A stretch of DNA of 40,081 bases from the NCBI GenBank assembly GCA_947379895.1, contig CANCPA010000013.1, positions 1 through 40,081 on the forward strand, written 5' to 3'. Each line of letters begins with the position of its first letter. The first letter of the stretch is position 1. The notes below the pieces were generated by a model, which saw only the letters and a program-made list of their open reading frames with translations, searched no databases and was not told where the DNA came from. Made by a program: the position numbers and the translations under genes. This DNA is from Chitinophagaceae bacterium (GTDB taxonomy: Bacteria; Bacteroidota; Bacteroidia; Chitinophagales; Chitinophagaceae). Below are positions 1-40,081 of this stretch, piece after piece.

Positions 1-35
1 ATTATATTACCGTTCGCTTCGGAAATCACCAAGAC

Positions 36-207
36 TGTCACACAGAGCCTGTCGAAGTGCAAGCAACTTACATTTCAACCCGATTTCGACGGGCTCAATC
101 TGACACGCTAATTTTCGAAGTTTCGCTTAACTTAATGACATTGCCCTACGGGACTTTAGGCAATTATTATTCACCTGTTTCCTACCGATATTTCGTGCCT
201 ACGGCAC
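36..207. repeat. Cluster of REP-like palindromes upstream of cmk
   Basis: This gene-free stretch holds three inverted repeats. GAGCCTGTCGAA (45-56) faces TTCGACGGGCTC (85-96), 11 of 12 bases paired, and both arms are flanked outward by TGTCA/TGACA. TTGCC (141-145) pairs with GGCAA (159-163) around an inner CCCTACGGG. GTGCC-TAC-GGCAC (195-207) is a perfect small hairpin. GC-rich palindromes in AT-rich intergenic DNA are typical of REP/BIME-type elements, but no transposase is nearby. Function is unknown. Confidence 0.55.
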
Positions 208-240
208 TTATCCAAGCGTATTTCAACCCTTGATTCGCAT

Positions 241-268
241 TATAACCTATAACCTATTACCTACTACT
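241..268. repeat. Heptamer-period tandem repeat
   Basis: TATAACC, TATAACC, TATTACC and TACTACT follow one another with an exact 7-bp period. The same period is seen in the inverted repeats of the trp operon. No clear complementary arm lies beside this copy. Confidence 0.45.
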
Positions 269-381
269 TCCTAAGTCATTATTGACTAATTATTTCAAAT
301 GAAATCCTTGTGCCCATTGATTTTCGTAGATTACTTTGTGTTAAATCCTCCTATGTAGTAAGTTTTTTTTATCTTGCCGCC

Positions 382-1059
382 ATGAAAAGAATTATTATTA
401 CCATTGATGGATACTCTTCTTGTGGAAAAAGTACGTTAGCAAAGCAAGTCGCTAAGGAATTAAATTATGTTTTTGTGGATAGTGGTGCTATGTATAGGGC
501 AATTACCCTATACTTTTTTAGAAATAATATTGATCTTGAAAATAAGGAAGCAATAATAAAAGCAATAGGGGAAATAGATTTGTCATTTGCTTATAATGAA
601 GCAAATGGTACAAGTGATATGATAATGAATGGTGAAAACGTGGAAGTTGCTATTCGAGAAATGGCAATAAGTGAGCGCGTTAGTTTGGTAGCTGCAATTG
701 AAGAAGTGAGAACATTTACTGTAGCTGAACAACAAAAAAATACTATTAATAAGGGAATTGTAATGGACGGTAGAGATATTGGTACTGTTGTTTTTCCTGA
801 AGCAGAGTTGAAAATATTTCTTACTGCAAATCCTGAGATTAGGGTCGAAAGACGATATCTACAGTTGATTAAAACAAATCCTCTGATTACAAAAGAAGAA
901 ATAAAAGTAAATCTTGAATCAAGAGACTATATAGATACGCATAGGGAAATAAGCCCATTAAGAAAGGCGGACGACGCAATTGTTATTGATAATAGTTTTA
1001 TGAATAGAGAAGAACAATTTGCACTTGTACTAAAATTGGCTAGCGAAAGAATGAATTAG
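382..1059 (+). CDS. cmk: Cytidylate kinase
   Basis: A cytosolic nucleoside monophosphate kinase that phosphorylates CMP and dCMP with ATP in pyrimidine nucleotide metabolism. The 225-residue product has the Walker A P-loop GYSSCGKST at residues 10-18, the DSGAMYRAIT segment that follows it in Cmk, and DGRDIGTVVFPEA in the substrate-binding middle part. Length is normal for the family. I chose the ATG at 382 because the family starts just before the P-loop. An upstream in-frame extension to 310 adds 24 residues that resemble no Cmk. A TATCTTG box at 370-376 lies five bases before this ATG, so the transcript may be nearly leaderless. Confidence 0.95.
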   Translation: MKRIIITIDGYSSCGKSTLAKQVAKELNYVFVDSGAMYRAITLYFFRNNIDLENKEAIIKAIGEIDLSFAYNEANGTSDMIMNGENVEVAIREMAISERVSLVAAIEEVRTFTVAEQQKNTINKGIVMDGRDIGTVVFPEAELKIFLTANPEIRVERRYLQLIKTNPLITKEEIKVNLESRDYIDTHREISPLRKADDAIVIDNSFMNREEQFALVLKLASERMN

Positions 1060-1187
1060 TGGATATTTCTATTTTCTGTGTTTTGATTATAGGTTTTACT
1101 CTTTAATAATAAGTTGAAAAGTGTAAAGTCTTAAATAAAAACAAGTGCAATAATTTAATTTGTATAAAACAACCATAAAAGTATAAA

Positions 1188-1856
1188 ATGTTACAATCAT
1201 CAACAGTTGAATTTCTTAAGGCTTTAAAGCTAAATAATCATAAGTCTTGGTTTGATGAAAATAGGAAGCAATATGAATTTGCAAAAGAAGACTATTTGAA
1301 TCTAGTAGGAGAGACAATTCGTTTAGTTGGAAAAAATGACCCCACAGTTGAAGTGTTACAACCTAAGGAGTGTGTATTTCGAATTAATAGAGATGTTCGT
1401 TTTAGTAAAGATAAAAGTCCATATAAAACTAATATGGGTGCGGGTTTTAGCAAAGGTGGTAAGAAGTCTTCATTGTCAGGTTATTATTTTCATTGTGAGC
1501 CCGGAGTTAGTTTTGTAGGTGGAGGAATATGGATGCCTCCTGCACCTGAACTTAAAAAGGTGCGTCAAGAAATTGACTACAATTACGAAGAATTTATTGG
1601 AATTGTAAATAGTCCTGATTTCAAAAAACAATATGGCAACTTAGATAAGAGTCCTGAAAATCTATTATCGAGGCCTCCGAAAGGATATGATGAATCGAAT
1701 CCTGCAGTCGAATATCTGAAATTGAAAAGTTATATAGCAAGTAAGTCAATAAGCGATGAGGAATTGACAAGTAAAGATTTAGTATCAAAAATTGCAACTG
1801 CATTTTCTGCTTTGCAACCTTTAGTATATTTTATAAATCAGGCATTAGAAGGGTGA
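1188..1856 (+). CDS. DUF2461 (TIGR02453) family protein
   Basis: A conserved protein of unknown function, 222 residues, the usual size for the DUF2461 family. Visible family features are the N-terminal FLKALKLNNHKSWFDENRK segment (residues 9-27), the FRINRDVRFSKDKSPYKTN core (about residues 64-82), and the GYYFHCEPGVSFVGGGIWMP strand region (about residues 98-117). There is no signal peptide or membrane segment, so it is probably cytosolic. It is followed by a strong hairpin terminator at 1881-1914 and appears to be a single-gene unit or the end of a unit with cmk, 128 bp upstream. No biochemical role can be given from sequence. Confidence 0.88.
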   Translation: MLQSSTVEFLKALKLNNHKSWFDENRKQYEFAKEDYLNLVGETIRLVGKNDPTVEVLQPKECVFRINRDVRFSKDKSPYKTNMGAGFSKGGKKSSLSGYYFHCEPGVSFVGGGIWMPPAPELKKVRQEIDYNYEEFIGIVNSPDFKKQYGNLDKSPENLLSRPPKGYDESNPAVEYLKLKSYIASKSISDEELTSKDLVSKIATAFSALQPLVYFINQALEG

Positions 1857-1880
1857 AAATATCAAAGAAGTTCTAAAATG

Positions 1881-1914
1881 AAAAAAGCTGTGATAATTAA
1901 ATCACAGCTTTTTT
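1881..1914. terminator. Bidirectional intrinsic terminator
   Basis: A perfect 14-bp stem (arms 1881-1894 and 1901-1914) with a 6-base loop, A-rich on one side and T-rich on the other. It can end the DUF2461 transcript on the plus strand and the tRNA-Gln transcript on the minus strand. The tRNA CCA end (1915) abuts the stem directly. Confidence 0.9.
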
Positions 1915-1988
1915 TGGTTGGGTTACCAGGATTCGAACCTAGACAGACAGAACCAAAAACTGTAGTGCTACCATTACACAATAACCCA
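1915..1988 (-). tRNA. tRNA-Gln (anticodon TTG), CCA encoded
   Basis: On the minus strand the acceptor arms TGGGTTA and TAACCCA pair perfectly, followed by discriminator A and an encoded CCA (1915-1917). The T arm contains GGTTCGAATCC. The 7-base anticodon loop is TTTTGGT with TTG at positions 34-36, giving Gln. The anticodon stem closes with one T-T mismatch next to the loop. A well-placed promoter lies just upstream (2017-2048) and a terminator just downstream. Confidence 0.95.
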
Positions 1989-2016
1989 ATCCGTATCTCC
2001 TTTTTTAAAGGGAGTG

Positions 2017-2048
2017 CAAAAATAGGGGGGAGTGGCTGTTTAAACAAA
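2017..2048 (-). promoter_or_regulatory. Promoter of tRNA-Gln
   Basis: On the minus strand TTTG (2045-2048) is followed after 20 bases by TATTTTTG (2017-2024). This matches the Bacteroidota TTTG-N19/21-TAnnTTTG consensus and predicts transcription starting about 20 bases before the tRNA. Confidence 0.75.
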
Positions 2049-2234
2049 TTTTTCTTTCATTTTTTTCTAGAAAAGAGAAAAATATTGGTCCATAAGTTCT
2101 TTTGTGAGCCTTTTATTCCAATTTTTTTCTGTATTTCAGAAGTTAATATAGTAGTACAGCTTTAGCATTTTTGTTACCTAATTTATTCGTAAAACTAAGG
2201 AAAAAACAAAATGATGTTCAATATTTGATTCTTC

Positions 2235-2508
2235 GATGCTCCGTCTTTACTCAACCGATGCTTCGTATTTAAGCTACAGATGCGTTGTCTTTACTCAATC
2301 GAAGTTTGATATTAGCCTACTGTTGTACCGTATTAAGTTGGCGTGGTAGAGTATAATCGTTGCGTTGTGCTGTATAATCGTTGCGTTGTACTGTATAATC
2401 GTTGCGTTGTTCAATCTTAACGTAGGATGAGCTGTTCCTAGCCTATAGTGGTCATGTCCTAGAGTGTCGATGATGAATACGAACCTGTCGTGAGTCTGTA
2501 TTAGCACG
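2235..2508. repeat. Degenerate 21-22 bp tandem array
   Basis: A gene-free stretch made of diverged units about 21-22 bp long. Three are near identical 21-mers (starting at 2351, 2372 and 2393, core GTATAATCGTTGCGTTGT). Three 22-bp units at 2235, 2257 and 2279 share GATGC..CGT/TTGT..TTTA. Flanking copies decay in sequence and length. One minus-strand frame stays open across it and would read as NATIIQY-like heptapeptides, but start context and composition do not suggest a gene. Confidence 0.7.
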
Positions 2509-2799
2509 TCGTTTTATGACCTCTCTTTATAAAAGTCGAATTTGTTTATATTTATAAGTTGCAATTTGCTACATCTGATTACTCATTCAGTTGCTAATCA
2601 TGAGGTTTTACCACTATGTACACAAAGGTTTTCACAATAAATCACTAGGGTTTATAGTTTATAGTGACTCAGATTCAACTATTTTGTTAGAAAACTTAGT
2701 GTACCTTGTTTTTTTCCTTGTTTACTTCTTGGTAAAACTTCCCGAGTCGTATCGCATATTTTCTTTAATTTCGGCAATTATTAGCTTAATAAATTAGTG
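2509..2799. other. Gene-free stretch without recognised feature
   Basis: Between the tandem array and the secreted protein at 2800 I see only AT-rich sequence. A 68-codon TTG-started frame (2591-2797) encodes a hydrophobic stretch but has no recognisable domain. It ends where the next gene begins, and I do not call it. Confidence 0.4.
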
Positions 2800-4470
2800 A
2801 TGTATACTCCGAATTTTTGCAAGTTTTTTTTACTTTCTCTTTCGTTAATTTTAACCTTGGTAGTCACTTGTTCTTATGATGCAAATGCCCAAGTTTGGCA
2901 ATGGTCTGTCTTATTTAAGAATGCTCGTCCTGATGCTGAAGAATCGAGAGCCTTTATGTGGATACCTGATAACTGTAAGAAAATTAAGGGATATGTCCTT
3001 GCACAGAATAATATGGAAGAACTTTCAATTCTTGAGAATACAAACTTCAGAAAACAACTTACTAAATTAGGATTTGCAGAGATTTGGGTAACGCCCCCCT
3101 TCGATCATTTATTCAATTTTAATAATGGTGCAGGTGAAACCTTTAATAATATTATTAATAGCCTAGCTGATATTTCGGGATATACCGATTTGAAGTTCGC
3201 ACCTGTTGTACCAATTGGTCATTCTGCTGCCGCAAGTTGGCCTTATTATTTTGCAGTATGGAAACCTGAAAGGACACTTTGTGCAATTTCTGTTAGCGGA
3301 CAATGGCCTTATTTTAGAGATCCTAAATTTGCTCCTGATATATGGGAAGATAAGTTGCTTGATTTTATTCCTTGCTTGGAAACTATGGGTGAATATGAAA
3401 CCGCAAATACTTGGAGTAAGGAAGGATTGAAGGAAAAAGCAGAACATCAATATCTAGCCTTGAGTATGTTGGCTTGTCCCGCAGAAGGTCATTTTGCAAG
3501 TACAGAAAAGAAAGTTGACTATATCGCACTGTATATAAAAAAGGCAATTCAATACCGGATGAGCAATAAATTAGATGCAAATGGATTTCCTGATTTAACA
3601 ATTATTGACCCTCACGCTTCGGGATGGTTAGTTGATAAATGGCGATTAAATCAAACACCCACAGCTGCTGCTGCACCGGTTAATAAATACAAAGGGGACA
3701 AAAATGAAGCTTTTTGGTATTTTGACGAAGAGATGGCAAAAGCAACGGAAGCGTATCAGGCAAGTTATAGAAATAAGAAAGCAGAGTTAATTGGCTATTT
3801 ACAAGATGGTCAACCTGTTAAACAACGTAATAGTCATTTACAAGTAAGTCTTCATTTTAAACCTGAAAGCGATGGAATTAGTTTTAAACTAAAAGGATAT
3901 TTTTTAGATACAGTGCCTGCAATTAGTAATAGACTTTCTGATTGGACAGGAATTGCAGTGGATAGTCCAATAGGGCATGGTACAACCGCAATACCCGTAA
4001 ATATTGAAAGAATTACTGGTCCATTTAAAAAAATAAATGATAGTGTTTTTCAACTTAGTCTAGACAAGTCCATCAAGAGAAATGCGAAACATTATAGTCT
4101 GATATTTGCAGCTACTCATCCTGGAGATGAAAATTTCAAACCTGCAGTACAACAAGCCGAAATGAATGTGCCCTTTGAAAATACTGTTGGACTTGATCAA
4201 ACAATCTCGTTTAGTTCTATTTCTCGAGTGAATTTGTCCGTAAAGTCAATCGATTTAAAAGCAACTTCATCTGCTGGTTTACCTGTTCATTATTATGTTT
4301 TAGAAGGACCTGCAGAAGTACAGGATAATAAACTTGTATTTACGCCAATTCCTCCTCAAAGTAAATTCCCATTGAGAGTAACTGTTGTTGCATGGCAGTA
4401 TGGATTAAATGGGACACAAAAAATTAAGACTGCTCCTGCTGTTTCTCAAACTTTTTATATTGATAATTAA
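2800..4470 (+). CDS. Secreted alpha/beta-hydrolase-like protein
   Basis: A 556-residue exported protein of no recognised named family. The N terminus has a hydrophobic signal peptide (about residues 5-25) with a likely signal peptidase I site after DANA. The region to about residue 250 looks like an alpha/beta hydrolase: GHSAAASW is a nucleophile-elbow-like motif (about residues 141-148), preceded by hydrophobic beta-strand sequence and followed by VSGQWPYF. A late His in EGHFAS could complete a triad. The C-terminal part (about residues 340-556) is rich in beta strands and may be Ig-like or a sorting-type extension. A GTG at 2797 sits directly before this ATG, and ATG is preferred. An esterase or peptidase activity on an extracellular substrate is inference only. 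Confidence 0.75.
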   Translation: MYTPNFCKFFLLSLSLILTLVVTCSYDANAQVWQWSVLFKNARPDAEESRAFMWIPDNCKKIKGYVLAQNNMEELSILENTNFRKQLTKLGFAEIWVTPPFDHLFNFNNGAGETFNNIINSLADISGYTDLKFAPVVPIGHSAAASWPYYFAVWKPERTLCAISVSGQWPYFRDPKFAPDIWEDKLLDFIPCLETMGEYETANTWSKEGLKEKAEHQYLALSMLACPAEGHFASTEKKVDYIALYIKKAIQYRMSNKLDANGFPDLTIIDPHASGWLVDKWRLNQTPTAAAAPVNKYKGDKNEAFWYFDEEMAKATEAYQASYRNKKAELIGYLQDGQPVKQRNSHLQVSLHFKPESDGISFKLKGYFLDTVPAISNRLSDWTGIAVDSPIGHGTTAIPVNIERITGPFKKINDSVFQLSLDKSIKRNAKHYSLIFAATHPGDENFKPAVQQAEMNVPFENTVGLDQTISFSSISRVNLSVKSIDLKATSSAGLPVHYYVLEGPAEVQDNKLVFTPIPPQSKFPLRVTVVAWQYGLNGTQKIKTAPAVSQTFYIDN

Positions 4471-4509
4471 TTAAACGATCTAGAAATTGGTCGAACCAAA
4501 TACATCATT

Positions 4510-5688
4510 ATTATCGCATCTCCTCAAAGATATATTGCACATTTCGACCTTGATAGCTTCTTTGTAAGTGTTGAGGTATTGAATAATCCTTCCCTGAAGG
4601 GTAAACCTGTTATTGTGGGAGGTAGCAAGGAAAGGGGAGTGGTAAGTACCTGTAGTTATGAAGCACGGAAGTTTGGTGTTCATAGCGCTATGCCAATGAA
4701 AAAGGCCATGGAACTTTGTCCTGATGCACAGATTGTACGGGGAACAAGAGGTGAATACAGCCGATTTTCGAGATGGGTCACGGATATAATAGCGGCAAAA
4801 GCACCCTTGTTTGAGAAAGCGAGTATCGATGAGTTTTATATAGATTTAACAGGAATGGATAAATATTTTAATCCTTATCAATGGACTATTGATTTGCGTG
4901 AAGAAATTATTGAAAAGACACAGCTTCCTATCTCTTTCGGCCTTGCCACCAATAAAATGATCGCTAAAATTGCTACCGATATGGCAAAGCCTAATGGTTA
5001 TATTTTTGTTCAGCCTGGCATGGAACAGTCATTTCTTGCACCACTAACAGTGAATAAAATATCAGGTGTAGGCGATCATACATACAAGAAGTTACAAGAA
5101 ATGGGTATTAATTTGATTGGAGATATTTTGAAGTTTCCAAAAGAATTGCTTGAAAGGAAAATGGGTAAATGGGGGATAGAGTTATACAATAAAGCCTTAG
5201 GCATCAGTTTGAGTGGCGTACATAACTATCATGAAGCTAAATCCATATCTACAGAGAATACTTTTGAAGAAAATACAAAAGACAAAGCCTTTCTTTTAAA
5301 AGAACTTGTGCGAATGACAGAAAAAGTAGCCTATGAGTTACGTAAAGACGAAAAACTTGCAGGATGTATTGCAGTAAAAATTCGCTATTCTGACTTTGAG
5401 ACTACTTCGAAGCAAGCGACAATTAATTATACTTTTAGTGATGATGAATTAATTCCTGATATGATTCAACTCTTTAATCAATTATATAAAAGTGAAAAAG
5501 CCGTCAGATTATTAGGGGTTCGATTAAGTGAATTAACGAATCATGCCTTACAAGGAAATCTCTTTGATAATCCTGAAAAGAAGGCAAACCTTTACAAAGC
5601 AATTGATGATGTTAAAAATAAATATGGGCGAAGTGCACTACAAAAGGCGAGAACTGTGAAGATTAATCCTTCGGAACCCTCTAAGTAG
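4510..5688 (+). CDS. dinB: DinB-type Y-family DNA polymerase (Pol IV), unusual start
   Basis: An error-prone translesion polymerase. The reading frame contains the palm Asp motif HFDLDSFF (4540-4560), the SIDEFYIDLTG catalytic motif (about 4822-4854), the helix-hairpin-helix thumb (KISGVGDHTYKKL) and the little-finger domain. A C-terminal QGNLFD resembles a beta-clamp binding motif. The odd point is the start. The frame is open from the upstream gene's stop (4468-4470), but no ATG, GTG or TTG occurs before the catalytic Asp residues. The first conventional start, TTG at 4579, would delete them. The start given here, an ATT at 4510, is a guess at a non-canonical initiation codon. A mutated start (inactive allele), a sequencing error, or reinitiation after the upstream stop are alternatives. 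The protein identity is firm. Confidence 0.85.
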   Translation: MIASPQRYIAHFDLDSFFVSVEVLNNPSLKGKPVIVGGSKERGVVSTCSYEARKFGVHSAMPMKKAMELCPDAQIVRGTRGEYSRFSRWVTDIIAAKAPLFEKASIDEFYIDLTGMDKYFNPYQWTIDLREEIIEKTQLPISFGLATNKMIAKIATDMAKPNGYIFVQPGMEQSFLAPLTVNKISGVGDHTYKKLQEMGINLIGDILKFPKELLERKMGKWGIELYNKALGISLSGVHNYHEAKSISTENTFEENTKDKAFLLKELVRMTEKVAYELRKDEKLAGCIAVKIRYSDFETTSKQATINYTFSDDELIPDMIQLFNQLYKSEKAVRLLGVRLSELTNHALQGNLFDNPEKKANLYKAIDDVKNKYGRSALQKARTVKINPSEPSK

Positions 5689-5730
5689 TGCATTCAATTT
5701 TTAATAATTGATAGCTTTTAGGCAAAAGTA

Positions 5731-6492
5731 CTATCCGTCAGTTAGTAGATTCATTTTCTCTAAAAATAGCGATAATCCTTTTCTTTTATTTTCTGTTAGG
5801 TTAAAACTTATATTCTTCCTGTAATATTTTTCCAGGTCGTAAATATCATATTCTAAGTCATCGATAAGATGCTCAATATTAGTAATGCCCAAATAATTGG
5901 CTTTATTAAACTCATCGATAAATTCCTTGGACAATGCTTTATTAGCCACCCAAGCTGCAAAAACAAAAGGTAATCCTGTATGATTAATCCATGCTTCTGC
6001 AAGGTCGTAACAATATTTTGACTTCTTCCTCTGCTCAAAAGCTCTATCTCCAATCACAACACCTGCAGTTGTTCCAAGAATTTCAAGTTGAAAGCCGGGC
6101 TTTGCATCCTCAATAATTACTTCTTTCTTCCAATATTCCTTGATAAGTATCTTAAAAAGAGTGATTGATGTTCTGCTTTGATAATCAAGATACACTTTCT
6201 CAACTTCTTCAATTGGTACATCACTGAACAAGCAAACCGAGGCTACTGCCTGTTCTGCACCGATACAAAAATCAGTTACAATATGAGATTCTTTTAATGA
6301 AGGAATAATGGCAACCGGAACTAAGCCAATATCGATCTTATCATCCACTAACATTTGTGCAATTGAAGAAGGATAATCTTCAATCAATTCTATTTTATTT
6401 ATAACACTACTACGATTAATTCCGTACAAAAGGGGTTTTGTGTTCAAATAACTTACTGCCCCAACCCTTATTTTCTTCAATTCCTGTATCAT
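5731..6492 (-). CDS. mqnA: Chorismate dehydratase (futalosine menaquinone pathway)
   Basis: The first enzyme of the futalosine route to menaquinone, converting chorismate to 3-enolpyruvyl-benzoate. The 253-residue product begins with the family signature VGAVSYLNTKPLLYG (about residues 11-25), continues with IDIGLVPVA, and has FVFAAWVANK near residue 178. It has the periplasmic-binding-protein-like fold expected for MqnA/MqnD. Length is normal and there is no signal peptide, so it is cytosolic. It converges with dinB (42-bp gap) and diverges from purB. MqnD is the closest alternative, but the N-terminal SYLNTKPL is typical of MqnA. It competes with the trp operon in this window for chorismate. 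Confidence 0.9.
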   Translation of the reverse strand: MIQELKKIRVGAVSYLNTKPLLYGINRSSVINKIELIEDYPSSIAQMLVDDKIDIGLVPVAIIPSLKESHIVTDFCIGAEQAVASVCLFSDVPIEEVEKVYLDYQSRTSITLFKILIKEYWKKEVIIEDAKPGFQLEILGTTAGVVIGDRAFEQRKKSKYCYDLAEAWINHTGLPFVFAAWVANKALSKEFIDEFNKANYLGITNIEHLIDDLEYDIYDLEKYYRKNISFNLTENKRKGLSLFLEKMNLLTDG

Positions 6493-6594
6493 ATCGGCGC
6501 AAAGAAAAGATTTTTATTGGGCTTCATCTTGTCTAATTGTACATTCGCAACTTTTCTAACAGTTTTTACATCTAATTACAATTTATTTTTCAGC

Positions 6595-7941
6595 ATGGAA
6601 CTGAACAACCTGACAGCTATTTCACCGATTGATGGGCGTTACCGTAAACAAGTAAATCAATTAAGTAATTATTTCTCTGAGTTTGCATTAATAAAATATC
6701 GAGTATTTGTAGAGATTGAGTATTTCTTATTCTTGTCAGATAAAAAGTTTTTTAAACTGACTCCTAAAGCCAAACAAAAACTTAAGGATATTGCTTCTAA
6801 TTTCAGTATTGAAGATGCAAAAGAAATAAAAGGCATTGAAGCAATCACTAATCACGATGTAAAGGCCGTAGAATATTTTATTAAGAAGCAATTAGATGCA
6901 ATTGGTATTGAAAACCTGAAGGAATGGGTGCATTTTGGGCTTACTTCACAGGATGTTAATAATACAGCGATTCCATTAAGTTGGAAGCATTGTATGGAGT
7001 TAGATTATTTGCCTGCAATTGTAAATGTGCAACAAGATTTACAAAAGTTAGCTTCTGCATGGAAAAATATTCCTATTCTTGCTCGTACACACGGTCAGGC
7101 AGCATCCCCAACTATTCTAGGAAAAGAAATTATGGTGTTTGCTGAGCGTCTAGGGAATCAGATTCAGTTATTTTCTTATATCCCGTATGCTGCTAAGTTT
7201 GGGGGGGCTACAGGTAATTTTAATGCACATCACATCGCATTTCCCAACAAAAATTGGATTAGTCTTGGAAATGATTTTGTAGATAATAGGCTTGGTTTAC
7301 AAAGAATGCAGTTTACCACTCAAATAGAACATTACGATAATCTTGCTGCACATTGTGATACTATAAAAAGAATTAATACGATTCTGATTGACTTGTGTAG
7401 GGATATTTGGACCTACATAAGCATGGATTATTTTAAACAAAAAACCAAAGAAGGTGAAGTAGGATCGTCGGCGATGCCACATAAGGTGAATCCAATTGAT
7501 TTTGAAAATGCAGAAGGAAACCTTGGAATTGCAAATGCCCTTTTGGAACATTTTTCTGCTAAACTACCTATTTCAAGATTGCAAAGAGATTTAACTGATA
7601 GTACTGTATTGCGAAATTTGGGTGTACCTGTTGCACATACTTTACTCGCCATTAGAAGTTTAGAAAAAGGATTAGGTAAGTTATTATTAAATGAAGGGAA
7701 GATGCACGATGACCTAGAAAATAATTGGGCAGTTGTGGCAGAAGCAATTCAAACAATACTGAGAAGAGAAAATTATCCGAATCCTTATGAGGCTTTGAAA
7801 GGTTTAACTAGGGGTAAAAGTTTAATTGATAAGGAGGTAATTCATGGATTTATTGAAACCCTTGTTGTAAGTGCTGAAATTAAGGCGGAGTTAATGTTGA
7901 TAACTCCTTCTAACTATACAGGAATTGTTGCTGAGTTTTAG
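6595..7941 (+). CDS. purB: Adenylosuccinate lyase
   Basis: Cleaves succinyl-AICAR and adenylosuccinate, releasing fumarate, in purine synthesis. It is a homotetrameric member of the fumarase/aspartase superfamily. The signature loop GSSAMPHKVNPIDFENAEGN is present (about residues 290-309), with the N-terminal LTAISPIDGRYRKQV and the ARTHGQAASPT catalytic His segment. The ATG at 6595 gives 448 residues and the usual MELNNLTAISPIDGR start. An in-frame upstream extension to 6517 adds 26 unrelated residues, so I reject it. Another purine gene, purK, lies 20 kb away in the window and is not linked to this one. Confidence 0.95.
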   Translation: MELNNLTAISPIDGRYRKQVNQLSNYFSEFALIKYRVFVEIEYFLFLSDKKFFKLTPKAKQKLKDIASNFSIEDAKEIKGIEAITNHDVKAVEYFIKKQLDAIGIENLKEWVHFGLTSQDVNNTAIPLSWKHCMELDYLPAIVNVQQDLQKLASAWKNIPILARTHGQAASPTILGKEIMVFAERLGNQIQLFSYIPYAAKFGGATGNFNAHHIAFPNKNWISLGNDFVDNRLGLQRMQFTTQIEHYDNLAAHCDTIKRINTILIDLCRDIWTYISMDYFKQKTKEGEVGSSAMPHKVNPIDFENAEGNLGIANALLEHFSAKLPISRLQRDLTDSTVLRNLGVPVAHTLLAIRSLEKGLGKLLLNEGKMHDDLENNWAVVAEAIQTILRRENYPNPYEALKGLTRGKSLIDKEVIHGFIETLVVSAEIKAELMLITPSNYTGIVAEF

Positions 7942-7981
7942 TATTTATTGTCAATGACTTAAAAGTAAAAGTTTGCTTCCT

Positions 7982-7989
7982 TATGTTTG
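7982..7989 (+). promoter_or_regulatory. -7 promoter box upstream of dapD
   Basis: TATGTTTG matches TAnnTTTG exactly and lies 36 bases before the dapD ATG. No TTG is found at the ideal distance upstream, so this is a partial match. Confidence 0.4.
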
Positions 7990-8025
7990 CAAAAATTGAA
8001 TTATAAAAGAATTAAAATAAAAATT

Positions 8026-8838
8026 ATGGAATTAAAAGAGCGTATTCTAGCTATTTGGAATGACAGGACATTATTGAAAGATGCAGCGTACATTGATACT
8101 ATCAGGGATGTGATTGAACAAGTTGATAAGGGGCAGTTGCGTGTAGCTTCACCTACTGAAAATGGATGGGTTGTAAATGAATGGGTAAAACAAGCTATTT
8201 TGTTGTATTTTGGTATTCAACAAATGCAAACTTATACGTTGCCTCCTTTTGAGTTTTATGATAAAATGTTGTTGAAAAAGGATTATGCAGAACTTGGAGT
8301 AAGGGCTGTGCCACATGCAGTTGCACGATATGGTGCTTATTTGGCTAAGAATGTAGTTTTAATGCCAAGTTATGTAAATATTGGTGCCTATGTAGATGAA
8401 GGAACAATGGTTGATACTTGGGCTACAGTAGGAAGTTGTGCTCAAATTGGAAAGCATGTTCACTTGAGTGGTGGTGTAGGAATTGGTGGTGTACTTGAAC
8501 CATTGCAAGCGAGTCCTGTTATCATCGAGGACGGCTGTTTTATTGGCAGTAGATGTATTGTTGTTGAAGGGGTTATTGTTGAAAAAGAAGCTGTTTTAGG
8601 TGCTAATGTCGTATTAACTCAATCGACTAAAATTATTGATGTGAGTGGCTCGGAACCTATTGAGTATAAAGGGCGTGTTCCTGCAAGAAGTGTAGTTATT
8701 CCTGGAACATACGCTAAAAAGTTTCCTGCAGGTGAATACCATGTAAACTGTGCTTTGATAATTGGTACGCGTAAGCCTAGTACAGATTTGAAAACTAGTT
8801 TGAATGACGCATTAAGAGACTTTAATGTGAGTGTTTAA
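8026..8838 (+). CDS. dapD: Tetrahydrodipicolinate N-succinyltransferase
   Basis: Transfers succinyl from succinyl-CoA to tetrahydrodipicolinate in the succinylase branch of lysine and diaminopimelate synthesis. The 270-residue protein has an N-terminal helical domain. From about residue 100 it has a left-handed beta helix of hexapeptide repeats (VNIGAYVDEGTMVDTWATVG, then SGGVGIGGVLEPL and IIEDGCFIGSRCIVVEGV). These are characteristic of trimeric acyltransferases, and the segments match DapD. Length matches the family. The ATG at 8026 gives the standard MELKERI-type start. A TTG 13 codons upstream is less likely. It is a single gene, 84 bp after purB. Confidence 0.93.
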   Translation: MELKERILAIWNDRTLLKDAAYIDTIRDVIEQVDKGQLRVASPTENGWVVNEWVKQAILLYFGIQQMQTYTLPPFEFYDKMLLKKDYAELGVRAVPHAVARYGAYLAKNVVLMPSYVNIGAYVDEGTMVDTWATVGSCAQIGKHVHLSGGVGIGGVLEPLQASPVIIEDGCFIGSRCIVVEGVIVEKEAVLGANVVLTQSTKIIDVSGSEPIEYKGRVPARSVVIPGTYAKKFPAGEYHVNCALIIGTRKPSTDLKTSLNDALRDFNVSV

Positions 8839-9002
8839 ACGTTCTCATATAATTGTTGTTTCAGTCATAGATAGTGGCAAGGTATAAGAGTATTTCAATG
8901 TTAAATCATAGTTTATAAAGAAGTAGTAATTTTTTGTATATTATTGATGAAAGTTTGAAATGCTTTTATGCCTTTAATTATCAATTTTAAACCATTAATT
9001 TA

Positions 9003-9917
9003 TTGAAAAAACATTTAAACTTAGCTGGATTTGTAATTGCATTGTGCGGGGCAATATTGTTTTCTACTAAAGCAATTTTTGTTAAGCTTGCCTTTCATTC
9101 AACGCATACGGATGCTGTAACCTTGCTAAGTTTACGCATGTTATTTTCCTTACCTTTCTATGTTTGTATTGCTTTTTTCGTTTCTCGACGGGAAGGTGTT
9201 GTCTCAATTTCACCCAAACAATGGTTTTTGATTGCTTTAATGGGAATATTTGGCTATTATGTAAGTAGCTTATTCGATTTTATTGGTCTTCAGTATGTTT
9301 CTGCAGGATTAGAGCGTTTAATCTTGTTTTTATATCCTACTTTCTCTGTTCTATTGAATTCATTCATGTTCAAAGCAAAGATTAATAAAATACAATTCAT
9401 TGCACTTTTATTAACTTACTTAGGAATTGGGTTAGCTTACTATGGAGAATTTAGAGTTGATACAAGTAATCCTAATTTTTTCTTTGGCTCATTGATGGTT
9501 TTTCTATGTAGCATAACTTATTCATTTTATTTAGTAGGCACGGGCAGATTGGTAAACAAAGTAGGTGCTACTAGATATACTGCTTATGCAATGTTGTTTG
9601 CAACCTTTGGAATATTCCTTCATTTTATTATTACAAAGTCAATTACTCAATTTGTATTTACTCCGATGCTCATTAGCTATGGTGCCGTATTAGCTGTTGT
9701 TGCAACCGTTATCCCTTCTTTCATGATATCAAATGCCATGAAAAAGATTGGGAGTAATAATGTATCAATCATTACGAGTATTGGACCAGTGAGTACCATT
9801 ATTCAGGCGCATTACATTTTAGGAGAAAAGATATTTACGGAACAAATTATAGGAACAATTCTAGTGGTAATTGGGGTTTTATTAATTGGTTGGAGACAAA
9901 CTGCTAATAATAATTAA
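9003..9917 (+). CDS. EamA/DMT-family membrane transporter
   Basis: A 304-residue integral inner-membrane protein with about ten hydrophobic segments arranged as two EamA repeats. The first repeat begins at LAGFVIALCGAILFSTKAIFV-like sequence and the second near SLMVFLCSITYSFYLVGTG (about residues 162-180). Members export amino acids, nucleobases or other metabolites, and the substrate cannot be told from sequence. The start is a TTG at 9003, chosen because it gives the canonical short cytoplasmic MKKH N terminus right before the first helix. No ATG fits. The small DUF3820 gene follows 31 bp later and may be cotranscribed. Confidence 0.85.
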   Translation: MKKHLNLAGFVIALCGAILFSTKAIFVKLAFHSTHTDAVTLLSLRMLFSLPFYVCIAFFVSRREGVVSISPKQWFLIALMGIFGYYVSSLFDFIGLQYVSAGLERLILFLYPTFSVLLNSFMFKAKINKIQFIALLLTYLGIGLAYYGEFRVDTSNPNFFFGSLMVFLCSITYSFYLVGTGRLVNKVGATRYTAYAMLFATFGIFLHFIITKSITQFVFTPMLISYGAVLAVVATVIPSFMISNAMKKIGSNNVSIITSIGPVSTIIQAHYILGEKIFTEQIIGTILVVIGVLLIGWRQTANNN

Positions 9918-9948
9918 CGGGATAGAAAGGAAACGAAAATGATTAATC

Positions 9949-10185
9949 ATGATGGGAAACAATACACCTCAACCAAATGGCGATATATTAATTCAAATTG
10001 TTACTATGGAGATGCCTTATGGGAAGTATAAAGGTACTTTGATTTATAGACTACCTATGTTTTATCTAGAATGGCACAAAAGATCAGGGTTTCCAAAAGG
10101 AAAAATGGGTATACTTCTCGAAACTATTTATGAGATAAAACTAAATGGATTAGAAGATTTACTTAAACCTTTAATAAAGAAGTAG
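9949..10185 (+). CDS. DUF3820 family small protein
   Basis: A 78-residue cytosolic protein. The MPYGKYKGTLIYRLPMFYLEW segment (residues 22 onward) and the following WHKRSGFPKGKMG match the DUF3820 family, also described as a putative quorum-sensing-regulated virulence factor fold. The function in Bacteroidota is not established. It may be in one transcript with the DMT transporter, 31 bp upstream. Two ATG codons are adjacent at 9949 and 9952, and either could be used. Confidence 0.8.
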   Translation: MMGNNTPQPNGDILIQIVTMEMPYGKYKGTLIYRLPMFYLEWHKRSGFPKGKMGILLETIYEIKLNGLEDLLKPLIKK

Positions 10186-10275
10186 CACATTTTTTTGATA
10201 AAGCGTAAGAATTAGAAAGTCAAGTTTTTTGAAATTGGAAGTGGTTATTACAACAATTAGGTAAGCATTCTCAAA

Positions 10276-10356
10276 GAAAGGTTACCTGTAGCATACTTTT
10301 AGTAGCCTTTCTTTTCGGAAAGGGTACCTGTAGCATACTTTTAATAGCCCTTCTTT
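10276..10356. repeat. Tandem 39-bp hairpin repeats between convergent genes
   Basis: Two 39-bp units (10276-10314 and 10318-10356, period 42 bp) share GTAGCATACTTTTA exactly. Each can fold, with GAAAGG/CCTTTC arms in the first and a shifted AAGGG/CCCTT in the second. They lie between the ends of the DUF3820 gene and nhaA, so they probably act as transcription terminators for one or both. Confidence 0.6.
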
Positions 10357-10395
10357 AAGTAACAACAGTATGAAAAATGTTGTTTATTCACTCTT

Positions 10396-11589
10396 TTAAA
10401 CGCTTTTTGGTTTTATTATTCTCAATATTGTGTAACCTACGATCATCGATAAGGTTGAAGCAATTAATATCGCAATTTTTCCTGTGTTAATAGCAGCATT
10501 ACTTTCAAAGGCTAGTGTAGTAACAAAAATACTCATAGTAAAACCAATACCACACAATACTGAGGCTCCAAACAATTGTAATCGACTAACTGCATTTGGT
10601 AAAGAAGCCCATTTTAATTGCGTCATCAAGAAGACTACTAAACAAATGCCCATTGGCTTGCCTAAAAATAAGCCGGCAATAATTCCCCAACTTAGACTAT
10701 TGTTAATATAGGAAAGGCAATTTTGAGGAAGCTCGATTGCCGTATTTGCAAGTACGAATAATGGTAGAATGATAAAATAAACAGGAATTCGAAGTCGATG
10801 TTCATATTTTTGGAGTTGATTAGTGGGTACGCAAAAAGCCAATATTACACCCGAAACAGTTGCATGTATTCCAGAATGAAACGTAGAATACCATAGTAAA
10901 ATTCCCAATATGATTTGTAAAATGCTAAATTTTCGTAGTATTTTGTTCAATAAAAGAATTAAAAGAACGATTAGCGTGGATAAAATTAGATATTTAAAAT
11001 GGATAACCACACCATAAAATAAGGCGATAATTATGATAGCTCCCAAATCATCAATAATTGCAAGTGCTGTTACAAACACTTTTAATGATAATGGAACTTT
11101 GTTGCCAAGTAAAGAGGCAACGCCCAACGTAAAAGCAATGTCTGTGGCCATAGGAATACCCCATCCTGATTGGAAATTTGTTTGATAGTTTAAAATGTAA
11201 AAAATAATTGCAGGGGCAATCATTCCTCCGATTGCAGCAGAAATTGGTAAAACGGCATTTTTAAGTGAAGCTAATTCTCCCACTATTAACTCTCTTTTAA
11301 TTTCCATTCCTGCTAAAAAGAAGAAGAAGGTCATCAATAAGTCATTGATAAATAATAGTGGAGTATTGGGAAATGAAAGAAGACCAAATGTATTAGTTGT
11401 ATCAGCAGAATTTAAAAAATTAAATTCCAATAATTGCAGATAAATGGTTTTAGTTGATACTATATTAGAAATTAATAGTGAAATAATAGTACATGACAAC
11501 AAGATGATGCCAATTGAGCGGCTGTCGTAAATAAATTGTTTGAGCGGATTAACAAATCGATGATGAAAATATTTTATGACTACCTGCAT
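10396..11589 (-). CDS. nhaA: Na+/H+ antiporter NhaA
   Basis: An electrogenic sodium/proton antiporter of the inner membrane that controls cytoplasmic pH and Na+. The 397-residue protein is strongly hydrophobic, with about twelve helices. Key motifs are the PLLFINDLLMTFFFFLAGME segment (about residues 77-96), ATDIAFTLGV (Asp at residue 150, in the position of E. coli D133) and IIDDLGAI (Asp pair at residues 180-181, like D163/D164). Length is normal. It is transcribed convergently with the DMT/DUF3820 pair and divergently from the gene at 11850. Confidence 0.94.
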   Translation of the reverse strand: MQVVIKYFHHRFVNPLKQFIYDSRSIGIILLSCTIISLLISNIVSTKTIYLQLLEFNFLNSADTTNTFGLLSFPNTPLLFINDLLMTFFFFLAGMEIKRELIVGELASLKNAVLPISAAIGGMIAPAIIFYILNYQTNFQSGWGIPMATDIAFTLGVASLLGNKVPLSLKVFVTALAIIDDLGAIIIIALFYGVVIHFKYLILSTLIVLLILLLNKILRKFSILQIILGILLWYSTFHSGIHATVSGVILAFCVPTNQLQKYEHRLRIPVYFIILPLFVLANTAIELPQNCLSYINNSLSWGIIAGLFLGKPMGICLVVFLMTQLKWASLPNAVSRLQLFGASVLCGIGFTMSIFVTTLAFESNAAINTGKIAILIASTLSMIVGYTILRIIKPKSV

Positions 11590-11762
11590 TCGCTAAAGAT
11601 AATAATTTTTAATATTCAAGTAAATGGTACTCGATAATATTTTTTTCCTTTACGAGAGGTGGCAAATTATTAGGTAATCGCTAAATAAGAAAAAATGGCT
11701 AAAGTATTCAATTTTTGAAGGGCTGTATTATAGTTCAAGCTGATTTTTATCCTATTGACCGA

Positions 11763-11795
11763 TTTGTGGTTAATTTTACTCAATTTTAGCATTTG
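11763..11795 (+). promoter_or_regulatory. Probable promoter of the DUF6515-like gene
   Basis: TTTG (11763-11766) is followed after 20 bases by TAGCATTTG (11787-11795). This is a -7 box with one extra base compared with TAnnTTTG. It lies 54 bases before the chosen ATG. Confidence 0.4.
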
Positions 11796-11849
11796 AAAAG
11801 AAAACATTACATGAAATTTGTAAATAGATATGCAGTTAAATTTGTTGTT

Positions 11850-12800
11850 ATGAAAAGTTCTCAATTAATAAGTACTAGTCAGTTTATAATTAGCACACTT
11901 TGCTTCGTTGTAATTGCAACAACTATATCAGCGCAACGTTCAGGACATGGAGGAAGTGGCTTTGGCGGAATCCGAGGCGGAGGTGCGATTAGTAGTGGAA
12001 ATTCTACTTTTAGTGGTAATTATCATTCTCCCACACCGGCATCAGTGCCTTCATTTAATAGGGCTCCAATTGCTAGTTCTCCTCAAGTGAGCAGGCCTAC
12101 TTCTCATGGAAATGGGGGAAGTTTTCCAGGAAGGAACTATCAAGGAAATGTTAGTTCAAATATGTATAATAGAGGGGGGATTCCTGCTGATCCAGGAAAG
12201 TCCTTTGTAGGTGTAAATCAGGGTAATGGTTCAAGAGGAGGTTATCGTGGCCATAATTATGAATATGGACGCGGTGGGTATGGAGGCGGACGTGGGTATT
12301 TTAGTCCATATAATGTTTATCCGTATTATCCTTCACTAGGAATTCGTTTGGGATTCCTTCCTTTTGGTTATTATAGTTTCTATTATGGTGATTATCCATA
12401 TTATTATTACAACAGTGTGTTTTATAGAAGGACAGAGGATAATAATTACGAAGTGGTAACGCCACCCTTAGGAGCACATGTGCCAACAATACCTAACAAT
12501 TCTAAAACTGTTATTATTGACGGTAATAAGTATTATGAAAGTTCGGGTACTTATTATCAGGAAGAATTAGATGCAAATAATCATGTGCAATATATTGTAG
12601 TAGGTATTGATGGAGTTTTAAATCAACCACAATCACAAATTTATAGGGAACCTCAAGTTGGTGACATTGTTTATCAATTACCAAATGGATGTTCCACAAT
12701 ATTTTTAAATGGTCAAAAATACTATGAAGCTCCAAATAATCTTTATTATCAAGAAGTTCAAGATGGAAACAGGATTGCCTATAAGATTGTAGGTAAATAG
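11850..12800 (+). CDS. Secreted Gly/Tyr-rich DUF6515-like protein
   Basis: A 316-residue exported protein. Starting at the ATG at 11850 gives a clear signal peptide ending near TISAQ (about residue 29). An upstream TTG frame to 11793 would bury it behind 19 extra residues. The middle is low complexity: Gly/Ser-rich (SGHGGSGFGG), then Arg-Gly-Gly/Tyr-rich, then a Tyr/Pro-rich stretch. The C-terminal half has two copies of a short module (TVIIDGNKYYESSGTYYQE and STIFLNGQKYYEAPNNLYYQ), typical of DUF6515 proteins in Bacteroidota. Likely periplasmic or outer-membrane associated. Function is unknown. It is followed by a good terminator (12833-12864). Confidence 0.8.
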   Translation: MKSSQLISTSQFIISTLCFVVIATTISAQRSGHGGSGFGGIRGGGAISSGNSTFSGNYHSPTPASVPSFNRAPIASSPQVSRPTSHGNGGSFPGRNYQGNVSSNMYNRGGIPADPGKSFVGVNQGNGSRGGYRGHNYEYGRGGYGGGRGYFSPYNVYPYYPSLGIRLGFLPFGYYSFYYGDYPYYYYNSVFYRRTEDNNYEVVTPPLGAHVPTIPNNSKTVIIDGNKYYESSGTYYQEELDANNHVQYIVVGIDGVLNQPQSQIYREPQVGDIVYQLPNGCSTIFLNGQKYYEAPNNLYYQEVQDGNRIAYKIVGK

Positions 12801-12832
12801 AATGAGATAGGTTTTGATTGTTGTTTAAAATG

Positions 12833-12864
12833 GAGGCTACATTTTTTGAGTAGCCTCTTTTTTT
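12833..12864 (+). terminator. Intrinsic terminator
   Basis: GAGGCTAC (12833-12840) pairs perfectly with GTAGCCTC (12850-12857), followed by seven T. It lies 32 bp after the DUF6515-like gene. Confidence 0.9.
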
Positions 12865-13010
12865 AAAAAGTAATTTTGCCAAATAAATGTTATTTCGAAT
12901 GAATATTTTGCATTGGACATAATAGCCTGCAAATCGTAAAAATCAATGATAGTATATGTTTTATTATTTTTTATAGTTTTTAGACATCATTTAATTAACA
13001 AATAGTTGTC

Positions 13011-13040
13011 TTGTGCATTGTGAATTCTCTCTCTATATTT
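13011..13040 (+). promoter_or_regulatory. Strong promoter of a candidate small RNA
   Basis: TTG (13011-13013), 19-base spacer, then TATATTTG (13033-13040), an exact match to the TTG-N19-TAnnTTTG consensus. Transcription would start near 13046. Confidence 0.75.
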
Positions 13041-13045
13041 GTGTA

Positions 13046-13186
13046 ACAATTGAAAGGAAATAAATAAACTTTCAAGAGAAATAAAAAATTAGCTACTTAG
13101 TAGCCTATAATATAATTTGAACTTTTTTTCATATGGCAAGCAATCGTTAGAGGTCGTCCTGTTTCTACAGGAAGACCCTTTTTTTT
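13046..13186 (+). ncRNA. Candidate small RNA, about 140 nt
   Basis: A stretch bounded by a consensus promoter and a strong terminator, with no good ORF. It contains the hairpin GAAAG...CTTTC near its start, a perfect small hairpin GCTAC-TTA-GTAGC in the middle, and the terminator hairpin at 13152-13186. The only reading frame after the promoter with an ATG is a five-codon MASNR just before the terminator hairpin. It does not look like tRNA, tmRNA, SRP RNA or RNase P RNA. A 6S RNA is possible, but I cannot form the long closing helix. The class is unknown. Confidence 0.55.
13152..13186 (+). terminator. Intrinsic terminator of the candidate small RNA
   Basis: GGTCGTCCTG (13152-13161) pairs with CAGGAAGACC (13168-13177) with one mismatch and a 6-base loop, followed by C and eight T. 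Confidence 0.9.
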
Positions 13187-13301
13187 GTCCCTAATTCATA
13201 TTATGAGCTAAAACTATTTCAATTTCTACTTTTGTTAAGATATTTACACTATATACATGTAACACAGAACGTATACTTTAGTACAAAATACTAATTATCC
13301 C

Positions 13302-14420
13302 TTAGTCATCAAATCTTATTAAGTCCTTAGGTACTAACTTCAATTTTGGTAGTAACTCTTGTTTAAGTTGAATCTTAACGATTTGTCCCATTGTTTTTGC
13401 ACGTAAATAAGCCTTTTGATTAAAATGTTCTGAAAGTTCTTTAGCAAGTCTTGCAGTTTTCTCGGGAGATGAAATATCATCATGACACATAAGGTCTATC
13501 AATTCTTTCATTCTATTTAATACAGAAGCCATTCTAAATACAACTTTCGTACGCTCCTCTGCTTGGTATTGTTCAATCGATTCTCTATTCAATTGTTTGC
13601 CCACTAATTCTACCATAGGATAGTTGTCTGTAAAGAATTGTGGTAGATAAAGGTTCTTCCGACCTTCATAACATTGTTGGTCAAAATCAATAGCTCTTAT
13701 ATTATATTGTATGTTTTCAATATCGGGAGTAATGTCAACTACATAATTATAACTGCGCATGTCGCCTAATAATCTCATAAAACAGCGTTCATTAAATTTT
13801 ACGAACTCTTTTGCAAAGCGAACTTGATTTGTATCGGGATGATTCATATAATGTTTTATAAATTCATCACCCGGTATGCCAGGAATGTGTTCTTCTATAA
13901 GTGTTTGTCCTGTAATGAAATATGTAATCCTATTAGGCGAAAGCAGGTGTTCTAATTCAAGGCCATATACTCTACTTGCGTCAGCACGTTTTATATAATA
14001 GTGATCATAATTTGCATTATGTTTATTGATAATCCTAATTCTAAAAGGTTGACTATTACCAAAAGCACAAAAGTCGATTCGTTCTACATCTAATTGATTT
14101 ACAAAACTAAAGTCACCATCAATTTTTAGTACAGCATACACTCTTAATAAACCATCTCGAAGATATTCCCATTCCCTCATGTCATAAGAAACTGTTTCCC
14201 AATATGCATCCTTACCATGCTTATCTTTTAACGGTATTGTATAAGTAAAGCGTAGTAATTCTTCGTAGTGAACAGGTAAAGGAACCTCTCTTCCATATTT
14301 TACAAGATATTTATGTAAATCTGCATTAATGGGGTAAATAGGTTTCTTTTTGCTAGGCTTATTTACATTATTATCGTCAAGAGTCTCTTTAATCATTTCT
14401 TTTGCTTTTAAAATATTCAT
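13302..14420 (-). CDS. Unrecognised protein with kinase-like residue pattern
   Basis: A 372-residue cytosolic protein with no named family I can assign. It carries, in order, residues expected of a protein-kinase-like or aminoglycoside-phosphotransferase-like fold. YYIKRAD has Lys144 in a beta3-like position, and LELEHLL has Glu155/Glu157 like helix C. EEHIPG (176-181) resembles a hinge. LLGDMRSYNYVVD has Asp220 and Asn225 spaced like a catalytic loop, and RAIDFDQ has Asp245 like the metal-binding DFG/IDF. The N terminus (to about residue 30) is charged and probably disordered. The C-terminal 100 residues are helical. It is a single gene, transcribed divergently from ssb and convergently towards the candidate small RNA. 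A kinase fold is inference, and activity and substrate are unknown. Confidence 0.7.
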   Translation of the reverse strand: MNILKAKEMIKETLDDNNVNKPSKKKPIYPINADLHKYLVKYGREVPLPVHYEELLRFTYTIPLKDKHGKDAYWETVSYDMREWEYLRDGLLRVYAVLKIDGDFSFVNQLDVERIDFCAFGNSQPFRIRIINKHNANYDHYYIKRADASRVYGLELEHLLSPNRITYFITGQTLIEEHIPGIPGDEFIKHYMNHPDTNQVRFAKEFVKFNERCFMRLLGDMRSYNYVVDITPDIENIQYNIRAIDFDQQCYEGRKNLYLPQFFTDNYPMVELVGKQLNRESIEQYQAEERTKVVFRMASVLNRMKELIDLMCHDDISSPEKTARLAKELSEHFNQKAYLRAKTMGQIVKIQLKQELLPKLKLVPKDLIRFDD

Positions 14421-14620
14421 TTATAATACAATTAATTAAAAAATAAGGGTTGCTTTTTTAATTAATTGGTATTCTTTTAAAAAAAATAATTGCCAAAACT
14501 ATAAGAAATAAGGCATTGTTTATAATAAATCATAAAATGCTATGTTTATTTCCCTCGTTCCCCTTTATTTTGACTACTTTTATTTTTTTTATTGGAAAAT
14601 TTCATTTAAATATAAATATC

Positions 14621-15085
14621 ATGCTTAAACTTTTAGTTATTGGTCATCTTGGAAAAGACGCCACTGTAAACAATGTTAATGGTAAGAATGTAATTAATTT
14701 CACTGTAGCTCATTCAGAAAAATTTAAAGATGCACAGGGAGCACAAGTTGATAAAACAATTTGGGTAGAGTGCTCCTATTGGACTGAGAGAACAGCTATT
14801 GCGCCTTATCTTAAAAAGGGAACTCAGGTTTATGCGGAGGGCATTCCTGACATTCGTAATTATACAACTCAAGATGGACGAACAGGTTCAAGTTTGATTT
14901 TGCGAGTATCTTCTGTTCAATTATTAGGATCGAAAGAGGGTGGTGTCGATGCGCAGCAGTCTGCAGGTGGCTATAGTGCAACTTCACATCCTCAGACTGC
15001 TTCGGCAGTTAATCAGCAAACAGTATCATCACCTGCATCTGCACCTGTTGTAGAAGGAGCAATTGCTGATGATTTGCCATTTTAA
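14621..15085 (+). CDS. ssb: Single-stranded DNA-binding protein
   Basis: Binds and protects single-stranded DNA in replication, recombination and repair. The 154-residue protein has an N-terminal OB fold (residues 1 to about 105: LLVIGHLGKDATV, NFTVAHSEKF, WVECSYWTERTA, YAEGIPDIRNY). A Gln/Ser/Ala-rich linker follows, then the acidic tail DDLPF that recruits partner proteins. The ATG at 14621 gives the usual start. An upstream in-frame extension to 14516 is hydrophobic and does not belong. It ends with a hairpin terminator. Many Bacteroidota have more than one ssb, so this may be the main or a second copy. Confidence 0.93.
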   Translation: MLKLLVIGHLGKDATVNNVNGKNVINFTVAHSEKFKDAQGAQVDKTIWVECSYWTERTAIAPYLKKGTQVYAEGIPDIRNYTTQDGRTGSSLILRVSSVQLLGSKEGGVDAQQSAGGYSATSHPQTASAVNQQTVSSPASAPVVEGAIADDLPF

Positions 15086-15104
15086 TTATTGTTGAATTGT
15101 ATTA

Positions 15105-15136
15105 AAAAGCCATAGCGTATTTACTATGGCTTTTTT
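15105..15136 (+). terminator. Intrinsic terminator of ssb
   Basis: AAAAGCCATAG (15105-15115) pairs with CTATGGCTTTT (15124-15134), an 11-bp perfect stem running into a T tract. Confidence 0.9.
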
Positions 15137-15368
15137 GTTTTATTGATATGGTCGTTCTTTAATAATAGTTATGATTATTTATAGATAATTGAGTAAATTA
15201 TAAGTTCTTTGATAATTAATTATTGCAAGTTGATATTATTTTAATTTCAATTGTTAAGTATTTATAAAATAGACATACGAAAACAATTGCGTAAATATTT
15301 ATTGAAATTAAAAGCGATTAACTATTTCATTCGTTTCTTGTCTCATGAAAATTCAATATGTTTGTTTT

Positions 15369-16361
15369 ATGATAGATAGTATAGCGTATGCTCGTGCAGG
15401 TTTAGTGGGCAATCCTTCTGATGGTTATAATGGTAAAACAATTAGTTTGATTGTGAAGAATTTCGCTGCAAAAATACTTATCTACCAGTCTCCGACATTA
15501 CATATTGAACCTCAAGAGTCGGACTCTAATCATTTCAAAAATATTTACGATTTAAAAGAAATAGTTACACTAACTGGTTATAATGGCGGTATTCCAATAA
15601 TAAAAGCGGCTATTAAAAAATTTTGTGATTATTGTGATGAAAATGGAATTCGATTAGCTAGTAAAAACTTTACGTTAAAATATAATTCTAATATTCCTCG
15701 TCAAGTTGGTTTAGCAGGGTCAAGTGCAATTATTATAGCTACCTTAAGAGGATTAATGCAATTTTATGATGTTGAAATTCCAATAGAAAGATTGCCAACA
15801 ATTGCGTTAGAGGCAGAAGTAAAGGAACTAAGTATCAATGCGGGGTTGCAGGATAGGGTAATTCAAGCCTATGAAGGTTGTGTATACATGGATTTTGAAA
15901 AGGAATTTTTAGATAAAAATGGGTATGGGAAATATGAAAGACTCCCTCTCAATAAACTTCCTCAATTTTATATTGCATACAAAACAAACCTTAGTAAAGT
16001 ATCGGGTAAGGTGTTGAATGACATTAAAACAAAGTATGTACAAGGTGATACTAATGTAATAAATACGTTGAATGATATTGCAGCTTTGGCAGAAACGGGT
16101 AAAGAAGCTATTGAAAACGGTGATTTTGATTTGTTAGGGGAATTAATCAATGAAAATTTTAATAACCGACGCAAAATCATGGCTATTACTGATAGTAACA
16201 ATGAATTAGTTGAAACTGCTCGTTCTTGTGGGGCTTCTGCTTCTTTTACAGGTTCAGGAGGAGCTATTATTGGTATTTATAAAGATAATGAGATGTTACA
16301 GAAATTGGTTTATTCACTTCGAAATATTCAAGCAAGGGTAATTAAGCCCTATATTATATAG
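15369..16361 (+). CDS. GHMP kinase, glucuronokinase-like
   Basis: A cytosolic small-molecule kinase of the GHMP superfamily. The start YARAGLVGNPSDGYNGKTIS closely resembles plant glucuronokinase (YARVGLLGNPSD-type). The ATP-binding motif is VGLAGSSAIIIA (about residues 113-124), and a GHMP C-terminal Gly-rich motif occurs at SFTGSGGAIIG. The ATG at 15369 gives 330 residues and places the family's first strand (IAYARAG) at the N terminus. An ATG at 15345 adds eight residues. The galU gene starts six bases after this stop, so the pair is surely one operon. A kinase making a sugar-1-phosphate next to a UDP-sugar pyrophosphorylase fits sugar-acid or sugar salvage to a UDP-sugar. The substrate (glucuronate or another) is inferred. 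Confidence 0.82.
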   Translation: MIDSIAYARAGLVGNPSDGYNGKTISLIVKNFAAKILIYQSPTLHIEPQESDSNHFKNIYDLKEIVTLTGYNGGIPIIKAAIKKFCDYCDENGIRLASKNFTLKYNSNIPRQVGLAGSSAIIIATLRGLMQFYDVEIPIERLPTIALEAEVKELSINAGLQDRVIQAYEGCVYMDFEKEFLDKNGYGKYERLPLNKLPQFYIAYKTNLSKVSGKVLNDIKTKYVQGDTNVINTLNDIAALAETGKEAIENGDFDLLGELINENFNNRRKIMAITDSNNELVETARSCGASASFTGSGGAIIGIYKDNEMLQKLVYSLRNIQARVIKPYII

Positions 16362-16367
16362 ATTATT

Positions 16368-17240
16368 ATGGTTAGAAAAGCAGTTATCCCCGCAGCGGGT
16401 TTAGGTACAAGATTTCTCCCGGCTACAAAGGCTTCACCCAAAGAGATGTTGCCAATCATTGATACGCCCACCATTCAATACGTTGTTCAAGAAGCTGTTG
16501 ATTCGGGTATTGAAGATATATTGATTATTTCGGGTAGAGGTAAGAGGGCAATTGAAGATCATTTTGATAGAAACTATGAGCTCGAAGAACGTATTAAAGG
16601 AAAGGAAGATGATGTAATGTATGATGAGATAAGGAATTTGACAAATCTTGCAAATATTCATTTTATCCGTCAAAAGGATATTAATGGATTGGGTGATGCC
16701 ATTTATTATGCTCGTCAACATACTGGTAATGAACCTTTTGCTGTTTTATTAGGCGATACGATTATTGATTCAGTTATTCCTGTTACTCAACAGTTAATTG
16801 ATATCTACGAACAATATGAAAGTTCTGTTATTGCTGTTGAAACTGTTCCTAGAGATAAGGTCTCTCGCTATGGAATTGTTGGTGGAGATGAATTATCTGA
16901 AAAGTTGATGCGTCTGAATCAATTGATAGAAAAGCCAACTATCGTAGATGCCCCTTCTAATTTGGCTATTGCTGGTAGGTATATTCTTACACCAGGAATT
17001 TATAAGGCATTAGAAAAAACACCAAAAGGAAAAGGTAATGAACTTCAATTGACTGATGCAATGATTGAATTGCTAAAAAGAGAATCAATTTACTCGCAAA
17101 CTTTTGAAGGAAAAAGATATGATATTGGTAATAAATTAGATTTTATAAAAACAACTATTGAGTATGCACTTAAAAGAAAAGAGTTCTCCTCAAAAGTATT
17201 GGCATTTATGAAAGAAATTATTGCACAACACGAAGGATAA
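16368..17240 (+). CDS. galU: UTP-glucose-1-phosphate uridylyltransferase
   Basis: Makes UDP-glucose from UTP and glucose-1-phosphate for envelope and exopolysaccharide synthesis. The 290-residue product begins with AVIPAAGLGTRFLPATKA and SPKEMLPI, the nucleotide-binding signature. It has QEAVDSGIEDILIISGRGKR, the LLGDTII metal-binding Asp (about residues 125-131) and IEKP before the sugar-binding region. Length fits bacterial GalU. The gap to the upstream GHMP kinase is six bases. Paired with a sugar kinase, it may accept sugar-1-phosphates other than glucose-1-phosphate, though nothing in the motifs proves a changed specificity. Confidence 0.92.
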   Translation: MVRKAVIPAAGLGTRFLPATKASPKEMLPIIDTPTIQYVVQEAVDSGIEDILIISGRGKRAIEDHFDRNYELEERIKGKEDDVMYDEIRNLTNLANIHFIRQKDINGLGDAIYYARQHTGNEPFAVLLGDTIIDSVIPVTQQLIDIYEQYESSVIAVETVPRDKVSRYGIVGGDELSEKLMRLNQLIEKPTIVDAPSNLAIAGRYILTPGIYKALEKTPKGKGNELQLTDAMIELLKRESIYSQTFEGKRYDIGNKLDFIKTTIEYALKRKEFSSKVLAFMKEIIAQHEG

Positions 17241-17270
17241 GTTGGAAAATAAAGTTGAATTAAAATAAAT

Positions 17271-17301
17271 TTGGTCAGAATAAAATCAATTCCCATATTT
17301 G
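17271..17301 (+). promoter_or_regulatory. trp operon promoter
   Basis: TTG (17271-17273, preceded by T) is followed after 20 bases by CATATTTG (17294-17301), one base off TAnnTTTG. It lies seven bases before the leader-peptide ATG, so the leader RNA should start at or next to the ATG. Confidence 0.65.
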
Positions 17302-17308
17302 CAACTCA

Positions 17309-17371
17309 ATGAAACAGATTTCTAAAAATACTAATTGGTGGTGGCACACAAACCTTGAGAGGGGCTTGTAA
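17309..17371 (+). CDS. trpL: trp leader peptide
   Basis: A 20-residue leader peptide, MKQISKNTNWWWHTNLERGL, with three consecutive Trp codons (17336-17344). Its only role is to sense charged tRNA-Trp through ribosome position. The stop at 17369-17371 lies just past the sequence GAGAGGGGCTT (17357-17367). That sequence can pair with the 5' arm of the downstream terminator. The gene is too short for normal gene calling. Confidence 0.9.
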   Translation: MKQISKNTNWWWHTNLERGL

Positions 17372-17436
17372 TGGCATTGCCAATACATTTTCATATAATT
17401 GAAAAGAGCCTCGACATATAGTCGGGGTTTTTTTTT
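17309..17436 (+). promoter_or_regulatory. trp attenuator leader (Bacteroid-trp-like)
   Basis: A transcription attenuator. The terminator is CCTCGAC (17409-17415), loop ATATA, GTCGGGG (17421-17427) and a nine-T run. The competing pairing is GAGG (17359-17362) with CCTC (17409-17412) and CTT (17365-17367) with AAG (17404-17406), with small hairpins between (TGGC/GCCA at 17372-17382). A ribosome stalled at the Trp codons leaves GAGG free, so the terminator cannot form. A ribosome that reaches the stop covers GAGG, so transcription ends. This fits the described Bacteroid-trp RNA class. Confidence 0.88.
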
Positions 17437-17444
17437 GGGTAAAA

Positions 17445-17521
17445 GTCTCAAACAACATAAAATTACAAGTTTCTAGTTACAAGTTGCAATTACATGAAAC
17501 CTGAAACTTGAATCCTGAGAC
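17445..17521. repeat. Heptamer-period inverted repeat before trpE
   Basis: Successive 7-mers ACAAGTT, TCTAGTT, ACAAGTT, GCAATTA (17465-17492) are followed by GAAACCT, GAAACTT, GAATCCT (17496-17516). CAAGTTTC (17466-17473) pairs with GAAACTTG (17503-17510), and GTCTCA (17445-17450) pairs with TGAGAC (17516-17521). It lies between the attenuator and trpE. Confidence 0.7.
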
Positions 17522-17548
17522 AAATAACTGGTAACATTAAATTAGATT

Positions 17549-18988
17549 ATGAATAAAATTAAAATTACAACAACTATCAAAAAAATGCTTGCAGATGTTT
17601 ATACACCTGTAGGGATTTATTTAAGAGTACGGGACAGATTTAGAGATACTATTTTATTGGAAAGCACTGATAATCATGTGGCTGAAAATAGCTATAGTTT
17701 TATTGGAATTCATGCAATAGCTGGTATCGAAATTACTGATACGGGTAGCATTGAATTTAAACTGCCCGCTCAAGAACCTGAAAGAATTGCAATTACTAAC
17801 ACAAAAGCCGTTCCTGATGAAGTATGGGCTTTTATGAATCGGTTTCATATTACTAATCAGGAAGATAAGGCAGGTAATAGTCGGGATGAAGCTGCTGCAA
17901 AGTTTGCACAAGGACTCTTTGGTTACACAACTTATGATGCTGTACAATTCTTCGATTCTGTTTCTTTCTCTACACACGATACGCCTAAACCTGTAATTCC
18001 ATTAATGCGCTATCGTTTGTATCAATATGTGATTGCTATTAATCATTTTAAGGATGAATTGTATTTGTGTGAAAATGTAATTGATGGTTTACCAAGTGAG
18101 GCACAAGTAGTTGAAAGCTTGATTAAGAGTAAAGATGTGCCTACTTACCCATTTGCCATTAAGGGTGAAGAAACTTCAAATATTACAGACGAAGCTTATG
18201 TAGAAATGGTAAAGAAAGGCATTCAAAGTTGTTTTAGGGGAGATGTCTTTCAAATTGTTTTAAGCCGTCGTTTCCAACAAGGCTTCACAGGTGATGAATT
18301 GAATGTTTATCGTGCCCTAAGGAATATCAATCCGTCTCCTTATCTGTTTTATTTTGATTATGGAGATTATAAATTAATGGGTTCTTCTCCCGAAAGTCAA
18401 CTGATAATCAACAAGGGGATTGCTGTTGTTCATCCTATTGCAGGAACTGTTAAGCGTACAGGCAATGATAAATTAGATGCTGAGGCCACCGACAAATTAT
18501 TGATTGACCCTAAAGAAAATTCAGAACATGTGATGTTAGTAGACCTTGCCCGTAATGATTTAAGTAGAGTTTGTGATAATGTTTTTGTGAAAAGTTACAG
18601 AGAAGTGCAATATTATAGTCATGTAATTCACTTAGTAAGTGAAGTAAATGCTACTGTCCGACCAAATAGTAATCCTTTTGAATTATTGGCAAAAACATTT
18701 CCTGCGGGTACTTTGAGTGGGGCACCGAAGATTAAGGCCATGCAGTTAATTGATAAATACGAAACTACTTCACGTAGTTTTTATGGTGGTGGCATCGGAT
18801 TTATGGGATTTGATGGTACTTGTAATCATGCAATAATGATTCGTACTATATTAAGTAAAAATAATACGTTATTCTATCAAGCAGGTGGTGGGATTGTTGC
18901 CGCAAGTCATCCTGAAGGCGAATTTCAAGAAGTTAGAAATAAATTAAATGCCCTGAAAAAGGCTATTGAAGCGGCAAAAGAAATATGA
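17549..18988 (+). CDS. trpE: Anthranilate synthase component I
   Basis: Converts chorismate to anthranilate with ammonia from TrpG, the first committed step to tryptophan. The 479-residue protein has the N-terminal regulatory domain with TILLEST (about residues 30-36). This matches the LLES motif that binds feedback-inhibiting tryptophan. The chorismate-binding domain has HPIAGTVKRTG, DPKENSEHVMLVDLARNDLSR, FPAGTLSGAPK and the late GGGIVAAS. It is a full-length TrpE rather than PabB, supported by the LLES motif and the operon. It is the first structural gene after the attenuator. The gap to trpG (177 bp) holds a fold-back repeat. Confidence 0.95.
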   Translation: MNKIKITTTIKKMLADVYTPVGIYLRVRDRFRDTILLESTDNHVAENSYSFIGIHAIAGIEITDTGSIEFKLPAQEPERIAITNTKAVPDEVWAFMNRFHITNQEDKAGNSRDEAAAKFAQGLFGYTTYDAVQFFDSVSFSTHDTPKPVIPLMRYRLYQYVIAINHFKDELYLCENVIDGLPSEAQVVESLIKSKDVPTYPFAIKGEETSNITDEAYVEMVKKGIQSCFRGDVFQIVLSRRFQQGFTGDELNVYRALRNINPSPYLFYFDYGDYKLMGSSPESQLIINKGIAVVHPIAGTVKRTGNDKLDAEATDKLLIDPKENSEHVMLVDLARNDLSRVCDNVFVKSYREVQYYSHVIHLVSEVNATVRPNSNPFELLAKTFPAGTLSGAPKIKAMQLIDKYETTSRSFYGGGIGFMGFDGTCNHAIMIRTILSKNNTLFYQAGGGIVAASHPEGEFQEVRNKLNALKKAIEAAKEI

Positions 18989-18991
18989 TAA

Positions 18992-19133
18992 AGGTTTGAG
19001 GTATAAGGTATAGGGTTGAAAATTTCTAAATAAGGGTTTTTAAAATTTTGTAATTTTTAAATTACGGTGGAAAAGAAAGATAAAAAGCTTGGTAATCGAC
19101 CTTAAACCCTATACCTTAAGCCCTTAACCTGCA
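18992..19133. repeat. Heptamer-period inverted repeat between trpE and trpG
   Basis: Left arm AGGTTTG, AGGTATA, AGGTATA, GGGTTGA (18992-19019). Right arm ACCTTAA, ACCCTAT, ACCTTAA, GCCCTTA, ACCTGCA (19099-19133). Fourteen bases at 19004-19017 pair perfectly with 19105-19118. Both arms keep an exact 7-bp period. Confidence 0.8.
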
Positions 19134-19165
19134 TTAAGATTAATCAACTATTATAAAATTAAGAG

Positions 19166-19852
19166 ATGGAAAATATAAAAGCTTCAGTTCAAGGTGGTTT
19201 TGATGGTTTAAAGATATTGGTTTTTGACAACTACGATTCTTTTACCTATAACTTGGTTCATTTAGTAGAAAAAATTACACATATAAAGGTAGATGTATAT
19301 CGTAATGATGAAATTCCTTTGGAAGATATAAATAGATATAACAAGATTATTCTCTCTCCAGGTCCTGGAATACCTGAAGAGGCAGGGTTATTGTTGCCTT
19401 TGATTAAACAATATGCTCCGACAAAGTCTATTTTGGGGGTATGTCTTGGGCATCAGGCAATTGGTCAGGCTTTTGGTGGAAATTTGACAAATCTGACTTC
19501 TGTTTATCATGGAATTGCAACGCCCGTAAAGGTGAGTAGTGAGTTGTTAGAAGTGAGTAGAGGTAATTCTTTACCACTCACCACTCACCACTCACCACTC
19601 ACCACTCGACACTCACTTTTTGCTGGGTTAGGAGAGGAGTTTATTGTAGGTCGTTATCATAGTTGGGTGGTTAGTGATGAAGGGTTTCCTGATAGTTTGG
19701 AAGTTACTGCCCGTGAAGAACACAATTTTATCATGGCTTTACAACATAAAACATTCGATGTGCAAGGTGTTCAGTTTCATCCTGAAAGTGTGTTAACTCC
19801 TTGTGGAGAAACGATTATGAGAAATTGGCTCACTCAGAGTTATGAAAGATGA
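19166..19852 (+). CDS. trpG: Anthranilate synthase component II, with internal repeat insertion
   Basis: The glutamine amidotransferase subunit that feeds ammonia to TrpE. The 228-residue protein has ILVFDNYDSFTYNLVH near the N terminus, SPGPGIPEEAG, the nucleophile motif GVCLGHQAIG and the GVQFHPESVLT His-Glu pair. All catalytic residues are present. Odd features are a 15-residue N-terminal extension before the usual KILVFDNYDS start, and an in-frame insertion at about residues 122-151 (VSSELLEV...TTRHSLF). The insertion is encoded by a heptamer-period inverted repeat (19531-19614). In ordinary TrpG the GIATPVKV strand runs within a few residues into LFAGL, so some 25 residues are extra. The insertion lies in a surface loop region, so the enzyme is probably active. 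Confidence 0.93.
   Translation: MENIKASVQGGFDGLKILVFDNYDSFTYNLVHLVEKITHIKVDVYRNDEIPLEDINRYNKIILSPGPGIPEEAGLLLPLIKQYAPTKSILGVCLGHQAIGQAFGGNLTNLTSVYHGIATPVKVSSELLEVSRGNSLPLTTHHSPLTTRHSLFAGLGEEFIVGRYHSWVVSDEGFPDSLEVTAREEHNFIMALQHKTFDVQGVQFHPESVLTPCGETIMRNWLTQSYER
19531..19614. repeat. Heptamer-period inverted repeat inside trpG
   Basis: Left arm GGTGAGT, AGTGAGT, TGTTAGA, AGTGAGT (19531-19558). Right arm five copies of ACCACTC (19573-19607) plus GACACTC (19608-19614). The arms are largely complementary. Total length keeps the reading frame, so the repeat is translated. Confidence 0.85.
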
Positions 19853-19917
19853 GTCGAAAGGCATAATTTTTATTTTTTAATCATTAATTAAAATTTCCCC
19901 CTTTAGGGGATAGGGGT

Positions 19918-20910
19918 ATGAAAAAGATTTTACAATTTCTATTCGAGCATAAAACGCTCTCTTATCAACAGGCAAAGGAAGTGTTAATTGGCATTGGTAG
20001 TGGAACATATAACGAACATGAGATTACTTCATTCGTTACTGTTTATTTAATGCGAAGTATAACTATCAATGAGTTGCAAGGTTTTCGTGATGCCTTACTC
20101 GAATTGTCTGTAAAGGTGGATTTGGGTAATCATAAGTTAATGGATATTGTAGGTACAGGAGGGGATGGTAAAAATTCCTTCAACATTTCTACACTTAGTT
20201 GTTTTATTGTAGCAGGTGCAGGACAAAAAGTTGCAAAACATGGTAATTATGGGGCATCATCTATCAGTGGTGCTAGTAATGTGATGGAACAATTGGGTTA
20301 TTGTTTCAAAAATGATAACGACAAATTAAAGAAAGAAGTAGAACAGGCAGGGATTTGTTTTCTTCATGCTCCTCTATTTCATCCAGCTTTGAAAGCAGTC
20401 GGACAAATTAGGAGGAATTTGGGTGTGCGAACTTTCTTTAATATGTTAGGGCCGATGGTTAATCCTGCATCACCAACCTATCAATTAGTGGGTGTTTATA
20501 ATTTAGAAATGGCTCGGATATATAATTATCTCTTACAACAGACAGAGAGGTCGTTTACTATCATTCATAGTCTTGATGGATATGATGAAATATCGCTTAC
20601 AAATGATACAAAAGTTATTACAAACAAAGGAGAGAGTATTAAATCTCCCATTCAATTAGGCAAGAGAGTTGTTGCACCTCAAGATATTTATGGTGGAAAT
20701 ACAGTAGAAGAGTCCGCACAATTGTTCCATTCTATTATTAGTGGAGAGGGAACTGAGGCACAAAATGCAGTGGTTTTGGCAAATTCTGCAATGGCTTTGT
20801 ATTGTACAGGTAACTATGCTAGTTATGAGGAAGCATTTCAGACGGCTGTAAAAAGTTTAGAAAGTAAGGCAGCTTTAAATGCATTAGAAAAGCTAATTGC
20901 TTTGCAATAG
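19918..20910 (+). CDS. trpD: Anthranilate phosphoribosyltransferase
   Basis: Attaches phosphoribose from PRPP to anthranilate. The 330-residue protein carries the PRPP-binding loop DIVGTGGDGKNSFNIST (about residues 77-93), KHGNYGASSISGASNVMEQLG (Lys-His and anthranilate-contact region) and RRNLGVRTFFNMLGPMVNP (about residues 162-180). The family is dimeric and cytosolic. Length and order of motifs are normal. It is not fused to trpG, unlike in enterobacteria. It lies 65 bp after trpG and is followed by an unusual 405-bp gap with a 21-bp tandem array before trpC. Confidence 0.95.
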   Translation: MKKILQFLFEHKTLSYQQAKEVLIGIGSGTYNEHEITSFVTVYLMRSITINELQGFRDALLELSVKVDLGNHKLMDIVGTGGDGKNSFNISTLSCFIVAGAGQKVAKHGNYGASSISGASNVMEQLGYCFKNDNDKLKKEVEQAGICFLHAPLFHPALKAVGQIRRNLGVRTFFNMLGPMVNPASPTYQLVGVYNLEMARIYNYLLQQTERSFTIIHSLDGYDEISLTNDTKVITNKGESIKSPIQLGKRVVAPQDIYGGNTVEESAQLFHSIISGEGTEAQNAVVLANSAMALYCTGNYASYEEAFQTAVKSLESKAALNALEKLIALQ

Positions 20911-20972
20911 ACTTTTTGTGATTGATTAAAAAGTTCTTTCAATTAGGTAAACACTATTTTTCTTGTTGTAAT

Positions 20973-21225
20973 GAAAATTATTTTCATTGCAAAAGGAATA
21001 GTTTTTATCATAATAGAACAAATTTATTTTGTAGTGGAAATGATTTCTGTCACAAAGGAAATGGTTTCTATCACAAAGGAAATAATTTCTGTTACAAAGG
21101 AAATGGTTTCTGTCACAAAGGGAATAATTTCTGTTACAAAGGAAATGATTTCTGTTCTGATGAAAATGTGTTTTGTTCTGATGAAAATGAGTTCTGTCAC
21201 AATAGAAAACTGTTTTATAATCAAA
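20973..21225. repeat. Array of twelve 21-bp units built from two palindromes
   Basis: The gap between trpD and trpC consists of about twelve direct units (one of 22 bp, the rest 21 bp). The central five (21037-21141) are near identical. Each unit is GAAATnATTTC (an 11-bp dyad) followed by TGTnACA (a 7-bp dyad) and AAG. Since 21 is a multiple of three, several frames on both strands stay open and read as heptapeptide repeats. The two-dyad structure explains why both strands look alike. The 21-bp period equals two turns of B-DNA. It is not a CRISPR: there are no spacers. Confidence 0.85.
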
Positions 21226-21315
21226 AATTGGTGACTTATTTTTGATCATATTCCTTAATTGAAATACTGAAATATCTTTATTGCAAGAAGTATATTAAAT
21301 AATAATTAATTAGAA

Positions 21316-22116
21316 ATGAATATTTTAGAGAAGATAGTTGCATATAAAAAATTAGAAGTTGAAGAAGCAAAAGCATTGAGAAGTGTTGCTGAATTAAAAG
21401 CAATGCCTTTATTTTCAATACCCTGTTTGTCTTTAACTGCCTTCTTATTAGATGAATCCAAAACGGGCATCATTGCTGAGTATAAACGTCAGTCTCCTTC
21501 AAAAGGAGTTATTAACAATACGTCAACAGTAAAAGAGGTTACAAATGCTTATGCACAAAATGGGGCATCAGGTATCTCTATATTAACAGATAATCATTTC
21601 TTTGGGGGTAGTTTAGTCGATTTATTGGATGCAAGAGAAGCGACTCTTAATAAAGTTCCTTTGTTAAGAAAGGACTTTATGATCGATGAATACCAAATTT
21701 TTGAGGCAAAGGCTTATGGGGCATCGGTTATTTTGTTGATAGCTGCTTGTTTATCACCCGAAAAAGTGAAAGAATTGGCTATTTTAGCAAAAAGTATTGG
21801 TCTAGAAGTGTTATTAGAGATACATAATGAGGATGAATTGATACACATTTGTGACGAAGTGGATTTAGTAGGGGTAAATAACCGAAATTTGAAAGATTTT
21901 GTGGTAAATGTAGAGGCATCAGCACAATTAATTCAAAAAATGCCTAAAAATAAGGTAGCTGTTGCAGAAAGTGGTATCAATAATACGGATACAATAGTAT
22001 TTTTACGCAAAGCAGGTTTCAAAGGATTCCTAATTGGGGAACACTTTATGAAACAATCCGACCCAACGATTGCTTTTGCTAATTTTGTAAATGAATTGAA
22101 CACAAAAGGACGCTAA
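21316..22116 (+). CDS. trpC: Indole-3-glycerol phosphate synthase
   Basis: Closes the indole ring from CdRP, the fourth step of tryptophan synthesis. The 266-residue TIM barrel has IIAEYKRQSPSKGVI (catalytic Lys in strand 1, about residues 52-66), ISILTDNHFFGGS, PLLRKDFMIDEYQI, GVNNRNLKDF (about residues 191-200) and AESGI. Length is normal for a monofunctional TrpC. The trpF gene follows 11 bases later, so these two are tightly coupled. Confidence 0.95.
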   Translation: MNILEKIVAYKKLEVEEAKALRSVAELKAMPLFSIPCLSLTAFLLDESKTGIIAEYKRQSPSKGVINNTSTVKEVTNAYAQNGASGISILTDNHFFGGSLVDLLDAREATLNKVPLLRKDFMIDEYQIFEAKAYGASVILLIAACLSPEKVKELAILAKSIGLEVLLEIHNEDELIHICDEVDLVGVNNRNLKDFVVNVEASAQLIQKMPKNKVAVAESGINNTDTIVFLRKAGFKGFLIGEHFMKQSDPTIAFANFVNELNTKGR

Positions 22117-22127
22117 ATCAAACGCAC

Positions 22128-22763
22128 ATGAGAATAAAAGTTTGTGGGATGACTGATGTTGACCAAGTGAAACAACTTGATGAGATGGGGGTAGAGTTTT
22201 GTGGCTTTATATTCTATCCTAAAAGCCCACGCTTTGTTTTCAAGTACATGCCCGCCATTAATATAAAAAAGATTAAGGGAAACATTAATAAAGTAGGAGT
22301 TTTTGTTAATGCACCTAGCGAAGAAATATTACAGACCGTAGATAGTTGCGGATTATATCTTGTACAATTACATGGTGACGAGAGTCCTAAAGCCTGCGAA
22401 AAAATATCAGATTATATTTCAGTCATCAAGGCTTTTAGATTGGCAGAAGATGATAATATCCTTTGGAAAATAAAGGATTACAAGGAAGTGGTAGATATGT
22501 TTTTATTTGATACTGAAGGAGTAGGTTATGGAGGCACAGGGAAAAAGTTTAATTGGGATGCCTTGTTAGGATTAGATATAGACAAGCCTTTTTTTCTGAG
22601 TGGAGGTATTCAACCCGACGATATCCCTGCATTAAGGACATTTAGTATGGACCCTGTCGCAAAGGATTTGTTCTCAATTGATGTTAATAGTCGTTTTGAA
22701 ATTTCTCCAGGTGTAAAGGATATGGAAAAGGTAGGGAAGTTTGTAAAGGAGTTAAAGGGATAA
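22128..22763 (+). CDS. trpF: Phosphoribosylanthranilate isomerase
   Basis: Isomerises phosphoribosylanthranilate to CdRP, the third step. The 211-residue TIM barrel begins with the family signature IKVCGMTDVDQV (catalytic Cys at residue 6). It has GFIFYPKSPRFV, VGVFVNA, VQLHGDES, the FDTEG catalytic Asp region with GYGGTGKKFNW, and FLSGGIQPDDI. It is 11 bp downstream of trpC. It is followed by a heptamer-period inverted repeat and then a gene unrelated to tryptophan. Confidence 0.95.
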   Translation: MRIKVCGMTDVDQVKQLDEMGVEFCGFIFYPKSPRFVFKYMPAINIKKIKGNINKVGVFVNAPSEEILQTVDSCGLYLVQLHGDESPKACEKISDYISVIKAFRLAEDDNILWKIKDYKEVVDMFLFDTEGVGYGGTGKKFNWDALLGLDIDKPFFLSGGIQPDDIPALRTFSMDPVAKDLFSIDVNSRFEISPGVKDMEKVGKFVKELKG

Positions 22764-22774
22764 AAAAAGTAACA

Positions 22775-22837
22775 GGTTGCTAGTTTCAAGTTACAAATAC
22801 TTACGACTTTTAACTTGAAACTATTGACTTGATACTT
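22775..22837. repeat. Heptamer-period inverted repeat after trpF
   Basis: Nine contiguous 7-bp units from GGTTGCT to GATACTT. Thirteen bases at 22781-22793 (TAGTTTCAAGTTA) are perfectly complementary to 22811-22823, with a 17-base loop. This could be a processing site, terminator or stabilising stem, but there is no T tract. Confidence 0.85.
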
Positions 22838-22854
22838 GTATTTGAAAGAAAAGA

Positions 22855-24153
22855 ATGAAGCAAATTGTAGTAATATTATTTTTGTTATTCACTTTGAAGT
22901 TAACCACTTCAGGACAGTCACGTGTCCTGAAAGGAACATTAACTGCACAGCCAAATACAAGTACCACAATACTTCCCAATATCGTTGTTTCTAAAACCCT
23001 TGAACTTCAGAAACAAGATTCAGCATTGTTTAATCCTAGATATGTACCCCCACTTCTCATAGATAGTTCTAATATGGGTACAATTTCAAGTACTAATGCT
23101 GATTTTAATCGTCAAAATAATGAACAAAACCAGCAATTAAGTATTGATGCAAATAAAGGAGGCTCTTCATTAACACCTACTTTGAGTTTTGGAAGAAATA
23201 GACAAACAAATCAAACTACTGAGACTGTTTATAAATATAAAACACCTGATGCCAAACCAATTATTGATAATGTTGAAGTCGAAAATCCAAATACTCCTTC
23301 TCCTAGTTTTCATTATAATCCAAAAGGAACTGCCAATAAGAAAGTAACATTAAAGCAAAATAATACAGGAACTAGTGGAGGGCTTGTTACCGATCCTACA
23401 GATTTGGCTGCTAGTAATAACTATGGCAATACTACAACTGTAAGCAAATGGCATCCTAAAAAGTCAAATGCTACTACATCATGGAAGAAATCAACTACAC
23501 AAGCCGGAGGGAATGTAGGTGTAAATAGTACTGTTAATCCTCAAATCAAAAAGCAAGTGCTGCAATATAAAATTGCAGAAAATAACAATACACAATCAAA
23601 AGGAATTCCTAACAACAATTCGTTGACCCCTACAATAAGGACAAATAATCAACCTTCTCAAATTGAGAATAATAACAAATTGTCAACTCCGAACGTTAAT
23701 ACAAGTAATACTTCTAATCAAGCTCAAGAACAACAAAATGTTTCGAGTGTAAGACCAGAATATAAAATAAATCTTGGTGCTGATGGGAAATTTACTGTAT
23801 CATTTTTTAATAATGGAGGGAGTATAGTTTTAACTCAGTTTGGAAGAATCGCAGGTGTTACAATGCCTACAACAGGGGGAAATGTCACACCTCAATATAA
23901 CTATCGTGGATTGTTAGAGAGTGTGGGAAATTTGCCCATTCAGTATACTTATGAGGGTAGGGTGCAATCTGTTGGAAGTACAAGTTTAGGATATAATTAT
24001 AATGGTAATATACAATCGATTGGTAACACACAACTAGTTTATAATTACAACGGCACTATTGATAAAATAGGAAATACGAATGTAAATTACGATGCAAATG
24101 GAAATGTAAGTGGCACAAGTGGTGCAAATCCTGTAATTGCAATGAAACAGTAA
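22855..24153 (+). CDS. Secreted Asn/Gln/Thr-rich protein with C-terminal YNYNG repeats
   Basis: A 432-residue exported protein of no recognised function, placed inside the trp operon between trpF and trpB. Residues 1 to about 20 form a signal peptide ending in TSGQ. The central 270 residues are low complexity, rich in Asn, Thr, Gln and Ser, and probably disordered. The C-terminal 100 residues contain at least four copies of a module of about 18 residues. Examples are PQYNYRGLLESVGNLPI, YTYEGRVQSVGSTSL, YNYNGNIQSIGNTQL and YNYNGTIDKIGNTNV, which suggest a small beta-repeat surface like YD/RHS-type strands. Similar repeats occur in flavobacterial secreted proteins as I recall them. Nothing links it to tryptophan. 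It may simply be cotranscribed or have been inserted. Confidence 0.75.
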   Translation: MKQIVVILFLLFTLKLTTSGQSRVLKGTLTAQPNTSTTILPNIVVSKTLELQKQDSALFNPRYVPPLLIDSSNMGTISSTNADFNRQNNEQNQQLSIDANKGGSSLTPTLSFGRNRQTNQTTETVYKYKTPDAKPIIDNVEVENPNTPSPSFHYNPKGTANKKVTLKQNNTGTSGGLVTDPTDLAASNNYGNTTTVSKWHPKKSNATTSWKKSTTQAGGNVGVNSTVNPQIKKQVLQYKIAENNNTQSKGIPNNNSLTPTIRTNNQPSQIENNNKLSTPNVNTSNTSNQAQEQQNVSSVRPEYKINLGADGKFTVSFFNNGGSIVLTQFGRIAGVTMPTTGGNVTPQYNYRGLLESVGNLPIQYTYEGRVQSVGSTSLGYNYNGNIQSIGNTQLVYNYNGTIDKIGNTNVNYDANGNVSGTSGANPVIAMKQ

Positions 24154-24209
24154 GGGTTACTAATTGATAAAAGTAATTATTAATTGATATTGTTAGTTAT
24201 TAGAATAAG

Positions 24210-25439
24210 ATGTTAATGAATAGATATATGAGTGAATTGACAGAAGTAGAGCAAGTAGTAGGATATCAAAATCCGAATGAACATGGTTATTATGGAAGTT
24301 TTGGGGGGGCCTATATACCCGAAATGTTGCAAAGAAATGTTGCAGAACTTAAGGAGAGTTACCTTAAAATAATGGAAGAGGAGTCGTTTCAACAAGAGTT
24401 TCAGATGTTGTTAAAAGATTATGTAGGTCGTCCAACACCTTTATTCTATGCAGAACGGTTAAGTGAAGAATTAGGTTCCAATATCTATCTAAAAAGAGAA
24501 GACCTGTGTCACACAGGGGCTCATAAGATAAACAATACAATCGGGCAAATTTTATTGGCGAGAAGACTTGGTAAAACAAGAATCATTGCCGAAACAGGTG
24601 CGGGTCAACATGGAGTGGCTACTGCTACAGTTTGTGCTTTAAAAGGTATGGAATGTATCGTATACATGGGCGAAAAGGACATTGAAAGGCAAGCTCCAAA
24701 TGTAGCCCGGATGCAATTGTTAGGAGCAACCGTAATTCCCGCATTGAGTGGAAGCAAAACCCTTAAAGATGCTACGAATGAAGCAATAAGGGATTGGATT
24801 AATAATCCAGTAGATACACATTATATAATTGGGAGTGTGGTAGGACCGCATCCTTATCCTGATATGGTCGCTCGTTTTCAAAGTGTAATCAGTCAGGAAA
24901 TTAGGGCACAGCTTTTAGAAAAGACAGGAAGTGAATTACCTACTCATGTGGTGGCTTGTGTTGGAGGAGGTAGTAATGCAGCAGGTGCTTTCTACCATTA
25001 TTTAAATGAATTAAGTGTTCAGTTAGTGGCAGTTGAGGCAGCAGGACATGGAGTTAATTCGGGCATGAGTGCTGCCACAACTCAATTGGGAAAATCAGGG
25101 GTATTACATGGAAGTAAAAGTTTGGTAATGCAAACAGAAGATGGACAGGTTATTGAGCCACATAGTATTTCCGCAGGTTTGGATTATCCAGGAATTGGAC
25201 CTTTACATGCACATCTTTTCAAGAGTGGAAGGGGCTTGTTTTTGAGTGCTACAGATGATGAGGCATTGGAATCGGTATTTCATTTGTCCAAAATAGAAGG
25301 TATTATCCCTGCATTAGAATCGGCACATGCTTTTGCTGCATTAAAGACTTTGGGTTTAACTAAAAAAGATGTAGTAGTGGTCTGTTTAAGTGGGAGAGGG
25401 GATAAGGATTTGGCAACCTATATGAAGGCAATGAAATAA
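24210..25439 (+). CDS. trpB: Tryptophan synthase beta chain
   Basis: PLP enzyme that condenses indole with serine to give tryptophan, in complex with TrpA. The 409-residue protein has [13 protein letters not shown] near the start, [15 protein letters not shown], the PLP-lysine motif [24 protein letters not shown], the phosphate loop VGGGSNAAG and the late CLSGRGDKD. This is TrpB1-type, the standard partner of TrpA. Start could be ATG 24210 or 24228 (MSELTEVEQ), and the second is close to many homologues. It is separated from trpA by a large fold-back repeat. Confidence 0.95.
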
Positions 25440-25445
25440 TTATAG

Positions 25446-25542
25446 TTATTAGTGGTTAGTTGTTAGTTATAAGTTATAAGTGGTAATACCATTTTAAAAC
25501 CTAACCCCTAACCCCTAATAACTAACAACTAACAACTAATAA
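25446..25542. repeat. Heptamer-period inverted repeat between trpB and trpA
   Basis: Left arm TTAGTGG, TTAGTTG, TTAGTTA, TAAGTTA, TAAGTGG (25449-25483). Right arm CCTAACC, CCTAACC, CCTAATA, ACTAACA, ACTAACA, ACTAATA (25500-25541). Bases 25446-25470 pair with 25518-25542 at 24 of 25 positions, forming a very stable stem within the operon. Confidence 0.9.
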
Positions 25543-25547
25543 TTAAG

Positions 25548-26327
25548 ATGAGTAAACTACAAGAGGTTTTTAAGAATAAATCGGGTAATGTATTAAATGT
25601 TTATTGTACGGCGGGGTATCCTCATTTGGAAAGTACCCTACAAATAATCGATACATTACAAAAAAATGGTGCAGATATTATTGAGTTAGGTATGCCTTAT
25701 AGCGATCCCTTAGCTGATGGTCCTGTAATTCAACAAAGTAGTTTAGTTGCTTTGGAAAATGGGATGACTATTGCAACACTTTTTAGTCAATTAAAAAACC
25801 TTCCTTCCTCTACAGGGGATAAGGAAGCCGCTATTATATTAATGGGATACATGAATCCTGTTCTACAATATGGTTTTGAAAAGTTTTGTAAGGATGCAGC
25901 AGAAGTGGGTGTTTCTGGTTTGATATTGCCCGATTTACCCGAATATGAATATGAAACAGAATATGGTGCAATCATCAAGAAATGTGGATTAGACTTTATT
26001 TTCTTGGTAACACCCGAAACAAGTGAAGAACGTGTAAGAAGACTCGATTTATTGAGCAGTGGTTTCTTATATGCAGTTTCATCTTCTTCAACGACAGGAA
26101 ATGAAAAAGATTTTAATGCAGTAGAAAAATATTTGGAAAGATTAAAATCTTTAAATCTAAAGAATCCTATTTTAGTTGGTTTTGGTATTAAGGATAAGGA
26201 AACATTTAATACGGCTTGTAAATATGCAAATGGTGCAATTATAGGAACTGCTTATATCAAAGCTTTAGAAGGGGCCGCAAATGTAGAACAGGCAACAAAG
26301 AAATTTTTAGCGGGAATATTAAAGTAG
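25548..26327 (+). CDS. trpA: Tryptophan synthase alpha chain
   Basis: Cleaves indole-3-glycerol phosphate to indole, which is channelled to TrpB. The 259-residue TIM barrel has ADIIELGMPYSDPLADGPVIQ (catalytic Glu in IELG and Asp in SDPLADG, about residues 46-64), LMGYMNPVLQYG, SGLILPDLPEYE, FLVTPETSEERV, YAVSSSSTTG and VGFGIKDKE. Complete and of normal length. It is the last trp gene, and hisH begins 56 bp later in the same direction. Confidence 0.95.
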   Translation: MSKLQEVFKNKSGNVLNVYCTAGYPHLESTLQIIDTLQKNGADIIELGMPYSDPLADGPVIQQSSLVALENGMTIATLFSQLKNLPSSTGDKEAAIILMGYMNPVLQYGFEKFCKDAAEVGVSGLILPDLPEYEYETEYGAIIKKCGLDFIFLVTPETSEERVRRLDLLSSGFLYAVSSSSTTGNEKDFNAVEKYLERLKSLNLKNPILVGFGIKDKETFNTACKYANGAIIGTAYIKALEGAANVEQATKKFLAGILK

Positions 26328-26383
26328 GAATAACAGCACATTCTAAAAAAAATAACTGCTAAATGATAATAATTTAAGTACGA

Positions 26384-27007
26384 ATGAGGAATAGCAACGC
26401 AGAAAAAGGCAATAAGGTAGTAATCATTAAATACAATGCAGGTAATATTCAGAGTGTATTATATGCATTGGAACGAATCGGAATAGCTGCAAATGTTACT
26501 GATAATCATGAAGAGATAAAAGCTGCCGATAAGGTCATTTTTCCTGGTGTTGGTGAAGCAAGTAGTGCTATGAATAGTCTGAAAGAGAATAACCTACATT
26601 TACTCATCAAGGAATTAAAACAACCTGTTTTAGGGATTTGTGTAGGGATGCAATTGCTTTGTGATTTTTCCGAAGAAAATAATACAGCCTGTTTAGGTAT
26701 TATTAATCAATCTGTAAAGTTATTTAAGCCTATCAATAAAGTAAGTGAGAAGGTACCTCAAATTGGATGGAATACCTTATATAACCTAAAATCCCCATTA
26801 TTGCATGGATTAGATGAAAACAGTTATTGTTATTTTGTACATAGTTACTATGTACCGATTAATGAATATACTATTGCAACAACCAATTATGTGCAACCTT
26901 ACAGTGCAGCTTTTAATAAAGATAACTTTTATGGGGTTCAGTTTCATACAGAGAAATCGTCTTTGATAGGAGAGAGGATACTAAAGAATTTTATTGAATT
27001 GATTTAA
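26384..27007 (+). CDS. hisH: Imidazole glycerol phosphate synthase, glutaminase subunit
   Basis: Provides ammonia to HisF for ring closure in histidine synthesis. The 207-residue class I amidotransferase has IIKYNAGNIQSVLYALERIG (about residues 14-33), VIFPGVGEASSAM, the nucleophile motif GICVGMQLL and the GVQFHTEKSS His-Glu pair. The first dozen residues (MRNSNAEKGNK) are an extension compared with usual HisH. The partner HisF is not next to it. HisA is the next gene and purK follows, so hisF must lie elsewhere in the genome. Confidence 0.93.
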   Translation: MRNSNAEKGNKVVIIKYNAGNIQSVLYALERIGIAANVTDNHEEIKAADKVIFPGVGEASSAMNSLKENNLHLLIKELKQPVLGICVGMQLLCDFSEENNTACLGIINQSVKLFKPINKVSEKVPQIGWNTLYNLKSPLLHGLDENSYCYFVHSYYVPINEYTIATTNYVQPYSAAFNKDNFYGVQFHTEKSSLIGERILKNFIELI

Positions 27008-27028
27008 TTTTTAGAACTGAGAGATTTT

Positions 27029-27049
27029 ACAAACCTTTCAGGTCTTTGT
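27029..27049. repeat. Small palindrome between hisH and hisA
   Basis: ACAAACCT and AGGTCTTTGT form an 8-bp imperfect stem (two-base bulge) in the 57-bp gap. It has a REP-like look. No T tract follows. Confidence 0.35.
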
Positions 27050-27064
27050 ATAAATAATTATTAG

Positions 27065-27808
27065 ATGGATGATAAAAAGAACGGAATATTCGAAATAATT
27101 CCTGCAATTGATTTGATTGATGGGAAATGTGTACGGCTTACTCAAGGAGATTATAGTCAGAAGACTATTTATAATGAGAATCCTATCGAAGTGGCGAAGG
27201 AATTTGAAACGGCAGGGTTTTCCCGTTTACATTTGGTTGATTTGGATGGTGCAAAAGCGGGTGCTGTAAAGAATTGGAAGGTATTAGAGGGTATTGCGTC
27301 TCAAACAAATCTTATTATTGATTTCGGGGGGGGGATTAAAACGAAGGAAGATGTAGATATTGTATTTGCATCAGGTGCTAAATTCGCTACAGTAGGTAGT
27401 ATCGCTGTAAAAGACAAAGTAACTTTTGTTAGTTGGCTAACTTCTTATGGGGCAGATAAGTTTTTGTTAGGCGCTGATGTAAAAGAAGAAATGATTGCGA
27501 TTGGAGGTTGGTTGGAAACAACTCATATAAATATCTACGACTTTATTGAAGATTATCTACAGTTAGGAGTTCAACAAATATTTTGTACAGATGTGAGCAA
27601 GGATGGTAAGCTAGAAGGACCTGCTACTGATTTATATAAAAAGATATTGGAAAAATCGACTGAATTAAAATTGATTGCTAGTGGTGGTGTTGCAATAATT
27701 GATGATGTTTATCAATTGAAGGAAGTAGGATGTAAGGGAGTAATCATCGGTAAGGCTATCTATGAGAATAGAATTTCATTAAAGGATTTAGCATCATTTA
27801 ATCATTAA
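27065..27808 (+). CDS. hisA: ProFAR isomerase (HisA)
   Basis: Isomerises the phosphoribosyl-formimino intermediate in histidine synthesis, just before the HisHF step. The 247-residue TIM barrel has IIPAIDLIDGKCVRLTQGDY (catalytic Asp in strand 1, about residues 11-30), LHLVDLDGAKAG, the DFGGGIKTKEDV phosphate site, FCTDVSKDGKLEGP (second catalytic Asp) and ASGGVA. Normal length. It is in the same direction as hisH (57-bp gap), and its stop is followed after two bases by the purK ATG, so hisA and purK are translationally close. Confidence 0.94.
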   Translation: MDDKKNGIFEIIPAIDLIDGKCVRLTQGDYSQKTIYNENPIEVAKEFETAGFSRLHLVDLDGAKAGAVKNWKVLEGIASQTNLIIDFGGGIKTKEDVDIVFASGAKFATVGSIAVKDKVTFVSWLTSYGADKFLLGADVKEEMIAIGGWLETTHINIYDFIEDYLQLGVQQIFCTDVSKDGKLEGPATDLYKKILEKSTELKLIASGGVAIIDDVYQLKEVGCKGVIIGKAIYENRISLKDLASFNH

Positions 27809-27810
27809 TT

Positions 27811-28935
27811 ATGAAGATTGGGATTTTAGGCGGTGGACAGTTAGGTAGAATGTTGTTACAAGCAGGTATTAATTATGTAGTGGATACCTATGTTTTGGAA
27901 AATGATGAGCATTGTCCTGCAGCTCATTTGTGTCATCATTTTATAAAAGGAAATATTCAAGACTTTGAAAGCGTTTATAATTTTGGTAAACATTTGGATG
28001 CAATTACTATTGAAATTGAATCGGTTAATGTAGATGCTTTAGAGAAACTTGAAAGTGAAGGAGTCAGGGTTTATCCATCTTCTGCGGCATTAAGGATAAT
28101 TAAAAATAAGGTTACTCAAAAACAATTTTATCAGCAAAATCAAATTCCAACTTCCGAATTTGTAATAACTAATTCATTAGAAGAACTTAAAAATAAAATT
28201 AATTTTCTTCCGGCTGTTCATAAATTGGGTGAAGGAGGATACGATGGCAAAGGTGTTCAATTAATAAAGGACGAGCAGGATATAGAAAGTGGTTTTTCAC
28301 AGACTTCTGTTTTAGAGAAAATGATATTAATCCAAAAAGAAATTGCTGTAATTGTTGCTGTGAATGAGAAAGGGGAGTTTGCTGTTTATCCCCCTGCCGA
28401 AATGGTATTTGATGCCCGGTATAATTTGCTCGACTATCAAATATCTCCTGCAATTATTTCTAAAGAAGTATTTTGGAAGATTGAAGCAATTGCTATTAAA
28501 GTAGTAAAAGAGTTGAAGAGTGCTGGAATTTTTGCTGTAGAACTATTTGTCGATAAAAAGAATGATATTTTAGTTAATGAAATTGCTCCGAGAGTTCATA
28601 ATAGCGGACATCATTCGATTGAGGGTAATTATTCGAGTCAATTTGATATGTTATGGCGGATATTATTACAACTTCCTTTGGGTAATACAGCACCGATTCT
28701 TCCTTCAGCAATAGTCAATATTGTAGGAGAGGACGGGCATGTTGGTAAGGCGGTATATGAAGGGCTCGATGAAGTACTCAAAATGAATAATGCCTTTGTT
28801 CATCTTTATGGTAAGACGCATACTAAACCTGGACGAAAAATGGGGCATGTAACCATTCTTGCTAATGAATATTCCGAGCTATCACACAAGGCGCATAAGA
28901 TTAAAAATGTATTGAAAGTTGTAAGCTATCAATAG
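27811..28935 (+). CDS. purK: N5-carboxyaminoimidazole ribonucleotide synthase
   Basis: ATP-grasp enzyme that carboxylates AIR with bicarbonate in purine synthesis. The 374-residue protein starts with the family hallmark IGILGGGQLGRMLLQAG and has IEIESVNVDALEKL, HKLGEGGYDGKGVQ (ATP loop) and NEIAPRVHNSGHHSIEG (about residues 257-273). Length is normal. No purE is adjacent. AIR and histidine synthesis are linked through AICAR, released by HisHF, which may explain the pairing with hisHA. Confidence 0.93.
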   Translation: MKIGILGGGQLGRMLLQAGINYVVDTYVLENDEHCPAAHLCHHFIKGNIQDFESVYNFGKHLDAITIEIESVNVDALEKLESEGVRVYPSSAALRIIKNKVTQKQFYQQNQIPTSEFVITNSLEELKNKINFLPAVHKLGEGGYDGKGVQLIKDEQDIESGFSQTSVLEKMILIQKEIAVIVAVNEKGEFAVYPPAEMVFDARYNLLDYQISPAIISKEVFWKIEAIAIKVVKELKSAGIFAVELFVDKKNDILVNEIAPRVHNSGHHSIEGNYSSQFDMLWRILLQLPLGNTAPILPSAIVNIVGEDGHVGKAVYEGLDEVLKMNNAFVHLYGKTHTKPGRKMGHVTILANEYSELSHKAHKIKNVLKVVSYQ

Positions 28936-28988
28936 ATGTAAAGCTTGAAAAATGGCTTTTTTTATTTTAGATAACACAAATAAAAATT

Positions 28989-29032
28989 TAGGAGTAAGCC
29001 CCATTTAAAATCAAATGAAATGATTACTCCTA
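28989..29032 (-). terminator. Hairpin terminator of the XRE-S24 gene
   Basis: TAGGAGTAA (28989-28997) pairs with TTACTCCTA (29024-29032), with an inner CATTT/AAATG stem. Read on the minus strand it is followed by AAATTTTTATTT. It probably serves the regulator gene ending at 29063. Confidence 0.55.
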
Positions 29033-29062
29033 GAAATATCATAGTATTTTACCCTACATCCA

Positions 29063-29815
29063 TTAAGCCAATTTCTGTTTCAATCCAATTACTTCTTCTT
29101 GTAAATTGGTGACCATTCCTGCCAATTGATTCACATCCCAACGTTGAATGGTATTTGCTTTTTGAAGGATATAAACAGCTTTCCAAATTTCAAGTACATC
29201 TTCTTGATTCACCATGTAGGGTTCAAATACTGGATTATCGCTGACAAGTGTAAGTTGATACTTTGTTGGTTTATCCTTGATGATTCGTTTATATACCACC
29301 CCTTCACTTTTAGAAAGAACGACATAGCTATTATTGTTTTTCAAATCATCTAAAGATTCTACTTTTTCACCCACAATAACACTTCCACTTGGTGTAGGAA
29401 GCATACTATCTCCTACAATTTCAAAGGCACGATATTGTCCAGGTGCAAGCATTGGAAGCGTGAAAGTATTCAATTCATCAATAAAGTCAGGGTCTGCATA
29501 TCCTGCCAAATAGCCTGCTACCGCTTTGATTGGTACAAATGAAACGACAGCAATATTAGAACTGAGTTTCTGTTTTCTTCTACTCTCAATGTAACTACTT
29601 CCTTTCGACGCGTTTAAATCTTCTAATAGCAGTTCATCTAAACTCAGGTTGAACTGACTACAAATTAATTCTAAAACCTCAAGTTTAGGTTCAGCCCTTT
29701 CTTCTTCGTAAGCACCAATCAAGGAGCGTTTAATGTTTAATTTAATCGCAAATTCTTCTTGTGTCCAACCCTTTAATTTGCGTAAGTACCGTAAATTCTT
29801 TCCTGCATAACTCAT
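29063..29815 (-). CDS. XRE-family regulator with S24 (LexA/CI-like) domain
   Basis: A 250-residue DNA-binding regulator. Residues 6-62 form an XRE helix-turn-helix (LRKLKGWTQEEFAIKL, SLIGAYEEERAEP). Residues 95-215 form a peptidase S24 domain with Ser137 in GDSML and Lys176 in VVYKRI. A likely Ala-Gly self-cleavage site is at Ala100-Gly101 (AVAGYL). The spacings from cleavage Gly to Ser and from Ser to Lys (36 and 39) are close to those of LexA. The C-terminal 25 residues look like a short coiled coil. All parts needed for RecA-stimulated self-cleavage are present, so a damage- or stress-responsive repressor is plausible. No phage genes are nearby. It diverges from the OmpA gene, a candidate target. 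Confidence 0.88.
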   Translation of the reverse strand: MSYAGKNLRYLRKLKGWTQEEFAIKLNIKRSLIGAYEEERAEPKLEVLELICSQFNLSLDELLLEDLNASKGSSYIESRRKQKLSSNIAVVSFVPIKAVAGYLAGYADPDFIDELNTFTLPMLAPGQYRAFEIVGDSMLPTPSGSVIVGEKVESLDDLKNNNSYVVLSKSEGVVYKRIIKDKPTKYQLTLVSDNPVFEPYMVNQEDVLEIWKAVYILQKANTIQRWDVNQLAGMVTNLQEEVIGLKQKLA

Positions 29816-29843
29816 GATAGAATGATTTAATTGAGTGCAAAAT

Positions 29844-29858
29844 ACTAAAAATATTAGT
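29844..29858. promoter_or_regulatory. Possible operator of the XRE-S24 regulator
   Basis: ACTAA-AAATA-TTAGT is a perfect 5-bp inverted repeat with a 5-base spacer, 29 bases before the regulator start codon. Position and symmetry suit an autoregulatory site, but AT-rich palindromes arise easily by chance. Confidence 0.3.
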
Positions 29859-30113
29859 TAGTTGTGCTAAAGGAGTATATTTTATTTAAAAATCTGTATT
29901 ATTTATTCATAATATTAAAATATTAGAGATTTGTTTGGGTTTAAATTGCTGTAAAAAATTGCTGATTTAATTTTTTTTTAATGATTTGCAGCCATTTTTG
30001 CACTTTTCCTGTCAATTATTAAGGTAAAGGCATTTTTCTATTTAATAAAGTATTTTATTTGTGGACAGATAGTAGCTTTTATTTTTTTTATTTTTAATTA
30101 AGATTTTACAATT

Positions 30114-31475
30114 ATGAAGAAATTTTATGTTTTCCTGTTTATGATTGCTTTCGTGAGTAATGTTTTTTCTCAGGAAGTTAGTGTTAAAAAGGCTCCAGCT
30201 TTTGGTGGATCAATTGGACTTAAGGATTTTCCAACTGCAGCTAAGATGTTTAGTTTGAATTCTGTTGGATGGAGTGGGTATTTGGCACCATCTATTAATG
30301 GTTTTTATATTAAAGGATTGGACAATCATTTTGATTTCTTAGCTTCATTAGGGTTGTCATGGTCAAAATATAAGGATTATTCCGGTCATTTCTATTATGA
30401 GGATGGGTATAGAACTACTAAAGGAATTCCCAAATTACTTATTGATGCAGGTGGAGCTGTAAATTATAAGTTTACAACAGATGTAAATAATGTTGTTCCT
30501 TACCTTTCGGGTGGATTGACTTTATCATTATATAATGGTTCTTATGTATTTCCAAGCATACCTGTGGGCGGTGGTCTACAAGTTAAATTAGATAATGGGG
30601 CATTTATATATATTCAGACGTTATTACAGTTAGGAGTACTTAGTAATACAATTTCAAATTCTAACCAAAATGCAACGAAAGAGAATCTGAACTATTCCAT
30701 TGGTTTTTCTATGCCTTTGAAAAAGACAGTAAAGGCTCTTCCGGTTAAGAAAGAAGTTGTAGTTCCAGTTGTAGTTGTTGATACTGATAGTGATGGGATT
30801 CCTGATAATTTAGATAAATGTCCTACAGTTGCGGGCTATGCTAAATATAAAGGGTGTCCTGTTCCGGATACTGATAGTGATGGTATCAATGATGAACAAG
30901 ATTCTTGTATTAAAGTTCCAGGATTAGCAAAATATCATGGTTGTCCAATTCCTGATACAGATAAGGATGGTGTTAATGATGAGCAAGATTCTTGTATTAA
31001 AGTTCCAGGATTAGCAAAATATCATGGTTGCCCAATTCCTGATTCTGATGGCGATGGTATAAATGATGAAGAAGATAAATGTCCTCGTGAACTAGGTACT
31101 GCTGAAAATCATGGTTGTCCTGAAATTCAGACTAAAATAAATGAACTAGCAAAAAGCATTTATTTCAATCCTGGAAGTGCAGTTATAGCTGCAAAAGCTT
31201 ATCCTGTTTTAGAGCAAGTTATTGGACTTATGACTAAATATCCTGGATTTAAACTTGAAATAGAAGGTCATACAGATAATTTGGGTGCTCCAGTAGGGAA
31301 TCAAAAAATATCTCAAAAGAGAGCTGACGCAATAAAAAGTTATTTTGTTGGAAAGGGAATTGCAGAAGACAGATTATATTCTATTGGTTATGGATTAGAA
31401 AAGCCAATAGCAAGCAATAAAACTGCTTCTGGTCGTGCTTTGAATAGGAGAGTAGAGTTACATGCAAAATACTAA
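30114..31475 (+). CDS. OmpA-family outer-membrane protein with TSP3 repeats
   Basis: A 453-residue envelope protein. A signal peptide (residues 1-19, ending VFSQ) is followed by a beta-barrel-like domain (to about residue 205). Then come four calcium-binding thrombospondin type-3 repeats (DTDSDGIPDNLDKCP and similar, about residues 222-335). The C-terminal OmpA domain (about residues 340-453) has SIYFNPGSAVI and EIEGHTDNLG, which anchor to peptidoglycan. Two of the TSP3 units are almost identical at DNA level (period 87 bp). It is a single gene with a strong terminator, divergent from the XRE-S24 regulator. The role is probably structural, linking outer membrane and peptidoglycan. Confidence 0.92.
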   Translation: MKKFYVFLFMIAFVSNVFSQEVSVKKAPAFGGSIGLKDFPTAAKMFSLNSVGWSGYLAPSINGFYIKGLDNHFDFLASLGLSWSKYKDYSGHFYYEDGYRTTKGIPKLLIDAGGAVNYKFTTDVNNVVPYLSGGLTLSLYNGSYVFPSIPVGGGLQVKLDNGAFIYIQTLLQLGVLSNTISNSNQNATKENLNYSIGFSMPLKKTVKALPVKKEVVVPVVVVDTDSDGIPDNLDKCPTVAGYAKYKGCPVPDTDSDGINDEQDSCIKVPGLAKYHGCPIPDTDKDGVNDEQDSCIKVPGLAKYHGCPIPDSDGDGINDEEDKCPRELGTAENHGCPEIQTKINELAKSIYFNPGSAVIAAKAYPVLEQVIGLMTKYPGFKLEIEGHTDNLGAPVGNQKISQKRADAIKSYFVGKGIAEDRLYSIGYGLEKPIASNKTASGRALNRRVELHAKY

Positions 31476-31494
31476 GTGTAAAGTTTAAGATTTT

Positions 31495-31531
31495 AAAAAG
31501 GCATTCTTCATTTATGAAGGATGCCTTTTTT
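31495..31531 (+). terminator. Intrinsic terminator of the OmpA gene
   Basis: A 16-bp stem with one mismatch (31495-31510 with 31515-31530), a 4-base loop and a T tract, just after the OmpA-family stop codon. Confidence 0.92.
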
Positions 31532-31720
31532 GTTTTTTGTTATTATGTTGCCTTTCAAGCTTTTGCTGAAATTTGATTAAAATTTCCTTCTTTTAAAATT
31601 GAATTGATATTAATTTTACTTGTTTATGAAAACGAAAGCCTGAAATTGTCTTCTATCGAAAATCACTATCCAACTTTTTAGTTCTTTTAATCCTCTTTAT
31701 AGAAATTATGAATAAATGTA

Positions 31721-31784
31721 CATTTTACCCCCTTTTTTTGGTCATTTTATCCCCCTTCGATGACTTATTATTCAAGTAATTTTG
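31721..31784 (+). promoter_or_regulatory. Activator-type promoter of the GH97/SusCD operon
   Basis: CATTTTACCCCC (31721-31732) and CATTTTATCCCCC (31743-31755) are direct repeats 22 bp apart, two helical turns. The second ends 21 bp before an exact TAnnTTTG box, TAATTTTG (31777-31784). No TTG -33 element is present where the repeats lie. This is the layout of a promoter needing an activator bound as a tandem dimer, as with SusR-, AraC-type hybrid or LytTR regulators of PULs. The regulator gene is not in the window. The leader to the GH97 gene would be about 265 bases. Confidence 0.65.
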
Positions 31785-32056
31785 CCTTTAATAATTTCAT
31801 AATGTACTGTTTAAATATTTATATAACACCGCATGTATTGTTTGGTAATTAGCTTATTCAATTTGTGCCTAATTGGTTAGGTTATTCAAGTGTAGTTTAT
31901 TTAATTTCATGTCTTAGAATAATTTTGGCTAATTAAACTGAAGGTTGAAATAATGACAGCGATAAATAAAATTATTCAAATGTGACTGTATTAATCAATA
32001 AATAAATAAATTCAGTAAGAATGTATAAATGCATTTAAAAAATAAAGTTTTATATA
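31785..32056 (+). other. Long leader region before the GH97 gene
   Basis: AT-rich and without an ORF. It holds a second TAnnTTTG box (TAATTTTG, 31920-31927), the small hairpin CCTAA-TTGG-TTAGG, and two TTATTCAA octamers (31854, 31882), with a third at 31768 in the promoter. I recognise no riboswitch. It may be a regulated untranslated leader or contain an alternative start site. Confidence 0.35.
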
Positions 32057-33961
32057 ATGAAGAAATTTACAGGACATATTTTCAGCTTATTATTCCTCTT
32101 TTTTAACTTAAATACGAGTGCACAAATAATTCCTGAAACCACCCACAAATTAGTATCTCCTGATAACAACATAGTTGTCAACTTCTTCCAAAAGAAACTT
32201 TCCGATTCTACAAGGTCATTACATTATAGTGTCGATTATAAGGGCAAGTCTGTTATTGCAGAATCAGATTTAGATGTTCAATTGGATAATCATTTATGCG
32301 AACAAGCTATGGCTTTGCCTGTTGACCATCATGTAAAATGGTGTGAAAACTTGAAGGTGATTGGTTCAGAAACAAATTCAAATAATTCTGTTTGGAAACC
32401 TTTAATTGGAGAACAGAGTGAGATTAAAGACAATTATAATTCCCTAATCATCCATCTAGTAAAAGACGACAATCCTATTTATAAGATGGATTTGGAGATT
32501 AGGGCATACAATGAAGGTGCTGCCATAAGATATTACTTCCCTGAAAACGAGAAAGGAACTTATTATCGGATAATGAGTGAAAACACAACTTTTACAATGC
32601 CAGGAAATACAAAGGCTTGGGTCGCAAATTGGGCACAAGCTCCTTATAAATTACTTCCTCTAAAGGATTGGGTACAAGAATCAGAACGTCCTTTGACGCT
32701 ACAATTAGGCAATGGACTATTTGCCTGTTTGACTGAGGCTAGAATGGTCGATTATGCAAGAACCAAGTTCAAATTAAGTCCTGATAAGCCCAATACTATT
32801 TTGACTTCCATGTACACCCCCGCAGATTTAATCTCCCCATTTTCTACACCATGGCGAGTAATAATGGTAGGGGAGAAGATTGGCGACCTAGTAGAAAATA
32901 ATCATCTAATCCTTAATCTAAATCCGCCTTCTTTAATTAAAGATGAAAGTTGGATTAAACCAGGGAAGATAATTCGGGTGATGACTCAAACTACCCAAGA
33001 TGCAAAGGATAACATTGATTTCGCTGCCAAACATGGGATGCAGTATATCCTTTTTGACTGGAAATGGTATGGCCCTGCCTTCACTTTTACTTCCGATGTT
33101 ACTAAAGTGGTAGCACCTCTCGATATGCCTGAAATTGTTCGTTATGGTAAGGAGAAAGGTATCGGTGTTTGGTTATATGTCAATCTTCAAGGTTTATATT
33201 CCCAATCTGATTCCTTGTTTGCAGTCTATCATAAATGGGGTATCAAAGGCGTGAAGTTTGGTTTTGTACAAATTGGTTCTCATCGGTGGACTACTTGGGT
33301 TGAAGAAATGATTAAGAAGGCTGCCGAAAACCAAATAATGGTAAACATTCATGATGATTGGCGACCTACAGGCGAACAACGTACCTATCCAAATCTGATG
33401 ACTGCCGAAGGTATCAGGGGCAATGAAGAAATGCCTGATGCTACCCATAATACCGTTTTGCCTTTTACGAGATTTATTGCAGGTGGTGCAGACTATACAA
33501 TCTGTTATTACACCAAAAGAATCAAGACGACGCATGCACATCAATTAGCTTTAGCCGCCATTTATTATAGTCCCATTCAAACCCTTTATTGGTATGACAA
33601 GCCTGCTATGAGTAAGGATGAACCTGAACTCTCTTTTTGGGATAAGATTCCGACTACTTGGGATGAAACAAAAATTGTGGATGGTACGCCCGGTGAGTTT
33701 GTAACGACCGCTAGAAGAAATGGTAAGGATTGGTTTGTTGGTACGATTACTAATAACAGTGCTAGAAATCTGAACTTGTCATTTTCCTTCTTACCAAAAG
33801 GAAAGAATTATACAGCCACAATTTATAGTGACGACGACAATGCCACCACTCAAACTAAAGTGGTTATAGAAACTAAGGTAGTGAATAGTGCCACACTTTT
33901 GACTATCAAATTGAAAGCTTCAGGTGGACAAGCGATTTACTTGACTCCTGCTGATAAATAA
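32057..33961 (+). CDS. Glycoside hydrolase family 97
   Basis: An exported alpha-glycosidase (alpha-glucosidase or alpha-galactosidase). The 634-residue protein has a signal peptide (residues 1-22, ending TSAQ), the GH97 N-terminal beta-sandwich and a TIM barrel. Barrel motifs include YILFDWKWYGPAF (about residues 328-340), NIHDDWRPTGEQRTYPNLMT (about 428-447) and AEGIRGNEEMP. A C-terminal beta domain ends at IYLTPAD. The HDDWRPTG segment has Asp where the retaining members of the family have a nucleophile. I therefore lean to the retaining, alpha-galactosidase-like branch, but that is inference. It starts a likely operon with SusC and SusD, and its stop is 15 bp before the SusC start. Confidence 0.9.
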   Translation: MKKFTGHIFSLLFLFFNLNTSAQIIPETTHKLVSPDNNIVVNFFQKKLSDSTRSLHYSVDYKGKSVIAESDLDVQLDNHLCEQAMALPVDHHVKWCENLKVIGSETNSNNSVWKPLIGEQSEIKDNYNSLIIHLVKDDNPIYKMDLEIRAYNEGAAIRYYFPENEKGTYYRIMSENTTFTMPGNTKAWVANWAQAPYKLLPLKDWVQESERPLTLQLGNGLFACLTEARMVDYARTKFKLSPDKPNTILTSMYTPADLISPFSTPWRVIMVGEKIGDLVENNHLILNLNPPSLIKDESWIKPGKIIRVMTQTTQDAKDNIDFAAKHGMQYILFDWKWYGPAFTFTSDVTKVVAPLDMPEIVRYGKEKGIGVWLYVNLQGLYSQSDSLFAVYHKWGIKGVKFGFVQIGSHRWTTWVEEMIKKAAENQIMVNIHDDWRPTGEQRTYPNLMTAEGIRGNEEMPDATHNTVLPFTRFIAGGADYTICYYTKRIKTTHAHQLALAAIYYSPIQTLYWYDKPAMSKDEPELSFWDKIPTTWDETKIVDGTPGEFVTTARRNGKDWFVGTITNNSARNLNLSFSFLPKGKNYTATIYSDDDNATTQTKVVIETKVVNSATLLTIKLKASGGQAIYLTPADK

Positions 33962-33976
33962 AAAATATTGAAGGAA

Positions 33977-36900
33977 ATGAAAGGTGCCATGACGAATATA
34001 TTTAGGAATAACAAAGAAATTACTATCACATTCAGATTTTTGATTGTAATTATCATGCTTATGTTTTCGAATACAATGACTGTATTTAGTCAAGATATAA
34101 AAATAATTACCGGTACAGTCGTCGATAATAAGGGACTTCCAATGGAAAGGGCTACTGTAAAAATGAAATCTTCTACGAGTGTAACTGTTACTGATAAGGA
34201 TGGTAAGTTCAAATTGAAGGTATCATCTGCCATAAAGAAGGTAATTCTTGATGTATCCTTTCAGGGGTACAATAAAAAGGAAGTAGAAGTGGTAGGGAAT
34301 GAGCCCATTAAGATTGAAATGGGAGAGTCAATTGCAAATATGACTGATGTGATTGTTGTGGATATTGGATATGGAAAAGTGAGGAAAAAAGACTTAACAG
34401 GTGCTGTCGGTCGTGTAAATATGGAAGAAATTGAAAAAGCCCCTGTAAAGTCATTTGATGATGCCCTTGCAGGCCGTGTTGCAGGTGTTCAGGTTTCTTC
34501 TGCTGATGGAGAACCGGGTTCTAACGCCAATATTGTTATCAGGGGTTCGGGTTCTGTAACGCAATCCACTTCTCCTCTATATGTGATTGATGGTTTCCCT
34601 CAAGAAGATGGTGCATTTAACTCCATAAATCCTGCTGATATTGAATCAATCGAAGTCTTAAAAGATGCTTCAGCTACGGCTATTTATGGGGCAAGAGGTG
34701 CAAATGGAGTAATTATCGTAACTACAAAAAGAGGAAAGACCCCTAAACCTAAATTAACTTACGCTGGAAATTATGGCACTCAAAAGGCTATTCATCTAAT
34801 GGAAGTGATGAAACCTTATGAATTTGTTCGTTTACAAAGTGATGTTAATCCGTATTTTTCCAATGATGTATATTTTTCAGGTGGTAAGTCACTAAATGAT
34901 TATAAAAATGCAACCTTTTTGGATTGGCAAAAGATTTGTATGAATGCGAATCCTTCCTTCCAAAATCATTCAGTGTCAATTTCTCAACGTAAAGCAAAGA
35001 CAGCCTATACCGTTTCCGGTTCCTATACCGACCAACAAGGATTGATTGTAAACAGTGGATTTACCCGTTATCAAGCTCGTATTACTATGGATAAAACGTT
35101 CAAAGAAAAGTTTAAATACGGAATTAATGCCAATATAGCTAGTTCTAAGTCTTATGGTCAGCAGCCATCCCAACCTTCAATTCCTCCTGGACAAACTGTA
35201 GTCAATAACAATTGGAACTACATGTATAATCTATGGACTTTCAGGCCTGTATTTGCTGGAAATAGTGCTGAATTGAATAACTTCATCAATAATCAATTGA
35301 TTGATATTGAAGACGGTGTTACCATCCCTTCCGTAAATCCATACATTATAGCAATGCATGAAATTAATAATCGCCTCAACCTAACTTCTACGGCAAATGT
35401 TTATCTACAATATAATCTGACAAAAGAAATCATATTTAGGTCAACCTTAGGAATTACTTCTATTCAAAACAAGGGGCAGGTATTGCATGATACTTTAACA
35501 AATTCAGGTAGTCCACAATTGTCTTATGGGAAAACCTATGGTGTAAATGGCAGTGCTTCTACCATTAACTTCATTGGCTTGTTGAATGAAAATACTGTTT
35601 CATATAGTAAACGTTTCAAGAATAAGGATAACTTGAATGCAGTGGTTGGTTTTACAGCTCAAACTTACAGTTCTACAGGAAGTAACTACACTTCAACTAA
35701 CATACCATTATCTGCAGGTGCAAATGTTGATGCACTTAGTCAGGGTATTATTAAAAATGGGGTTTTTGTTCCCGGACTAAATCGGATTGCCTCCTTCTTA
35801 GGAAGGGTGAACTACAATAGGGGGAATTTTCTATATACTTTCTCAATGCGTGCGGATGGTAGTTCTAAGTTTGCACCTGAAAATAGATGGGGGTATTTCC
35901 CTTCAGGGGCTGTTGCTTGGCGTATTAGTAATGAAAAGTTTCTTCAAAAGTATTCGTTTATCAATGATGCAAAGATTCGGGCTAGTTATGGTGCTACGGG
36001 AAATAATCGGGTAAGTGATTTTTCGTATTCTACTTTGCTCACCCCTAGTGCAGGTAGTCTCACCTATGGTAGTAATTATTCTTTTAATGATTCAAACTAT
36101 TATAATTCGTTACCTACTCAAATGGCAAATCCTATTCTTAAGTGGGAAACTATTCTTCAGTCTGATTTAGGTCTAGATTTGACTCTTTTCAATAAAATTG
36201 TCATCTCTATGGATTATTATAAGAAAGTGACAAAGAATTTATTAGTTAATGTCTCATTACCCTATACTTCCGGTTTCTCAAGTGCATTGGAAAATGTAGG
36301 TAGTGTTCAAAATACTGGATTCGAGTTTTCTGTCTCAACTACCAATATCAGAACTAAGAATTTTACTTGGACTACTAGTTTCAACATCTCTTTCAATGAT
36401 AATAAATTGGTTTCTTTGGTTAGTGGTCTCGACCAGATGTTAACAGCTCGAAATATTGGTCAAGCGATGAATCAACCCAATTACATAGCAAGAGTGGGCA
36501 AACCTGTTGCACAGTTTTATGGCTACATCGCAGACGGAATGTATCAGTATAGTGATTTTATTCAAGTGCCAAATGGTGCAAATAGTTTCTTTTATATTTT
36601 AAAACCCGGTATCCCTTATTATGGTGTCACCAATACTTTCTCGAGTATAAATCTTCCCGGCACTTCGGGTTCTACCTCTGTTCAACCGGGTGACCCTAAA
36701 TTCAAGGATATTAATGGAGATGGTAAATTAGACCAAAATGATTACACGGCTATAGGACGCCCATTTCCTAAGCATTTTGGTGGGTTCTCAAATAATTTCA
36801 ACTATAAGAGATTCGATTTAAGCATCTTTACGCAATGGTCTTATGGAAATGAAGTGCTGAATGCCAATCGTTTGGCTATGGAAGGTGGGATGAGTGCCTC

Positions 36901-37312
36901 TCAAAGTGGTTCAGCTTTTAGTGCCTCTACTGCAGGAATGATTAATACCAATCAGTTTGCCGTTTATGCAAATCGTTGGACTCCCACTAATCCAAGTAAT
37001 TTATATCCACGAGTGAATGCAAATGCTACAGGTCTTCGTCAGGTTTCAACGAGGTTAATTGAGGATGCCTCTTATTTTAGGATAAAAACAGTTCAAATAG
37101 GATATAATTTTCCTGTAAAATGGATAAGGAAAATTAAGGCAGAGGTCGCTCGGGTCTATATATCAGGACAAAATCTCTTTACTTTCACTAATTATTCAGG
37201 GCCTGACCCCGAAGTATCTACGGCAGGTGCTAGCAATTTGACACCGGGTTTTGATTATTCACCTTATCCTAGAACAAGGGTAATTACTTTGGGTGCAACT
37301 CTTACTTTCTAG
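33977..37312 (+). CDS. SusC/RagA-family TonB-dependent outer-membrane transporter
   Basis: Imports oligosaccharides across the outer membrane with the SusD lid protein. The product is about 1111 residues. A signal peptide (to about residue 38, FSQ) is followed by a carboxypeptidase-regulatory-like domain (IITGTVVDNKGLPMERATV). Then come the TonB box and plug region (VGYGKVRKKDLTGAVGRV-like, then DALAGRVAGVQVSS and SPLYVIDGFPQ), the DIESIEVLKDASATAIYGAR signature, and a 22-strand barrel ending in an aromatic residue (ATLTF). The ATG at 33977 is used; a TTG at 33968 would add three residues. It is located directly before susD (21-bp gap). Size fits the family. Confidence 0.95.
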   Translation: MKGAMTNIFRNNKEITITFRFLIVIIMLMFSNTMTVFSQDIKIITGTVVDNKGLPMERATVKMKSSTSVTVTDKDGKFKLKVSSAIKKVILDVSFQGYNKKEVEVVGNEPIKIEMGESIANMTDVIVVDIGYGKVRKKDLTGAVGRVNMEEIEKAPVKSFDDALAGRVAGVQVSSADGEPGSNANIVIRGSGSVTQSTSPLYVIDGFPQEDGAFNSINPADIESIEVLKDASATAIYGARGANGVIIVTTKRGKTPKPKLTYAGNYGTQKAIHLMEVMKPYEFVRLQSDVNPYFSNDVYFSGGKSLNDYKNATFLDWQKICMNANPSFQNHSVSISQRKAKTAYTVSGSYTDQQGLIVNSGFTRYQARITMDKTFKEKFKYGINANIASSKSYGQQPSQPSIPPGQTVVNNNWNYMYNLWTFRPVFAGNSAELNNFINNQLIDIEDGVTIPSVNPYIIAMHEINNRLNLTSTANVYLQYNLTKEIIFRSTLGITSIQNKGQVLHDTLTNSGSPQLSYGKTYGVNGSASTINFIGLLNENTVSYSKRFKNKDNLNAVVGFTAQTYSSTGSNYTSTNIPLSAGANVDALSQGIIKNGVFVPGLNRIASFLGRVNYNRGNFLYTFSMRADGSSKFAPENRWGYFPSGAVAWRISNEKFLQKYSFINDAKIRASYGATGNNRVSDFSYSTLLTPSAGSLTYGSNYSFNDSNYYNSLPTQMANPILKWETILQSDLGLDLTLFNKIVISMDYYKKVTKNLLVNVSLPYTSGFSSALENVGSVQNTGFEFSVSTTNIRTKNFTWTTSFNISFNDNKLVSLVSGLDQMLTARNIGQAMNQPNYIARVGKPVAQFYGYIADGMYQYSDFIQVPNGANSFFYILKPGIPYYGVTNTFSSINLPGTSGSTSVQPGDPKFKDINGDGKLDQNDYTAIGRPFPKHFGGFSNNFNYKRFDLSIFTQWSYGNEVLNANRLAMEGGMSASQSGSAFSASTAGMINTNQFAVYANRWTPTNPSNLYPRVNANATGLRQVSTRLIEDASYFRIKTVQIGYNFPVKWIRKIKAEVARVYISGQNLFTFTNYSGPDPEVSTAGASNLTPGFDYSPYPRTRVITLGATLTF

Positions 37313-37333
37313 GAAACAATTAATAATACTAAG

Positions 37334-39397
37334 ATGAAAAATAAATTAATCTCACTGATATTTTCTACTACGCTATTTGTTTCCTGCAATAAATTCTTGG
37401 ATACTAAACCCGATGTAGTATTAACTCCTTTACAGGCTTATCAAAGCCCTGATAAGATAACTGCTGCATTAGCAGGAGTCTATACAAATCTTAAAAGTAT
37501 TTATGCATCCACCTATGAAACACAATACACGGTTGCTACAGATGAAAGTTATTATTACAACACGGGTTTGCCCTTTGTGATTTATGCCAACACGTCTACA
37601 GATGGTAGCAATGGTAATACGGCCGGTTTTTGGAGACAATGTTATCAATCTATTTATATTGCCAATACGCTATTAGATAATATCGATGCCTCTGCAGCAA
37701 TAGGTCATGTAGATACCGCAATTGTTAGAAAGGCAAAAGGGGAAACTTATTTTTTAAGAGGCTATTATTATTTCTTATTGGCTCAATGGTTTGGTGGTGT
37801 TCCCTTAGAATTACATTCAATTACCGACCCAACCAAAGTGTATTTCCCTCGTGCACCTTTATCAGAAGTTTATAATCAGATTGTGGCAGATATGACTGTT
37901 GCCGATTCTCTCTTGTATGACCAAACATTTGCCACACAAAATTATACAGAAAGAATAACTCAAGAGGCGGTTGAAGGAATATTGGCTAGGGTATGTCTGT
38001 TTGCTGCAGGACAACCAAATAATGATACCAAAAAATATAAGGAGGCACTTTATTGGTCAACTAAACTTATTAATTCAAATAAACATAGCTTGATAAATTA
38101 TGCAAATAAGGAATCTTCTTATGCGCAAGTATTTATTGATGAATGCCAAAATAATTATAATCAGGAAACAATTTGGGAGATAGGTTTCAACCAAAAGGGC
38201 CCCGGAAACCTTTCTTCAGGTGGTGGAGTAGGCGTCCATTGTGGTATTGGAAATACGGTCCCCTCTAGTACTAATACGAATGGTAATCTATATGATAGTG
38301 GTTATTGTTATGCCTATGTAAAGCTGCATCCCCGTTTATTTTGTTCTTTTCAACCCGGTGATTATAGGCGAAATTGGAATGTGGCGAATTTTTCTTATTC
38401 AAATCTTAAAAAATCACCTATAGCAAATAATAAATTTTGGTCGAGGAGTCCTGCTAAATGGAGGCGCGAGTACGAACCTCAAATAAGTAGGTCTGTTCAA
38501 GTAACATCTAACACAAACTTCCCGATGCTACGTTATTCCGATGTTCTGTTGATGCAGGCAGAGGCAGAGAATGAAGTGAATGGACCAACACTAACTGCCT
38601 ATGATGCCATCAATAAAGTTCGGGAAAGAAGTATATCTTCTTCTGCTATCATTGATAGTTTGAGTGTGACTGCCGGTTCAGGTTATTTGAGTATTCCGAC
38701 ATTTAACTTTAATAATATTTCTGGAAATAATTGGTCAATACAACCTACTTATACAAGTTCCACAAGTGCAATTACAGGAATTACTACCTATGCTATCAAC
38801 GCACTTTTGGTAGCGCAGGGCAGTGGTTTAACAACCACTCCTACTGTTACAGTTGGCAATCAATGGGCCGCTAATACTTATGATTCTGTCGGTATGCAAA
38901 TTGCAGCTCCAAATGGTCGATTATATACCGTTACCGTTGCAGGTACCACTACCGCTACACCCCCTACTAATACATCGGGTTCTTCTAAGGCGACTGCTAC
39001 AGGGGCAGTATTTACCTATGCAGGTGTTGCGTGCCAAGTGAAATTGATTTTAACGGCTCCGCAAAATCCAGATTTGTCTACAGGATTGTCGCAATCAGAT
39101 TTTAGAACTGCAATTCAAATGGAACGCTATCATGAGTTTGCCTTTGAGGCACTTCGTCTTGGCGATTTAAGACGATGGGGCATCTTGATTCCCACTATTC
39201 AGAGTTTATCGGCCGATATAAATGGGAAGAATACTACTTATACACAAATTCCTTCCATCGTATTCGAAATGGGGGCTAATACAGATGCAACTCCTTTGGC
39301 TCCAATTAATGGTATTGGACAAAAAGATTGGTTTTGGCCAATTCCATTGTACGACCTAAGCCTTAATCCTTTGCTTACCCAAAATCCTGGTTATTAA
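37334..39397 (+). CDS. SusD/RagB-family lipoprotein with an inserted Ser/Thr-rich segment
   Basis: The surface glycan-binding partner of SusC. The 687-residue protein has a lipoprotein signal (LFVSC, Cys at residue 18, then NKFLDTKPD), helical TPR-like SusD sequence with AKGETYFLRGYYYFLLAQWFGGVP (about residues 134-157), and the C-terminal RYHEFAFEALRLGDLRRWG motif (about 597-615). Unusual is a segment at about residues 440-575 between INKVRERS and the C-terminal motif. It is rich in Ser, Thr, Gly and Val with two GSG-x-PT repeats (GSGYLSIPTFNF, GSGLTTTPTVTV). Standard SusD proteins go from NxVRxRA to the ERxxELAFE motif in about 30-50 residues, so some 100 extra residues are present. The frame is intact. 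Confidence 0.92.
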   Translation: MKNKLISLIFSTTLFVSCNKFLDTKPDVVLTPLQAYQSPDKITAALAGVYTNLKSIYASTYETQYTVATDESYYYNTGLPFVIYANTSTDGSNGNTAGFWRQCYQSIYIANTLLDNIDASAAIGHVDTAIVRKAKGETYFLRGYYYFLLAQWFGGVPLELHSITDPTKVYFPRAPLSEVYNQIVADMTVADSLLYDQTFATQNYTERITQEAVEGILARVCLFAAGQPNNDTKKYKEALYWSTKLINSNKHSLINYANKESSYAQVFIDECQNNYNQETIWEIGFNQKGPGNLSSGGGVGVHCGIGNTVPSSTNTNGNLYDSGYCYAYVKLHPRLFCSFQPGDYRRNWNVANFSYSNLKKSPIANNKFWSRSPAKWRREYEPQISRSVQVTSNTNFPMLRYSDVLLMQAEAENEVNGPTLTAYDAINKVRERSISSSAIIDSLSVTAGSGYLSIPTFNFNNISGNNWSIQPTYTSSTSAITGITTYAINALLVAQGSGLTTTPTVTVGNQWAANTYDSVGMQIAAPNGRLYTVTVAGTTTATPPTNTSGSSKATATGAVFTYAGVACQVKLILTAPQNPDLSTGLSQSDFRTAIQMERYHEFAFEALRLGDLRRWGILIPTIQSLSADINGKNTTYTQIPSIVFEMGANTDATPLAPINGIGQKDWFWPIPLYDLSLNPLLTQNPGY

Positions 39398-39422
39398 AAC
39401 ACTTTTGACTAAAAGAATTTAT

Positions 39423-40081
39423 ATGAAAAAAATAGTAGTATTTCTGTTGTTGTCGGCATCAATCATTGCCTGTACAAAGACAAGTGTAGATACGCCAAAC
39501 GATTTTACAGTATCTGTCGATAAATTAACTTATTCAGTAAATGATACGGTCGTCTTTAATCTGACAGGTAACCCCGATTTTATTACCTTTTATTCAGGTA
39601 TGCCCCACAGTAAATATCAATATTCTACTGATACTACTCGACAGTTCGATTCTACAATCTTAACCTTTTCAAGCCTTGATAGTGTACTCAAGGGGAGTGT
39701 TGCACAGCCTGTTAATCTTAATTTTTTGTATTTACTTGCCTCTCATAATTTTAATGGTGTCATGGATTCAACGAATATTCGTTTGGCAAAATGGGATACA
39801 ATAAAAACAAAGGCAATAGGTGCCATTTCAGGTACAGAAATAACTACCGAAAGGATTCGACTCGATACACTTGGTCAAACTTCAAGTACGAATCCTCTTT
39901 ATCTTGCCTTTAAATATGTTTCAGACACAATCAAAAAAAATTACACACCGCGTATTTGGACTTTATCTGCCTTCAATTTGTCTAGTTGTTTTCCGGATAC
40001 CACCTATTTATTAGCCAACAGTTATACTTCAGGTGGGTTTTATTCAGCAAATATCACCAATCCTTATAATTCTTGGTCTTA
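39423..40081 (+). CDS. DUF5017-like surface lipoprotein (3' end cut by window)
   Basis: The first 219 codons of an exported lipoprotein. The signal peptide ends with the lipobox SIIACT (Cys at residue 17). The sequence FTVSVDKLTYSVNDTVVFNLTGNPDFITFYSG is split here as FTVSVDKLTYSVNDTV and NLTGNPDFITFYSG. It matches the start of DUF5017 domains, which are Ig-like, SusE/SusF-position glycan-binding proteins. It begins 26 bp after susD in the same direction, so it is the next gene of the locus. No stop codon occurs before the window ends. Partial at 3'. Confidence 0.85.
   Translation, partial: MKKIVVFLLLSASIIACTKTSVDTPNDFTVSVDKLTYSVNDTVVFNLTGNPDFITFYSGMPHSKYQYSTDTTRQFDSTILTFSSLDSVLKGSVAQPVNLNFLYLLASHNFNGVMDSTNIRLAKWDTIKTKAIGAISGTEITTERIRLDTLGQTSSTNPLYLAFKYVSDTIKKNYTPRIWTLSAFNLSSCFPDTTYLLANSYTSGGFYSANITNPYNSWS

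Follow-up and report, generated by a model that had tools for sequence, protein, structure and literature searches.

The trp operon of a Chitinophagaceae bacterium carries fold-back repeats with a 7-bp period, and comparison with the rest of the genome and with relatives shows that these are local cases of short-period arrays found at gene borders. We consider it probable, at roughly 55%, that the arrays evolve at the DNA level and that pairing in RNA is not what keeps their arms matched. Position and structure in this intergenic DNA thus follow a rule that persists while the sequence varies, and the layout is thereby separable from explanations that need one particular unit, be it for G-quadruplex formation or for binding by a sequence-specific protein.

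The stretch of DNA analyzed (the window, 40,081 nt) comes from contig C13 of a 5.32-Mb draft Chitinophagaceae genome of 401 contigs, hereafter the source genome. Relatives of its TrpG are 63 to 87% identical, the closest being Chitinophagaceae records (87% at best), and our comparison set includes 12 genomes of the same genus as the source. Gene names were taken from an earlier sequence-only reading of the window; among the trp names, trpF alone was confirmed by a family model.

Heptamer Fold-Backs in the trp Operon

The sequence-only reading had placed heptamer fold-backs at five trp sites, all of which exist (Table 1). Four are clear 7-bp-period fold-backs. The site before trpE is weak, with a best-arm score of 9 and an RNA fold z-score of −1.5 (each site was compared to 200 shuffles, 17 of which were equally good here). 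The trpE–trpG arms, which are separated by 81 nt, form 23 of 29 pairs (z = −4.1), those between trpF and the next ORF form 24 of 30 (z = −4.8), and the fold-back inside trpG forms 23 of 28 with a lag-7 score of 30 (z = −5.7). At trpB–trpA, the claimed stem of 24 pairs in 25 (25446–25470 with 25518–25542) was confirmed; the 42-nt arms match at 81%, and the predicted RNA fold of −34.1 kcal/mol (z = −6.6) was equaled by 0/200 shuffles. The heptamer period had been described as exact, which holds for the spacing but not for the units, which are degenerate.

Table 1. Heptamer arrays, fold-backs, and associated ORFs in the window
Feature	Position	Strand	Unit	Details
Lone heptamer array, unpaired	241–273	.	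TATAACC type	5′ of the ORF at 310; lag-7 score 16
Fold-back before trpE, weak	17466–17510	.	AAGTTNC type	Arms 17466–17484 and 17492–17510; between leader terminator and trpE
Fold-back trpE–trpG	18992–19130	.	AAGGTAT type	Arms 18992–19020 and 19102–19130
trpG ORF, host of in-frame array	19166–19852	+		228 aa; name from the sequence-only reading
Fold-back within trpG coding sequence, in frame	19531–19616	.	GAGTGGT / ACCACTC
trpF ORF	22128–22763	+		PF00697 (PRAI) match 22137–22748, E = 2.5e-39
Fold-back trpF–next ORF	22767–22837	.	AAGTTNC type	Arms 22767–22796 and 22808–22837
Fold-back trpB–trpA	25443–25545	.	TAGTTGT type	Arms 25443–25484 and 25504–25545

The fold-back within trpG is one case of a recurrent position. 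We placed 75 of 81 trpG sequences by motif (L030, L039, L051, L061, L068, and L077 were left out) and found that the stretch from YHG to GRYH ranges from 19 to 61 residues. A lag-7 array with a score of at least 10 is present in this loop in 32/75 trpG genes; the same 75 sequences contain no arrays there at lags 6, 8, or 9. By eye, the loop arrays comprise about 10 or more unit types, with relatives bearing heptamers other than that of the window.

Arrays Are Found Genome-Wide and in Other Bacteroidota

In 440,081 bases of the source genome, we found 26 lag-7 arrays, 23 of them intergenic, compared to a mean of 0.67 over three dinucleotide shuffles. Other lags from 4 to 22 gave 0 to 3 arrays each in the same bases, except for lag 14 (25 arrays) and lag 21 (32 arrays). 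No lag-7 array occurred in 50 kb of E. coli K-12. We also surveyed inverted repeats with a score of at least 14 in 111 loci (1.93 Mb, source genome included) and obtained 244, against 7 in shuffles; these counts are partly nonindependent, since congeners and three Pinibacter-group loci have some orthologous fold-backs in common. Periodic arms were present in 109 of the inverted repeats, with a period of 7 in 79 and of 8 in 14, and with periods 4, 5, 6, 9, 10, and 11 accounting for 1 to 7 apiece.

Across the whole source genome, an RGTT period-7 pattern gave 158 matches, its reversed form 10, and its period-8 form 0. The pattern spans four units with overlapping matches counted separately, and its count is not a count of fold-backs. 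The reversed pattern that served as the control also describes heptamer arrays, though with different units; it fell mostly below the RGTT pattern, but above it in G033 (80 vs. 2) and G419 (118 vs. 21). The period-7 pattern is present in 222/395 Bacteroidota genomes and the period-8 form in 22/118, and the ratio of period-7 to period-8 matches varies among genomes (41/48 in G016, 7/74 in G171, 86/33 in G154). Samples of 80 kb contained period 7 to 9 fold-backs in G016, G154, and G221. No period-7 fold-back was seen in 80 kb of G158, despite its 54 pattern matches, or in 80 kb of G141, whose 354 matches are owed partly to long direct arrays. Thus, the favored period differs by lineage.

The scan of genome and relatives for 7-bp periodicity with an inverted complement, which the sequence-only reading had proposed, thus gave numbers far above shuffles and beyond what base composition predicts. 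Its central proposal, that architecture rather than sequence is conserved, stands: the same layout with other units is found in the source genome, in the family, and in other Bacteroidota families. Restricting the repeats to the trp operon would be too strong, and a trp-specific feature was rejected, as the arrays are genome-wide. In the intergenic DNA of the trpG loci there is a mild excess, with 0.93 arrays/kb in the trp span compared to 0.58/kb outside it.

Arrays Lie at Gene Borders with Polarity and Matched Arms

The 66 intergenic period-7 fold-backs comprise 45 in codirectional, 16 in convergent, and 4 in divergent gaps, with 1 at an edge. Divergent gaps therefore hold 4/65 placed fold-backs, whereas they make up 162/979 of background gaps of at least 50 bp. 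The 61 codirectional and convergent fold-backs begin a median of 5 nt past the left gene border and end 11 nt before the right. For arrays, the median distance to the 3′ border was 2.5 in the source genome, 3.0 in two Pinibacter-group genomes, and −4 in other loci, the negative value meaning overlap with the ORF end.

The G-rich strand points away from the gene in 21/22, 68/81, and 56/76 oriented arrays of the source genome, the Pinibacter-group pair, and the other loci, respectively (4, 37, and 36 unoriented arrays are omitted, and the third set shares two 20-kb loci with the second). This polarity was weaker in five more genomes (15/23), where contrary counts came from G141 (0/3) and from the period-8 arrays of G154 (0/3). 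Within fold-backs, the G-rich arm leads in 62/79 period-7 cases, compared to 39/90 aperiodic ones (1.93 Mb), and in 91/105 of an enlarged set, including 23/25 in convergent gaps. As a palindrome is identical on both strands, this rule is independent of the direction of transcription.

In gaps with two arrays, each arm matched the inverse of its partner better than that of arms from other gaps in all three sets (medians of 20.25 vs. 6, 22.5 vs. 7.5, and 14 vs. 8), and 0/500 permutations reached the observed sum in each. The own partner was the single best arm in just 6/24, 6/23, and 2/9 gaps, because unit families recur among gaps. Thus, both arms of one gap often belong to one unit family.

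Units, Arms, and Loops Turn Over between Related Species

Comparison of the same gaps among relatives, also proposed in the sequence-only reading, showed that orthologous gaps vary in unit or presence. Inspected by eye within the genus, the trpE–trpG gap holds AAGGTAT units in the window, ACGTTTT in G006, and AAGGCAT in L006; elsewhere in the genus it holds GAGTTAT arrays lacking a second arm, or no array (G008 and G011). Also by eye, units of TAGTTGT type occupy the trpB–trpA gap of both the window and G009, where G010 and G004 have different heptamer fold-backs; before trpE, heptamers are present in G006 and L002 as in the window, G004 and L004 have ∼8-nt repeats of CACAAAG type, and G007 has none. 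Each arm of the trpB–trpA fold-back in G009 is one 7-bp unit shorter than its counterpart in the window. Between trpF and the next gene, this sister genome has a GTTAGTK-type fold-back where the window has the AAGTTNC type, despite TrpB proteins that are 98% identical. In G008, G011, and G012, trpC runs 4 bp into trpF, whereas in five other loci of relatives the two genes lie 116 to 147 bp apart and the gap holds a fold-back of ∼8-nt period.

We compared 85 orthologous gaps between the two Pinibacter-group genomes, which are 88.9% identical over 135.8 kb aligned. Arrays were present in both genomes in 29 gaps and in one genome only in 3 and 6. Among the gap alignments listed, several switched both arms to another unit family, gap 37 did so in the left arm only, and in gap 83 the flanks are conserved while the period went from 8 to 7. 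Among 15 orthologous loops compared, that of gap 75 is inverted between the two genomes (inverted score of 76 vs. direct score of 32) and that of gap 61 is inverted by eye, with an automatic score of only 8 vs. 4; gap 115 scored weakly (11 vs. 6) and was left out of the inversion count. Seventeen orthologous fold-backs showed 22 changes on both sides that still pair, compared to 7.7 expected, along with 48 one-sided changes and 10 double changes that break pairs. Arms diverged by 13.8% between species and loops by 40%, a loop figure that includes misaligned and inverted loops. The unit order common to loci was moderate: one genome gave 23 pairs (shuffles: mean 14.9, maximum 24) and the other 113 (mean 67, maximum 98).

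Arm Mismatches Are Strand Symmetric

If pairing were kept for the sake of the RNA, G-U mismatches would be expected to exceed A-C mismatches on the transcribed strand. The mismatches of 74 codirectional fold-backs comprised 45 G-U and 49 A-C, a strand-symmetric result (P = 0.76) that would have a probability of 1e-4 were G-U tolerated twice as well as A-C. The positive control, a set of 37 short hairpins with a T tail (T counted outside the stem only) from these sequences, gave 22 G-U and 1 A-C (Fisher P = 1e-5). Aperiodic long inverted repeats likewise showed no G-U excess (26 G-U and 36 A-C); the test tells terminators from DNA repeats, not one kind of DNA repeat from another. Setting G-U against A-C counts offers an easy check for strand asymmetry, and it may distinguish DNA-maintained from RNA-maintained palindromes elsewhere. 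None of the ten listed matches of an intrinsic-terminator scan lies inside a fold-back, and, with no G-U excess either, identity as intrinsic terminators was rejected. The mismatch counts also speak against the suggestion of the sequence-only reading that the repeats act in mRNA processing or stability through RNA folding; a secondary effect on mRNA could still occur.

We propose that replication slippage lengthens and shortens arrays by 7 nt at a time and that paired inverted arrays copy each other, either by template switching at a hairpin or by recombination between arms. Such mutual copying would amount to quasi-palindrome correction, a known type of mutation, whereby the arms would stay complementary and change jointly and the loop would sometimes flip. 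Unit families may spread among loci through ectopic copying, and gaps, together with one tolerant loop of the TrpG protein, would be the places where such DNA persists. The RNA hairpin would then arise as a by-product, with the match of the arms not maintained through RNA pairing. The strand-symmetric mismatches, the joint changes on both sides, the arm match within each gap, and the one-unit change in both trpB–trpA arms suggest evolution at the DNA level, as does the presence of this fold-back design inside translated trpG. Loop inversions are expected if inverted arms recombine or if copying switches template from one to the other, and not from selection on RNA, and they therefore favor DNA copying.

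Several points weigh against this proposal. Slippage alone explains neither the preference for 7 (8 in some genomes) nor the polarity, gap 37 changed family in one arm, and the unit order in common across loci is only moderate. Arm correction is incomplete, as the one-sided and pair-breaking changes show. Selection for pairing could also give double changes, and the lower divergence of the arms could be read as constraint on them. Stops in three frames may select part of the array pattern. The sequence-only reading had also raised the possibility that some spreading process writes heptamers together with their complement; the arms do act as DNA-level copies, but no writer was found, and ordinary slippage with template switching may suffice without a dedicated one.

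Alternative Explanations

We consider it unlikely that the fold-backs are RNA hairpins under selection that stabilize or process mRNA between cistrons or aid transcript ends. The predicted stems are stable at four sites, fold-backs are few in divergent gaps, changes of the compensatory type exceed expectation, and Xanthomonas transcripts are described as starting or stopping at G4-capable repeats more than at control repeats (PMC4692102), all of which would fit such selection. It is opposed by the lack of a G-U excess, by the position of the listed terminator matches outside fold-backs, and by the instance within translated trpG, which recurs in many relatives, and it offers no RNA reason for loop inversions and wholesale unit switches. 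Alternatively, a stop-bearing unit repeated every 7 nt would close all three frames, and selection for such cassettes would place sense arrays right behind stop codons. Indeed, three-frame stops occur within 28 nt on the G-rich strand in 19/23 arrays of the source genome and 65/82 of the two Pinibacter-group genomes, compared to 8/23 and 30/82 on the opposite strand and 5/23 and 20/82 with shuffled letters, and periods 7 and 8 shift the frame alike. This explanation nonetheless seems improbable: it leaves arrays on the start-codon side, the copying of arms, and the non-use of periods 4, 5, 10, or 11 unaccounted for, the letters of the units AAGTTNC, AAAAGTC, and Xanthomonas GGGAATC contain no stop, and the trpG arrays are translated through.

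A family of mobile elements of MITE or REP type, moved by a transposase and with heptamer arrays as terminal inverted repeats, would account for inserts that behave as gains, as in the trpC–trpF gap of relatives compared to the overlap in three congeners. In the Pinibacter group, moreover, arrays of several families stop at the junction CTTTCTGTG, in 8/13 of its occurrences. We regard this origin as quite improbable, however, as the arm units vary by locus and the loops are largely locus-specific and, by eye, may contain the native terminator. A RAYT/Y1_Tnp transposase as necessary driver was rejected: G086, G139, and G059 have 26, 33, and 14 period-7 pattern matches and no Y1_Tnp, while G106, G121, and G064 carry Y1_Tnp with zero matches. 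It is more doubtful still that a dedicated writing system is at work, one that would produce short-period arrays by a ruler fixed for each lineage (7 nt in the source genome, 7 and 8 in others) with the unit left free, would place their inverted copy at the gene border facing them, and would so mark gene edges across much of Bacteroidota, with the heptamers of Xanthomonas and Nostoc as a one-unit special case. In that case, G-quadruplex formation would not be the reason for those G-rich heptamers. With the layout separated from any one unit, why the period is 7 becomes directly testable, as some species pairs hold hundreds of arrays whose unit switches and inverted loops can be traced among strains.

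Comparison with Known Repeat Systems

The short tandemly repeated repetitive (STRR) sequences of cyanobacteria are tandem heptamers in intergenic DNA. The arrays described here are likewise tandem and intergenic, but STRR sequences are not known for fold-back pairing or a free unit, and in place of a fixed unit we find several unit families per genome. REP/BIME elements are short intergenic palindromes 3′ of genes, with a conserved sequence and tag and with RAYT transposases. Unlike these, our arrays have no conserved sequence or tag, and the presence of Y1_Tnp does not track them. MITEs are characterized by conserved terminal repeats and target-site duplications; the arms of our arrays vary from locus to locus. 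A search of the open-licence PMC literature by titles and abstract openings returned no description of variable-unit heptamer fold-backs in Bacteroidota.

The closest layout is that of Xanthomonas GGGAATC and Nostoc GGGGA(C/T)T, dispersed and mostly intergenic G-rich heptamers (Rehm et al. 2015, PMC4692102). Near gene borders, their G-rich strand is sense after the stop and antisense before the start; they are rare between divergent genes; close inverted pairs number 70 and 75 in two Xanthomonas genomes and are few in Nostoc; and 83% of gene contexts are common to two species, with variation in length and sequence (PMC4692102). They were interpreted as G-quadruplexes, with four units preferred, and the same paper cites a hypothesis of Mrazek in which the active site of the polymerase holds a stretch of 7 nt (PMC4692102). 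The polymerase footprint alone would not produce a period that depends on lineage. Like these repeats, the arrays described here have a dominant period of 7 (with 8 also common in some genomes), the same border polarity (21/22, 68/81, and 56/76; weaker at 15/23), and close inverted pairs that are few in divergent gaps (4/65 placed). In contrast to the one G-run unit per genome of the Rehm-type repeats, however, there are many families per genome here, and many of these are free of G-runs, such as AATTAAT, AAAAGTC, and TTGAAAA. Nor do the parts of the Rehm account drawn on here include switches of family or inverted loops between species (PMC4692102).

TAACTGA direct repeats have been described in Beggiatoaceae, Cyanobacteria, and five Bacteroidetes (MacGregor 2015, PMC4679880). 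The Maribeggiatoa draft genome has 169 sets and one indirect repeat, mostly just 5′ of starts, two Bacteroidetes have other heptamers, and relatives may be array-free in the same gap (PMC4679880). Our arrays resemble these in being intergenic heptamers close to gene borders that relatives may lack, and differ in having several unit families per genome and inverted arms where the TAACTGA unit is fixed and direct. The sequence-only reading knew of no named Bacteroidota element of this kind; to hold that nothing comparable is in print would be too strong, given the closely similar Xanthomonas layout (PMC4692102) and the Bacteroidetes heptamers (PMC4679880). Border-placed period-7 repeats with inverted pairs are a kind already known from Xanthomonas (PMC4692102); our additions are the freedom of the unit, the sharing of families arm by arm, the observation that families switch and loops invert, the trpG site that is read in frame, and the G-U test.

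Additional Repeat Classes in the Window and Its Relatives

Tandem arrays of exactly 21 bp form a second repeat class beside the heptamers, the 7-bp-period repeats at gene borders. When lags of 15 to 49 were scanned, 10 arrays were found at period 21 and 11 at 42, and the remaining lags gave none save one array at 30 and one at 41. At the trpD–trpC gap, each of several congeners carries a 21-bp unit of its own. The trp gaps of relatives also hold CACAAAG/CTTTGTG repeats with a period of about 8 nt, in which the A/C-rich arm leads, the reverse of the order in the heptamers. Two inverted repeats recur among the relatives; the AACCCAGATTACGCAATAG ... CTATTGCGTAATCTGGGTT repeat, with arms separated by about 140–160 bp, is MITE-like.

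Repeats and other features by location (L numbers, loci of relatives)
Feature	Window position	Relatives	Context
Recurring inverted repeat AACCCAGATTACGCAATAG ... CTATTGCGTAATCTGGGTT		L117, L118, L128, L129, L130	
Recurring inverted repeat, ends ACTCAGG ... CCTGAGT, interior ACCACTAGG/CACAAAG		L113, L130	
21-bp-class array	20992–21197		trpD–trpC gap
21-bp-class array	2322–2410		
21-bp-class arrays		L112, L114, L115, L116, L126, L130	
CACAAAG/CTTTGTG repeats		L134, L004	before trpE
CACAAAG/CTTTGTG repeats		L132–L135, L004	trpC–trpF
Leader-like short ORF, GC hairpin, T-run	about 17310–17432		upstream of trpE
432-aa ORF	22855–24153		between trpF and trpB
Tandem repeat, 87 bp, 2.7 copies	30843–31076		within an ORF

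Palindromes and a Possible Junction in the Pinibacter Group

Comparison by eye of orthologous gaps between genomes G448 and G449 revealed REP-like palindromes within the heptamer arrays of one species at gaps 50, 80, and 111, whereas the array is unbroken in the other. Palindromes of the GTAGGGGCGAAT type adjoin heptamer arrays in the loci of these genomes (L148–L165). There, 8 of 13 occurrences of CTTTCTGTG directly follow heptamer arrays of differing unit families, and this sequence is possibly a junction that they share.

ORFs and Leader of the trp Region

In several congeners, an ORF related to the 432-aa ORF starts at the same place. Rfam matched one tRNA in the window and nothing else. 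Ahead of trpE, the leader-like ORF contains three Trp codons side by side, with the GC hairpin and T-run next, an arrangement also kept, by eye, in relatives. This region looks like a trp attenuator.
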